Shown: one piece after another, positions 1 through 42,721 of the stretch
Numbering within the stretch: the first letter of the stretch is position 1
How the letters are laid out: every line of letters begins with the position of its first letter
Source: an uncultured Acidobacteriia bacterium
GTDB lineage: Bacteria > Acidobacteriota > Terriglobia > Bryobacterales > Bryobacteraceae
Direction of reading: 5' to 3'
Length of the DNA: 42,721 nucleotides
NCBI GenBank assembly: GCA_903925015.1
Contig: CAIYDY010000244.1
Coordinates: forward strand, 1-42,721
Made by a program: the position numbers and the translations under genes
The notes under the pieces: model-generated
Database searches by the model: none
What the model was told of the DNA's origin: nothing
What the model saw: the letters and a program-made list of their open reading frames with translations, nothing else

Positions 1-78
1 ATAATGAAAAGATAAAATTTGGTTCAAGTACGCCAAATATTTATGTCTTCATAATGTTTGATGCGGCACACTGGAACC
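1..78 (+). promoter_or_regulatory. AT-rich upstream region of the inositol-phosphate synthase gene
   Basis: These bases are strikingly AT-rich compared with the GC-rich genes around them, as expected for a promoter region. A -10-like hexamer CATAAT (5 of 6 matches to TATAAT) lies at 50-55, five bases before an in-frame ATG at 61. I found no convincing -35 box at a normal distance. The true upstream boundary is cut off by the window edge. Confidence 0.35.
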
Positions 79-1410
79 ATGCCAAACAACACGACCGGGC
101 GCGAAACCCCGGAGATCCGACCGGCCTCGGGCAAATTGGGCGTCCTGCTGCCCGGAATGGGCGCGGTCACCACAACTTTCATAGCCGGCGTGGAAGCCAT
201 CAAACTGGGACTTGCCAAGCCGATAGGTTCGTTGACCCAGATGGCCACCATCCGACTGGGGAAGCGGACGGACAACAATACTCCGCGCATCAAGGACTTT
301 CTCCCCTTGGCCGAACTGAACGACTTGGTCTTCGGCGGCTGGGACATTTTTGACGACGACTGCTACCAGGCGGCGACGCACGCCGGAGTGCTGGAAGCCG
401 GCATGCTGCAGCAGCTAAAGAAGCCGCTCGAAGCGATCAAGCCGATGCCTGCAGTGTTCGACCCCGAATACGTCAAACGCATCAACGGCCCGAACCAGAA
501 GCCGCCAGCCTCCAAGATGGAGCACGCCGAGATGCTGATGGAGGACATCCGCCGGTTCAAGGAAGAGAACGGCTGCTCGCGCTTGGTGATGGTGTGGTGT
601 GGTTCCACCGAGGTGTTCCACCTGCCGGCACCGGTGCACGCCACGATCGAGACCTTCGAGGAGGGTCTGCGCAACAACGACCCAGAGATCTCTCCCAGCC
701 AGATCTACGCTTACGCCGCACTGCGGATGGGTGTGCCGTACGCGAACGGCGCGCCGCACCTGACTACCGATGCCCCGGCGTTGACCGAGATGGCGCGCCA
801 AAACGGCGTGCCGATCTGCGGCAAGGACTTCAAGACGGGCCAAACGTTCATGAAGACTCTGATCGCGCCTGGCCTGAAATCGCGCATGCTGGGTGTGGCC
901 GGTTGGTTCTCGAGCAATATCCTAGGCAACCGGGATGGTGAAGTGTTGGATGATCCGGGCTCGTTCAAGTCCAAGGAGGAGTCGAAGCTGTCCGCCTTGG
1001 AACAGATTCTGCAGCCGGAACTCTACCCGGACTTGTACAGCAACATGTACCACAAGGTCCGGATCCACTACTACCCGCCGCGCGGCGACGCCAAGGAAGG
1101 CTGGGACAACATCGACATCTTTGGGTGGATGGGCTATCCGATGCAGATCAAGATCGATTTCCTCTGCCGGGATTCGATTCTCGCGGCCCCGCTGGTGCTG
1201 GATCTGGCGCTGTTCATGGATCTGGCGCAGCGCGCCGGAATGAAGGGTGTCCAAGAATGGCTCTCCTTCTTCTTCAAGGCGCCGATGACGGCACCGGGAT
1301 TGTATCCGGAGCACGACATCTTCATCCAGCTGATGAAGCTGAAGAACACGCTGCGGTGGATGAAGGGTGAGAGCCTGATCACCCACTTGGGGCTTGAGTA
1401 CTACGACTAA
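79..1410 (+). CDS. ino1: inositol-3-phosphate synthase (bacterial type)
   Basis: This enzyme converts glucose 6-phosphate to 1L-myo-inositol 1-phosphate with bound NAD, the entry step to inositol lipids and inositol-derived solutes; it is cytoplasmic. The N-terminal Rossmann segment has a glycine-rich turn (LLPGMGAVTTTF, about residues 23-34). The conserved substrate-binding stretch of the family is present in the second half: GKDFKTGQTFMKT, then NILGNRDGEVL, then FKSKEESK. At 443 residues it lies between short actinobacterial and long eukaryotic forms. ATG at 79 is chosen because the protein then starts shortly before the conserved fold; in-frame ATG 61 and TTG 58 are alternatives, and 61 would fit a leaderless mRNA. 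It is monocistronic, ending in a strong hairpin. Confidence 0.93.
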   Translation: MPNNTTGRETPEIRPASGKLGVLLPGMGAVTTTFIAGVEAIKLGLAKPIGSLTQMATIRLGKRTDNNTPRIKDFLPLAELNDLVFGGWDIFDDDCYQAATHAGVLEAGMLQQLKKPLEAIKPMPAVFDPEYVKRINGPNQKPPASKMEHAEMLMEDIRRFKEENGCSRLVMVWCGSTEVFHLPAPVHATIETFEEGLRNNDPEISPSQIYAYAALRMGVPYANGAPHLTTDAPALTEMARQNGVPICGKDFKTGQTFMKTLIAPGLKSRMLGVAGWFSSNILGNRDGEVLDDPGSFKSKEESKLSALEQILQPELYPDLYSNMYHKVRIHYYPPRGDAKEGWDNIDIFGWMGYPMQIKIDFLCRDSILAAPLVLDLALFMDLAQRAGMKGVQEWLSFFFKAPMTAPGLYPEHDIFIQLMKLKNTLRWMKGESLITHLGLEYYD

Positions 1411-1428
1411 GGCCGTCTACAAGAGAAA

Positions 1429-1465
1429 ATCCCTTCAAGCCACATCTTCGGTGGCTTGAAGGGAT
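1429..1465. terminator. bidirectional hairpin terminator between convergent genes
   Basis: A perfect 15-bp inverted repeat (1429-1443 and 1451-1465) with a 7-nt loop (ATCTTCG) sits between the stop of the plus-strand synthase at 1410 and the stop of the minus-strand DUF1080 gene at 1486. The left flank is A-rich, giving a modest U-tract for the minus strand; the right flank has only a few T residues. It probably ends transcription from both sides. Confidence 0.8.
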
Positions 1466-1485
1466 CTTGATTGCTCCGTGGCGAC

Positions 1486-2412
1486 TTACTTTCCTGGCAC
1501 GGCCACGGTAACATTCCTGAACTTCAGCCCACCCGTATGGTCGCCCTGAATATAAAACGGGCCCGGTTCGCCTTCGTTGGCATCCATGGCGCCGCCGGTG
1601 ATACCCTCGATCTCCTTGTGGTCGATCGTCAGCACCCCATTGCGTGTCACGGTAACGGTGCGACCGACGAACGTCACATCGAACGTCTCCCATTCGCCAG
1701 GCATCCGCTTCAATTCCTTGACCGGTGGAACACGACCATAAATCGAACCCATGCTGCGCTCGGGCGGCTCGGTTCCGGCGACTTCATATTCCAATTGCAA
1801 CTCGTACCGACCCCGCAGATAGAAGCCACTGTTGGCCTTATCGGGGCAGTTCACTTCGAAATGCAGCTTGAAGTCTGTGAATGACTTGGTGCTCTTGAGG
1901 TTGGCTCCGTGCTCCTCGTTGACCAGCAGGCCATCCTTCACCACCCAGTGGCTTTTGGTCGGGTCGCCAATCGGCTCCCAGCCAGCCAAGGACTTGCCGT
2001 CGAACAGCGGTTCCGGTTTTGCCCAGGTTTTCGGCTCGGAGCGCTTCAACTCGGGGGCTCGGACGCCGGTTAGAGGAATTGAACGGTCACCGGTCTTTTG
2101 GACTCCCACCAGCTTGCCGTCCTTGGCGTCGAGCTCCCAAGTTGTCGCTGGCCGACCGTTGGCCGCTGCACCCGCGACGAACTCCAAATGTGCGCCCTTG
2201 AGAGTGAAATCCTTCACGACATGCACATGTCCGCCAGTCGGTTGGAACCAGATTTCCGTGGCCTCGCCCTTCTGGGTGATCCCGAGCCAGTTTGCACGGG
2301 TGCCTCCCGGACCGGAAAGTGTGAAATCCCAGCGTCCAACAAGGGGACTATCCGCAGCCTGAAGGGCCAGCGGCAAAACGGCGAAAGCGGTCAGGGCAAT
2401 GTTCCAGCGCAT
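1486..2412 (-). CDS. secreted DUF1080 (3-keto-disaccharide hydrolase-like) protein
   Basis: The protein begins with a Sec signal peptide (MRWNIALTAFAVLPLALQAA). About 100 residues of beta-rich sequence (LVGRWDFTLSGPGG...) follow, then a DUF1080/concanavalin-like domain starting at EPLFDGKSLAGWEPIG and running to the end, with the typical SGFYLRGRYELQLEY core. Members of this domain family are found in exported carbohydrate-active proteins; some hydrolyse 3-keto-glycosides. Substrate here is unknown. The frame opens at 2451, adjoining the stop of the upstream gene (TAAATG), but ATG 2412 (or 2421) is preferred because it gives a clean signal peptide. It is probably co-transcribed with the secreted protein upstream, and it faces the synthase across a terminator. 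Confidence 0.85.
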   Translation of the reverse strand: MRWNIALTAFAVLPLALQAADSPLVGRWDFTLSGPGGTRANWLGITQKGEATEIWFQPTGGHVHVVKDFTLKGAHLEFVAGAAANGRPATTWELDAKDGKLVGVQKTGDRSIPLTGVRAPELKRSEPKTWAKPEPLFDGKSLAGWEPIGDPTKSHWVVKDGLLVNEEHGANLKSTKSFTDFKLHFEVNCPDKANSGFYLRGRYELQLEYEVAGTEPPERSMGSIYGRVPPVKELKRMPGEWETFDVTFVGRTVTVTRNGVLTIDHKEIEGITGGAMDANEGEPGPFYIQGDHTGGLKFRNVTVAVPGK

Positions 2413-2451
2413 ATGGGGCATTCTACCAGCGTCCACGCACGCCGGTCGCAT

Positions 2452-3111
2452 TTACGGTTGCAGCGCGACGGTGGCCTTGCCAGCCGGACCCGCATACACA
2501 AGTTCCACGGACTTCATTCCCTTGACCTTGCCCGAATATTGGAAGTAGATCAAACCGGCAACGGGAAGGGCACGGTCACCCTCCGGCAGTGAGGCCTTCT
2601 GCACCTTCAATTCCATGGCGCGGCGGGTTTCGATGGGCATCTTGGGCGGAGGTGGGGGTGGATCTCCCTGTCCGCCACCGCCGCCACCGCTGCCGGCGAC
2701 GCTGGTTTTCGATTTCGCGACGATGGTGGCCACCGTCGCCTCCCATTCCGGGTCTTTCAGTGATTTGACCACCAAGCCATAGGGTTGGGCGGGCATCGGG
2801 ACCTTCTTACCGTTCACGCGGAGCGAAAAATCCTCGGGTGACAGCACGATCCTGGAACCGGGGGATCCAAACAACCCTAGTTCCACCACGATATAGTCTT
2901 CACTGGTGAAGGTGGCCTCCGGGGTCGGCACGCCGTGGCCCGCAAGCTCGGCCCCTATGGTGATTTGGCCAGCCTTGCCCTGCGATTGGTACTCGGCTGG
3001 TGAGATCCGCGGCGGAATGCCTTGAACCACCTGTCCGGGCTTCTGTGCGGGCAGGCTCAATGCGGTTGCGAGGATGCCGATGGCGGCTACGGGGACGTTC
3101 AGGAATCGCAT
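2452..3111 (-). CDS. hypothetical secreted protein with Gly/Pro-rich linker
   Basis: I do not recognise a named family. The 219-residue protein has a signal peptide (MRFLNVPVAAIGILATALSLPAQ). Next comes a region with beta-strand character containing VVELGLFG and FSLRVNGKKVPM, resembling exported acidobacterial proteins that carry short pre-defined property domains. A low-complexity linker of six glycines and then six prolines follows around residues 140-160, and then a C-terminal domain ending VELVYAGPAGKATVALQP. ATG 3111 is chosen over TTG 3123 because it starts the signal peptide directly. It is divergent from the Hsp70-like gene and likely heads a two-gene operon with the DUF1080 gene. Confidence 0.75.
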   Translation of the reverse strand: MRFLNVPVAAIGILATALSLPAQKPGQVVQGIPPRISPAEYQSQGKAGQITIGAELAGHGVPTPEATFTSEDYIVVELGLFGSPGSRIVLSPEDFSLRVNGKKVPMPAQPYGLVVKSLKDPEWEATVATIVAKSKTSVAGSGGGGGGQGDPPPPPPKMPIETRRAMELKVQKASLPEGDRALPVAGLIYFQYSGKVKGMKSVELVYAGPAGKATVALQP

Positions 3112-3148
3112 GTCTCCGCCCAACTTACCACGGTCGGAGTGTCCCGCT

Positions 3149-3157
3149 TGTTAAAAT
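3149..3157 (+). promoter_or_regulatory. possible extended -10 element for the Hsp70-like gene
   Basis: TGTTAAAAT matches an extended -10 (TG, one base, then TAAAAT with 5 of 6 matches). It would start transcription about 35-40 nt before ATG 3201. No good -35 box is visible, which is tolerable for extended -10 promoters. It lies in the 89-bp divergent intergenic region. Confidence 0.35.
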
Positions 3158-3200
3158 CAAATCAAGCTTTGCAACCTCCCACCGTATTTCCCGGTATTTC

Positions 3201-4490
3201 ATGAGCGCCGCGGCCGTCGGCATCGACTTTGGCACCACCAACAGTTCCGTCGCCATGGCCACCGGGTCGGGCGATGTGCTGCTTGCGCGGTTCCCCTATT
3301 TAGGCGCGACCACCGATTCCTACCGGTCCCTCTTATATTTGGAACAGACGAAGGAGCGCGGTGCGAGCACACTGCGCTCCTGGACCGGGCCGGAGGGAAT
3401 CGAAAGGTACTTGGCGGCTGAGACCAAGGGCCGGCTGATCCAGTCGCTGAAATCCTTCCTGACGAACCGCACCCTGCAAAGCACGGAGGTTTTCGGCCGC
3501 CGCCAGACAATCGAAAGCCTGATTGCCCGGATCCTGCGGGATCTGCGCGAGAAAGCTGGGCGGCAGTTTGGTGCCGAAATTACAGCTGCTGTCGTGGGGC
3601 GTCCCGTACGCTTCGTTGGCTCTGAATCCGATGAGGACGACACCTATGCAGAGGGGCGCCTGCGGGACGCCTTCGGTGCGGCTGGCTTCGAGTCGGTCGA
3701 ATTCGAGCCCGAACCCGTCGCGGCAGCCCACTATTACGATTCCGGGCTGGACCACGACGAACTGATCCTGATTGGCGACTTCGGCGGCGGCACCAGCGAC
3801 TTTTCGTTGATCCGCGTGGGGCCTGGAGTGCGGAAACGTGGTCGGCAGCCTTCGGATTTGCTGGGCAACGCGGGCGTGGGGCTGGCAGGTGATGCCTTCG
3901 ATGCCAAGATCGTCAAGCACCTGGTGTCACCCGCGCTGGGTGCGGGGACGTTCCTGAAGTCGGTCGGGAAGACGCTTCCCGTGCCCTCCTGGGTCTATTC
4001 GAAGTTGGAACGCTGGCACCACTTGTCGTTCCTCCGCTCGCATGAGACGCTGCATATGCTGAAAAGCGTCCAGAAACAGGCGATCGAGGGCGAGCGCATT
4101 GCCAACCTGCTGCATTTGATTACGGAGGACCTCGGCTACCATCTGCACCAGTCGGTGCAACGGACGAAGGTTGCGCTTTCCGGTAATGCGGAAGCGGAAT
4201 TCCACTTTGACGATGGCGTGATCAGTTTGAATGAGAATGTGGCGCGTGCCGATTTCGAGGATTGGATCGGCGAGGAGCTAGAGTTGCTGGAGACCTGCGT
4301 GGATGGTCTCCTGGCAAAGGCCGGGGTGGACGCGGGCGATGTCGATATGGTCTTCCTGACGGGCGGCACCTCCTTCGTGCCTGCGGTACGACGTATTTTC
4401 GAGAGCCGGTTTGGGGCGGAGCGGATTCGCACCGGGAACGAATTTACCTCCGTGGCGCGCGGACTGGCCTTGAGGGCCGACCGCCACTAA
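3201..4490 (+). CDS. Hsp70-family ATPase, YegD-like (nucleotide-binding domain only)
   Basis: The protein has the actin/Hsp70 ATPase signatures in order: phosphate-1 motif GIDFGTTNSS (residues 7-16), phosphate-2 motif GDFGGGTSDF (about 192-201) and the adenosine motif FLTGGTSFVPAVRRIF (about 385-400). At 429 residues it stops after the ATPase domain; the peptide-binding domain of DnaK is absent, as in E. coli YegD. It may therefore be a specialised or partner-dependent chaperone; no partner gene is nearby. The reading frame is open upstream to 3000, but that part overlaps the divergent secreted-protein gene and does not look like Hsp70, so ATG 3201 is used. No clear Shine-Dalgarno precedes it. 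It converges with the beta-lactamase gene, 3 nt apart. Confidence 0.9.
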   Translation: MSAAAVGIDFGTTNSSVAMATGSGDVLLARFPYLGATTDSYRSLLYLEQTKERGASTLRSWTGPEGIERYLAAETKGRLIQSLKSFLTNRTLQSTEVFGRRQTIESLIARILRDLREKAGRQFGAEITAAVVGRPVRFVGSESDEDDTYAEGRLRDAFGAAGFESVEFEPEPVAAAHYYDSGLDHDELILIGDFGGGTSDFSLIRVGPGVRKRGRQPSDLLGNAGVGLAGDAFDAKIVKHLVSPALGAGTFLKSVGKTLPVPSWVYSKLERWHHLSFLRSHETLHMLKSVQKQAIEGERIANLLHLITEDLGYHLHQSVQRTKVALSGNAEAEFHFDDGVISLNENVARADFEDWIGEELELLETCVDGLLAKAGVDAGDVDMVFLTGGTSFVPAVRRIFESRFGAERIRTGNEFTSVARGLALRADRH

Positions 4491-4493
4491 CCG

Positions 4494-5351
4494 CTACTTC
4501 CCGGACTGCTGTTCAGCCAGTTTTTGGCGGTACGCAGCGGCCCGTTCCGCGATCGTGCTGCGGTACCCGTCTGGATCGATCCACACGGAATCGCCCTGCT
4601 TGGGCTGGCGGGCCAATTTTTCGAGCATTCCGAAGTAGGCACCGTGGGCTCCGAGGAAGATATCGCAAGGCAGTTTGGCGAGGAATGCGAAGGTGTGGTC
4701 GAAGTCGCTCGTAATCGTCGGATATCCCGCCGGCCGCCCATGTCCCGGGACGAGTCGAACGTCTGGATTGATTGACAGGCCTCCGACGATTACAACGTTG
4801 AGGGCGCGGGTTCCATCTTTCGTCTGCATTGTCCAGGTTGTACAGCCCTTGGTGTGTCCTGCGGTCCTGTGCGCGGTGACGGTGGCGCCTCCCAGCGACA
4901 CCGTGTCGTTGTCTCGCAAAATTCGGTCCACGCGGGCGATTGGGAAGTGCGGTAAAGTTTGGTCGTAGTCGGTGGCGCCGCCGCTGCGAACTACATCCAC
5001 ATCGCCGTCCATCACCATGTGTTTGGCATGGGTCTCGCGGATCACTTGCGCGGCTCCGGCGGCGTGGTCGTAATGTGCTTGGCTGCTCAGGAGGATCTTT
5101 GTGTCCGCCCACCGGAAGCCGAGTTGCTCCACACTCTTCCGAATCTGCGGGGGCGAGGATTCGAGATTGGCGTTGATCAGGATGTTGCCCTTGGGCGTGG
5201 CCACCAGATAGGCCGCCAGATCCCGCGAGCCAACGTAATACAGGTTGCCCGAAATCCGAAACGGGGCGATTGGAGTGGTCCAATCGGCCGGTATAGCGGC
5301 GGCTGCGCTTCCCGCGAGGGCTAGCAGTAGGAGGGAGATCCGGGTGGGCAT
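4494..5351 (-). CDS. subclass B3 metallo-beta-lactamase, Gln-variant (GOB-type) zinc site
   Basis: This is an exported MBL-fold hydrolase: signal peptide (MPTRISLLLLALAGSAAAA), then a B3-like body. The canonical zinc motif HxHxDH reads Q91-A-H93-Y-D95-H96, so the first zinc-1 histidine (His116 in standard numbering) is glutamine, as known for GOB enzymes. The remaining ligands are present: H166 in TAGHTKGCTTW and H236 in FLGAHGAYF. Length 285 fits B3 enzymes with their leader. The expected role is periplasmic hydrolysis of beta-lactams, but many environmental B3-like proteins are untested and another amide or lactone substrate is possible. ATG 5351 starts the signal peptide. Stand-alone gene, divergent from the methyltransferase. 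Confidence 0.88.
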   Translation of the reverse strand: MPTRISLLLLALAGSAAAAIPADWTTPIAPFRISGNLYYVGSRDLAAYLVATPKGNILINANLESSPPQIRKSVEQLGFRWADTKILLSSQAHYDHAAGAAQVIRETHAKHMVMDGDVDVVRSGGATDYDQTLPHFPIARVDRILRDNDTVSLGGATVTAHRTAGHTKGCTTWTMQTKDGTRALNVVIVGGLSINPDVRLVPGHGRPAGYPTITSDFDHTFAFLAKLPCDIFLGAHGAYFGMLEKLARQPKQGDSVWIDPDGYRSTIAERAAAYRQKLAEQQSGK

Positions 5352-5390
5352 TGCCTGATTATTGCAAACCTGGTGTTAGCATCGAAGGCA

Positions 5391-5999
5391 ATGACCCCAC
5401 TCCAAGAGCAGTTCGGCCAGATTGACATCTACCTGTTTGACCAGTTGCTGAAGGGCAATATCGTGCCGGGGATGAAAATTTTGGATGCCGGGTGCGGTGG
5501 TGGCCGGAATTTGGTGTACCTGCTGCGCGAGGGGTATGATGTGTTCGCGGCCGATCTGGATGCGCCGTCCGTGGCGGCAGTCCGGGCCATGGCAAAGAAA
5601 TTCGCGCCGTCGTTGCCGGATTCGAATTTCCGGGTGGAACCGGTGGAGCAGATGACGTTCGACGATGCCTGCGCCGATGTCGTGATCAGCAATACCGTGC
5701 TCCACTTTGCGAAGGACGATGCTCAGTTCGAGGCGATGTTGGCAGGGTCATGGCGCGTTCTCAAGCCGGGCGGGCTGTTCTTCTGCAGGATCGGTTCGAC
5801 GATCGGGATGGAGACACAGGTGGAGCGGATCGCCGGTCGCCGGTTCCGTTCGCCGGACGGCTCGGAGCGGTATCTGGCAGACGTCGAGTTTCTGCTGGCG
5901 CTCACCGAACTGCTGGGCGGGGAAATGGTGGAGACGTTGAAGACCACGGTGGTCCACAATCAGCGTGCCATGACCACGTGGGTCTTGCGCAAGCGATGA
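5391..5999 (+). CDS. class I SAM-dependent methyltransferase (TehB-like)
   Basis: The Rossmann methyltransferase core is clear: motif I ILDAGCGGGRN (about residues 29-39), an acidic residue pair at the end of strand 2 (FAADLDAPS), motif II/III region DDACADVVISNTVLHF, and a post-III WRVLKPGGLFFCRIG. The closest type is the small stand-alone TehB/UbiE-like group; the methyl acceptor cannot be told from sequence. ATG 5391 is taken as start (202 residues); a GTG at 5373 in frame would add six residues. The gene is divergent from the beta-lactamase with only 39 bp between starts and converges with the M55 peptidase one base apart. Confidence 0.85.
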   Translation: MTPLQEQFGQIDIYLFDQLLKGNIVPGMKILDAGCGGGRNLVYLLREGYDVFAADLDAPSVAAVRAMAKKFAPSLPDSNFRVEPVEQMTFDDACADVVISNTVLHFAKDDAQFEAMLAGSWRVLKPGGLFFCRIGSTIGMETQVERIAGRRFRSPDGSERYLADVEFLLALTELLGGEMVETLKTTVVHNQRAMTTWVLRKR

Positions 6000-6000
6000 T

Positions 6001-6822
6001 CTAGGGCTTTCCCAGCCAAGCCTCATATGCGTCAAGCACTGTAGCGCCGCGGTACGTGACGATCCGGCCGGCTGTTTCGCCGGGTCCGGGTTTGTACTCG
6101 AAGACCAATTCAATGGGCCCGGGAATCTTCCAGGGGTTGAAGTCCCGCGCGTGAGCCACGGCTGTGCGCGCGGCCTCGCGGATCTTTTGTTTAGCCACCT
6201 CGTGCGACAGGCTCAGCGATAACATCTTTCCGGCAAGTCTCTTCACCGCCACCGTCGACGCTTTTGGCTGCAGGGCTGTTATCTCCAAGCAGGCAGCTTC
6301 ATCACCCGACAGCATGATGACCGGGATGCCGAAGTATCCGGCAATGGCCGCGACCTGCCCCATTTCGCCTACTTCACGGTCGTTCAGGGTCAGCCGCTTC
6401 ACGGAAAAGCTTTGCGTATGCGCCAGCACGGCGTTCTTCGTCCCCGCCATCGCGTGCTGACCCACGAACATGACGCCGTCGTACAGTTTTTCCGAGAAGT
6501 AGTAGTTGGCTGGTGTCGGCTTGCCCTGGATCAGCCTGGCCTTCGGGTGGATTTCGTCCACCGACAGGGTGCGGCTGCCGTCATGCCCATCCCAAATCAC
6601 GATTTCCCCCGCGCCAGCCAGCAGTGCGCCCTCGACCGCAGCGTTCACCTCGCCAGTCAAAATCTTGCGCGATTCCATGTAGCGCCGCTGTCCGGGGAGC
6701 AGTTGTTCGTCGGCATCGTTCACGCCGCCAACGCCTTCCAAGTCGGTCACAATCAGAATCTTCGGACCCTGTCCGAAACACACACCAGCGATGAACAGAA
6801 TCCCCGCCATGAGTCGCCGCAC
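6001..6822 (-). CDS. M55 family D-aminopeptidase (DppA-like), exported
   Basis: The zinc-peptidase ligands of B. subtilis DppA can be aligned by spacing: D27 and E29 (TDLEGVGG), H80 (WDGHDGS), H123 (GQHAMAGT) and E153 (EVGEMGQ), with H135 (LAHTQSF) matching the catalytic histidine. DppA cleaves D-amino acids from short peptides. Unlike cytoplasmic DppA, this protein has a hydrophobic leader (MAGILFIAGVCFGQG), so it probably acts in the periplasm, perhaps on cell-wall-derived peptides. GTG 6822 is preferred because GGGAGG lies four bases upstream; ATG 6855 and ATG 6810 are alternatives. Stand-alone, divergent from the ABC transporter. Confidence 0.88.
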   Translation of the reverse strand: MRRLMAGILFIAGVCFGQGPKILIVTDLEGVGGVNDADEQLLPGQRRYMESRKILTGEVNAAVEGALLAGAGEIVIWDGHDGSRTLSVDEIHPKARLIQGKPTPANYYFSEKLYDGVMFVGQHAMAGTKNAVLAHTQSFSVKRLTLNDREVGEMGQVAAIAGYFGIPVIMLSGDEAACLEITALQPKASTVAVKRLAGKMLSLSLSHEVAKQKIREAARTAVAHARDFNPWKIPGPIELVFEYKPGPGETAGRIVTYRGATVLDAYEAWLGKP

Positions 6823-6826
6823 AATA

Positions 6827-6832
6827 CCTCCC
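6827..6832 (-). promoter_or_regulatory. ribosome binding site fixing the GTG start of the M55 gene
   Basis: On the minus strand GGGAGG is followed by TATT and then GTG (6822-6820). A strong Shine-Dalgarno is unusual in this window, and here it lies downstream of the longer in-frame ATG at 6855, arguing that the longer form is not made. Confidence 0.6.
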
Positions 6833-6929
6833 GGTAGAAACCACATTCTACCCATCCAAAATTTTCGACCGTTCGCGCCTCTTTTCGAACACCAGTGGTG
6901 CGGATTCCGTTACTCTGGTGGCGGGACAT

Positions 6930-7859
6930 ATGAGTGAAGAACTGGCAATATCCGTACGCGGGTTACGAAAGAGTTACGGTGACTTCGAAGCCGTCCGGGG
7001 ACTTGACTTCGAGGTTCGAAACGGCGAAGTTTTTGGACTGCTCGGACCCAACGGGGCGGGAAAAACCACGACCATCGAGATCTTGGAAGGCATCCGGCAA
7101 CGGACTGCGGGCGACGTTCTGGTTCTTGGGTTCGACCCCGACAAGCAGAAGCAGCTCCTGAAGGACCGGATCGGCGTCTGCCTCCAAGCAACCAACCTGC
7201 CGGCGAAAATCCGGGTCCATGAGGCGCTCGTCCTCTTCGGCGCGCTCTACAGCCGGATGCTGAGTCCCACAGACCTGCTGAAGCGCCTGCAACTCTGGGA
7301 CAAGCGTGATGCCTTCTTCGAAACACTCTCCGGTGGGCAGAAACAGCGGCTGGCCATCGCGCTGGGACTGATCAACGACCCGAATCTACTGTTTCTCGAC
7401 GAGCCCTCCACAGGCCTCGACCCCCAGGTGCGCCTTGAGATCCACTCCCTGATCCAGGATCTGCGCAACGAGAAGCGGACGATCCTGATGACCACGCACT
7501 ACATCGAGGAGGCCGAGCGGTTGTGCGATCGGGTCGCGATTGTCGACGCAGGCAAGGTGATCGCCATCGGTTCGCCGCGCGAGCTGATGGAAAAGAGCGC
7601 GGGGAAATCGACGATTGAGATTGAGTGTTCAGTATCGCTGCTGGGCCGCGCGATTCCGCAATGGCCGGAAGCGACGGACGCGAAACTGGCGGACAATCCG
7701 CGCCGCATGGTGGTCCACTCCACCAAGCCCGCGCGCACCCTTGTGGAAATGATCAAGTGGGTGGAATCCGAGGGGCTCGAACTGGAGGACGTGCACCTCA
7801 GTCGGCCCACACTGGAAGACGTCTTCATCGAATTGACCGGCAAGAGGCTGAGAGACTAA
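6930..7859 (+). CDS. ABC transporter ATP-binding protein
   Basis: Complete ABC ATPase of 309 residues: Walker A GPNGAGKT (39-46), signature LSGGQKQR (133-140), Walker B LLFLDEPSTGLD (153-164) and switch histidine H190. The C-terminal 100 residues (beginning near VDAGKVIAIGSP) form the extension typical of DrrA/CcmA-type exporter ATPases. ATG 6930 is chosen over GTG 6918 because it begins the usual N-terminus. The stop codon overlaps the start of the permease gene (TAATG), so the two are translationally coupled and should form one exporter. Drug, lipid or polysaccharide export are all possible; sequence does not decide. Confidence 0.93.
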   Translation: MSEELAISVRGLRKSYGDFEAVRGLDFEVRNGEVFGLLGPNGAGKTTTIEILEGIRQRTAGDVLVLGFDPDKQKQLLKDRIGVCLQATNLPAKIRVHEALVLFGALYSRMLSPTDLLKRLQLWDKRDAFFETLSGGQKQRLAIALGLINDPNLLFLDEPSTGLDPQVRLEIHSLIQDLRNEKRTILMTTHYIEEAERLCDRVAIVDAGKVIAIGSPRELMEKSAGKSTIEIECSVSLLGRAIPQWPEATDAKLADNPRRMVVHSTKPARTLVEMIKWVESEGLELEDVHLSRPTLEDVFIELTGKRLRD

Positions 7860-10057
7860 TGAAAACCTATCTGGCGCTGATTCTGAACGACATCCGGCTG
7901 GCCTTCCGCCAGAAGGTGGTCATCTTCTTCAACTACTTGATGCCGATGGGCTTCTTCCTGATCTTCGCCACGGCGTTCCATGCCGAGCAGGGCGGGGCGA
8001 TTCTGCAGACGGTCACGATGGTGTCGGTGATCGGCATTCTTGGAAACGGCCTCTTCGGAGCCGGAATGCGTGCCGTGCAAGAGCGCGAAACCAACATTCT
8101 GCGCCGGTACAAGGTGGCCCCGATATCACCCCTGCCCCTGCTGGTGGCCTCCACCATTACTGGTCTTGTGGTTTACATGCCGTACGTGTTTGCGATGTTC
8201 ACCTTGGCCCATTTCACATACGGTATGGCCGTACCGCCCAATCTCCTGACGGTTTTCGCTTTCATCATGCTGGGGTTGATCGCCGTGCGGTCGATTGGCC
8301 TTATCATCGCTTCGACCGTGAACTCCATGCAGGAGAGCGCGATCATCGTCCAGATCGCCTACATGTCGATGCTGTTCCTCAGTGGCTCCACCTTTCCTAC
8401 CTCGATGTTTCCGGACTGGCTGCTGGTTGTTACCCAGTTCATTCCGGCCACCCACATCGTGACCGGGTTGCAGGGGATTCTAATGCGGCAGGAGACATTG
8501 GCTACAAATTGGCAGTCCGTACTTGCCTTGGCGTTGACCGCCGTGACCGGGCTCTTCCTCTGCGTCAAGCTTTTCCGTTGGGAGAAGGAAGAGAAGATGC
8601 GTCCCGCAGCCAAGCTGTGGATTCTGGCCGTGCTGGTTCCGTTTCTGGCCGTTGGCGCATGGCAGGCCAAAACGAAGGAAAACGTCACCAAGAACAAGAT
8701 TCTGGGTCGGGAGATGCAGCGTTCGAGGACAGTGCTGATCCGCAACGCAAGGATCATTACTGGAACCGGGCGGGTGATTGAGAACGGCGGCGTCCTTCTG
8801 AAGGCTGGAAAAATCGAAGCCATTTACGAGGACAATATTCCCGAGGCGGATTCGGTTCGCGCGGTCGGTGTGGAGGCTGCGGGCAAGACCGTGATGCCGG
8901 GCTTGATCGACATGCATGTCCACCTGGGTGCGCCCGGCGGAATCATGACCGATTGGAAGGACTACGATGCGGACAAGGCGGCGCAGCGGGAATTGGCCGC
9001 GTACCTTTACTCCGGTGTGACTGCTGTCCGGAGCTTGGGCGACATGGCCGAGGGAATCCTGAAGATCCGCCAGACGGTGAACAGCGCGGAAAAGCTGGGA
9101 GCTGAACTTTTTGCGGTCGGCCCGCTCTTTACCACCACCGGCGGGCATGGCACCGAGTACTTCCGGGCGATGCCGGAACCGGTCCGAAAGCAACTGGATG
9201 CGCAATTTGTCCGAATTCCGAAATCGGATGCCGACGCCAAGGCGATGGTGGACGCGCTGAAGGCAATGGGCGTGGACGGGATCAAGGCTGTGATGGAGGC
9301 CGGTGCGGGCGCGACGCACTTTGAGCGGATGGACCCGCGCATTCTGGCTGCTATCGGGGCCGCGGCGAAAGCCGATGGGTTGCGGATGGCGGTGCATACC
9401 GGCGATCCGCGCGATATTGAGGATGCCATTGCAGCGGGAGCGTCGTCGATTGAGCACGGCTCCTATCGCCAGCGCATTCCGGACGCCGATTTCGCGCTGA
9501 TGGCGAAAAACGGGATTGCCTTTGACCCAACACTGTCGGTTGGGGAGGCTTTCCAGCAGTTCGCCGCCGGGAAACTGGATCTGCTGGGCCGGTCTTTGGT
9601 GCAACAGGCTGCGCCGCCCAAGATTCTTGCGGCTACGATGAAGAGCATCGAGACGCCCGACGTCGTCGCCATGCGGAAGCGGCTGGCCGATTACCCAATC
9701 GACATGGCCATCGCAAAGGACAACCTAGTGCGCGCATTCAAGGCCGGGGTGACTCTGGTTACAGGCACCGACGCGGGAAATATGCTGGTTCTGCACGGTC
9801 CTACCGTCCAGCACGAGTTGCAATTGTGGGTGGAAGCGGGCATTCCGCCGCTTGACGCGATCCAAGCCGCGACGGCGAATTCGGCGAAGTTGCTGGGTGC
9901 GGTCGGGCGCTTCGGGACCATTGAAAAAGGGCGCGACGCAACATTGTTGATCGTCGACGGTAATCCGCTGACGGACATCCACGCACTGGAGGCGATTTCG
10001 TTCGTGATGTTCAAGGGGGAACGGGTGACCAGGTCGGAATTGTTCGACCAGGAGTAA
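7859..10057 (+). CDS. fusion: ABC-2 type permease plus metal-dependent amidohydrolase
   Basis: One uninterrupted 732-codon frame encodes two proteins. Residues 1-246 are an ABC-2 permease with six predicted membrane segments, ending in the usual KLFRWEKEEK. Residues 247-732 are a full amidohydrolase of the imidazolonepropionase-like group: MHVHLG (H353, H355), a lysine in GVDGIKAVMEAG, MAVHTGDP, SIEHGSY and TGTDAGNM. Between them M247-RPAAKLWILAVLVPFLAVGA looks like an N-terminal signal peptide and would act as a seventh membrane segment, placing the enzyme outside the cytoplasmic membrane. A good Shine-Dalgarno precedes codon 247, so a free amidohydrolase may also be made by internal initiation. 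Co-expressed with the ATPase; followed by a hairpin. Confidence 0.88.
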   Translation: MKTYLALILNDIRLAFRQKVVIFFNYLMPMGFFLIFATAFHAEQGGAILQTVTMVSVIGILGNGLFGAGMRAVQERETNILRRYKVAPISPLPLLVASTITGLVVYMPYVFAMFTLAHFTYGMAVPPNLLTVFAFIMLGLIAVRSIGLIIASTVNSMQESAIIVQIAYMSMLFLSGSTFPTSMFPDWLLVVTQFIPATHIVTGLQGILMRQETLATNWQSVLALALTAVTGLFLCVKLFRWEKEEKMRPAAKLWILAVLVPFLAVGAWQAKTKENVTKNKILGREMQRSRTVLIRNARIITGTGRVIENGGVLLKAGKIEAIYEDNIPEADSVRAVGVEAAGKTVMPGLIDMHVHLGAPGGIMTDWKDYDADKAAQRELAAYLYSGVTAVRSLGDMAEGILKIRQTVNSAEKLGAELFAVGPLFTTTGGHGTEYFRAMPEPVRKQLDAQFVRIPKSDADAKAMVDALKAMGVDGIKAVMEAGAGATHFERMDPRILAAIGAAAKADGLRMAVHTGDPRDIEDAIAAGASSIEHGSYRQRIPDADFALMAKNGIAFDPTLSVGEAFQQFAAGKLDLLGRSLVQQAAPPKILAATMKSIETPDVVAMRKRLADYPIDMAIAKDNLVRAFKAGVTLVTGTDAGNMLVLHGPTVQHELQLWVEAGIPPLDAIQAATANSAKLLGAVGRFGTIEKGRDATLLIVDGNPLTDIHALEAISFVMFKGERVTRSELFDQE
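8581..8596 (+). promoter_or_regulatory. internal ribosome binding site before the amidohydrolase half
   Basis: GGAGAAGGAAGAGAAG directly precedes in-frame ATG 8597. The AAGGA core at 8585-8589 is 7 nt from the ATG, an optimal spacing. It codes for the end of the permease (EKEEK) and would allow separate translation of a 486-residue amidohydrolase starting with a signal peptide. The purine-rich run could also be just the Lys/Glu-rich permease tail. Confidence 0.5.
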
Positions 10058-10071
10058 ACCACTCCCTGCCG

Positions 10072-10095
10072 GGGCGGATATTCCGGTATCCGCCC
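10072..10095 (+). terminator. hairpin after the permease-amidohydrolase gene
   Basis: A perfect 9-bp stem GGGCGGATA / TATCCGCCC (10072-10080 and 10087-10095) encloses the loop TTCCGG, 15 nt after the stop codon. The sequence after it (TGTAAAACTGTTG) has no long T-run, so Rho-independent termination may be weak. Confidence 0.55.
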
Positions 10096-10160
10096 TGTAA
10101 AACTGTTGTAAAACCGGCATCGCGGTTGGGAACCCGTTCGCCATCGGGCTTCAAACACGC

Positions 10161-10166
10161 TAAAAT
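10161..10166 (+). promoter_or_regulatory. possible -10 box of the signalling/envelope operon
   Basis: TAAAAT (5 of 6 matches to TATAAT) lies 10 nt before ATG 10177 of the OmpR-type regulator, predicting a very short leader. A -35 match at the right distance is poor (TTCGCC at 10137-10142). Confidence 0.35.
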
Positions 10167-10176
10167 CGCAGTGCCG

Positions 10177-10851
10177 ATGCAAACCATTCTCGTGATCGAC
10201 GATGACGACAGCCTGCGGGACACGATCGGGGTCCTGTTCGAGCGGGAAGGCTTCCGCGCGATCCTCGCAGCCGATGCCCGGACTGGTCTCGACCAGGCCA
10301 TTCTCGCGAAACCGAGCCTGATCGTCACCGACCTCCGCCTCCCAGACCTTTCCGGCGTCGAGGTCTGCAAGCGCCTCCGCACGTCCGGTGTTACGACGCC
10401 AATCATTGTCCTGAGCGCGGTTGGCGAGGAAATCGACAAGGTCCTGCTGCTCGAAATCGGGGCCGACGACTACATTGTGAAGCCGTTCGGGACACGCGAG
10501 CTGTTGGCACGGGTGCGGGCGGTATTGAGGCGTTCCCCTTCGGAGCCGCACAAAGTCCTATCCTTTGCAGACGTAGAGGTCGATCTGGAACGCCGCATTG
10601 TGCGGCGGAAGGGTATCGATATCAAATTCACGCCTGCGGAGTACAACCTGCTGACGTTCTTCTTGCAAAACCCGGACCGGCCGCTGTCGCGCGACATGAT
10701 CCTGAACTCGGTCTGGGGCTACGAATCCTTTCCGAACACGCGCACGGTGGACGCCCATGTGGTGCGGCTGCGCCAGAAGCTGGAGGCGGATCCGGTGATT
10801 CCGCGCCACTTCCTGACACTCCACAAGGTGGGATACCGGTTCCTGCCCTAG
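10177..10851 (+). CDS. OmpR-family response regulator (receiver plus winged helix)
   Basis: The receiver domain (1-115) has acidic residues D8-D10, phospho-acceptor D52 (IVTDLRLPD), S80 and K102 (VKPFG). The winged-helix DNA-binding domain (about 125-224) ends with the typical KVGYRFLP. ATG 10177 is used; in-frame TTG 10126 and GTG 10171 are less likely. It heads a same-strand run with a lone receiver (8-nt gap), a porin-like protein, a cupredoxin and a histidine kinase. The kinase is the natural phosphate donor and the operon itself is a plausible target, both inferred from position. Confidence 0.93.
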   Translation: MQTILVIDDDDSLRDTIGVLFEREGFRAILAADARTGLDQAILAKPSLIVTDLRLPDLSGVEVCKRLRTSGVTTPIIVLSAVGEEIDKVLLLEIGADDYIVKPFGTRELLARVRAVLRRSPSEPHKVLSFADVEVDLERRIVRRKGIDIKFTPAEYNLLTFFLQNPDRPLSRDMILNSVWGYESFPNTRTVDAHVVRLRQKLEADPVIPRHFLTLHKVGYRFLP

Positions 10852-10859
10852 GGGCGATC

Positions 10860-11225
10860 ATGTCGAGACTTGTGATCATCGTCGAAGACAGCGCCGCCTG
10901 CGCGGAGACGCTGCAGATTGCCTTGGAGGGAATACCGGATATCGAGATTCGGATCCTGCCCAGTCCGCGTGCCGCCATGGCTTTGGCCGGAAGTGGCGAG
11001 GTAGCTGCAATTCTTACCGACCGGCATTTGCCGCATGCGGATGGTTTTGATTTTATCCGGCAATTGCGGGCTGATCCCCGTTTCACAACTCTCCCGGTAT
11101 TATTGATTAGTGGCGACAGCGATCCCCGGCTTCCGGCCCAGGCGCTGGCAGTGGGCGCGAACGCGTTTTTCTCGAAACCGTATTCGCCCGCAGCCGTCCG
11201 CCGTAAACTGGAGGAGCTTATTTGA
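10860..11225 (+). CDS. single-domain response regulator (receiver only)
   Basis: This 121-residue protein is only a CheY-like receiver: E9 and D10, phospho-acceptor D54 (ILTDRHLPHADG), S84 (LLISGDSD) and K106 (FFSKPYSP) are all present, so it should be phosphorylatable. There is no output domain. It could be a phosphate sink, an intermediate of a phosphorelay, or act by protein contact. It starts at ATG 10860 after GGGGCG, 8 nt downstream of the OmpR-type gene. Its last codons hold the ribosome binding site and TTG start of the next gene (TTGA overlap). Confidence 0.88.
   Translation: MSRLVIIVEDSAACAETLQIALEGIPDIEIRILPSPRAAMALAGSGEVAAILTDRHLPHADGFDFIRQLRADPRFTTLPVLLISGDSDPRLPAQALAVGANAFFSKPYSPAAVRRKLEELI
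11210..11214 (+). promoter_or_regulatory. ribosome binding site supporting a TTG start
   Basis: GGAGG lies 7 nt before TTG 11222. The next in-frame methionine (residue 31) falls after the signal peptide, so TTG is the start that gives an exported protein. Confidence 0.6.
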
Positions 11226-12583
11226 ATCGCCGGTCATGCCCAGCTTGGTTGTCCGTGACTGCTTTGGCGTTTTCGATCACTCCATTACTGATCGCCCAAG
11301 CCGGACCGGACATGCGCGCTGTTCTGGAACGCTTGGAGAAATTGGAGAAGCAAAACCGCGAATTACAGGCAGAAATCGACCAGCTTCGCCGCGAGTTGGG
11401 CGGTTCTGCGGTCGCGGCGGGAGTTTCACTTCCAACGCAGCCTCCAGTAACGGAACGGCTTGATGTCCAGGAAGCCCGGACAGAGGAACTGGCGCAATCG
11501 AAGGTTGAATCGTCGCAGAAGCAACCGGTTGCCTTGACTGGAATGCTGCTGTTCAACGCATTCGCCAACACGCGATTCGGTGGCACCTTGCAAGAGCCTG
11601 TGACGGCGTCGGCTGCGGCGGGAACGAACAATACCGGTGCATCGTTCCGCCAAACCGTGCTTGGATTGAAATTCAACGGGCCGAATCTGCCGGGCGGTGG
11701 GAAAGCCACGGGGTCCTTCTACATGGATTTCTGGGGCGGGGCGGCTGCACCGTCCAACAATCTTTTCCGCATCCGCTTGGCGACGTTGGACTTGGCTTGG
11801 AAGAACACCACATTTACTGTGGGCCAGGACAAGCCGATCGTGGCGCCGCGGGAGCCGACGACATTGGCGATGGTCGGGCTGGCCCCGCTTACTGGTGCCG
11901 GGAATCTTTGGAACTGGAATCCGGAGGTCCGGGTGCAACAGCGCTTCAATTTCTCGGAGAATACCGGTGTCAGCGCCGAGTTCGGTGTGTTCCAGACTAC
12001 GGAAACCGCATCGGCGGCAGTTCCGGGAGCCATTGCCGCCACGTTGGAAAAAGCCCGGCCCGCTTGGGAGGGGCGCTTCAACTTCCACCACGACTCGGGC
12101 GACCGGCAATTCGCATTTGCGCCCGGATTCCACACCGCCGTTACGCACGTTGGCGGCAAGACCGTCTCGTCCGACTTGTTCACGATGGACTGGCTGGTGA
12201 AACCTTTAGCGTTCTTCCAAGTGGATGGGGCATATTTCCACGGTACGAATGCGGCCGGTTTGGGCGGTTTGCGGCAGGGCTTTAGCGTACTTTCCAACGG
12301 GTCCATCGTGCCGGTGCACACCACGGGCGGTTGGACCCAGGCGACTTTCTTTGCCACGCCGAAGCTTTCCTTCCACGCTTTTGGCGGCGAGGAGGCCAAC
12401 CGCGGTGCCGATCTGACCGGCAATTTGGTGCGTCGCAATTTGATCTACGCCGGCAACGCAATCTACAAACTGGCCCCGAACGTCCTCGCGGCCATTGAAA
12501 TTTCCCAGAACCGCACCTCCTACACCGTCTCCGGTACACGGCTGAACAACCACTATGACTTGGCGATCGCTTACCTTTTCTAG
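11222..12583 (+). CDS. porin-like outer-membrane protein with N-terminal coiled coil
   Basis: The protein starts at TTG (strong Shine-Dalgarno) with a signal peptide (SVTALAFSITPLLIAQA). Residues 31-60 form a charged coiled coil (LERLEKLEKQNRELQAEI), which in trimeric porins can span the periplasm or bind peptidoglycan. The remaining 350 residues alternate polar and hydrophobic positions, with glycine and aromatics as in beta-barrels. They include a channel-like segment (TTFTVGQDKPIVAPREP) and end in YDLAIAYLF, with the C-terminal phenylalanine typical of outer-membrane proteins. Substrate unknown. It overlaps the cupredoxin gene by 29 nt, so the two products probably work together in the envelope. 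Confidence 0.75.
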   Translation: MNRRSCPAWLSVTALAFSITPLLIAQAGPDMRAVLERLEKLEKQNRELQAEIDQLRRELGGSAVAAGVSLPTQPPVTERLDVQEARTEELAQSKVESSQKQPVALTGMLLFNAFANTRFGGTLQEPVTASAAAGTNNTGASFRQTVLGLKFNGPNLPGGGKATGSFYMDFWGGAAAPSNNLFRIRLATLDLAWKNTTFTVGQDKPIVAPREPTTLAMVGLAPLTGAGNLWNWNPEVRVQQRFNFSENTGVSAEFGVFQTTETASAAVPGAIAATLEKARPAWEGRFNFHHDSGDRQFAFAPGFHTAVTHVGGKTVSSDLFTMDWLVKPLAFFQVDGAYFHGTNAAGLGGLRQGFSVLSNGSIVPVHTTGGWTQATFFATPKLSFHAFGGEEANRGADLTGNLVRRNLIYAGNAIYKLAPNVLAAIEISQNRTSYTVSGTRLNNHYDLAIAYLF

Positions 12584-13274
12584 TTGCGCGATCCTGCTGG
12601 CCGCTCTGCCGCTGGCTGCGGTGGACGTCTCCGGTACCGTGCAGATCCGCGATTCCGCGAAGGGCCAGACTGTGAAGCGGAAAGACTTCTCCGGTGCGGT
12701 TCTGTCTTTCCGTGCCGTCGGCAGCCCCGCCCCGGCCGCGCCCGCCAAGCACGCCGTGATGGAGCAGCGGCACAAAACCTTTGTTCCCCACGTTCTACCG
12801 GTGGTGGCCGGGACCGCCATCGATTTCCCGAACTTCGACCCGATCTTCCACAATGCTTTTTCCCGCTTCAGCGGCCAGATATTCGATGTTGGACTCTACG
12901 CGCCGGGAACGTCCCGCACCGTCAAGTTCGTCCGAACAGGTGCCGTGCGCGTATTCTGCAACATCCACTCGGATATGACAGCGGTCATCCTTGTCCTGAA
13001 TACCCCGAATTTCGCGGTGACGGGAAAGGACGGCAGTTTTCACGTGGACCTGCCGCCGGGGTCCTACGACGTTTCGGTGTTCCACGAACGGGCTACGGAT
13101 GAGACGCTCCAAGGTCTTTCGCAACGAATTCAGGTGGCCGATGGTCCGGTCAGGCTGGCACCCATAGGCATTTCCGAGGCAGGGTATCTGCTTGCCCCGC
13201 ACAAGAACAAGTACGGACAGGATTACGGCCCTCCGTCCGATGACAAGGTCATTTATCCCGGAGTCAGGAACTAG
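12555..13274 (+). CDS. exported cupredoxin-domain protein (methylamine-utilization-like)
   Basis: A signal peptide (SLTFSSCAILLAALPLAA) is followed by a cupredoxin-like domain. Candidate type 1 copper ligands are H99 (IFHNAFS), C135, H138 and M141 (FCNIHSDM), in the order and spacing of small blue copper proteins. After about residue 150 the segment GKDGSFHVDLPPGSYDVSVFHERA resembles a carboxypeptidase-regulatory/SpaA-like beta sandwich. Similar proteins are often annotated as 'methylamine utilization protein' without evidence for that role. It could bind copper, carry electrons or sense redox state next to the kinase. ATG 12555 lies inside the end of the porin gene. Confidence 0.82.
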   Translation: MTWRSLTFSSCAILLAALPLAAVDVSGTVQIRDSAKGQTVKRKDFSGAVLSFRAVGSPAPAAPAKHAVMEQRHKTFVPHVLPVVAGTAIDFPNFDPIFHNAFSRFSGQIFDVGLYAPGTSRTVKFVRTGAVRVFCNIHSDMTAVILVLNTPNFAVTGKDGSFHVDLPPGSYDVSVFHERATDETLQGLSQRIQVADGPVRLAPIGISEAGYLLAPHKNKYGQDYGPPSDDKVIYPGVRN

Positions 13275-13288
13275 GGGGCGACTCCCGA

Positions 13289-15010
13289 ATGTCCAGGCTC
13301 ACCCGACCGTCGCTCCTCTGGAAAATCGGGATTTCGACCTCGGTCGCGATCACTTTGCTGCTGGCCATCGCGGGCTATTTTGTGCAGGCCCGCACCCAGC
13401 AGCAGCTGTCGGAAAACCTCGAGACCCAGCTGCGGGGAAATTTCAAAGCCTATGAGTCTCTGTGGAGCGCGCGGGCGGACCTGCTGCGCTCGCTGAGTAC
13501 GGTTCTCAGCGGCATGTCGGATGTCCGGGCCGCATTTCAGACCAATGACAAGGCGACGATTCAAGATACAGCCGGCGAGATTTGGAAGCGCGTCTCAGAA
13601 TCGAGCGCGATCTTCCTTGTCACCGACCCTCGGGGCGAGGTGATTGCCTCCCTCGGCGGCAAGTTTGGGACGCCCCGCCGTTTGGATGTGGTCCGCGAGG
13701 CCATTCCGCGATTTCCGGGGCAGTCTGCTGGATTCGCCCTCCAGGACGACGGGCTATACGAGTTCGTTGTCACGCCCGTCTATGTCCAGGTACAGACCGG
13801 CCCCGAGTTGCTGAATGTACTGGTGACAGGCTTTCCGGTGGACCAGCAAGTGGCATTGGACTTGCGGGAACGCACAGGCGGGAGCGATTTTGTGTTTTTG
13901 TCGATGGGCAGGGTTGTTTCCTCGACGCTGAACCGGGACGAGACGACGCGCCTTGCCCACGAGTACCACCGCAGTGCGGATTTGCAGCGGATTGGCGTGG
14001 CCGGTCGGGAATTCGCCGTTCTTGGAACACCGTTGCAGGATATTTCCGGTGTGCCAGTCGGGGATCTGCTGATTGTCCACAACTTTGATGCGATCCGGCG
14101 TGACCTCGACTCCCTGCAGAACCAATTGATCTTGATCTGGGCGGCTGCCGTGATTGCTGGTATGGCGCTCAGCGTGTATCTGGCTGGTCGAATCCTGCAG
14201 CCGATTGGCCAACTGGACCGTGCCGCCACTCTGATAGGCATGCAGAAGTACGACACCCGCGTGCCGGACGGCGGCAACGACGAGCTTGGCCGATTGGCCC
14301 GAACGTTCAACGACATGTGCCGTTCGATCCAAGCCGCGCGGGAGGAATTGATCCGGCAGGAACGAATTGCCACGATCGGGCGGCTTTCGAGTTCCATCGT
14401 GCATGACCTCCGCAATCCGCTCGCATCGATCTACGGCGGTGCCGAGATGATGATGGACGGCGACCTGAACCAGAGCCAATTGAAGCGGATCGCCGGCAAC
14501 ATCTACCGGTCGTCGAGGGTGATCAAGGACATGCTGCAGCAGCTGGTGGATGTCGGGCGCGGACGTACGGAAGCCCCGGAATACTGCAACTTGGCGGAAG
14601 TGGTGGGCGCGGCGGTGGATTTGCAGACCCCGGCGGCGGAGACGCAGGGCGTGGATATTCTATGCACCGTGGATCCGGCCATTGAGATCCCACTGGAGCC
14701 CGGACGAATGGAACGCGTGTTCGTCAACCTGATTTCCAATGCCGTGGAGGCAATGCCGGACGGCGGGGAGATCCGGATTGCCTCCCAGCGCAGCGAAGGC
14801 TCGATTCTGATCACAGTGGATGACAACGGGCCGGGAATTCCGGCGTCCGTGCGGGAGCGGTTGTTCCAGCCGTTTGTGTCGTCGGGTAAGAATGGGCTGG
14901 GGTTGGGGCTCGCGCTTTCGCGGCAGACGGTTCTGGACCACGGGGGGGATCTGTGGATCGCGGATGACTCCACTCCGGGAGCGCATTTCCGGCTCCGCTT
15001 GCCTGCCTGA
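13289..15010 (+). CDS. membrane sensor histidine kinase with periplasmic Cache-like domain
   Basis: Transmembrane segment 1 is about residues 12-32, then a periplasmic sensor of about 245 residues of double-Cache type (IFLVTDPRGEVIAS, VTPVYVQV), transmembrane segment 2 about 280-300, and a HAMP domain (PIGQLDRAATLIG... DELGRLARTFNDM). The kinase core has H372 (SSIVHDLRNPLASI), an N-box NLISNAVEAM, DDNGPGIP and GLGLGLALSR. All catalytic motifs are present. It closes the operon that begins with the OmpR-type regulator, 14 nt after the cupredoxin gene. The adjoining copper protein suggests, but does not prove, a metal or redox signal. Confidence 0.93.
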   Translation: MSRLTRPSLLWKIGISTSVAITLLLAIAGYFVQARTQQQLSENLETQLRGNFKAYESLWSARADLLRSLSTVLSGMSDVRAAFQTNDKATIQDTAGEIWKRVSESSAIFLVTDPRGEVIASLGGKFGTPRRLDVVREAIPRFPGQSAGFALQDDGLYEFVVTPVYVQVQTGPELLNVLVTGFPVDQQVALDLRERTGGSDFVFLSMGRVVSSTLNRDETTRLAHEYHRSADLQRIGVAGREFAVLGTPLQDISGVPVGDLLIVHNFDAIRRDLDSLQNQLILIWAAAVIAGMALSVYLAGRILQPIGQLDRAATLIGMQKYDTRVPDGGNDELGRLARTFNDMCRSIQAAREELIRQERIATIGRLSSSIVHDLRNPLASIYGGAEMMMDGDLNQSQLKRIAGNIYRSSRVIKDMLQQLVDVGRGRTEAPEYCNLAEVVGAAVDLQTPAAETQGVDILCTVDPAIEIPLEPGRMERVFVNLISNAVEAMPDGGEIRIASQRSEGSILITVDDNGPGIPASVRERLFQPFVSSGKNGLGLGLALSRQTVLDHGGDLWIADDSTPGAHFRLRLPA

Positions 15011-15047
15011 CTTGGCGTTTCCGCTAAGATACAAAGAGTCCGCCCAG

Positions 15048-15731
15048 ATGCCCACGCCTTCCAAGACCGCCTCCAAGCCGCGTTTGACAAAAGCCCAGAC
15101 ACAGGCGCGGGTTGACGAGATCCTTCGTCTTCTGAACGAGATGTATCCCGATGTTACGTGCGCCCTGAACCACACCAACGCCTGGGAACTTCTGGCGGCG
15201 ACAATCCTCTCGGCGCAGTGCACGGACAAGCGGGTGAACGAGGTGACTCCGGGCCTTTTCGCCAAGTACCCGACCATTCGGGATTTTGCTGCAGCCCGGC
15301 CTGAGGCCGTGGCCGAGGACATCCGGTCCACCGGATTTTTCAACAACAAGGCCAAGTCGCTGGTTGGCGCTGCCCAAAGGTTGCTGAACGAGTTCGGCGG
15401 CGAGGTGCCGCACACGATCGAGGAACTGGTAACGGTGCCGGGTGCGGCGCGAAAAACGGCGAACGTGGTGCTTGGTACGTGTTTCGGGATTGCGTCGGGC
15501 GTGGTCGTGGACACCCATGTCCAGAGATTGTCGAACCGCTTGGAGCTCACGAAGGAGTCGGATCCGGTCAAGATCGAAAAAGACCTGATGAAGATCATCC
15601 CGCAGAACCGCTGGATTCTGTTTTCGCACCAGATGATCCACCATGGGCGAGGGCCGTGCGTGGCGCGCAAGCCCAAGTGTGCGGAGTGCCGGATGCTTTC
15701 GATCTGCAACGCCCCGGATAAAACTGCGTGA
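15048..15731 (+). CDS. nth: endonuclease III (DNA glycosylase/AP lyase)
   Basis: This base-excision repair enzyme removes oxidised pyrimidines. The helix-hairpin-helix is VPGAARKTANVVLG with the catalytic lysine, followed by the catalytic aspartate in VVDTHVQRLSNRL. The 4Fe-4S cluster loop at the C-terminus has the exact C-x6-C-x2-C-x5-C spacing (CVARKPKCAECRMLSIC). ATG 15048 is used (227 residues, slightly longer than E. coli Nth because of a basic N-terminal tail). The open frame extends upstream into the kinase gene but lacks homology there. Its stop overlaps the next start (GTGA). Confidence 0.95.
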   Translation: MPTPSKTASKPRLTKAQTQARVDEILRLLNEMYPDVTCALNHTNAWELLAATILSAQCTDKRVNEVTPGLFAKYPTIRDFAAARPEAVAEDIRSTGFFNNKAKSLVGAAQRLLNEFGGEVPHTIEELVTVPGAARKTANVVLGTCFGIASGVVVDTHVQRLSNRLELTKESDPVKIEKDLMKIIPQNRWILFSHQMIHHGRGPCVARKPKCAECRMLSICNAPDKTA

Positions 15732-16330
15732 AAAAGGGCTTTTGGACCATCGCATTCCTGCTGGTTGTGGGTGGAGCGCTCTCGGGCTTTGTGGGTGCCA
15801 TGTTCGGCCCCCAGCAGTACTCCGCCAGCGCCACGCTGGCATTCATCAATCAGGCCGATACCGAGCCGCTGCTGCATCCAGCGTGGCAGCGAACTTTGAG
15901 CCAGGAGTTCCTCCAGCCCCTGATCAGCAAGACGCTTTCGTTCCGGCTGATCATGGTCACGCCGGATGAAATGATGCAGCGGATTCGGGAAAACACGATT
16001 TTGAACGATGTGGCGCTGGAGGGTGGCGAAAAGGGCTTCTCGCTCGAGTTTACGGACGAGGATCAGGATACTGCCGTGGAAACTCTGCAAATGCTGGTGG
16101 CGGGTTTGGGAGAGAGTGCGGCGAGCCTGAAGGGCGTGCAAAACACCGCCAAGGTGACTAGGGTCGTCGATCCGCCACACGTATATCCGTCGGGCTCGAC
16201 ACGTGGGTATTTTACGGCGTTTGGGGCGTGCGTGGGTTTAGCCACCGCTTTGGTGATTCGTTTGGCGCTGGTATTGACTACGGCAAGGCCGGTGCGGCGG
16301 GAATCACATCGTTCCAGCCCGTTAGAATAG
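15728..16330 (+). CDS. Wzz-like (chain-length determinant family) membrane protein
   Basis: The 200-residue protein has an N-terminal membrane segment (GFWTIAFLLVVGGALSGFVG), an extracytoplasmic domain beginning QQYSASATLAFINQAD, and a second membrane segment near residues 165-187. The second segment is preceded by VVDPPHVYPSGSTRG, like the proline-rich motif next to TM2 in Wzz/GumC-type polysaccharide co-polymerases. The periplasmic part is short and there is no tyrosine kinase domain. No polysaccharide genes adjoin it, so the role is inferred only from architecture. GTG 15728 overlaps the nth stop. Confidence 0.65.
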   Translation: MKKGFWTIAFLLVVGGALSGFVGAMFGPQQYSASATLAFINQADTEPLLHPAWQRTLSQEFLQPLISKTLSFRLIMVTPDEMMQRIRENTILNDVALEGGEKGFSLEFTDEDQDTAVETLQMLVAGLGESAASLKGVQNTAKVTRVVDPPHVYPSGSTRGYFTAFGACVGLATALVIRLALVLTTARPVRRESHRSSPLE

Positions 16331-16334
16331 GGTC

Positions 16335-16768
16335 GTGATCGAGGCACTGAAGTCGGGCGATATTGAATTAGTACGGGGAGCATTCCGCCTGCTGCTGGAG
16401 CGGGGTGCCGAGGCGAACCGGGCGTTGGTGTCGGCCCTTTGGAACTCCAGCACCGAACTTGGGAAGATTGCGCTTGAGCACGGTGCCGATCCCGATTTTT
16501 CGATGGTGGACGAACAGCCGCTCCTGAACAACCTGATTCGGTGGGGCCAGTTCCAACAATCCTTCTGGTTGCTGGAACGCGGGGCGCGCCCGAACATCCG
16601 CGATGGTCGGGGGTGGACTTCTGCGCACCAAGCGGCATGACGCGGCAACGAAAAGCGGCGACGGAAAGATGATGCGCGCGGTGTTGGATGCCGGTGCCGA
16701 TCTTCGGGTGCGGGGTGAACGCTGAACTCCGGTTGAGATTGGTGGAGATGATGGAATTGCGGGGTTAA
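16335..16768 (+). pseudogene. decayed ankyrin-repeat gene
   Basis: From GTG 16335 the first 101 codons encode ankyrin-like repeats (LLLERGAEANRALVSALW, ALEHGADPDFSM, LLERGARPNIRDGRGWTSAHQAA) and stop at TGA 16638. The next frame continues the repeat pattern (GKMMRAVLDAGADLRVRGER, from about 16660), reaches another TGA at 16726-16728, reads TPVEI in the same frame, and a third shift gives VEMMELRG ending at TAA 16766. Repeat phase therefore continues through at least two frame changes and one stop, as in a dead gene. A short functional 101-residue protein cannot be excluded. Confidence 0.65.
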
Positions 16769-17078
16769 CGCTTTGACCACTGGCGCGGACATGTGGTCGG
16801 CCTTGTCCTGTGGTTGGTGACGACGACAATTCGTGCCACCAATGGAAAGGCGAGGTCTGGATCGACAAGCAGGAATTCCAGCCGGTCGGGATCCATACCG
16901 AGCTGGCCAAGGGAGTGCCTTGGGGTGTCCGGTTGTTCCTGGGAATCAACATCCGGCAACTGGGATTTTCCGTGACGTACCAGCGCGCGCGAAGGCGGGG
17001 GGCGCAGTCAGTTACGGCACGGAATTCCGCAAGACGGACGCGAGTTCGACGATTCAGTTTGACGGGCCGCCGGAATAG
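16769..17078 (+). pseudogene. remnant of a conserved secreted protein (C-terminal part, frameshifted)
   Basis: Three frames carry protein-like sequence in order: FDHWRGHVV (from 16772), then GDDDNSCHQWKGEVWIDKQE through LGFSVTYQR (from about 16816), then VSYGTEFRKTDASSTIQFDGPPE ending at TAG 17076. From memory this resembles the C-terminal half of exported acidobacterial proteins of the outer-membrane-lipoprotein-sorting type. In those proteins a longer segment separates the YGTEFR and KTDASSTI blocks, suggesting a small internal deletion. No intact start or N-terminal half is present. The pieces fill the otherwise gene-free stretch before the next gene. Confidence 0.6.
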
Positions 17079-17079
17079 G

Positions 17080-19389
17080 TTAGTTCCGCAGAGGTTTGCC
17101 GGTTTGCAGCATGTGGGCGATGCGAGCCTGCGTTTCTTTCCGGCCGCAGAGGCTGAGGAAGGCCTCGCGTTCCAAATCCAGCAGGTACTGTTCGGAAACC
17201 ATCGGAGTGCCGGTCAGTCGTCCGCCGCTCAGGACGTAGGCCAGTTTTTCCCCGACCACAGTGTCGTAGTCGGAAATGTAGCCGCCCTGGCGGGCCATCC
17301 AGACACCCATTTTCATCATGGCGAAGCCGTCCTCGCCGGAAACGGGTATATCTGTGCGAGGTGCGCCGGGGGTGTGCGCCGAAACCAGCGAAAGCGCCAG
17401 CCGTTTGGCGTCGTCGATCAGGCGCTCGCGGTTCATCGAGATCCCATCGCCTTCGCGGAGATAGCCGAACTGCCGTGCTTCCGCAGCGCTGGCCGAGGTC
17501 TTGGCAAAGGCGATCTGCTCGAACGTTTTCTTGATGTCGCGGGATCTCGCCAACATCTCCTTGCAGCCGCCGCCGCCCGGAATCAGGCCTACGCCGACTT
17601 CCACAAGGCCCATGTAGAGCTCCGCCGAAGCTTGGACCCGCGTACAATGCAGCGGCGTTTCGCAGCCTCCGCCCAGCGACATCCCGAACGGGGCCGCGAC
17701 CACGGGCTTGGGAGCGTACTTGAGCGACATGTTCAGCTGCTGGTAGGCACGGATGGCCTCGTCCAGTTCATCCCAATCGCCGTCCTGCGCCGCCATCAGC
17801 ACCATCATGAGGTTCGCGCCGACGGAGAAATTTTCGCCCTGATTTGCGATCACCATGGCGTCGAAGTTGGTTTCCAGTTCCGCCAACCCGGTGCGGATCA
17901 TCCGTAGGTTGTCCTCGCCCAGCGAGTTCATTTTGGAGTGGAACTCGCAGCCGATTACGCCGTCGCCCAGGTCGATGAGGGAGGCTCCGGGATTCGTTTT
18001 GACCACGCCACGGGCCCGCTTAAGGTCGGAGAGCACGGTCACCCCCGGGCGCGGCTCCATCGTTTTGTAGCCGGTTCCGCTGGCCAGATCGAAGTATGCC
18101 GTGCCGGGATTCCTGTCCGCATCCGCTGCCTTATAGAAGGACTGGGCACCGGAAGACAGCATCTTCACGACATTTTCCGGCAGCGTGCGGCCTTCGGCCT
18201 CGATCCGGCGTGCGGTGGCCTCGAAGCCGAGCGCGTCCCAGAGTTCGAACGGCCCCGCGGAATTGGCGTAGCCCCACCGCATGGCCTGGTCGATTTCGAC
18301 GATGCGGTCGGAAATTTCGGGGACCATGTGGGCTGCGTAGACGACGTGGCTGCTCAGCAATTCCCATAGGAATTGGCCGACTCTGTCGTTCAACGCCACC
18401 AGAGCCTTCAGCCGCGCGCCGAGAGGTTCAATCTTGTGGACAGCCTCCAAGGACGCGAACCGCACCTTGGCGGCCGGGTGGTATTCGAAGGTTTTCCAAT
18501 CCAAGGCATGGATGGCGCGATCCTTGCCCACGCGCTTGTAGCAACCCTGGCCGGTCTTGTCGCCCAACCACTTGCGGTTGATCATTTCGTCCAGGAACGG
18601 CTGCATGGTGAACAGTTCGCGGAAGGGGTCGTTTGGGACTGCGGCGTAGAGATTCCGGGTGACGTGCGCCCAGACGTCCAAGCCCACGATGTCGAGCAGC
18701 CGGTAACTGGCGGATTTTGGCAGCCCGATGAGGGTTCCGGTGAGAAGATCCACCTCCTCCAAGGTCAAATCGTGGTCGACCGTCAATTTCTGCACCATGG
18801 AGCCGAAGAACGACCCGATGCGGTTGGCGATGAAATTCGGGGTGTCCTTGCACGGGACCACCCCCTTGCCGAGGTGTATTTCGCAGAACTGGCCCAAATG
18901 GGCGAGAATTTCGGGACGCGTGGCGGGTCCGGGAATGACTTCGGCCAAGTGCAGGTAGCGCGGCGGGTTGAAGAAGTGGGTGCCCAGGAAATGCTCGCGG
19001 ACTTCGTCGGACCAGCCCTCGGCAATCTGGGCCAATGGTATGCCGCTGGTGTTGGTGGAGAGGATGGTTCCGGGAGTGCGGTGCGCAAGGACCTTGGCGT
19101 AGAGGCTCCGCTTGATTTCGAGGTTCTCGGCGACGGCCTCCACGACCCATCCGCAGGCGGCGATCCCTGCCATGTCGGTGTCGAAACCGCCCGTCGTGAC
19201 GAGGCGGGCATTGTCCGGGAGCATGAAGGCGGCTGGGCGGCTCTTCAGTGCGGCGTCGAGGCCAGCCTTGGCCGCTGCGGGTGTCAAATCGAGCAGCAGG
19301 GAAGGCACCCCGGCGTTTGCAAGCTGTGCGGCAATGCGGGAACCCATGGTTCCGGCTCCAAGAACGGCGACGCGGCGAATTGGTTTCAT
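17080..19389 (-). CDS. fadN: 3-hydroxyacyl-CoA dehydrogenase/enoyl-CoA hydratase, FadN-like
   Basis: A two-enzyme beta-oxidation protein of 769 residues with the dehydrogenase first and hydratase second, the order of B. subtilis FadN. The NAD fold starts with VAVLGAGTMGSRIA; the dehydrogenase signature GTHFFNPPRYLHLAEV and NFIANRIG are intact. The hydratase half has oxyanion-hole region GENFSVGANL and the two acidic positions in GGGCET and GLVEVGVGLIPGGGG. It would hydrate enoyl-CoA and oxidise the 3-hydroxyacyl-CoA. A thiolase usually follows fadN; none is present here, and the gene instead ends one base from the decay patch. ATG 19389 directly precedes the NAD fold. Confidence 0.9.
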   Translation of the reverse strand: MKPIRRVAVLGAGTMGSRIAAQLANAGVPSLLLDLTPAAAKAGLDAALKSRPAAFMLPDNARLVTTGGFDTDMAGIAACGWVVEAVAENLEIKRSLYAKVLAHRTPGTILSTNTSGIPLAQIAEGWSDEVREHFLGTHFFNPPRYLHLAEVIPGPATRPEILAHLGQFCEIHLGKGVVPCKDTPNFIANRIGSFFGSMVQKLTVDHDLTLEEVDLLTGTLIGLPKSASYRLLDIVGLDVWAHVTRNLYAAVPNDPFRELFTMQPFLDEMINRKWLGDKTGQGCYKRVGKDRAIHALDWKTFEYHPAAKVRFASLEAVHKIEPLGARLKALVALNDRVGQFLWELLSSHVVYAAHMVPEISDRIVEIDQAMRWGYANSAGPFELWDALGFEATARRIEAEGRTLPENVVKMLSSGAQSFYKAADADRNPGTAYFDLASGTGYKTMEPRPGVTVLSDLKRARGVVKTNPGASLIDLGDGVIGCEFHSKMNSLGEDNLRMIRTGLAELETNFDAMVIANQGENFSVGANLMMVLMAAQDGDWDELDEAIRAYQQLNMSLKYAPKPVVAAPFGMSLGGGCETPLHCTRVQASAELYMGLVEVGVGLIPGGGGCKEMLARSRDIKKTFEQIAFAKTSASAAEARQFGYLREGDGISMNRERLIDDAKRLALSLVSAHTPGAPRTDIPVSGEDGFAMMKMGVWMARQGGYISDYDTVVGEKLAYVLSGGRLTGTPMVSEQYLLDLEREAFLSLCGRKETQARIAHMLQTGKPLRN

Positions 19390-19435
19390 CTGAGAAGTCC
19401 CGAATCGAAGTTTACCGCTTTGATGTTGGCGGTCC

Positions 19436-20788
19436 TCACTTCACCAAGTGGTATTCGGTCTGGCGCTTGAGAATCCAGGACATGCGGCCTTGTTCATCCA
19501 GCATGGCGTCCTCCTCTTGGGCGACTTCCAGCTTCTGGCCGCCCCATTCCGGGACCGGAGTGGTGGCTTGAAGCTCGATGGAGAACCATGTTCCGGGCAC
19601 TAGTTTCACGTCGCCGCGCCCGGGGACGCCCTCCTGGAGGTCCCAGAGGCCGATGAGTGGACCGGCGGCATGGCCGTGGTCGCCGACAGGGTGGCTGTAG
19701 ACGGTGCCGTCGATCTTTTCCTCGCGCATGGCGTGGAGGACCAGTGAGAGGACCTCGTTGCCCGAACGGCCGGGTTTCATTCGTTCCAATGTCAGATCCT
19801 GGAGGCGGTTGGTGTTTTGCAGCGCTTTTTTGATTCCGGCGGGCACATCGGTTTCGCCCGCGCGCAGGACGTAGCCCATGTGCTGCGTGTCTGTGTTCAG
19901 ACGCATGGCGGTGATGCCGAAATCGGTGTGCAGGACGTCACCCCGTTCGATCACCGTGCCGGTGCTGCGGTTGAGCCGGTTGGAGGCGGTGAGTCCTTGG
20001 CGCTGGATTTCCACGGACGGCTGGAACCAAGTTCCCAGGCCAGCGTCGTTCACCTTTTGGCGTAGCCACCAGACCACGTCCTGGTCTGTGGTCTTGCCGG
20101 GGATGATGACTTCATTGGAGAAGGCCCGCGCGATCAGTGCGTGGACAATCGCCATCATGTCCCTGTAGACCGGGAGCATCTCCGGAATGCGCAACTCCTG
20201 GTATTCGAGGGCCAGTTCTTCGGAAGGGTGGATGCGGTCCTTGTAGTTGGGGCCGAGGGTGGCCATCAGTTTGTCGCGAAGGCCGGAACTGAGCCCGTCG
20301 GAGAAGGCGTGGGTGGCGGAGACGTTGATCGCGATGCTGGCGGGCTTGCGCTCATCCACCAGTGCTTTCAAGGTCGTCCATTGCGATTCGCCGTAGATTT
20401 CCTTGTTGGCCGAGGCTGGGTCACGGTAGACCGTGTAGAGTCCGCCGTTGGAGTCCCCGCCAAGGGCGAGACGTTCGACGCCCTTCTCCGGTCCCAAGTC
20501 ATTGAAAACGTAGATGGTGGTGCGGCGCGCGGCAAATACGGTGGGCGACACGAGGGAGAAGAAGGCCGGATCCTCGGCGTATTCGCGGCAGGCGACGATC
20601 CACATCTGTGTCTTGTATTTCCGCATCAGGGCTGGGAGGTGGCGTTCGAGGCGGAGTTTGAGCCACTCCTGCTGGATTTCGGCCTGTTTGCGCAGCGGCG
20701 GGAGCGAGGGGGTTTGGGCACCGAGTCCCGATGCCAGAACGACGGAGGCCAAAACGAGCGCGGTTGCGGGGCGGAACATATCTGTCAT
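19436..20788 (-). CDS. exported M24 family metallopeptidase (Xaa-Pro aminopeptidase-like)
   Basis: Signal peptide (PATALVLASVVLASGLGAQ) followed by a pita-bread fold. All five metal ligands of the M24 family can be placed: Asp in VLHTDFGIT, Asp in LNTDTQHMGYV, His in GDHGHAAGP, Glu in WFSIELQ and Glu in AQEEDAMLDE. It is therefore likely an active periplasmic metallo-aminopeptidase; peptide preference is unknown. ATG 20788 is given; ATG 20779 is equally good, as it follows TATCAT by 7 nt and could be leaderless. It lies 46 nt upstream of the fadN-like gene on the same strand. Confidence 0.87.
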   Translation of the reverse strand: MTDMFRPATALVLASVVLASGLGAQTPSLPPLRKQAEIQQEWLKLRLERHLPALMRKYKTQMWIVACREYAEDPAFFSLVSPTVFAARRTTIYVFNDLGPEKGVERLALGGDSNGGLYTVYRDPASANKEIYGESQWTTLKALVDERKPASIAINVSATHAFSDGLSSGLRDKLMATLGPNYKDRIHPSEELALEYQELRIPEMLPVYRDMMAIVHALIARAFSNEVIIPGKTTDQDVVWWLRQKVNDAGLGTWFQPSVEIQRQGLTASNRLNRSTGTVIERGDVLHTDFGITAMRLNTDTQHMGYVLRAGETDVPAGIKKALQNTNRLQDLTLERMKPGRSGNEVLSLVLHAMREEKIDGTVYSHPVGDHGHAAGPLIGLWDLQEGVPGRGDVKLVPGTWFSIELQATTPVPEWGGQKLEVAQEEDAMLDEQGRMSWILKRQTEYHLVK

Positions 20789-20810
20789 GATAGCCGGGAA
20801 TTGGTAGAAT
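20782..20810 (+). promoter_or_regulatory. predicted sigma-70 type promoter upstream of the truncated Uma2 gene
   Basis: CTGTCA (20782-20787, 4 of 6 matches) and TAGAAT (20805-20810, 5 of 6) are separated by 17 bp. Transcription would start about 10 nt before ATG 20827 and could serve both the Uma2 remnant and the oxidase gene behind it. Confidence 0.4.
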
Positions 20811-20826
20811 CAGGCAGGGATTGAAC

Positions 20827-21168
20827 ATGGCTGCAGCAACGGCTGGTCTCGTCACATTCGCGCAGTTGGAGCAGTTGCCGGATCCACCCGGTGGGCGCTA
20901 CGAACTCCACCATGGGGAATTGATTCATGTGGCACCACCCAAACAACGTCACAACCGCATTCAACACAGACTGTTACGAATTTTCTGGGCGCTGAACACC
21001 CCTCGGTTTGAAGTGGCCATGGAGTTGGGGTTCCGTTCCGACCCGGAACACGACTATCGTATTGCCGATGTCGCCTTGATCTCCCGCCAGCGGTTCGACC
21101 GGATCGAGCTGGACGACAACCTCCACGGCGCGGTCGAGGTGGATGCGGTATTCGGGGACGTCGAATAG
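20827..21168 (+). pseudogene. C-terminally truncated Uma2-family (DUF820) protein
   Basis: Residues 1-95 match the N-terminal half of Uma2 proteins: the opening LVTFAQLEQLPDPPGGRYELHHGELI and the strand YRIADVALISRQRF. The family is a PD-(D/E)XK nuclease-like fold of about 190 residues. Here the frame stops after GAVEVDAVFGDVE, before the usual glutamate (VEI/VEV-S) and lysine (K-x-x-x-Y) of the active site. The intact copy at 26495-27124 has both. The stop codon abuts the GTG of the next gene, as if the 3' half was lost when the junction formed. Start ATG 20827 follows AGGGA with 7-nt spacing. A short functional product is possible. Confidence 0.65.
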
Positions 21169-22356
21169 GTGCCCGGCAACCGGAATGCCCGCCGCGAGTT
21201 CCTTCGCTTCCTGGCAGGGAGTCCCCTGTTTGGGGCGATGGCCTCGGGCCAGGACCAGTCCTTGGCATCCGCAGCCGAAGCCATAAACGTAATGGATTTC
21301 GAGGCCGTCGCCCGCCGACTGCTGCCTCCCGCGCACTGGGGCTATCTGGCAACCGGCGTGGATGACGACCTGACCCTGCAAGCGAATATGGCCGCGTTCC
21401 GGCACATCGGACTTGTCCCACGCCGCTTGGTGGACGTTTCGAAGGCCAACTTGAAGACCCAAATTTTCGGGGAGACGTGGGATAGCCCGCTTTTCCTGTG
21501 TCCGGTCGGAGCCCAGAAGGCCTTCCATCCTGAGGGCGAGGCGGCTGTGGCGCGTGCCGTGAAGTTGAAGGGCGCGACGCAGATTCTTTCTACGGTGACA
21601 TCGGTGTCGGTTGAAAATGTGGCGAAGTCCCTGGGCCGCGCACCTTGGATGCAGCTGTACATCCCGTCCGAATGGGACAAAACCGAACGGCTGGTGCGTC
21701 GGGCTGAAGCAACAGGTTGTCCGGTACTGGTCTGGACGATTGACCTCTTCGGCGGCCGAAATACGGAAACGCTTGCGCGGATGATGCGCCGGGATACGCG
21801 GCAGTGCAATTCGTGCCACCCGTCTGGCGGCCCTGCCTTGGTGGTGGCCGGATTGCCTCCGGCGCGCGAAACGCCCATGCTGGATGGAATAGGCTCGTCC
21901 ATCAACCCTCCCTTTGCCGATTGGAGCTGGGTGGAACGCCTGAAGAAGATGACCAAGATGAAGTTGGTCTTGAAGGGAATCGACAATGCTGCCGACGCGC
22001 GTTTGGCGCGCGAACATGGTGCCGATGGCATTCTGGTCTCCAACCACGGTGGTCGCGCGACCGAGACCTTGCGGGCGACCATCGATTGCCTCCCGGAGGT
22101 AGTCTCGGAAGCCGGGAGCCTCCCGGTTTTTGTGGACGGCGGGTTCCGGCGCGGGACCGATATTTACAAGGCTTTGGCCTTGGGTGCGAAGGCGGTCGGT
22201 GTTGGTCGGCCCTATATTTGGGGTCTTTCCGCGTTCGGCCAAGCGGGCGTGGAGCGCGTGATCGACATTCTGCGGGCGGAGCTGTTGCTGGCGATGCGGG
22301 AATGCGGGACTCCGACGGTCGCGGAAATCGGTCGCGGCGCGGTTAGAGCGATCTGA
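21169..22356 (+). CDS. Tat-exported FMN-dependent alpha-hydroxyacid oxidase/dehydrogenase with CxxCH motif
   Basis: The first residues (NARREFLRFLAGSPLFGAMA) look like a twin-arginine signal. The TIM-barrel flavoprotein body shows family landmarks: GYLATGVDDDLTL (Tyr near the substrate), MQLY, VWTID, LVLKGI and the active-site SNHGGR (H293, R296), then FVDGGFRRGTDIYKALALGA and VGRPYIWG for phosphate binding. It should oxidise a 2-hydroxyacid such as lactate or glycolate. Unusual is C213-N-S-C216-H217, a heme c attachment motif in a loop before the catalytic histidine. If exported by Tat with heme attached outside, it could pass electrons directly to the respiratory chain. The GTG start abuts the truncated Uma2 stop. 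Confidence 0.85.
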   Translation: MPGNRNARREFLRFLAGSPLFGAMASGQDQSLASAAEAINVMDFEAVARRLLPPAHWGYLATGVDDDLTLQANMAAFRHIGLVPRRLVDVSKANLKTQIFGETWDSPLFLCPVGAQKAFHPEGEAAVARAVKLKGATQILSTVTSVSVENVAKSLGRAPWMQLYIPSEWDKTERLVRRAEATGCPVLVWTIDLFGGRNTETLARMMRRDTRQCNSCHPSGGPALVVAGLPPARETPMLDGIGSSINPPFADWSWVERLKKMTKMKLVLKGIDNAADARLAREHGADGILVSNHGGRATETLRATIDCLPEVVSEAGSLPVFVDGGFRRGTDIYKALALGAKAVGVGRPYIWGLSAFGQAGVERVIDILRAELLLAMRECGTPTVAEIGRGAVRAI

Positions 22357-22358
22357 AA

Positions 22359-23486
22359 ATGGAAAGTCCCAACCGAGCTTACCTCCCGGCCGTTGACCAC
22401 CTGCGTGCATTTGCTGCCCTGCTGATTCTCCTATACCATTCCGTCCATCTGCTCTATCCGCGATTGGCGTTTCATCGTGCGTGGCAGCCGGACGACTGGC
22501 CCCACACAGGCAATCCTCTGCTGGCTGCGCTGCTGGAGGGGCATTCCGCCGTCGCCCTATTTCTAGTCATCAGCGGCTTTATCCTGACCTACGGATCCCT
22601 TGGCCGCAATATCCGTTGGCCGGAATTCTATCGAAACCGCCTGCTGCGCATTTTTCCGTTGTATCTTTTTGTGCTGTTCACAGGGGCCAACTCATTTCCG
22701 CAGAAGTTCAAGTTTCCCGAATTTCTCTCCAGTCTCTTCCAGTTCGGGTATCTTGCTGGCGGGTTGTCCTTTGGCGAATGGACGGGAGTTACTTGGAGTA
22801 TCGCAGTCGAGGCACATCTCTACCTTCTGTTCCCCGCCGTACTTCATTATTTGAATGCCGGCAGGCTGTGGGCGCTCCTACGGTTGGCGGTCTTGGTGTG
22901 GCTGGTGCGGTTCGCAGCTGTAAGCATGGGTGCCGGGATGCTGGATGTGACCTACTGGACGGTGCTGGGTAGGACAGACCAGTTTTTGGGAGGCGCAATA
23001 CTGGCTTGGCTGGTACACCGTTACGGGATGCCGCGCAGCCTCCGGTGGTTCTTTCCCGTCGCCGCTGCCGGTGTTGTCGGGGTTCTATGGGGCTTTCATG
23101 AAAGTGGTGGCTGGCCCGGACATCAGGAGTGGCGAATTCTCTGGCCAATTGCGGAGGCATCCATTTGGACGGCGTTCGTGGCTGGCTACCTCGCCGTCGC
23201 GCCGTTGTTACCCCGTTTTGCTGACTCGGCACTCCGGTACTTGGGAAAGGTCAGTTACTCGGTCTATCTCATCCATGTCCCGGTAATTACCATTCTGGCC
23301 ACCAAGAGCTGGTTCCTGAATATTTCAGGTGCCAGTGCGTTCGGAAACACGCTGCTAACCGCGATTTTCGAGGTGCTGCCCGTTTCCGTGGCCTTTGCCT
23401 CGCTCACTTGGAGCGTGATCGAGGAGCCATTCCTGGCCATGAGACGCCGCTACGGGCAGTCGCAGCCGACAACCGCCAATCAATAG
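22359..23486 (+). CDS. acyltransferase 3 family membrane protein (OafA/YrhL-like)
   Basis: Polytopic membrane protein of 375 residues with about ten hydrophobic segments. The N-terminus carries the family motif DHLRAFAALLILLYH with its conserved histidine, then LFLVISGFILTYG and FYRNRLLRIFPLY. The end has LGKVSYSVYLIHVPV and a final WSVIEEPF. Such enzymes O-acetylate or succinylate sugars of surface glycans or antibiotics using cytoplasmic acyl-CoA. Acceptor unknown; no glycan cluster adjoins. It follows the oxidase gene by 2 nt (TGAAAATG) and its stop overlaps the end of the convergent rapZ gene by 7 bp. Confidence 0.9.
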   Translation: MESPNRAYLPAVDHLRAFAALLILLYHSVHLLYPRLAFHRAWQPDDWPHTGNPLLAALLEGHSAVALFLVISGFILTYGSLGRNIRWPEFYRNRLLRIFPLYLFVLFTGANSFPQKFKFPEFLSSLFQFGYLAGGLSFGEWTGVTWSIAVEAHLYLLFPAVLHYLNAGRLWALLRLAVLVWLVRFAAVSMGAGMLDVTYWTVLGRTDQFLGGAILAWLVHRYGMPRSLRWFFPVAAAGVVGVLWGFHESGGWPGHQEWRILWPIAEASIWTAFVAGYLAVAPLLPRFADSALRYLGKVSYSVYLIHVPVITILATKSWFLNISGASAFGNTLLTAIFEVLPVSVAFASLTWSVIEEPFLAMRRRYGQSQPTTANQ

Positions 23487-24430
23487 ACCTTGTCGATGTC
23501 CCGATGGGTGGCCTTGGCCTGATATCCGCCTTTGACCAGGTTTTTCTGCACTTGGTCGGCCATCATCACGGACCGGTGGTGTCCCCCTGTGCAGCCGAAA
23601 CCCACGGTCAAATAACTTTTGCCCTCGCGGATATAGTGCGGCAGAAGATACAGCAGCAAATGGGTGATCTGGTCCAGGAATTCGCCGGTCTGGGGGAAGG
23701 ACCGGACATAATGCGCCACTGCCGGGTCCAAGCCGTTCTGGGGCCTGAGTTCGGGGATGTAGTGCGGATTCGGCAGGAAGCGCACGTCGAAAACGAGGTC
23801 GCAATCCGGCGGGAGCCCGTGGCGGAAGCCGAAGCTGGTGACGTACACCAAAATTCGGGTCTGCTCCCCTTCGGTGCCGAATTTTTGTTTGATGAAGTCG
23901 CGGAGTTCGTGGACATTGAACTTCGAGGTGTCCACGACCAGGTCGGCCAGCTCGCGGACCGGTGCCAGTGCCTCCCGCTCCCTGCGGATGCTTTCGCTAA
24001 CCGGTTGCTCTCCATCGGAAAGGGGGTGCGGGCGGCGGGTTTCGCTGAAGCGGCGGACGATGGTCTCGTCGCCTGCTTCCATGAACAGCAGACGGACGTT
24101 GCGGACGCCCCGCAAGGCCCCAAAGATGGCGGGAAACTTCTTGAGACCCTCACCCTCGCGGACGTCAATTACCAGCGCGGCCCGCTTGCCGGACGCGGAA
24201 TCGCTGATCAGGTCCGCAAATGTGGGGATCAATTCGACCGGCAGGTTGTCGACAGCGTAGTAGCCGACATCCTCCAAGGCCCGCAGCACCGAGCCCTTAC
24301 CCGACCCGCTCATGCCGGTGATGATCACCAATTCAGCCGGAGTGGCCGCTGGAGGGTTGTTTGACGGAGCTTTCGCTGTCGGAGTCGTCTCCGCCACCTT
24401 TTTCCTTGGAGCTTTCTTGCCTTCCGTCAA
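23480..24430 (-). CDS. rapZ: RNase adapter protein RapZ (P-loop nucleotide-binding)
   Basis: Walker A GMSGSGKG (39-46) starts the conserved domain; the C-terminal signature GCTGGHHRSV is present, as are VDTSKFNVHELRDFI and FGFRHGLPPDCDLVFDVRFLPNP. RapZ links amino-sugar metabolism to RNA turnover in E. coli; its role in this phylum is untested. Compared with E. coli (284 residues) it has an extra N-terminal tail of about 33 residues rich in Lys, Pro and Ala. The start is TTG 24430, supported by GGGAGG about 6 nt upstream. It is the last gene of an rpoN-hpf-rapZ cluster, an order widespread in bacteria, here without a ptsN gene between. Confidence 0.93.
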   Translation of the reverse strand: MTEGKKAPRKKVAETTPTAKAPSNNPPAATPAELVIITGMSGSGKGSVLRALEDVGYYAVDNLPVELIPTFADLISDSASGKRAALVIDVREGEGLKKFPAIFGALRGVRNVRLLFMEAGDETIVRRFSETRRPHPLSDGEQPVSESIRREREALAPVRELADLVVDTSKFNVHELRDFIKQKFGTEGEQTRILVYVTSFGFRHGLPPDCDLVFDVRFLPNPHYIPELRPQNGLDPAVAHYVRSFPQTGEFLDQITHLLLYLLPHYIREGKSYLTVGFGCTGGHHRSVMMADQVQKNLVKGGYQAKATHRDIDKVY

Positions 24431-24452
24431 AACAACCCTCCCGTGTGCCTAC

Positions 24453-24797
24453 TTATTCGGCCTGTAGTAGCCCGTCGTCACCTACACGACGGGAATCGCG
24501 GTACTTCTCCTTGACCTTCAGCGCCTGGGCCTCCAGCTTTCCCACGGCGGCGTGCAATGCCGTGAAAAGGTCGGCGTCGTGGGCCTTCCCCACCAGGTCA
24601 TGGTGGTGGTAGGGCACGGTCACTTCGGCGAAGTGCGAGTGGTGGTGCTCCACGCGTTCATGGGCGAGAACCACATGCGCGTGCGCCTCGCCTCTTCCAT
24701 TGTCCAGTATCCTGCCCAGTTTCTGAAATTCCAGCTCGATCTTGTGGGCGTTTTCGGTTGAAAGATCGATCTGCCGTCCGGTGTACGTTACCTTCAC
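24453..24797 (-). CDS. hpf: ribosome hibernation-promoting factor (short HPF/RaiA type)
   Basis: The 114-residue protein begins KVTYTGRQIDLS and has the beta-alpha-beta layout of short HPF (HAHVVLAHERVEHHHSHFAEVTV, then DLFTALHAAVGKLEAQALKVKEKYRD). It would bind the 30S decoding channel in stationary phase. It lacks the long-form dimerisation domain. Histidine is unusually frequent in the middle (HHH twice). The start is GTG 24797, with AGGT 5 nt upstream and GGAG slightly further. It lies between rpoN (26-nt gap) and rapZ (22-nt gap) on the same strand. Confidence 0.9.
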   Translation of the reverse strand: MKVTYTGRQIDLSTENAHKIELEFQKLGRILDNGRGEAHAHVVLAHERVEHHHSHFAEVTVPYHHHDLVGKAHDADLFTALHAAVGKLEAQALKVKEKYRDSRRVGDDGLLQAE

Positions 24798-24823
24798 GGT
24801 TACCTGTCTCCTGTTCGTGGATC

Positions 24824-26419
24824 TCAGTCGCGGACGCGACGCTGGTGGGTGGACGGGATCCTCAAATCCTCGCGGTACTTCGCGACGGTTCGGCGGGTCA
24901 CGTCGATACCCTCCGATTGCAGACGGGCGGTGATCTGGTCGTCTGTCATGGGGTGCCGCCGGTCCTCTTCCTCGATCATTTTTTTGACCCTGCGTTTCAG
25001 CAGGAGAAGCGGGGTGTCGCCCCCTGAACGGCCTTGAACCGCCTCTGAAAAGAAGTATCGCAGTTCGTACACGCCGTGCGGGGTATGGGCGTATTTGCCC
25101 GCCACCGCGCGGCTCACAGTGGAGGGGTGGACGCCGATTTCCTCGGCCACATCCTTGATCATCATGGGGCGCAAACCGTCGAGTCCCATGTTCAGGAATT
25201 CGTCCTGGCGGCGCTTGATGATTTCACAGACACGCAGGATGGTCTGCTTGCGCTGCTCGATGTTCTTCATCAGCTGGATGGCCGAGGTGTAGCGTTCTCG
25301 GACGTATTCCCGGACCTCGCGGGCGGCGTCGACCTTGGCCTGGTCGTTCTTGTTGGCCGCCGGGTCGCGCTCCAGCATGCGCTTGTACTGGGAGTTGAGT
25401 CGGAGCTGGGGCAGGTCGTCGTCGTTCATCTGGATGATGAAGTCCTCGCCGTCGCGGATGTAGTAGACATCGGGCTCCACCGTGCGGTTGTTGCTGCCCG
25501 AGTACTTGACGCCGGGACGCGGGTTGAGCCTCCGGATCGCGGCCACCGCGATGTCGATGTGCTCCTGCGGGCGCCCCATCAGCTTGCCGAGTTCCTTGAA
25601 TTGCCGGGCCTCCAGCATCTTCATGTGGTCGGAAACGATCTGCCAGGCCACGCCGCCGCGCCAATTCCTGCTTTCGATCTGCAGCAACAGGCATTCGCGC
25701 AGGTCGCGCGCACCCACTCCCGCCGGCTCCAGCCCTTGGACTGCCTTAAGCGCAGTCTCCATGATTGCCACTGAGAACTGGCCCTGTTCCGCCATTTCCT
25801 GCATGGTTGCCAGCAGGTAGCCGTCCTCGTCCAAATTGCCGATGATAGTTTCCGCGGCATCCCGCTCCTCGTCGTCCAGCAGACTGACGCTCAATTGGGA
25901 ACGGAGGTGGTCCGGCAACGTCTGGGGTGCCGTTAGGAAGGTCTCGAAAGACGGCTTCTCCACTTGTTCCGAGGCCGGGCTCTTGTAGCCGGGATCAAGG
26001 TAGTCGTCAAAAAAACTGCCGAAGTCGATCTCGTCGAACGGATCGGCCGATGTGGTGTCGGAAGTTTCGGAGGTTTCCGGCCCATCGCCGGCAGCCTCAG
26101 TTTCCGCGAAGGCCCGCTCGCCTTCCAGAACCTGGGATGGCTCTGACTGGATTTCGATGTGGGCGGCTTCGAGCAGATCCTTGTCCGCGCGGTCTGACGA
26201 ACGTTCGGCCTCCAGTAGAGGCTGCAGCTCCTCGGGGGAGATTTCCTCCGTGCCGTCGAGGCTTTCCTCCAACACCGGATTGTTCACCATTTCCTGGGTG
26301 ATCATTTCCTTCAACTCAAGCCGGTTGAGTTGGAGGATGGTGACCATTTGGACCAGCCCCGGGGTCAGGATTTGTTTCTGCGCGACTTTCAGTTGCAGTC
26401 TAGGGGACAGCATGCTCAC
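24824..26419 (-). CDS. rpoN: RNA polymerase sigma-54 factor
   Basis: Region I is Gln/Leu-rich (LSPRLQLKVAQKQILTPGLVQMVTILQLNRLEL) and ends NNPVLEE. An acidic region II follows (residues 60-130, with FDEIDFGSFFDDYLD). The core-binding domain follows, then a helix-turn-helix (IGVHPSTVSRAVAGKY), and the RpoN box near the end reads RRTVAKYRE with IPSTHQRR. It directs transcription from -24/-12 promoters with the help of AAA+ activators, none of which is in this window. GTG 26419 and ATG 26413 are both possible starts. It heads the rpoN-hpf-rapZ cluster. Confidence 0.96.
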   Translation of the reverse strand: MSMLSPRLQLKVAQKQILTPGLVQMVTILQLNRLELKEMITQEMVNNPVLEESLDGTEEISPEELQPLLEAERSSDRADKDLLEAAHIEIQSEPSQVLEGERAFAETEAAGDGPETSETSDTTSADPFDEIDFGSFFDDYLDPGYKSPASEQVEKPSFETFLTAPQTLPDHLRSQLSVSLLDDEERDAAETIIGNLDEDGYLLATMQEMAEQGQFSVAIMETALKAVQGLEPAGVGARDLRECLLLQIESRNWRGGVAWQIVSDHMKMLEARQFKELGKLMGRPQEHIDIAVAAIRRLNPRPGVKYSGSNNRTVEPDVYYIRDGEDFIIQMNDDDLPQLRLNSQYKRMLERDPAANKNDQAKVDAAREVREYVRERYTSAIQLMKNIEQRKQTILRVCEIIKRRQDEFLNMGLDGLRPMMIKDVAEEIGVHPSTVSRAVAGKYAHTPHGVYELRYFFSEAVQGRSGGDTPLLLLKRRVKKMIEEEDRRHPMTDDQITARLQSEGIDVTRRTVAKYREDLRIPSTHQRRVRD

Positions 26420-26425
26420 GAAACT

Positions 26426-26431
26426 ATTATA
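26426..26431 (-). promoter_or_regulatory. consensus -10 box 6 nt before the rpoN start
   Basis: On the minus strand a perfect TATAAT is followed by AGTTTC and then GTG AGC ATG. Transcription starting at the usual 6-7 nt after the -10 would begin at or next to the GTG codon, so rpoN mRNA would be leaderless. No Shine-Dalgarno is visible and the -35 region is poor. Confidence 0.5.
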
Positions 26432-26494
26432 CGGCGGAATCGGGAAGACGGGTACGGTTTGGAAGTGAAATTGCAGGGCGGTTGCGCCGTGGCC

Positions 26495-27124
26495 TTATGT
26501 CTGGCGGGTAGGAAATACGCTGGAAACGGCTACGAGGGCGTTCGGGTGGGCGAGAGGGGCCACTTGTTCCCCTTCACTGTACGCGATGACGCTTGAGTAT
26601 GCGCCTTTGCTCGGGTCGCGGTGGACGATGATCCGGCGGGCTTGGATATCGAAGACCCAGTAGTCTGCGATTCCGGCGCGGGCATAGAGGCGGGCTTTGG
26701 GCCCGAGGTCGAAGGCGAGGGTGGAATCGGAGATTTCGACTAGGAGGCGGACGTCTGCGGCAGGCGGAAACGTCTTGGGATATTCATTCCCATCCTTACT
26801 CAGGACTGCGATGTCTGGTTCCGGCTCGCTCGAAGGATTGTCCTCCGGAGCCACGTCCACCGGTGACTCCAGATTCAAGTGGTATGGGCCGAAGACGCCG
26901 CGCAACCACTCGGCGACGAGCATCAGAACAATGGAGTGCGGGCGGTTCTTGGACATCTTGGCGATCAATTCCCCGTCAATGAGTTCAAACTTGTCCCGGT
27001 TCCATAGGCCGGTGGATTCCAAGCTCTGGCATTCGTCGCGCGTCCACCGCTTGCGCGGCGGGTATATTGCCGGGGCTCCGGCAGGGATTGGGTTTTCGAT
27101 GTCCGGTACAAGGGTGGCGGGCAT
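26495..27124 (-). CDS. Uma2 family protein (PD-(D/E)XK nuclease-like, DUF820)
   Basis: Full-length, 209 residues. The conserved features are present: WTRDECQSLESTGLW, FELIDGELIAKMS, the strand with aspartate EPEPDIAVLS, the glutamate in RLLVEISDS, and lysine/tyrosine in GPKARLYARAGIADYWVFD. The fold is that of restriction-type nucleases, but the cellular role of these abundant proteins is unknown. The gene lies 18 nt downstream of the XRE-PBP regulator on the same strand and may be the last gene of that operon. Compare the truncated paralogue at 20827-21168. Confidence 0.88.
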   Translation of the reverse strand: MPATLVPDIENPIPAGAPAIYPPRKRWTRDECQSLESTGLWNRDKFELIDGELIAKMSKNRPHSIVLMLVAEWLRGVFGPYHLNLESPVDVAPEDNPSSEPEPDIAVLSKDGNEYPKTFPPAADVRLLVEISDSTLAFDLGPKARLYARAGIADYWVFDIQARRIIVHRDPSKGAYSSVIAYSEGEQVAPLAHPNALVAVSSVFPTRQT

Positions 27125-27142
27125 GGTGGATCTGCTCCGATT

Positions 27143-28234
27143 CTAGCTCATTCTGGAACCGGCGGCCTTCGCGTCGTAGCCGCCCAAGCCTTCCAGTTCG
27201 CGGCGGAAACTGGATTTCCCCAGGGTGTCCAACAGGGCTTGGATGCCGGGTAGATCGAGGAATTCGCGCCGGATCGCCAAGTCGTAGCGCTCGACCACCA
27301 GTGGGATGAAGCCGAGCCCAAGGACGCGGGCGGCGGCTCGGGTGGCGATGCAGCAGTCGGCGGTTCCGATCTTGACCTGCCAGGCGGCGGGGAGGTGTCC
27401 GGGAGCGGTGCGCTCGTAGCCCTGCACCTGTGTCGTCGGGATACCCAATCTCGCCAAGCCGTCATCCAGCAGCCGACGGGTACCCGCGCCTGGTTCCCGG
27501 TTCATGATTGCAATGTCCGGACGGGCGAGGTCCTCAGTCCCCCGGATGCCCTTCGGGTTTCCCAGTGCGGTCAAGATGCCCTCCTCCCAGATTGCGAAGG
27601 CGATGACCGCCACCGTGTCCTTCTTGAAGTGCTGATCCACACCATTGCGCAGGTGCGTGCCGGCCACGTGGATCGCGCCTGCCTTCAGCAGCTCCAATGA
27701 CTCGGAGCTATTGCGATGGGCGAGGACGAGGCCGGTTCCCGCAGCCTGCACGTGTTTCGAAAGCACGGAAATGCCGGGGTCGCAGCCTGCCACCAAGATC
27801 CGGTTCCGTGCGTCCGCATTTGTGTTGAACAGGCGGACGAGGGTGTCGCCGCCGGGTGCCGAGGCTTCCACAACGCCATCGCTGGCCGGGAAGTACCAGG
27901 CCTGCGGGGCTGGAGGACAGGCCATGAGTTTCCCCCCCACGTCGCAGAGTTCCACCATTTGGCCGGGAACGGGGGAATCCGAGCCGTCCAGAAGCGTGGC
28001 GGATTCCGATTGCAGATCCACCTCCCCGCCGTCGTCGAGTTGGAAAAGCGCTTCGACGGTGCAGTCGAGCGCCCTTGCGAGCCGGATGGCCACGACCGTG
28101 TTGGGGACGTAGGTGCCGGCCTCGATAGCGTAAACCGTTTGGCGGCTGATGCCCACCATCTTGGCCAATGATATCGCCGAGAGACCGCGTTTCTGGCGCA
28201 GTTGTGAGAGCGTGTTGGAAATCTCGGTCGACAT
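27143..28234 (-). CDS. XRE-type regulator fused to a periplasmic-binding-protein-like sensor domain
   Basis: Residues 8-62 form an XRE helix-turn-helix (LRQKRGLSAISLAKMVGISRQTVYAIEAG). A linker (about 65-130) is followed by a PBP-like domain (about 140-350) of the COG1910 type related to molybdate/LysR effector domains: LVAGCDPGISVLSKHV, ELLKAGAIHVAGTHL, RPDIAIMNREPGAGTRRLLDD and GTADCCIATRAAA. It has no signal peptide, so the sensor acts in the cytoplasm as an effector pocket; the ligand is unknown. ATG 28234 directly follows the stop of the CRTAC1 gene (TAAATG), so it is translationally coupled to a gene for an exported protein. Confidence 0.87.
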   Translation of the reverse strand: MSTEISNTLSQLRQKRGLSAISLAKMVGISRQTVYAIEAGTYVPNTVVAIRLARALDCTVEALFQLDDGGEVDLQSESATLLDGSDSPVPGQMVELCDVGGKLMACPPAPQAWYFPASDGVVEASAPGGDTLVRLFNTNADARNRILVAGCDPGISVLSKHVQAAGTGLVLAHRNSSESLELLKAGAIHVAGTHLRNGVDQHFKKDTVAVIAFAIWEEGILTALGNPKGIRGTEDLARPDIAIMNREPGAGTRRLLDDGLARLGIPTTQVQGYERTAPGHLPAAWQVKIGTADCCIATRAAARVLGLGFIPLVVERYDLAIRREFLDLPGIQALLDTLGKSSFRRELEGLGGYDAKAAGSRMS

Positions 28235-29836
28235 TTACGGTCTGCGCTCCACGATGGTGAGGCGGCGGTCGACTGTGGCTGGAGTTTCGGTCTGGCGTGC
28301 GCCGCCAGGCCATTCGATTTCCAGTTTGTCGATTTTGGTGGCGCTGCCGAGGCCGAAATGGAGCCGCAGATCATTCTGGGACAGGTAGCTGCCGCCGCTG
28401 CGGACCTCCGCATACTGGGAAATTCCGCCAGCGGTTAGCCGTACCTTGGCACCGATCGCCGAACGATTTGCCCGCGTGCCCTCCAGCCTCAGCGAAATCC
28501 AGTGGTTCTTTCCGGGCGTCGTTTTCAGTAGCGATGGCGGCTCATTTTGGTTGCCGACCAGCACCTCCACGCTTCCATCGTTGTCGAAATCGGCGAAAGC
28601 GGCTCCGCGCGAGGAATGTCCGGTGGTGATTCCGGGCCCGGAGGTTTCCGAAATATCCACAAAGTGGCCCCTGTCGTTGCGGTAAAGGATCGGCCTTTGG
28701 TGGTACTTGATGTCGATGTTCAGCCGGTCCACCTCGGGGAACGCGTGTCCGTTCACTAGGAGTAGATCGGGCCAACCGTCGTTGTCGAAATCGAAGAAGC
28801 CGCAGCCCCAGCCGACGAAGCGGGTGTTTTGGCCGAGGCCGGATTCCACGCTGGCGTCCTCGAACTCGCCTTTGCCCCGGTTGCGGTAGAGGGTTTCGAG
28901 TTCATCGGAGAAGTTGGTGCGGAAAATCGATAGTTCGCCCGTGTGGAGGTAGTCCGCCGCTGCCGCCCCCATGCCGGACATCGCGCGCCCGTTTTCATCG
29001 AGCGCGGCTCCGCGTAGCAGTGCCTCGTCCTCGAATTTTCCGTTGCCCTGGTTGATGTAGAGGATGGACGGGGTCTGGTCGCAAGCGACGAAGATGTCTG
29101 TTAGGCCGTCACCGTTGAAATCGCCGGTGAGAACGCCAAGCGCGTAATTGCCGGACGGGGCCTCGATTCCCGATTCCTTCGACACATCCCGGAACTTGCC
29201 GTTTTCGGCGTGGTAGAGCAGGTTGCGATCGAAGGGCAGGCCGCGCGGGCCGCAGTTGACGGCGATGCCCCGATAGAAGCAGTAGGGATTGGCACCGGGC
29301 GGAGGCGTGGTGGCGAAGTCGAATTTGAGGTAGTTGGCGACGAAGAGGTCGAGGTGGCCGTCGTTGTCGTAGTCGAGAAAGGCGCAGCCGGTGTTGTAGC
29401 GGGTGCGGTCCTGGGTGAGGCCCATTTTGGCGGTCACGTCCTCGAAACGCTTGCCGCCGACGTTGCGGAGCAGCGAGTTCTGGCCCCAATAAGTGACGAA
29501 GAGGTCGGTGAAGCCGTCGTTGTCGAAGTCGCCTGCGCAAACTCCTTGGCCCCAGCCCTTGCGGTCGAGGCCGAGTTGGTCGGTGGCGTCGCGGAATTTG
29601 CCCTGGCCTTCGTTGTGGTACATGCGCGAGGTGGATTCGGGGCCGGAAACCACGAAGGCATCGGGGAGTCCGTCGTTATCGTAATCGATCCAAGCGACTC
29701 CGCTGCCGGTGGTTTCAATGATGTATTTCTTGGTGACGGTGCCGCCGTTCGGGATGGTGCGGGTGAGTCCGGCTGCGGGGGCTATGTCCCTGAAGACCGG
29801 GTTTTGCGCCAGCAGCAGGACCAGCAGGGGAATCAC
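28235..29836 (-). CDS. exported CRTAC1-type FG-GAP/VCBS repeat protein with ASPIC/UnbV domain
   Basis: After a short hydrophobic leader (IPLLVLLLAQNPVF) the protein is a beta-propeller of FG-GAP/VCBS repeats. At least six calcium-type loops are visible: DYDNDGLPD, DFDNDGFTD, DYDNDGHLD, DFNGDGLTD, DFDNDGWPD and DFDNDGSVE. The last 70 residues are the ASPIC/UnbV domain (SLRLEGTRANRSAIGAKVRLTAGG, SYLSQNDLRLHFGLG, EWPGG). These extracellular or periplasmic proteins are common in Acidobacteria and Planctomycetes; adhesion or ligand binding is assumed, not shown. GTG 29836 overlaps the TPR stop (GTGA), and its stop touches the XRE-PBP start. Confidence 0.9.
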   Translation of the reverse strand: MIPLLVLLLAQNPVFRDIAPAAGLTRTIPNGGTVTKKYIIETTGSGVAWIDYDNDGLPDAFVVSGPESTSRMYHNEGQGKFRDATDQLGLDRKGWGQGVCAGDFDNDGFTDLFVTYWGQNSLLRNVGGKRFEDVTAKMGLTQDRTRYNTGCAFLDYDNDGHLDLFVANYLKFDFATTPPPGANPYCFYRGIAVNCGPRGLPFDRNLLYHAENGKFRDVSKESGIEAPSGNYALGVLTGDFNGDGLTDIFVACDQTPSILYINQGNGKFEDEALLRGAALDENGRAMSGMGAAAADYLHTGELSIFRTNFSDELETLYRNRGKGEFEDASVESGLGQNTRFVGWGCGFFDFDNDGWPDLLLVNGHAFPEVDRLNIDIKYHQRPILYRNDRGHFVDISETSGPGITTGHSSRGAAFADFDNDGSVEVLVGNQNEPPSLLKTTPGKNHWISLRLEGTRANRSAIGAKVRLTAGGISQYAEVRSGGSYLSQNDLRLHFGLGSATKIDKLEIEWPGGARQTETPATVDRRLTIVERRP

Positions 29837-30732
29837 TTGTTACCCAACCGCTTTAGGAAGTCTGTGAATTCGCCGTCGGGCGGCTTCTGGATTTTGTCGA
29901 GTTCCGCCTTTTCCCGCTGCGCGTCGGCTGCTCGGCCCGCATTCCGGTAGGCCAGCATCAGGTTGTAGTGGGCGATTTCGCTCCGGGGCTGGACTTGGAC
30001 TGCCCGCTCCAGCAAGCTGATGGCGTCGGAATAGCGCTTGGCATCGGACCTCAGCTTGGCCACGGCAATCAGCGCTTCCGGGAAGTCGGCGCGGAGCTGG
30101 GCGGCCTTTTCGTGGTGTGCGGCGGCGTCGGCCTTCTTGCCCTGGGCTAGCAGAATTTGAGCCACTTGGTATTCGGCGACGGCATCCGACGGGTTCAAAT
30201 CCAGTTCGGCAACGAATTCCTTGCGGGCGGCTTCGAGCGCGGCGGGCTCGTGCGATTGCTGCAGCAGTACGCGCGCGAGGCGGTAGTGGAGGTTGATGGC
30301 CTTCGGGTTCTTGGCGATGGCCTTGCGGTATTCCACGATGGCCTCGTCGAGTTTTCCCTGCGTTTCAAAGACTTCGGCGGAGAGCTGGTCCACACGGTAG
30401 GACGCCGGAGCCTTCTGGTACATCCGGTAAATGGCGTCGTTCCACGCCTTTTGGTGGTAGTTGGCGGCGACGTAGAGGACGTCGGGGTCTGCGGGGAATT
30501 CCTTTTCCATCTGCGCGACCACTGGACCGGCGGTGTCGAAATGCTTCGCTCCGATTCGGCATTGGGCCAACGCCAGTCCTGCGAGGCGTGCTGATTGCCG
30601 GTCGCGGTTGGAGAGCTGCAGCTGCAGGGGTGCATCGACGGCGTCACATTCCCCGGCTGCGGCGCGGCTTATCAGGGTGCCGGCATCCGTTTGGGCCAGG
30701 ATGGCGATCAGGAATAGGCTAGTGGCCGGCAT
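29833..30732 (-). CDS. exported TPR-repeat protein
   Basis: Signal peptide (MPATSLFLIAILAQ) followed by tandem tetratricopeptide helices across most of 299 residues: LAGLALAQCRIGAKHFDTA, AEVFETQGKLDEAIVEYRKAIAKNPKAINLHYRLARVLL, YQVAQILLAQGKKADAAAHHEKA, ISLLERAVQVQPRSEIAHYNLMLAYRNAG. TPRs are protein-binding scaffolds; overlap with the CRTAC1 gene by 4 nt (GTGA) makes that product the likely partner. ATG 30732 lies within the last codons of the small upstream gene. A second TPR/CRTAC1 pair with the same order occurs at 32627-36708. Confidence 0.87.
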   Translation of the reverse strand: MPATSLFLIAILAQTDAGTLISRAAAGECDAVDAPLQLQLSNRDRQSARLAGLALAQCRIGAKHFDTAGPVVAQMEKEFPADPDVLYVAANYHQKAWNDAIYRMYQKAPASYRVDQLSAEVFETQGKLDEAIVEYRKAIAKNPKAINLHYRLARVLLQQSHEPAALEAARKEFVAELDLNPSDAVAEYQVAQILLAQGKKADAAAHHEKAAQLRADFPEALIAVAKLRSDAKRYSDAISLLERAVQVQPRSEIAHYNLMLAYRNAGRAADAQREKAELDKIQKPPDGEFTDFLKRLGNK

Positions 30733-30976
30733 CGTCTGTCATGAGTCCCAAGTTGCCGAAACGACCTCGGTCGCTCGCGTCGAAATAGCGGAAGCTGAGG
30801 AGCGGTGGCGCGCCGGGGGCGAGTTCGGTGGGCGGATTGAGGCGGTCGGAAGGACTGACGCCGAGTTCCACGGCGCGGCCGGTCAGGGCGATTTCGTCCA
30901 AAGGCGTGGCGAGGAGCAACCCTGCCGCCAGCAGCATTGTGGACCCGATTACCAATCTTCGAAAGCCATGGGGCAT
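30719..30976 (-). CDS. small exported or membrane-anchored hypothetical protein
   Basis: An 85-residue frame from ATG 30976: basic start, a hydrophobic segment (RRLVIGSTMLLAAGLLLATP) and a polar tail (LTGRAVELGVSPSDRLNPPTELAPG...). No family recognised. It is believed real because its end overlaps the TPR gene by 14 nt, as in a coupled operon, and its hydrophobic leader is well formed. The same frame continues open to 31810, but that part runs antisense to the VWFA-like gene and is not counted. It would be the first gene of the TPR-CRTAC1-XRE operon. A chance frame is possible. Confidence 0.5.
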   Translation of the reverse strand: MPHGFRRLVIGSTMLLAAGLLLATPLDEIALTGRAVELGVSPSDRLNPPTELAPGAPPLLSFRYFDASDRGRFGNLGLMTDDAGH

Positions 30977-31003
30977 TGGGTCCAGTCTATCGCAGGAAAC
31001 GAA

Positions 31004-31032
31004 TTGCCGCGGTGCCCCACGCCCGATACAAT
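31004..31032 (+). promoter_or_regulatory. sigma-70 type promoter of the VWFA-like gene
   Basis: TTGCCG (31004-31009, 4 of 6 matches) and TACAAT (31027-31032, 5 of 6) are separated by exactly 17 bp. ATG 31041 lies 8 nt after the -10 box, so the predicted transcript starts within one or two bases of the start codon and would be leaderless. Confidence 0.6.
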
Positions 31033-31040
31033 TGCCTACA

Positions 31041-32480
31041 ATGCGCCCCTCCCTCCGACTTCCCGCCGCGTTGGTTCTGCCTGTTCTGGTCGCAGCCCAG
31101 GGCGTGCCCCCGGGTGTCCCTAAGGGTCTCCCCCGGGTGGTAAGCCTGACTGTTGCGGCAACCGACTCGAAAGGCGCTCCGGCATCGGGCCTAACCGAGG
31201 CCGATTTCCAGATCACCGACGCTGGAAAGCCGCGCAGCCTATCCTTCGTCCGACCGGTCCCGGAACCACTCGCCCTTGCGGTTGCGCCGGGCCAATCTAC
31301 CAACCGCACCACCAACTCAACCCGACCCGTCACCGTCCTGCTGCTCGACCAGCTCAACGCAGCGGTCAGCGAGCGTACGGCGAACGCGAACCACGCGCTG
31401 CGCGAACTTTCGAAGGTGCCCGGGAACGGGCAGGTTTTCGCGTTCATTCTCTCGTCGGAAGGGCGTCTCGTGCCCATCCGTGGCCTTCCCGGCACGGTGC
31501 CGGGCAAGTCTGAAACTGATGGCGACGACGCTTGGACGGCCCAGGGTGCAGCCATGCTCGAAAAGGGCATGCGTGATTCCGCCAGGATTCGCACGGCCTC
31601 GCTCGATATGAGTATGCGGATCCAGTGGACTCTCAACGCGCTGGAGAGTCTTGCCAACCAAATGGCAGTCTTTCCCGGGCGCAAGGGGTTGGTGTGGTTT
31701 TCCGCTGGCATGCCTCTCTCGATCGCCCCGCAGGTCACTTCGACGGGTGCCACTCTCGATTTCACGCCCCAGTTGCGGCATCTCGTGAACACCTTCGACC
31801 GGGCCGCCACTTCTGTCTACCCGGTGCGGCTTGGGGCGACCGGCGAGGAGGACGCGCTGGAAGTCGTGGCCCAACTGACGGGTGGTGTACCTCCTGGCGA
31901 CCGCGATATCGCGCCGACCTTACGCCAAGCGATTTCGGATGCCCGCGGCAGCTACCAATTGGCTTTCCTGCCGCCCGACGACAACTGGGATGGTGGATTC
32001 CACAAGCTGCGCGTGGCGAGCGCACGCAAGGGGGTTCGTGTCCGGACGAAGGCGGGCTATTACGCCTTTCCGGACGCAGGAGAGGCTGAGGTTGCAGAAT
32101 CGATGCGGGTGATGCTGGCGAACCCTTCGGACCACCCGGGCATCCGTCTGCGGGGGGAAATTGTCGCGGGTCCCAAGCCGCGCCTTTCGGTGCGGATCGG
32201 CACTGCCGATATTGCGCTTGCGAGGCAGGGTGCCCGACAAGCGGCGCAACTGCGGCTGGTGTTGTCCATTACGATGTCCGACGGCCGGGTAGTGCTTTCG
32301 CCCGTGCTGCGGATCGAGCCCGAGTGGGGGGAGGAACAGGCGGCTGCCGTGCTGAAGGACGGAATCCCGTTCGACCAGGAGATTGCCACGGTGGGGATAG
32401 ATAAAATCCGCGTGGCGGTTTATGACAGGGGTTCGGGAGTTGGGGGATCGTTGACCGTTCCGCTACCAAGTCAGCCGTAG
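31041..32480 (+). CDS. secreted VWFA-like protein of acidobacterial type
   Basis: A signal peptide (LRLPAALVLPVLVAAQG) precedes an N-terminal domain VVSLTVAATDSKGAPASGLTEADFQITDAGKPR, the usual opening of acidobacterial 'VWFA-related' proteins. A von Willebrand A-like domain follows: VTVLLLDQLN (strand 1), GRKGLVWFSAGMPL, and GSYQLAFLPPDDNWDGGFHKLRVAS at the domain end. The metal-ion (MIDAS) motif DxSxS is not conserved: the aspartate is D103 but serines are replaced by Q-L-N. Function is unknown; extracellular binding is assumed. ATG 31041 is selected by the signal peptide and the promoter just upstream; the open frame extends to 30828. Confidence 0.85.
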   Translation: MRPSLRLPAALVLPVLVAAQGVPPGVPKGLPRVVSLTVAATDSKGAPASGLTEADFQITDAGKPRSLSFVRPVPEPLALAVAPGQSTNRTTNSTRPVTVLLLDQLNAAVSERTANANHALRELSKVPGNGQVFAFILSSEGRLVPIRGLPGTVPGKSETDGDDAWTAQGAAMLEKGMRDSARIRTASLDMSMRIQWTLNALESLANQMAVFPGRKGLVWFSAGMPLSIAPQVTSTGATLDFTPQLRHLVNTFDRAATSVYPVRLGATGEEDALEVVAQLTGGVPPGDRDIAPTLRQAISDARGSYQLAFLPPDDNWDGGFHKLRVASARKGVRVRTKAGYYAFPDAGEAEVAESMRVMLANPSDHPGIRLRGEIVAGPKPRLSVRIGTADIALARQGARQAAQLRLVLSITMSDGRVVLSPVLRIEPEWGEEQAAAVLKDGIPFDQEIATVGIDKIRVAVYDRGSGVGGSLTVPLPSQP

Positions 32481-32626
32481 ATTTCGGGACCATCCCCTCA
32501 TTGCCCGGTGCATCGGAAACCGGGAGTGCCCCCTATAGCCCGATTTGCCGTTGATCTGCGAGGTCACTTATGACTTGCGGCTGGTCCGGCTTGGGTCGCA
32601 CAGCGAATTGGTCGGGTACCCCCACG
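32481..32626. other. convergent intergenic region with a weak hairpin
   Basis: Between two convergent stop codons. The only structure seen is a 6-bp inverted repeat CCCGGT/ACCGGG (32504-32509 and 32519-32524) with a 9-nt loop and no T-run. It may be a weak terminator. No gene is supported here. Confidence 0.3.
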
Positions 32627-35600
32627 TCAACGCCCTTCCAGCTCCCGCAACGCCCTCGCCGCCAGCGCATTCCCCGGCTTCCGCTCCATCAATTGCCGCA
32701 ACACCGCGCCCGCCTGGTCCCTCTGGCCGGTCGTGACGTAGATCCGCGCCAAGTTCATGTACAGTTGTTCGTCGTCGGGGTCCACTGAGATCCCGTACCG
32801 GAACGCGGCGATCGAATCATTCGCTTGGCCGAGCTTCGCGAACAGCACCCCAAGGTTGTTGATCGCCCCGGTATGATCGCGCCGCGCCGCGATCGCCTTT
32901 TCGAAACTTTGCCGGGCCGAGCCCAAGTCGTTTTCCTCCCCAGCCAGGATACCGAGCTGGTTCCATGCATCGGCGTACTGCGGGTCCACCGACACAGCAC
33001 GCTCGAACGCGGATTTTGCTCCCGCCCGGTCCCCCAGTTTTAGCAGGGATTCGCCCGCACCCTCAATCGCCGGTGCGTAGCCGGGACGGACGCCGAGGAC
33101 GCGGTTGAATGTAGTGACCGCATCCTTGTGCCGGCCAAGTTCCTGTTCGATCCGCGCGGCGGCGATCAGCGCCTTCCAGTTCTCGGGGCGAGCACGGACG
33201 GCTTCCTCCAGATACGGCAGCGCTCGTTCGGGGTATCCCGCCCAGTAGTAGGCTGCACCGAATTTGAAGTAGCTGCGGCGCGGCTCGGAGTAGTATTTGC
33301 CGGGGAAGGGAAGGGCCAGGTCGCGGTTGCGGTCCATCTGGCGAAGGTCGGCACGTCTCGTGGCGTCCGTGGGGATACCCGCGTAGATCTTGCGGGCGCG
33401 GCTTTCGGCGTCAATGAGCACGGTCATCGGCGGCGAAAGCGGGGCGCGGTATTCGAAGAGGTATCGGCGGAACAGCGTCCAGATGGCCGGGGCGTCCTCT
33501 CCCGCCTTGGTGAGGTCGATCCCGTCCGCCGCTTGCCCGGTATGGAGCACCAGAAATGCCGGTCCGCGGTGCCGCTCCGGCGTGGGAACCGGTTCGCGAA
33601 GCCAGACGTCGGCCGATTCCGGCAGGTTCTTACCGACTACAGGAGTAACCGTCCATGCGGCCCGAGTAGCGAATGGCCTGAACGCCGTTTCGGGTGAGCC
33701 CTCAGTGAGCGTGTTGACCCCGTCGACCCGCAGCGGAAACTCCTCCTTCAGCCCCGAAGGCCAAACCACTGAGATAGTCGCAGCCCCCTGCCGGACCCCG
33801 AAATATAGCGTCTTTCCGTGCTGCGACAGGAAGCCCGAGCCAGCCTGCACCCATTGCGCCGCGCCGCCGATTTCGACGCGCGCCCCGATGGCGTCACGAT
33901 TCGATTTCACGCCCCGCAGTCGGACCCCGACCCGGGACTTCGTCTGGGCGACATTGTTCCGCATCGCCCGGATCTGGGGGCCGAGGCGGTTCTTCATGAT
34001 GATGTCCGGGCAGCCGTCGCCATCGAAATCTGTTACGGCGAAGGCGCGTGTGTCGTCGGCGAAGTCGAGGCCGCTGACGCCCGAGGCATCCTGGTAGCGG
34101 TCTCCGACCCGTCCATAGTAAACGTTCGGCTGGTGTCCGCTCCAGGACGCCTCCTCGCGGATCATTTGGTTCAAGGCGTTCCAGCCGTTTTCGTAGGCCG
34201 GGGCCTCGCCCGCTGCGGCTGGAGTCTTCGAGACCACTTGACGCCAGAAGAAGCTTTCCAAATCCGGGCCGTTGCCATTGGTGACCATGCCGGTGGCGAC
34301 GAGGATGTCCGGGTGCCCGTTCAGCCGGAAGTCGAACCCGCCCGAACCCCAAGCCCAGCGACCCATTTCGACATTCTGCGCTGCCCCGACGTCCTCGAAC
34401 GTCCCGTCGCCTTTGTTGCGGAAGAGGGAGTTGCCTTTGGCGTGGTTCCGCCATGCATCTGGATCTCGGGCCAGCGGGAAGAACGCGGGATCGGCCATCA
34501 CCCGCTGGCCGGCGGCGGTCCACATATTGGACACGTAGAGATCGGGACGTCCATCGCCGTCGTAGTCGAACCAGGCCGAACTCATGCCGGGGCCGGAATC
34601 ATCGACTCCGGCTGCTGCTGCGTCGTCGTGGAATTTGCCGTTGCGGTTGCGATAGAGGTTGTCGCGCCCGAAGTCGTTGACCACGTGCAGATCGGGCCAG
34701 CCGTCGCCGTCAACATCAATCCACGTTGTCGCAAACGAGAACCGATCGTTGTTCTCGTCCAAGCCGACCTCGGCGGTGACGTCCTCAAAAACACCGCCCG
34801 CCTCAGTCAGCATATTGCGGAAGAGGAAGTTCGGCGGGCCGTTGCGCGCGTCCTGGTAGGGGGCCGGGTATTGGTACTGGTCCTCGCTCTGGAAGTAGAC
34901 GTAACAGCAGAGGTAGAGGTCGACTTTGCCGTCGCGGTCGAAATCGGCGGCTGCCATGCCCGTGAACGAGCCCTGGGGCGCAGTGCGGAATCGGAAGGCA
35001 TCGGGGCGCTCCTTGAACGTTCCGTCGCCCTGGTTCAGGAACAGCAGGGGGCCGCTGCCGCGCAGCACCACCAAGTCCTGGTGTCCGGAATTGCGGAAAT
35101 CGACGAAAAGGGCGGATGTGGATTCGTCCAGGATTGCTAGGCCGGCGCGTTCGGTGATGTCCTCGGCGGTACCGTCGGGGCGGAACTTGTATAGCCGGTT
35201 GGGGAGTCCTCCGGGCTGGCAGACGTAGATTTCGTCGACACCGTCGTTATCTACGTCCCCCGCCGCAATGCCCTGGTTGCCGAATACGTCGATACCGACA
35301 GCTGAATCGAGGCGCGCCCGCCAGTAGTTGTTGCCTCCCAGCATCTGCTGCTGGAACGATGGCACCGAGCCGAAGACGTGGCTGGTGGCGTCGATGAAAT
35401 AGAGTTGCTCGGAAACGGCGGTGGTATGGGAGAGTTCACGGAAGTCGGGCATTTTCCAAGTGCCGACGTGGTGTTCGGCACGGACCGTGATCTCGAACCG
35501 GACCACGTCATTGGGCAGTGCGAAGAAGCGGAACCGGGGATTCGGGTCCTTCCGCACCTTTGCGACGAACGTTTGCAGCACGTCCGGGGCCGCCTCCTTT

Positions 35601-35806
35601 CCTTGGAAGATGCGGGCGAGGCGTGCTTCCAACTCAGCCGCCACCTTTTCGCCAGCGAATTCGTCGGTCCCGGGTGCGGCAAGTTTCAGCAGCGGATCGA
35701 ACGGATTCGGCCGCCGGAAATGCACTTCGAACGGGGCCGCATGGACGGGTTTCGAGGTTGCCAAGCCCGCCGCCGCAATGACCGCTGCGAATTCGCGCCT
35801 GGTCAT
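32627..35806 (-). CDS. large exported CRTAC1-type FG-GAP protein with C-terminal TPR domain
   Basis: The N-terminus MTRREFAAVIAAAGLATSKP is a twin-arginine-type signal. After about 170 residues of unrecognised sequence comes an FG-GAP/VCBS propeller with calcium loops (DVDNDGVDE, DFDRDGKVD, DVDGDGWPD, DYDGDGRPD, DFDGDGCPD), then an ASPIC/UnbV domain (GVKSNRDAIGARVEIGGAAQW, VVWPSGLKEEF). The last 200 residues are tetratricopeptide repeats (ALPYLEEAVRARPENWKAL... INNLGVLFAKLGQANDSIAAFRYGI). At 1059 residues it combines what the other locus encodes as separate TPR and CRTAC1 proteins. It overlaps the preceding TPR gene by 4 nt (ATGA). Its last 100 residues resemble the partial gene at the window end. 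Confidence 0.9.
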   Translation of the reverse strand: MTRREFAAVIAAAGLATSKPVHAAPFEVHFRRPNPFDPLLKLAAPGTDEFAGEKVAAELEARLARIFQGKEAAPDVLQTFVAKVRKDPNPRFRFFALPNDVVRFEITVRAEHHVGTWKMPDFRELSHTTAVSEQLYFIDATSHVFGSVPSFQQQMLGGNNYWRARLDSAVGIDVFGNQGIAAGDVDNDGVDEIYVCQPGGLPNRLYKFRPDGTAEDITERAGLAILDESTSALFVDFRNSGHQDLVVLRGSGPLLFLNQGDGTFKERPDAFRFRTAPQGSFTGMAAADFDRDGKVDLYLCCYVYFQSEDQYQYPAPYQDARNGPPNFLFRNMLTEAGGVFEDVTAEVGLDENNDRFSFATTWIDVDGDGWPDLHVVNDFGRDNLYRNRNGKFHDDAAAAGVDDSGPGMSSAWFDYDGDGRPDLYVSNMWTAAGQRVMADPAFFPLARDPDAWRNHAKGNSLFRNKGDGTFEDVGAAQNVEMGRWAWGSGGFDFRLNGHPDILVATGMVTNGNGPDLESFFWRQVVSKTPAAAGEAPAYENGWNALNQMIREEASWSGHQPNVYYGRVGDRYQDASGVSGLDFADDTRAFAVTDFDGDGCPDIIMKNRLGPQIRAMRNNVAQTKSRVGVRLRGVKSNRDAIGARVEIGGAAQWVQAGSGFLSQHGKTLYFGVRQGAATISVVWPSGLKEEFPLRVDGVNTLTEGSPETAFRPFATRAAWTVTPVVGKNLPESADVWLREPVPTPERHRGPAFLVLHTGQAADGIDLTKAGEDAPAIWTLFRRYLFEYRAPLSPPMTVLIDAESRARKIYAGIPTDATRRADLRQMDRNRDLALPFPGKYYSEPRRSYFKFGAAYYWAGYPERALPYLEEAVRARPENWKALIAAARIEQELGRHKDAVTTFNRVLGVRPGYAPAIEGAGESLLKLGDRAGAKSAFERAVSVDPQYADAWNQLGILAGEENDLGSARQSFEKAIAARRDHTGAINNLGVLFAKLGQANDSIAAFRYGISVDPDDEQLYMNLARIYVTTGQRDQAGAVLRQLMERKPGNALAARALRELEGR

Positions 35807-36708
35807 CGTTTCGCATCCTGGGTGCTAGTGAGTTTTTCGTGGGCTGCGCGGGCGCGTTGCGCGTCGGCCTCGCGACCCAGACGGCTTAATACGCGGGCCA
35901 GTCGGTACTGTGTTGGGGCGTCCGAGGGGTCCATCGCAGCCGCAGCCTCGTAAGCCTTCGCGGCGTCGTCGTAACGGCGCAACTGGTCGAGTACGGTACC
36001 CAGTTCGAACTGCGTCGCTGCGTCCTTGGAATTCAGCGACAACGCTTTCTCCAGCAGCTTCAAGGACATAGCGGTGTCCCCGGAGCCCGCGTTCAGCGCC
36101 TTGGCATGTAGGAAGTACCCGAGGTAGTTCCCCGGATTGGCCTTTTCATATGCCGCAAATTTTCGTGTGATCTCCGGCAACCGCGATGCCACCTGATCAG
36201 GAAAGCGTCCGAGGAAGACGTAGGGCTGTTCGATGGCGGGGTCGATGTCGATGGTGCGAAGGAATGCCGCAGCGGCGTCGTCGAAGCGACGGAGTCCGTA
36301 GCATGCAACCCCGAGCGCCAGTTCCAGTTGGGCGTCACCGGGCACGCGTCTCCGTGCGGTATCCAGCAGCTTGGCGGCTTCGGCGAAATGTTCGGTCTGC
36401 AGAAGCGGTTTGGCGGCCTCGAAGTAGTAGGCCCCGAGTGCTGCCAGGATCGGCTTGTTGCCCGCCGCATTTTTCGCGGCAAGGGAGGCAGCTGATTCGG
36501 CACCGGCCTCGTCGCCCAAGCGTCGCCGGACCTGCGCCAGAGCCACCCAAACGCGACCGTCGGACGGTGCCAGTTTCGCCGCTTGGGCCAACCCGGATTC
36601 GGCTCCCTTCAGATCCCCGCGATGGAGCGCCAGCAGTCCGGAGCGGAAGGCTTCGTCGAATCCTGGGATGGCGGCGAGAATGAGGAGAACAGCGGCCAGC
36701 ATCTGCAT
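35803..36708 (-). CDS. exported TPR-repeat protein (second copy)
   Basis: Signal peptide (MQMLAAVLLILAAIPG) and TPR helices throughout 301 residues (FRSGLLALHRGDLKGAESGLAQAAKLAP, LALGVACYGLRRFDDAAAAFLRTIDIDP, FELGTVLDQLRRYDDAAKAYEAAAAMDP, YRLARVLSRLGREADAQRARAAH). Same size and position relative to its CRTAC1 partner as the gene at 29833-30732, pointing to a repeated two-gene module. ATG 36708 is chosen; a TAGAAT hexamer lies 11 nt upstream. It is divergent from the LysE gene with 39 bp between starts. Confidence 0.87.
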   Translation of the reverse strand: MQMLAAVLLILAAIPGFDEAFRSGLLALHRGDLKGAESGLAQAAKLAPSDGRVWVALAQVRRRLGDEAGAESAASLAAKNAAGNKPILAALGAYYFEAAKPLLQTEHFAEAAKLLDTARRRVPGDAQLELALGVACYGLRRFDDAAAAFLRTIDIDPAIEQPYVFLGRFPDQVASRLPEITRKFAAYEKANPGNYLGYFLHAKALNAGSGDTAMSLKLLEKALSLNSKDAATQFELGTVLDQLRRYDDAAKAYEAAAAMDPSDAPTQYRLARVLSRLGREADAQRARAAHEKLTSTQDAKR

Positions 36709-36747
36709 GGTCTGACGTCATTCTATCGTTGCTACATTCATTGGAGA

Positions 36748-37374
36748 ATGCGGTTCCTGCCATCCCTGCTTGCGTTCATGGGCGTCCACCTGCTTGCCGT
36801 GGCGAGCCCTGGTCCGGCGTTCGTTGCCACGGTGCAGCTGTCGGTGCAGCATTCGCGGCGGGTTGGCCTCCTCCATGCGCTTGGCTTGGGGGTTGCGGCC
36901 ACGATTTGGGCCATCGCGGCATTGGTCGGATTGCAGGCGCTGATGGACCGGATCGTCTGGTTGTACCGCAGCCTCCAAGTGGTTGGCGGCCTGTACCTCT
37001 TGTACATCGGAGTACAGTCTTGTCGGCACGCGAAAGATCCCGCGCCAGAAACCGGCGGTTCGACCAAAGCACTCACCAATGCCCAGGCCTTCCTCCGAGG
37101 CCTGACCCTCAATATCTCCAATCCAAAGGTGATGGTCTTTTTCGCCAGCATATTTGCGGCGGTGTTGGACCCGGCTTGGCCCGCCTGGGTTCGGCTCGCC
37201 GTTCCGGCCGTCATTTTAGTGGACGAAACGCTTTGGTACGCGATGCTGACCCTGCTCTTGTCAACGCCCCGTTCGCAATCCACCTACCGGCGGGCGAAGC
37301 GTTGGATCGACAGGTTCGCCGGCTGCTTTCTCTTGTTGTTTGGGGAAAAGCTGGTCTGGAGCGGCGTGAAGTAG
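36748..37374 (+). CDS. LysE/RhtB family amino-acid exporter
   Basis: A 208-residue inner-membrane protein with five to six hydrophobic segments and the family's N-terminal signature (FMGVHLLAVASPGPAFVATVQLSV), followed by GLLHALGLGVAATIWAIAALVG and the central FLRGLTLNISNPKVMVFFASIF. It exports amino acids or related small compounds; substrate unknown. ATG 36748 sits one base after GGAG, too close for a normal Shine-Dalgarno; TACATT at 36733-36738 could be a -10 giving a near-leaderless transcript. It precedes an exported M20 peptidase by 27 nt. Confidence 0.93.
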   Translation: MRFLPSLLAFMGVHLLAVASPGPAFVATVQLSVQHSRRVGLLHALGLGVAATIWAIAALVGLQALMDRIVWLYRSLQVVGGLYLLYIGVQSCRHAKDPAPETGGSTKALTNAQAFLRGLTLNISNPKVMVFFASIFAAVLDPAWPAWVRLAVPAVILVDETLWYAMLTLLLSTPRSQSTYRRAKRWIDRFAGCFLLLFGEKLVWSGVK

Positions 37375-37401
37375 CGCGCGCACATGCTATCCTCACGCAA
37401 A

Positions 37402-38910
37402 ATGCGCTGCGCAATCCTCTTCATGACCCTCGCCGTCGGCCTGCTCCCGGCCCAGGGCAATCCCGCCTCCCAGGCAGCACGAAAGTGGCGCGAATCCCAC
37501 GAACGCGCCATTGTTGGCGAGTTCTTCGACCTGCTCTCCATCCCCAATATTGCCCGCGACCGGTCCAACATCCGCCGCAACGCGGACTTGATTGCGAAGA
37601 TGCTGGAAAAACGCGGGGTGAAGGCCCAGTTGGTGGAGCACGGACCGGCCAACCCGGTTGTTCGGGGCGAAATCCTGACGCCCGGTGCCACCCGCACCAT
37701 CGTTTTCTACGCCCACTACGACGGCCAACCGCTTGACCCCAAGGAATGGGCAACGCTTCCGTTCGAACCGGTTCTGCGCGATCGGTCGCTGGAAAAAGAC
37801 GGTCGGGTTGTCGCGCTACCGCCTGCGGGGACCCCATTTGATCCCGAATCTCGCATTTACGCCCGCTCGGCGTCGGACGACAAGGCCCCGATCATCGCCA
37901 TCGTGACCGCTCTGGATGCCATCAAGGCCGCCGGGTTGAAAACCAAGTCCAACATCCGATTCGTATTTGAAGGGGAGGAGGAGGCCGGGTCCATCAACTT
38001 GGAGGCACTTCTCGCTGCTCACAAGGATCTCTTTACCGGCGACATCTGGCTGATCTGCGACGGTCCGGTGCACCAGACTCGCCGCCAGTTGGTGGCGTTC
38101 GGGGCACGGGGAGTTGTCGGTTTCGACATCACCCTCTATGGGCCACGCCGCGAACTGCACAGCGGCCACTACGGCAACTGGGCCCCGAATCCAGCGATGG
38201 AGCTGGTCCGGCTCTTGGCTTCGATGAAGGACGACACGGGCCATGTTCTGGTGGACGGGTTCTACGAGGGCATTGAGCCGCTGAGTGAGACCGAAAAGCG
38301 CGCCGTCGCCGAGGCTCCCCCCGCGGACGCCGACCTGATCCGCGAACTTTGGCTTGGCTCGACCGAGGGAGCGCCGAAGAAGCTGGTCGAACTGCTCCAA
38401 TCCCCGTCCTTCAACATCCGGGGAATGGCCAGTTCGCGCATCGGCGACCAGGCTTCGAACGTGATCCCGTCGACGGCTTCGGCCTCGATCGACATGCGCC
38501 TGGTGAAGGGAATGGACCATGCCCGTACGATTGACCGCGTGGTGGAACACATCCGGAAACAGGGCTATTTCATCGTGGATGCCGATCCCTCCGCCGAGGT
38601 CCGGATGGCCCACCCGAAGATCGCAAAGATCACCGGACGCGAGGGTTACAACGCAGCCCGCACCTCGATGGACCTGCCCATTTCGCAGGAGGTGGTCCGT
38701 GTGGTGGAATCCGCTCGCGGGCCATCGGTGAAGCTGCCGACGATGGGCGGGAGCGTGCCGTTGGTGGCCATCGAGCGAGCGGTCGGCACCCGGACGATTA
38801 CGATTCCAATTGCTAACCACGACAACAACCAGCACAGTTCCAATGAGAATCTGCGCTTGCAGAACCTCTGGGACGGGATCGAACTGATGGCGGCCCTGCT
38901 GACGATGTAG
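37402..38910 (+). CDS. exported M20 family metallopeptidase
   Basis: Signal peptide (MRCAILFMTLAVGLLPAQG), then an M20 catalytic domain. Metal ligands and base can be placed: H105 and D107 in YAHYDGQPLD, the bridging aspartate in ARSASDDKAP (D159), the catalytic and metal glutamates in FEGEEEAGS (E192-E194), and a late histidine in IANHDNNQHS. The lid/dimerisation domain starts around RRELHSGHYGNW. Carboxypeptidase, dipeptidase or acylase activity are all possible. ATG 37402 is chosen over 37384 because it begins the signal peptide; TATCCT 8 nt upstream is a possible -10. Confidence 0.9.
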   Translation: MRCAILFMTLAVGLLPAQGNPASQAARKWRESHERAIVGEFFDLLSIPNIARDRSNIRRNADLIAKMLEKRGVKAQLVEHGPANPVVRGEILTPGATRTIVFYAHYDGQPLDPKEWATLPFEPVLRDRSLEKDGRVVALPPAGTPFDPESRIYARSASDDKAPIIAIVTALDAIKAAGLKTKSNIRFVFEGEEEAGSINLEALLAAHKDLFTGDIWLICDGPVHQTRRQLVAFGARGVVGFDITLYGPRRELHSGHYGNWAPNPAMELVRLLASMKDDTGHVLVDGFYEGIEPLSETEKRAVAEAPPADADLIRELWLGSTEGAPKKLVELLQSPSFNIRGMASSRIGDQASNVIPSTASASIDMRLVKGMDHARTIDRVVEHIRKQGYFIVDADPSAEVRMAHPKIAKITGREGYNAARTSMDLPISQEVVRVVESARGPSVKLPTMGGSVPLVAIERAVGTRTITIPIANHDNNQHSSNENLRLQNLWDGIELMAALLTM

Positions 38911-38931
38911 TTCTACTGGTACCATGCGGGC

Positions 38932-40374
38932 ATGGTTTTGTTTCGGAGGTTGCTTGGCATTCTTGCGTTGGCATCGGCCGTATTTGCCCAGTCGGGGCCG
39001 GTTGCGATCATCAATGTCCATGTAGTGGATGTGGTCAAGGGGCAAGTTGTCCCAGGGCAGACGGTCGTTTTAGCGGGCGGAAAGATTGCCGCGTTAGGAC
39101 CTGTTGCCTCCACCCCGATTCCGGCGGGGGCGCAACGGGTGCCCGGGGACGGGCGGTACCTGATTCCCGGCCTCTGGGACATGCACGTCCACTTGCGCAG
39201 CGACCAGGCAAAACCGAATACCCGTATCGCGGACGAGAACGCCGCCACCCTGGATCTGTTTCTGCCCAACGGTATCACCGGAATCCGCGAAATGGGTGGC
39301 GATCTTGCGGATCAGATCTTTCAGTGGCGGGAGGAGATTCGGACGGGCAAGCGATCCGGTCCCCGTATTCTGACCGCCGGACGAAAACTCGACAACGATC
39401 CGCCAGCTTGGGCCGGTTCCATCGGCGTCAAGACTCCAGCCGATGCTCGTGAAGGCGTCCGCCAGATGAAGCAGGCCGGGGCCGATTTCATCAAGATCTA
39501 CTTCCGCCAGACCCCGGTTCAAGTCGTCCGCGCGGTGGTGGAGGAGGCGCACCGGAACAATCTGAAGGTGACCGGGCACAAGCCGTCGAATCTGTCCATC
39601 CAGGAATTTCTGGAGACCGGGATTGACGGCATGGAGCATGCACAGTACTTGGTAGCGACCGACCGGGCAGACTATGACCGGATGAATGCAGAGTTTGATC
39701 GCCGCCGTGGCAAGGATTGGGCTGCCGATGCACTGGAGCAGCAGGCCCGCCTTCTTGCGATGCAGGATGACGCCGAGGGCACGAAGGTTTGGAAGGCGAT
39801 GGCAGGGAAGCAGTTCTGGGTGACGCCAACCATCCACGTTTCCAGCCAGGTGATGCAGGATGGCACCCGCAACTATGATTCGGATGATCGGCGGCGCTAC
39901 ATTCCGCCATCGATTTGGGCATCGTGGGACCCCAAGGGCTTTCGCAAGCCCATCGAGGGTCGGGCGTTGACGCTGCGGAAGGCCTCCCAGAAACGCTGGG
40001 ATGATGTGACGGTGGCGGCGAACAAGGCTGGGGTTCCGATGATTGTTGGGACCGACTGCGGGTCGAACAACAACTACACCATGCCGGGTTGGTCGATGGT
40101 GGAGGAAATGGAGGCGCTGGTGAAGGTTGGACTGCCGCCCGCCGAAGTCCTGCGGATGGCCACCGTCAATCCGGCAAAGTGGAGGGGGGAGTTGGAGCGC
40201 GAAGGTACTGTTGATCCGGGCAAGGTTGCGGATCTGGTGCTGCTGCGGTCGAATCCGTTGGAATCGATCACGCACACGAAGGAGATCGAGGCGGTGTTCC
40301 AATCGGGTCGGTATTACCCGCGGTCGGAGCTGGACGGGATGCTCCAGCGGGCCGAGTCAAAACGGAATTTTTGA
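38932..40374 (+). CDS. exported amidohydrolase (imidazolonepropionase-like group)
   Basis: Signal peptide (FRRLLGILALASAVFAQSG) and a composite beta-sandwich/TIM-barrel. Metal-binding positions: H85 and H87 (LWDMHVHLRS), lysine in GADFIKIYF, histidines in KVTGHKPSN and GMEHAQYL, aspartate in MIVGTDCG. It ends with the usual GTVDPGKVADLVLLRSNPL. Substrate unknown; related secreted proteins may act on cyclic dipeptides or N-acyl amino acids. It is 21 nt from the M20 peptidase on the same strand, so the pair may degrade peptides together. It belongs to the same broad group as the amidohydrolase half at 8597-10057. Confidence 0.9.
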   Translation: MVLFRRLLGILALASAVFAQSGPVAIINVHVVDVVKGQVVPGQTVVLAGGKIAALGPVASTPIPAGAQRVPGDGRYLIPGLWDMHVHLRSDQAKPNTRIADENAATLDLFLPNGITGIREMGGDLADQIFQWREEIRTGKRSGPRILTAGRKLDNDPPAWAGSIGVKTPADAREGVRQMKQAGADFIKIYFRQTPVQVVRAVVEEAHRNNLKVTGHKPSNLSIQEFLETGIDGMEHAQYLVATDRADYDRMNAEFDRRRGKDWAADALEQQARLLAMQDDAEGTKVWKAMAGKQFWVTPTIHVSSQVMQDGTRNYDSDDRRRYIPPSIWASWDPKGFRKPIEGRALTLRKASQKRWDDVTVAANKAGVPMIVGTDCGSNNNYTMPGWSMVEEMEALVKVGLPPAEVLRMATVNPAKWRGELEREGTVDPGKVADLVLLRSNPLESITHTKEIEAVFQSGRYYPRSELDGMLQRAESKRNF

Positions 40375-40397
40375 CTTGAGGGGAACTCCGCTATAAT
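40371..40397 (+). promoter_or_regulatory. strong-looking promoter before the 51-residue membrane protein
   Basis: TTGACT (40371-40376, 5 of 6 matches) overlaps the stop of the amidohydrolase gene, and a perfect TATAAT is at 40392-40397. The spacer is 15 bp, two shorter than ideal. GTG 40404 lies six bases after the -10, predicting a leaderless transcript. Confidence 0.55.
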
Positions 40398-40403
40398 TTC
40401 GGA

Positions 40404-40559
40404 GTGTCATCCAAACAAGAGCCGGAAGCGGCGAACGGAATCCATAAAGTGGTGCTGGTTGCCGTGGCCATAAGCTTCATGATGTGGCTGGGAAGCAGCT
40501 ATGCAGTGTCCAACACAGTGAAGGCCATCGCCAAACTGGCCCACTTGGGAGGGCGCTAA
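40404..40559 (+). CDS. 51-residue single-pass membrane protein
   Basis: A short frame from GTG 40404 to TAA 40559. It has a polar N-terminal tail (SSKQEPEAANGIHK), one hydrophobic segment (VVLVAVAISFMMWLGSSYAV) and a short basic C-terminus. No family recognised. Support: a good promoter directly upstream, a clean membrane segment, and a position 3 nt before the next gene, whose ribosome binding site (GGGAGGG, 40548-40554) lies in its last codons. It may be a small partner subunit of the large membrane protein downstream. Confidence 0.6.
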   Translation: MSSKQEPEAANGIHKVVLVAVAISFMMWLGSSYAVSNTVKAIAKLAHLGGR

Positions 40560-40562
40560 CCA

Positions 40563-42362
40563 GTGAACACCGCCATCGTGGCCTCTTTCGTTGCCGCGAC
40601 CGCTGCTGCCAGCGCGCTGCTGGTAAGACGTTTTCTGCCCGGAAATACACTGATCTCCGCAATTGGCTTTGTTTTGTTCTGGACGTGCGGGGCGCTGCTC
40701 TCGGTCCAGCTCATCGGTTTTCTCAACATTAGCGGCTTGGTTCCGTTTCTTCGTCCGTCCCACCTCTTGCTCGTCTCGGCCATGGGCTTGGCGTGCTCGT
40801 TTGTCGTCTCCGGTAGATCTCCCGGCGCGGTCGGCTCACGGGACTCAAGCGCGCCGATTCCCCGTCACGTTGTCCTGGGCTTGGTGTGCGCGGCGGGCAT
40901 TTACGGCCTCTTGGTTCTTCGCATTCTGATCGCATATCCAGACGCGTGGGACGCGGTCGCATACCACTATCCTGTCGCCCTCCGCTGGCTTCAGGACGGC
41001 ACGATGAAGATCACAACCGATACCAATTGGCATGCAAGCTTGCCGGGAAATGTGGAAATTCTGGAGGCGTTGGTGTTGCTGTCGGGGCTGCCGCACTTGC
41101 TCGGTGCCGTCGAGTGGCCAGCTGCCGCTCTGCTCCTTCTGGCGAGCATGGCGATTAGCCGCCGGTTCTCGAGTTCGAAGGTCCCGTCGTATGCAGTGGC
41201 CACCACCGTCGCGCTGATCCCGATGGTCGCGAAACAGACGTTTTCGGGCTATGTGGATCTGTTCGGCGTTCCTGGATTGTTTGCCTCCTTGGCGCTGGTC
41301 TTGGAATTTCATGAGCGGTCGCGAGATTTCACGAATCGGGCCATGCTGGTGGCCGCCGGTATTGGTTGCGGCATTGCCGTTGGTGTGAAGCCCGTTTTCT
41401 GGTTCTACGCGCTCTTGCTCACGGTGAACGTGGCGGCGATTCTTCGGAACCGTTGGCGCGATCTCGGTTTTTACGTGGCGGGCGCTGTGCTCCCGTGTTG
41501 GTTCTGGTTCGTGAGGGCCGCAATTGCCACGGGCAATCCGCTTTATCCAATCTCGCTCCACATCGGACCGGTGATCCTGGCAGGGTTCCCCCTTTCGGCC
41601 ATGGCGAACGACCAAGCCTATTTGACGTCCGTCCGGCACGCTGCGGAGTGGTTTGTGTACCCATGGCTGGAATGGAAGCGCGCCATTGTCTTTCCGCCGG
41701 AAAACTACACGACTGGCGACGGGCTGGGTGCGGCTTTTGCCACTTTCGTCATGCCGGGCCTCGGGTTTGCGGCTTGGCTATCTTGGAAGCGGCGGCCGGA
41801 GTTGCGCCCATGGCTTTTCAACTTGGCTATAGTTGCCATCGCATGGTGGTTTCTGATGCGCAAGTTTGGGCGCTACGGCATTGCCATGTTTGTTTTGGCC
41901 GCCATCTTGGCCACACCTCTATTCGAACTTCTGGAAAAACACCGGAGCGGACTCTATCGTTCCATTTACGTCGTAGCCTTTGCCATGACCTCGCTGCTTC
42001 TGGCGGTGGAACCGCTCTCTAGCGTCGGGCAGACCTTGCGGCACCATTGGGATCGCGCCGACTACTTCGGCTATCCAGCCAAACTGGATTCGTTGCCGGC
42101 CGGGAGCCGAATCTTGAACATCGCCGAGGAAACCTTTAACTTCTCACTTTCCGGCAAGGGCCTAACAAACGTTGTGATTCCGAGTTGGGAGAAACCTGCC
42201 TTGCTGACTGCGGACTACTTGCGCGGCCAGAAAATCGACTACATCGTGGAGCGTGTGGGCACCGTCGATGCGCTGCCACCCGCGCCGGGGCTGGAATTGA
42301 TGCTGCAGGATGCCAAGTTGGATCCAGCCCACATCTGGCGGATTTGGCGTACGGCCAAGTAG
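40563..42362 (+). CDS. polytopic membrane protein, probable GT-C glycosyltransferase-like
   Basis: A 599-residue protein with about twelve hydrophobic segments and a soluble C-terminal domain (from about residue 500, DRADYFGYPAKLDSLPAG). The first large extracytoplasmic loop has an acidic motif YPDAWDAVAYHYPVALRWLQDGT, the place where GT-C enzymes (PMT/ArnT/GT39-like) keep catalytic aspartates. These use lipid-linked sugars. The overall pattern fits, but I do not recognise a specific family. GTG 40563 follows GGGAGGG with 8-nt spacing. It is preceded by the 51-residue membrane protein in an apparent two-gene operon and converges with the TPR gene at the window end. Confidence 0.65.
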   Translation: MNTAIVASFVAATAAASALLVRRFLPGNTLISAIGFVLFWTCGALLSVQLIGFLNISGLVPFLRPSHLLLVSAMGLACSFVVSGRSPGAVGSRDSSAPIPRHVVLGLVCAAGIYGLLVLRILIAYPDAWDAVAYHYPVALRWLQDGTMKITTDTNWHASLPGNVEILEALVLLSGLPHLLGAVEWPAAALLLLASMAISRRFSSSKVPSYAVATTVALIPMVAKQTFSGYVDLFGVPGLFASLALVLEFHERSRDFTNRAMLVAAGIGCGIAVGVKPVFWFYALLLTVNVAAILRNRWRDLGFYVAGAVLPCWFWFVRAAIATGNPLYPISLHIGPVILAGFPLSAMANDQAYLTSVRHAAEWFVYPWLEWKRAIVFPPENYTTGDGLGAAFATFVMPGLGFAAWLSWKRRPELRPWLFNLAIVAIAWWFLMRKFGRYGIAMFVLAAILATPLFELLEKHRSGLYRSIYVVAFAMTSLLLAVEPLSSVGQTLRHHWDRADYFGYPAKLDSLPAGSRILNIAEETFNFSLSGKGLTNVVIPSWEKPALLTADYLRGQKIDYIVERVGTVDALPPAPGLELMLQDAKLDPAHIWRIWRTAK

Positions 42363-42372
42363 ATCGACCGGC

Positions 42373-42721
42373 TTATTCCAGCTCCCGCAGTGCCGCCCTC
42401 GCCATGGTGCTTTGTGGATTCCGAGCCAACAATGCTTGGACCGTGAGTCGGGCGGCATCCCTGTCGCCCAGTGCCACTTGAAGGCTGGCTAGATTCAGGT
42501 AGGCCGCTTCATCGTCAGGAGCCGCTTGAATGCCATGACGGAATGCGGCGATAGCGTCGCCGGTTTGGCCGGTGCGGCGGTACAAGGCCCCCAAGTTGTT
42601 GATGGCGGGTGCGTAGTCGCGGCGGGCCGCGATCGCGCGTTGGAACCAAGGCTTGGCTTCGGCGTCGCGTCCTTTCGACGCATAAAGTTCCCCCAACTGA
42701 TTGGCTGCAGCGACGCTGTCG
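42373..42721 (-). CDS. TPR-domain protein, C-terminal part (5' end beyond the window)
   Basis: The frame is open to the window edge. It encodes tetratricopeptide repeats (WFQRAIAARRDYAPAINNLGALYRRTGQ, AFRHGIQAAPDDEAAYLNLA) and ends RAALRELE. This part aligns closely with the last 100 residues of the large CRTAC1/TPR protein at 32627-35806 (shared AIAARRD, INNLG, IAAFR, PDDE, ALRELE), so it is likely the end of a paralogue of that protein. The rest cannot be seen. Confidence 0.8.
   Translation of the reverse strand, partial: DSVAAANQLGELYASKGRDAEAKPWFQRAIAARRDYAPAINNLGALYRRTGQTGDAIAAFRHGIQAAPDDEAAYLNLASLQVALGDRDAARLTVQALLARNPQSTMARAALRELE

What the first reader, a model, noticed from the sequence alone, without database searches (positions are those of the whole stretch)
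7859..10057. ABC-2 permease fused in frame to a complete amidohydrolase through a signal-peptide-like segment
The frame contains a normal-length permease (ending KLFRWEKEEK) directly followed by M247 and a typical signal peptide, then a whole metal-dependent amidohydrolase. The embedded signal would become a seventh membrane span and put the enzyme on the outside, where such amidohydrolases normally act. An AAGGA site 7 nt before ATG 8597 would also allow a separate enzyme from the same mRNA. This suggests an exporter whose product or peptide substrate is processed at the exit side, or a recent gene fusion by loss of a stop codon.
Basis: partly seen in the sequence, partly recalled or inferred. 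Interest (0 to 1): 0.7.

Follow-up and report, generated by a model that had tools for sequence, protein, structure and literature searches.

The report
Exporter carrying an outward-facing enzyme
In a family of soil bacteria, a membrane pump is built as one protein with an enzyme on its outer end; the enzyme has been lost or broken many times while the remains stay under selection, so it probably does more for the pump than just cut molecules.

Summary
Window 7859-10057 encodes one 732-aa protein: an ABC-2 permease (Pfam, residues 5-208) followed by a complete amidohydrolase (344-723). It is neither an assembly error nor recent: the junction profile hits 159 of 237 family genomes, and 149 of 150 fetched loci read through into the enzyme. 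An ATPase gene lies just upstream in 140 of 140 testable loci.

Two parts of the reading fail. The 'signal peptide' is the permease's own seventh helix, kept in unfused relatives. The internal ATG is not conserved (Met in 26 of 150).

New: fused permeases are not one clade (AU p 0.0008). Stand-alone relatives of the enzyme sit beside such transporters. Of 143 complete family loci, 82 keep all six metal ligands and 51 are degenerate, 42 with large deletions. The remnants stay under purifying selection (omega 0.05-0.39 in 14 pairs).

Most likely: an exporter with a tethered outer-face amidohydrolase, probably active here, reduced to a binding or structural domain in relatives. Location and substrate are untested.

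The parts
6918..7859 (+). ABC transporter ATPase gene (DrrA/NodI-like, 313 aa), partner of the permease; its TAA overlaps the fusion's ATG by one base
   Evidence: Pfam ABC_tran 5e-28; TIGR01188 drrA 267 bits, below its cut-off 312; an ATPase match on the same strand within the 1.2 kb upstream in 140 of 140 family loci with >=700 bp upstream
7859..10057 (+). Permease-amidohydrolase fusion gene, 732 aa
   Evidence: near-full-length in 27 of 100 relatives
7859..8572 (+). ABC-2 permease part with six membrane helices (residues 1-238)
   Evidence: Pfam ABC2_membrane / ABC2_membrane_3; AlphaFold helices; nearest solved permease by sequence, 8tsh_C (E 0.0004), aligns to residues 6-243 only
8573..8602 (+). 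Short cytoplasmic loop FRWEKEEKMR; FRWEK motif in 148 of 150 family loci, FRWDK in 2
8585..8589 (+). AAGGA, 7 nt before ATG 8597: purine-rich because it codes for the conserved WEKEEK; not supported as a ribosome-binding site
8603..8674 (+). TM7 (residues 249-272), native to this permease type
   Evidence: hydropathy 1.92, helix 249-272, kept in unfused permeases of G002, G530, G044, G337, G099, G092; absent from the more distant unfused permeases of G668 and G675
8675..8731 (+). Basic helical linker, residues 273-291 (6 K/R, 2 D/E)
8732..10054 (+). Amidohydrolase domain (residues 292-732), Xaa-Pro dipeptidase / Cc2672 / ochratoxinase-like fold
   Evidence: Pfam; best PDB sequence 2qs8_A 1.8e-34; Foldseek 2qs8_A TM 0.86 by target length
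8915..8923 (+). Presumed metal ligands H353 and H355 (HxH)
   Evidence: aligned columns; the ligand role is recalled family knowledge
9284..9286 (+). Presumed bridging (carboxylated) lysine K476
   Evidence: role recalled
9395..9397 (+). Presumed metal ligand H513
   Evidence: role recalled
9455..9457 (+). Presumed metal ligand H533
   Evidence: role recalled
9770..9772 (+). Presumed metal ligand / general base D638
   Evidence: role recalled

Best explanation
It is an ABC-2 type exporter (ATPase at 6918-7859 plus the fused permease). The permease has a seventh membrane helix of its own, so its C-terminus leaves the membrane on the outer (periplasmic) side and carries a metal-dependent amidohydrolase of the Xaa-Pro / Xaa-Arg dipeptidase type. 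ATP hydrolysis would move a substrate out through the permease dimer, and the tethered enzyme, one per protomer, would bind it at the exit and cut an amide bond. In this genome the metal site is complete, so the enzyme is probably active. In relatives the same domain has repeatedly lost its ligands, or its barrel core, while staying in frame and under purifying selection, so it must also do something that does not need catalysis: holding the substrate, or stabilising or gating the permease. Shown: fusion, distribution, TM7 in unfused relatives, complete ligand set here, repeated decay, selection on the remnants, linkage of stand-alone relatives to transporters. Inferred: outer-face location, export direction, dimer, cleavage of the exported substrate. 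Unknown: the substrate.
For: Junction profile in 159 of 237 family genomes, with 149 of 150 fetched loci reading on into the enzyme. ATPase upstream in 140 of 140 testable loci. Unfused permeases end soon after TM7. Six ligands intact in the window and in 82 of 143 complete family loci. Unfused relatives of the enzyme, beginning with what look by eye like signal or anchor segments, sit next to an ATPase and an ABC-2 permease in G309 and in G668 and G675; 0 of 17 other amidohydrolase loci had such an ATPase within about 1.5 kb. Fused permeases as a single clade are rejected, AU p 0.0008, so the pairing arose or was kept more than once. AlphaFold model pLDDT 88.9, pTM 0.86, with helix 249-272 leading into the enzyme. 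In G675 (all genes typed) and G668 (SagD and ThiF typed) the unfused set lies in a thiazole/oxazole-modified peptide cluster, which hints at peptide-like cargo.
Against: 51 of 143 complete loci have a dead or gutted domain, and three family-type permeases lack it altogether (G002, G530, G044), so cleavage at the exit is not essential to the transporter. The modified-peptide (SagD) gene is absent from this genome, from the 18 same-genus genomes and from the other fused lineages tested outside the family. The segment after TM7 is basic (6 K/R), so charge alone does not prove that the C-terminus is outside. The unfused permeases of G668 and G675 end before TM7, so TM7 is not universal. No export, enzyme activity or substrate was measured. 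Stand-alone relatives linked to transporters are neither shown nor rejected as one clade with the fused ones (AU p 0.54).
Confidence: 0.5

Rival explanations
1. The outer domain is mainly a binding, gating or assembly domain of the exporter; hydrolysis is an ancestral activity kept only in some lineages. The domain would act like a fixed periplasmic receptor or lid on the permease dimer.
For: Degenerate domains in 51 of 143 complete loci (42 with large deletions, 9 full-length); in the 140 loci labelled on the tree they occur in 21 of 41 genera, 6 genera having both states. The deletion label needs 13 changes on the permease tree, 8 forced by strong branches (quick tree). Omega of the remnant domain 0.05-0.39 in 14 close pairs of degenerate loci. 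The gutted-clade model still folds with confidence (pLDDT 82.7) and is still amidohydrolase-like (2qs8, TM 0.52-0.53 by target length).
Against: All six ligands kept in 82 of 143 loci, including the window; constraint on the domain relative to the permease is relaxed once the core is lost (median ratio 2.91 against 1.46); three lineages lost the whole domain and kept the permease.
Confidence: 0.3
2. The exporter only anchors the enzyme: the amidohydrolase works independently on periplasmic or environmental dipeptides or amides, and transport and hydrolysis have different substrates.
For: The nearest solved relatives are stand-alone hydrolases; the 17 other amidohydrolase loci looked at are not next to such a transporter.
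Against: Repeated pairing with the same kind of exporter, fused or adjacent, in several lineages; retention of dead remnants under selection is not expected of a mere anchor.
Confidence: 0.12
3. The amidohydrolase sits in the cytoplasm: residues 249-272 do not cross the membrane, and the enzyme prepares or inspects cargo before export.
For: Basic residues on both sides of the segment.
Against: Hydropathy 1.92 and a 24-residue helix; the segment is conserved more than a soluble linker would need; stand-alone transporter-linked relatives begin with what look like signal or anchor segments (by eye).
Confidence: 0.06
4. Two proteins are made from the gene: the fusion and a separate enzyme started at ATG 8597 (or, in relatives, at another internal ATG).
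For: AAGGA 7 nt before ATG 8597 in the window; 92 of 150 loci have some ATG within codons 244-271 (positions not broken down).
Against: Met at 247 in 26 of 150 loci and any start codon there in 39 of 150; the purine run is in 131 of 150 regardless; a start inside TM7 would cut the helix.
Confidence: 0.03

Closest known systems
ZmaM / EdeA-type prodrug peptidases (ClbP-like peptidase fused to an ABC half-transporter)
   Same: One protein joins an ABC transporter part to a prodrug-activating peptidase of the ClbP kind, which acts after export (passages and abstract start of PMC9889268 seen)
   Different: There a beta-lactamase-superfamily peptidase (PF00144) precedes an ABC half-transporter; here an ABC-2 permease precedes a metal-dependent amidohydrolase, the ATPase is a separate gene, and many relatives have a dead hydrolase
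PCAT transporters (C39 peptidase-containing ABC transporters)
   Same: Export coupled to processing in one polypeptide (passages of PMC10885120 seen)
   Different: PCATs carry an N-terminal C39 cysteine peptidase and their own ATPase domain; here the enzyme is C-terminal, probably on the outer side, and of another fold
DrrAB / NodIJ / KpsMT-type ABC-2 exporters
   Same: ATPase and permease families and gene order; nearest solved permease by sequence 8tsh_C, 'transport permease protein'; ATPase nearest TIGR01188; the KpsMT name for 8tsh is recalled
   Different: Seventh membrane helix and a fused hydrolase; below the DrrA and DrrB model cut-offs
Xaa-Pro dipeptidase 2qs8, Cc2672 (3mtw), ADH3 / ochratoxinase
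   Same: Fold and best sequence and structure matches of the enzyme half
   Different: Those are stand-alone enzymes; here the enzyme is tethered to an exporter; far below the NF051886 cut-off (169 against 500 bits)

Membership tests
ABC-2 type permease (PF01061) | Pfam gathering score | tested here: met
   67.3 bits against 26.9
ABC-2 type permease (PF01061) | partner ATPase encoded next to it | tested here: met
   140 of 140 loci with >=700 bp upstream
ABC-2 type permease (PF01061) | six membrane helices, N- and C-terminus inside (recalled) | tested here: not met
   six helices plus a conserved seventh; prediction only, no wet test. This concerns the usual fold, not the Pfam assignment
Daunorubicin exporter DrrAB (TIGR01188 / TIGR01247) | curated score cut-offs | tested here: not met
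   267 against 312 bits (ATPase), 45 against 223 (permease)
Amidohydrolase family (PF01979) | Pfam gathering score and metal-ligand residues | tested here: met
   103 against 25 bits; H353, H355, K476, H513, H533, D638 all present (ligand roles recalled)
Amidohydrolase family (PF01979) | hydrolytic activity | not testable with these tools
   needs purified protein
Xaa-Pro dipeptidase NF051886 | equivalog cut-off | tested here: not met
   169 against 500 bits
PCAT (C39-ABC) | N-terminal C39 peptidase domain | tested here: not met
   no such Pfam match in the protein at E <= 0.001
ZmaM-like fused prodrug peptidase | PF00144 peptidase domain | tested here: not met
   no such Pfam match at E <= 0.001
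TOMM / LAP biosynthetic cluster | SagD-type YcaO cyclodehydratase | tested here: not met
   no match in this genome; met beside the unfused set of G668 and G675

The most novel reading that the evidence does not exclude
An ABC exporter whose outer domain began as a working amidohydrolase and has been turned, many times independently, into a selected non-catalytic part of the pump: a tethered pseudoenzyme serving as its exit-side receptor or gate. The same coupling was invented more than once (family, f70, f78/f93), which makes the enzyme a modular exit domain for seven-helix ABC-2 permeases.
Probability: 0.35. Interest if true: 0.75.

Novelty: new variant of a known kind. Interest (0 to 1): 0.6.

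Why it matters
Exporters fused to processing enzymes are known, but the searches made here (open-licence papers only) listed no paper on an ABC-2 permease carrying an amidohydrolase. The natural series (active site complete, ligands lost, barrel gutted, domain gone; all on one conserved permease) is a ready-made experiment on what an exit-side enzyme domain does for an ABC exporter, and on how enzymes become non-catalytic parts. It also points to an uncharacterised export system spread through a family of soil bacteria.

Tried and rejected
Assembly error or recent stop loss: rejected by 149 of 150 family loci reading through. Separate enzyme from ATG 8597: disfavoured by non-conservation. Captured signal peptide: rejected by unfused permeases with the same TM7. 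A conserved operon that would give the substrate: apart from the ATPase, and the antisense frames of it, the largest neighbour clusters hold 34 and then 17 or fewer of 121 loci. The 34 are a DJ-1/PfpI gene; searched directly it lies upstream in 58 of 96 loci with >=2.5 kb upstream, in 31 of 35 with deleted and 19 of 46 with intact domains (Fisher p 1e-5, not corrected for relatedness), function not worked out. Modified-peptide cargo for this genome: SagD absent here and in the 18 same-genus genomes; in the family 42 of 237 genomes match at E<=1e-20 and 18 of 237 over the cut-off; of 11 named genomes tested only G668, G675 and the unfused G530 have it. One origin for all transporter-linked amidohydrolases: undecided (AU p 0.54). 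Plasmid records: 285 match, none covers 80% of the query. Defence library: no match for the fusion; its ATPase matched 14 models, best mad3 at 2e-31, which I take as a generic ABC ATPase match. Viral fold library: nothing useful. Literature: searches returned no paper; some searches returned 1-2 papers each, seen as listings with the start of the abstract; passages of two were read.

Rows dropped before counts: of 159 family genomes with a junction match, 150 loci were fetched; of the nine others G002 and G044 were fetched separately (unfused), and G105, G106, G135, G144, G148, G208 and G275 were not examined. Of 150 loci, 7 are not counted in the ligand census: L035, L082, L097, L133 and L154 run to a contig end, L034 is split over two frames, and L147 has a stop. 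Three rows were too short for the permease tree (147 kept, 140 labelled). The gutted-clade alignment used 15 of 18 loci (three had an uncertain start). The permease of G309 was in the tree (very long branch) and left out. The one-clade test was named after the tree had been seen. The 38 pairs were chosen as disjoint close pairs of the same class (permease dN under 0.2, dS 0.05-1.6, domain dS under 1.8); the 4 pairs with one or two ligands changed are left out of its test.
Full report
What is there. Window 7859-10057 (+) is one open frame of 732 residues. Residues 5-208 match ABC2_membrane and residues 344-723 match Amidohydro_1, both above the curated cut-offs. The stop of the upstream ATPase gene (6918-7859) overlaps the start of the fusion by one base. 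The seven named records found, 67-98% identical to the protein, are MAGs titled Acidobacteriia, Bryobacterales or Bryobacteraceae, so the window is most likely from an uncultured Bryobacteraceae (inference).

The fusion is real and old. Of 100 relatives, 27 genomes besides the window carry it over nearly the full length in one open frame with no stop, at 98-45% identity (26 of them were given loci). A profile of the junction alone (residues 205-304) matches 159 of 237 genomes of the same family and 47 of 76 genera; a match alone does not prove fusion, since G002 and G044 match and are unfused. I fetched 150 of these 159 loci (existing loci). In 149 of 150 the open frame runs through the junction into the enzyme. 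One, L147, has a TAG just after TM7 followed by an otherwise complete enzyme frame; L034 is split over two frames further on, and five are cut by contig ends. An ATPase match lies on the same strand within the 1.2 kb upstream in 140 of 140 loci with at least 700 bp upstream; 10 loci were too short to test.

The 'signal peptide' is the permease's seventh helix. Related permeases with no enzyme keep the same FRWE...KLW...PF-like segment and end soon after it: G530, G337 and others, G002 from the window's own genus, G044, G099 and G092, the last three with short tails. Against this, the more distant unfused permeases of G668 and G675 end at FRWE and lack the helix, so it is not universal. The nearest solved permease by sequence aligns only to residues 6-243, before this helix (E 0.0004). 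FRWEK is present in 148 of 150 loci and FRWDK in 2. AlphaFold gives a 24-residue helix at 249-272 that leads into the enzyme (pLDDT 88.9, pTM 0.86). With six permease helices and an inside N-terminus (family knowledge; positive loops at 1-18 and 73-90) the enzyme should lie outside. Caveat: the stretch after TM7 is also basic, and I had no coordinates with which to measure which side the domain lies on.

No conserved second start. Residue 247 is Met in 26 of 150 loci. Codon 247 is any start codon in 39 of 150, and an SD-like purine run occurs in codons 240-246 of 131 of 150 whether or not a start follows: it encodes the conserved WEKEEK. Some ATG within codons 244-271 occurs in 92 of 150; I did not break these down, and many would lie inside TM7.

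The enzyme half. Best sequence match among solved structures is Xaa-Pro dipeptidase 2qs8 (1.8e-34); Foldseek gives 2qs8 at TM 0.86 by target length, with Cc2672, the arginine carboxypeptidase 3be7 and the ochratoxin hydrolases also high. The six presumed metal ligands (assignment recalled from the family) are all present in the window protein.

Decay while fused. Of 143 complete family loci, 82 keep all six ligands, 10 have one or two changed at full length, 9 are full-length but have lost more, and 42 have large deletions, mostly within residues 420-556, that is, in the barrel core. On a tree of the permease part (147 rows, 140 labelled) the intact / not-intact label needs 20 changes (14 forced by strong branches) and the deletion label 13 (8 forced) (quick tree, so approximate). 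In disjoint close pairs the median omega of the domain is 0.138 in intact pairs (20), 0.194 in deletion pairs (12, highest 0.391) and 0.126 in full-length degenerate pairs (2); the ratio of domain to permease omega is 1.46 in intact and 2.91 in deletion pairs (Mann-Whitney, intact against all 14 degenerate pairs, p 0.0007). The remnants are thus constrained, though less relative to the permease than when the site is complete; omega of the domain itself does not differ significantly between the two classes (p 0.13). A gutted-clade model still folds with confidence (pLDDT 82.7) and still matches 2qs8 best, with a much lower TM score (0.52-0.53 by target length).

Loss of the whole domain. G002 (same genus), G044 (same family) and G530 (another family of the class) have family-type permeases that end soon after TM7, and all three fall inside the family clade of the permease tree (100/99), G530 and G044 with moderate inner support. 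The permease can do without the enzyme; in these cases TM7 stays.

The pairing arose or persisted more than once. Outside the family, full fusions occur in G648 and G667 (f70; 2 of 3 genomes of that family), G473 (f78) and G673 (f93). In an even sample of the phylum, 3 of 396 genomes had a match over both halves (the window's, G648, G473, E <= 1e-50, two candidates scored per genome, so a lower bound); in the class of G648, 3 of 147 (G648, G667, G673); in the class of G473, 1 of 147. The frames were read. With the junction profile alone 12 of 396 phylum genomes match: the window's, G648 fused, two with another C-terminal extension and eight unfused. Holding all fused permeases together as one clade is rejected (AU p 0.0008): f78 and f93 form one deep group, f70 groups with the unfused permease of G337, and the family groups with the unfused permeases of G099 and G092. 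So there were several fusions, or many losses. In G648 the fusion carries a further CIA30 domain. Unfused relatives of the enzyme, beginning with what look by eye like signal or anchor segments, lie beside an ATPase and an ABC-2 permease in G309 (the permease there is of a more distant kind) and, as a tandem pair, in G668 and G675. As a control, 0 of 17 other amidohydrolase loci had such an ATPase within about 1.5 kb. Whether all transporter-linked enzymes form one clade is undecided (AU p 0.54).

Cargo. The G675 cluster also encodes SagD-type (323 bits, cut-off 219), SagC-like (TIGR03882, 74 bits, cut-off 37) and SagB-type (136 bits, cut-off 78) enzymes of thiazole/oxazole-modified peptides; in G668 the SagD match (322 bits) and a ThiF-family match were tested. 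This suggests peptide-like cargo for those relatives. It does not carry over directly: no SagD match in the window's genome or in G648, G667, G673, G473 or G309, none in the 18 same-genus genomes, and only 42 of 237 in the family (18 over the cut-off). The only frequent extra neighbour in the family is a DJ-1/PfpI gene, in 58 of 96 loci (family named).

Mechanism. Shown: the fused gene, its distribution, TM7 in unfused relatives, the complete ligand set here, the repeated decay, the selection on remnants and the transporter linkage. Inferred: export (from the ATPase and permease families), enzyme outside, cleavage of cargo at the exit. I put 0.5 on exit-side processing in this genome and 0.3 on a mainly binding or structural role; both may hold in different lineages.

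Known relatives. ZmaM-type proteins join a ClbP-like peptidase to an ABC half-transporter (passages of PMC9889268), and PCATs join a C39 peptidase to an ABC transporter (passages of PMC10885120). The principle is the same; the permease class, the enzyme, the order of the parts and the decay series are different. Of six literature searches for this combination, four returned nothing and two returned three papers that do not look related by title and abstract start; they cover open-licence papers only.

Limits. The phylum and class searches are samples. Nothing outside the phylum was searched except plasmid records, the viral fold library and the named-genome scan, which uses close-relative patterns.

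Noticed in passing
L216:6402-17928 and L215:29-12034: Tandem stand-alone amidohydrolases, a CIA30 protein, SagB/C/D-type genes, a protein weakly like an HExxH maturation protease (below its cut-off) and an ABC-2 exporter in one apparent thiazole/oxazole-modified peptide cluster in two genomes (G675, G668).
   Followed up: partly
L053, L054, L205:7726-9387 (-): The same permease type with TM7 and a different, Pro/Ala-rich C-terminal extension without any further Pfam match (L053 and L054 tested): perhaps another exit-side domain.
   Followed up: partly
L204:6277-8700 (-), L199:5585-8122 (-): The gene after the permease in G648 (fused) and G337 (unfused) is a LytS-type histidine kinase (PF06580) with TPR-like repeats below the cut-offs, homologous in both.
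   Followed up: partly
upstream of the ATPase in 58 of 96 family loci: DJ-1/PfpI gene; with deleted domains in 31 of 35 and with intact ones in 19 of 46 (relatedness not corrected).
   Followed up: partly
window 6001-6855 (-): Divergent M55 D-aminopeptidase gene beside the ATPase; it is not among the 25 largest neighbour clusters.
   Followed up: partly
window 38992-40332 (+): A second amidohydrolase frame (487 aa) in the same window, with weak matches to both ends of the fused enzyme.
   Followed up: no
L147, codon after TM7: A TAG just behind TM7 in G259, with the enzyme frame otherwise complete: a sequencing error or a natural split.
   Followed up: partly
window 10126-11225 and 13289-15010 (+): Response-regulator and sensor-kinase-like genes downstream of the fusion (read by eye from the ORF list).
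   Followed up: no
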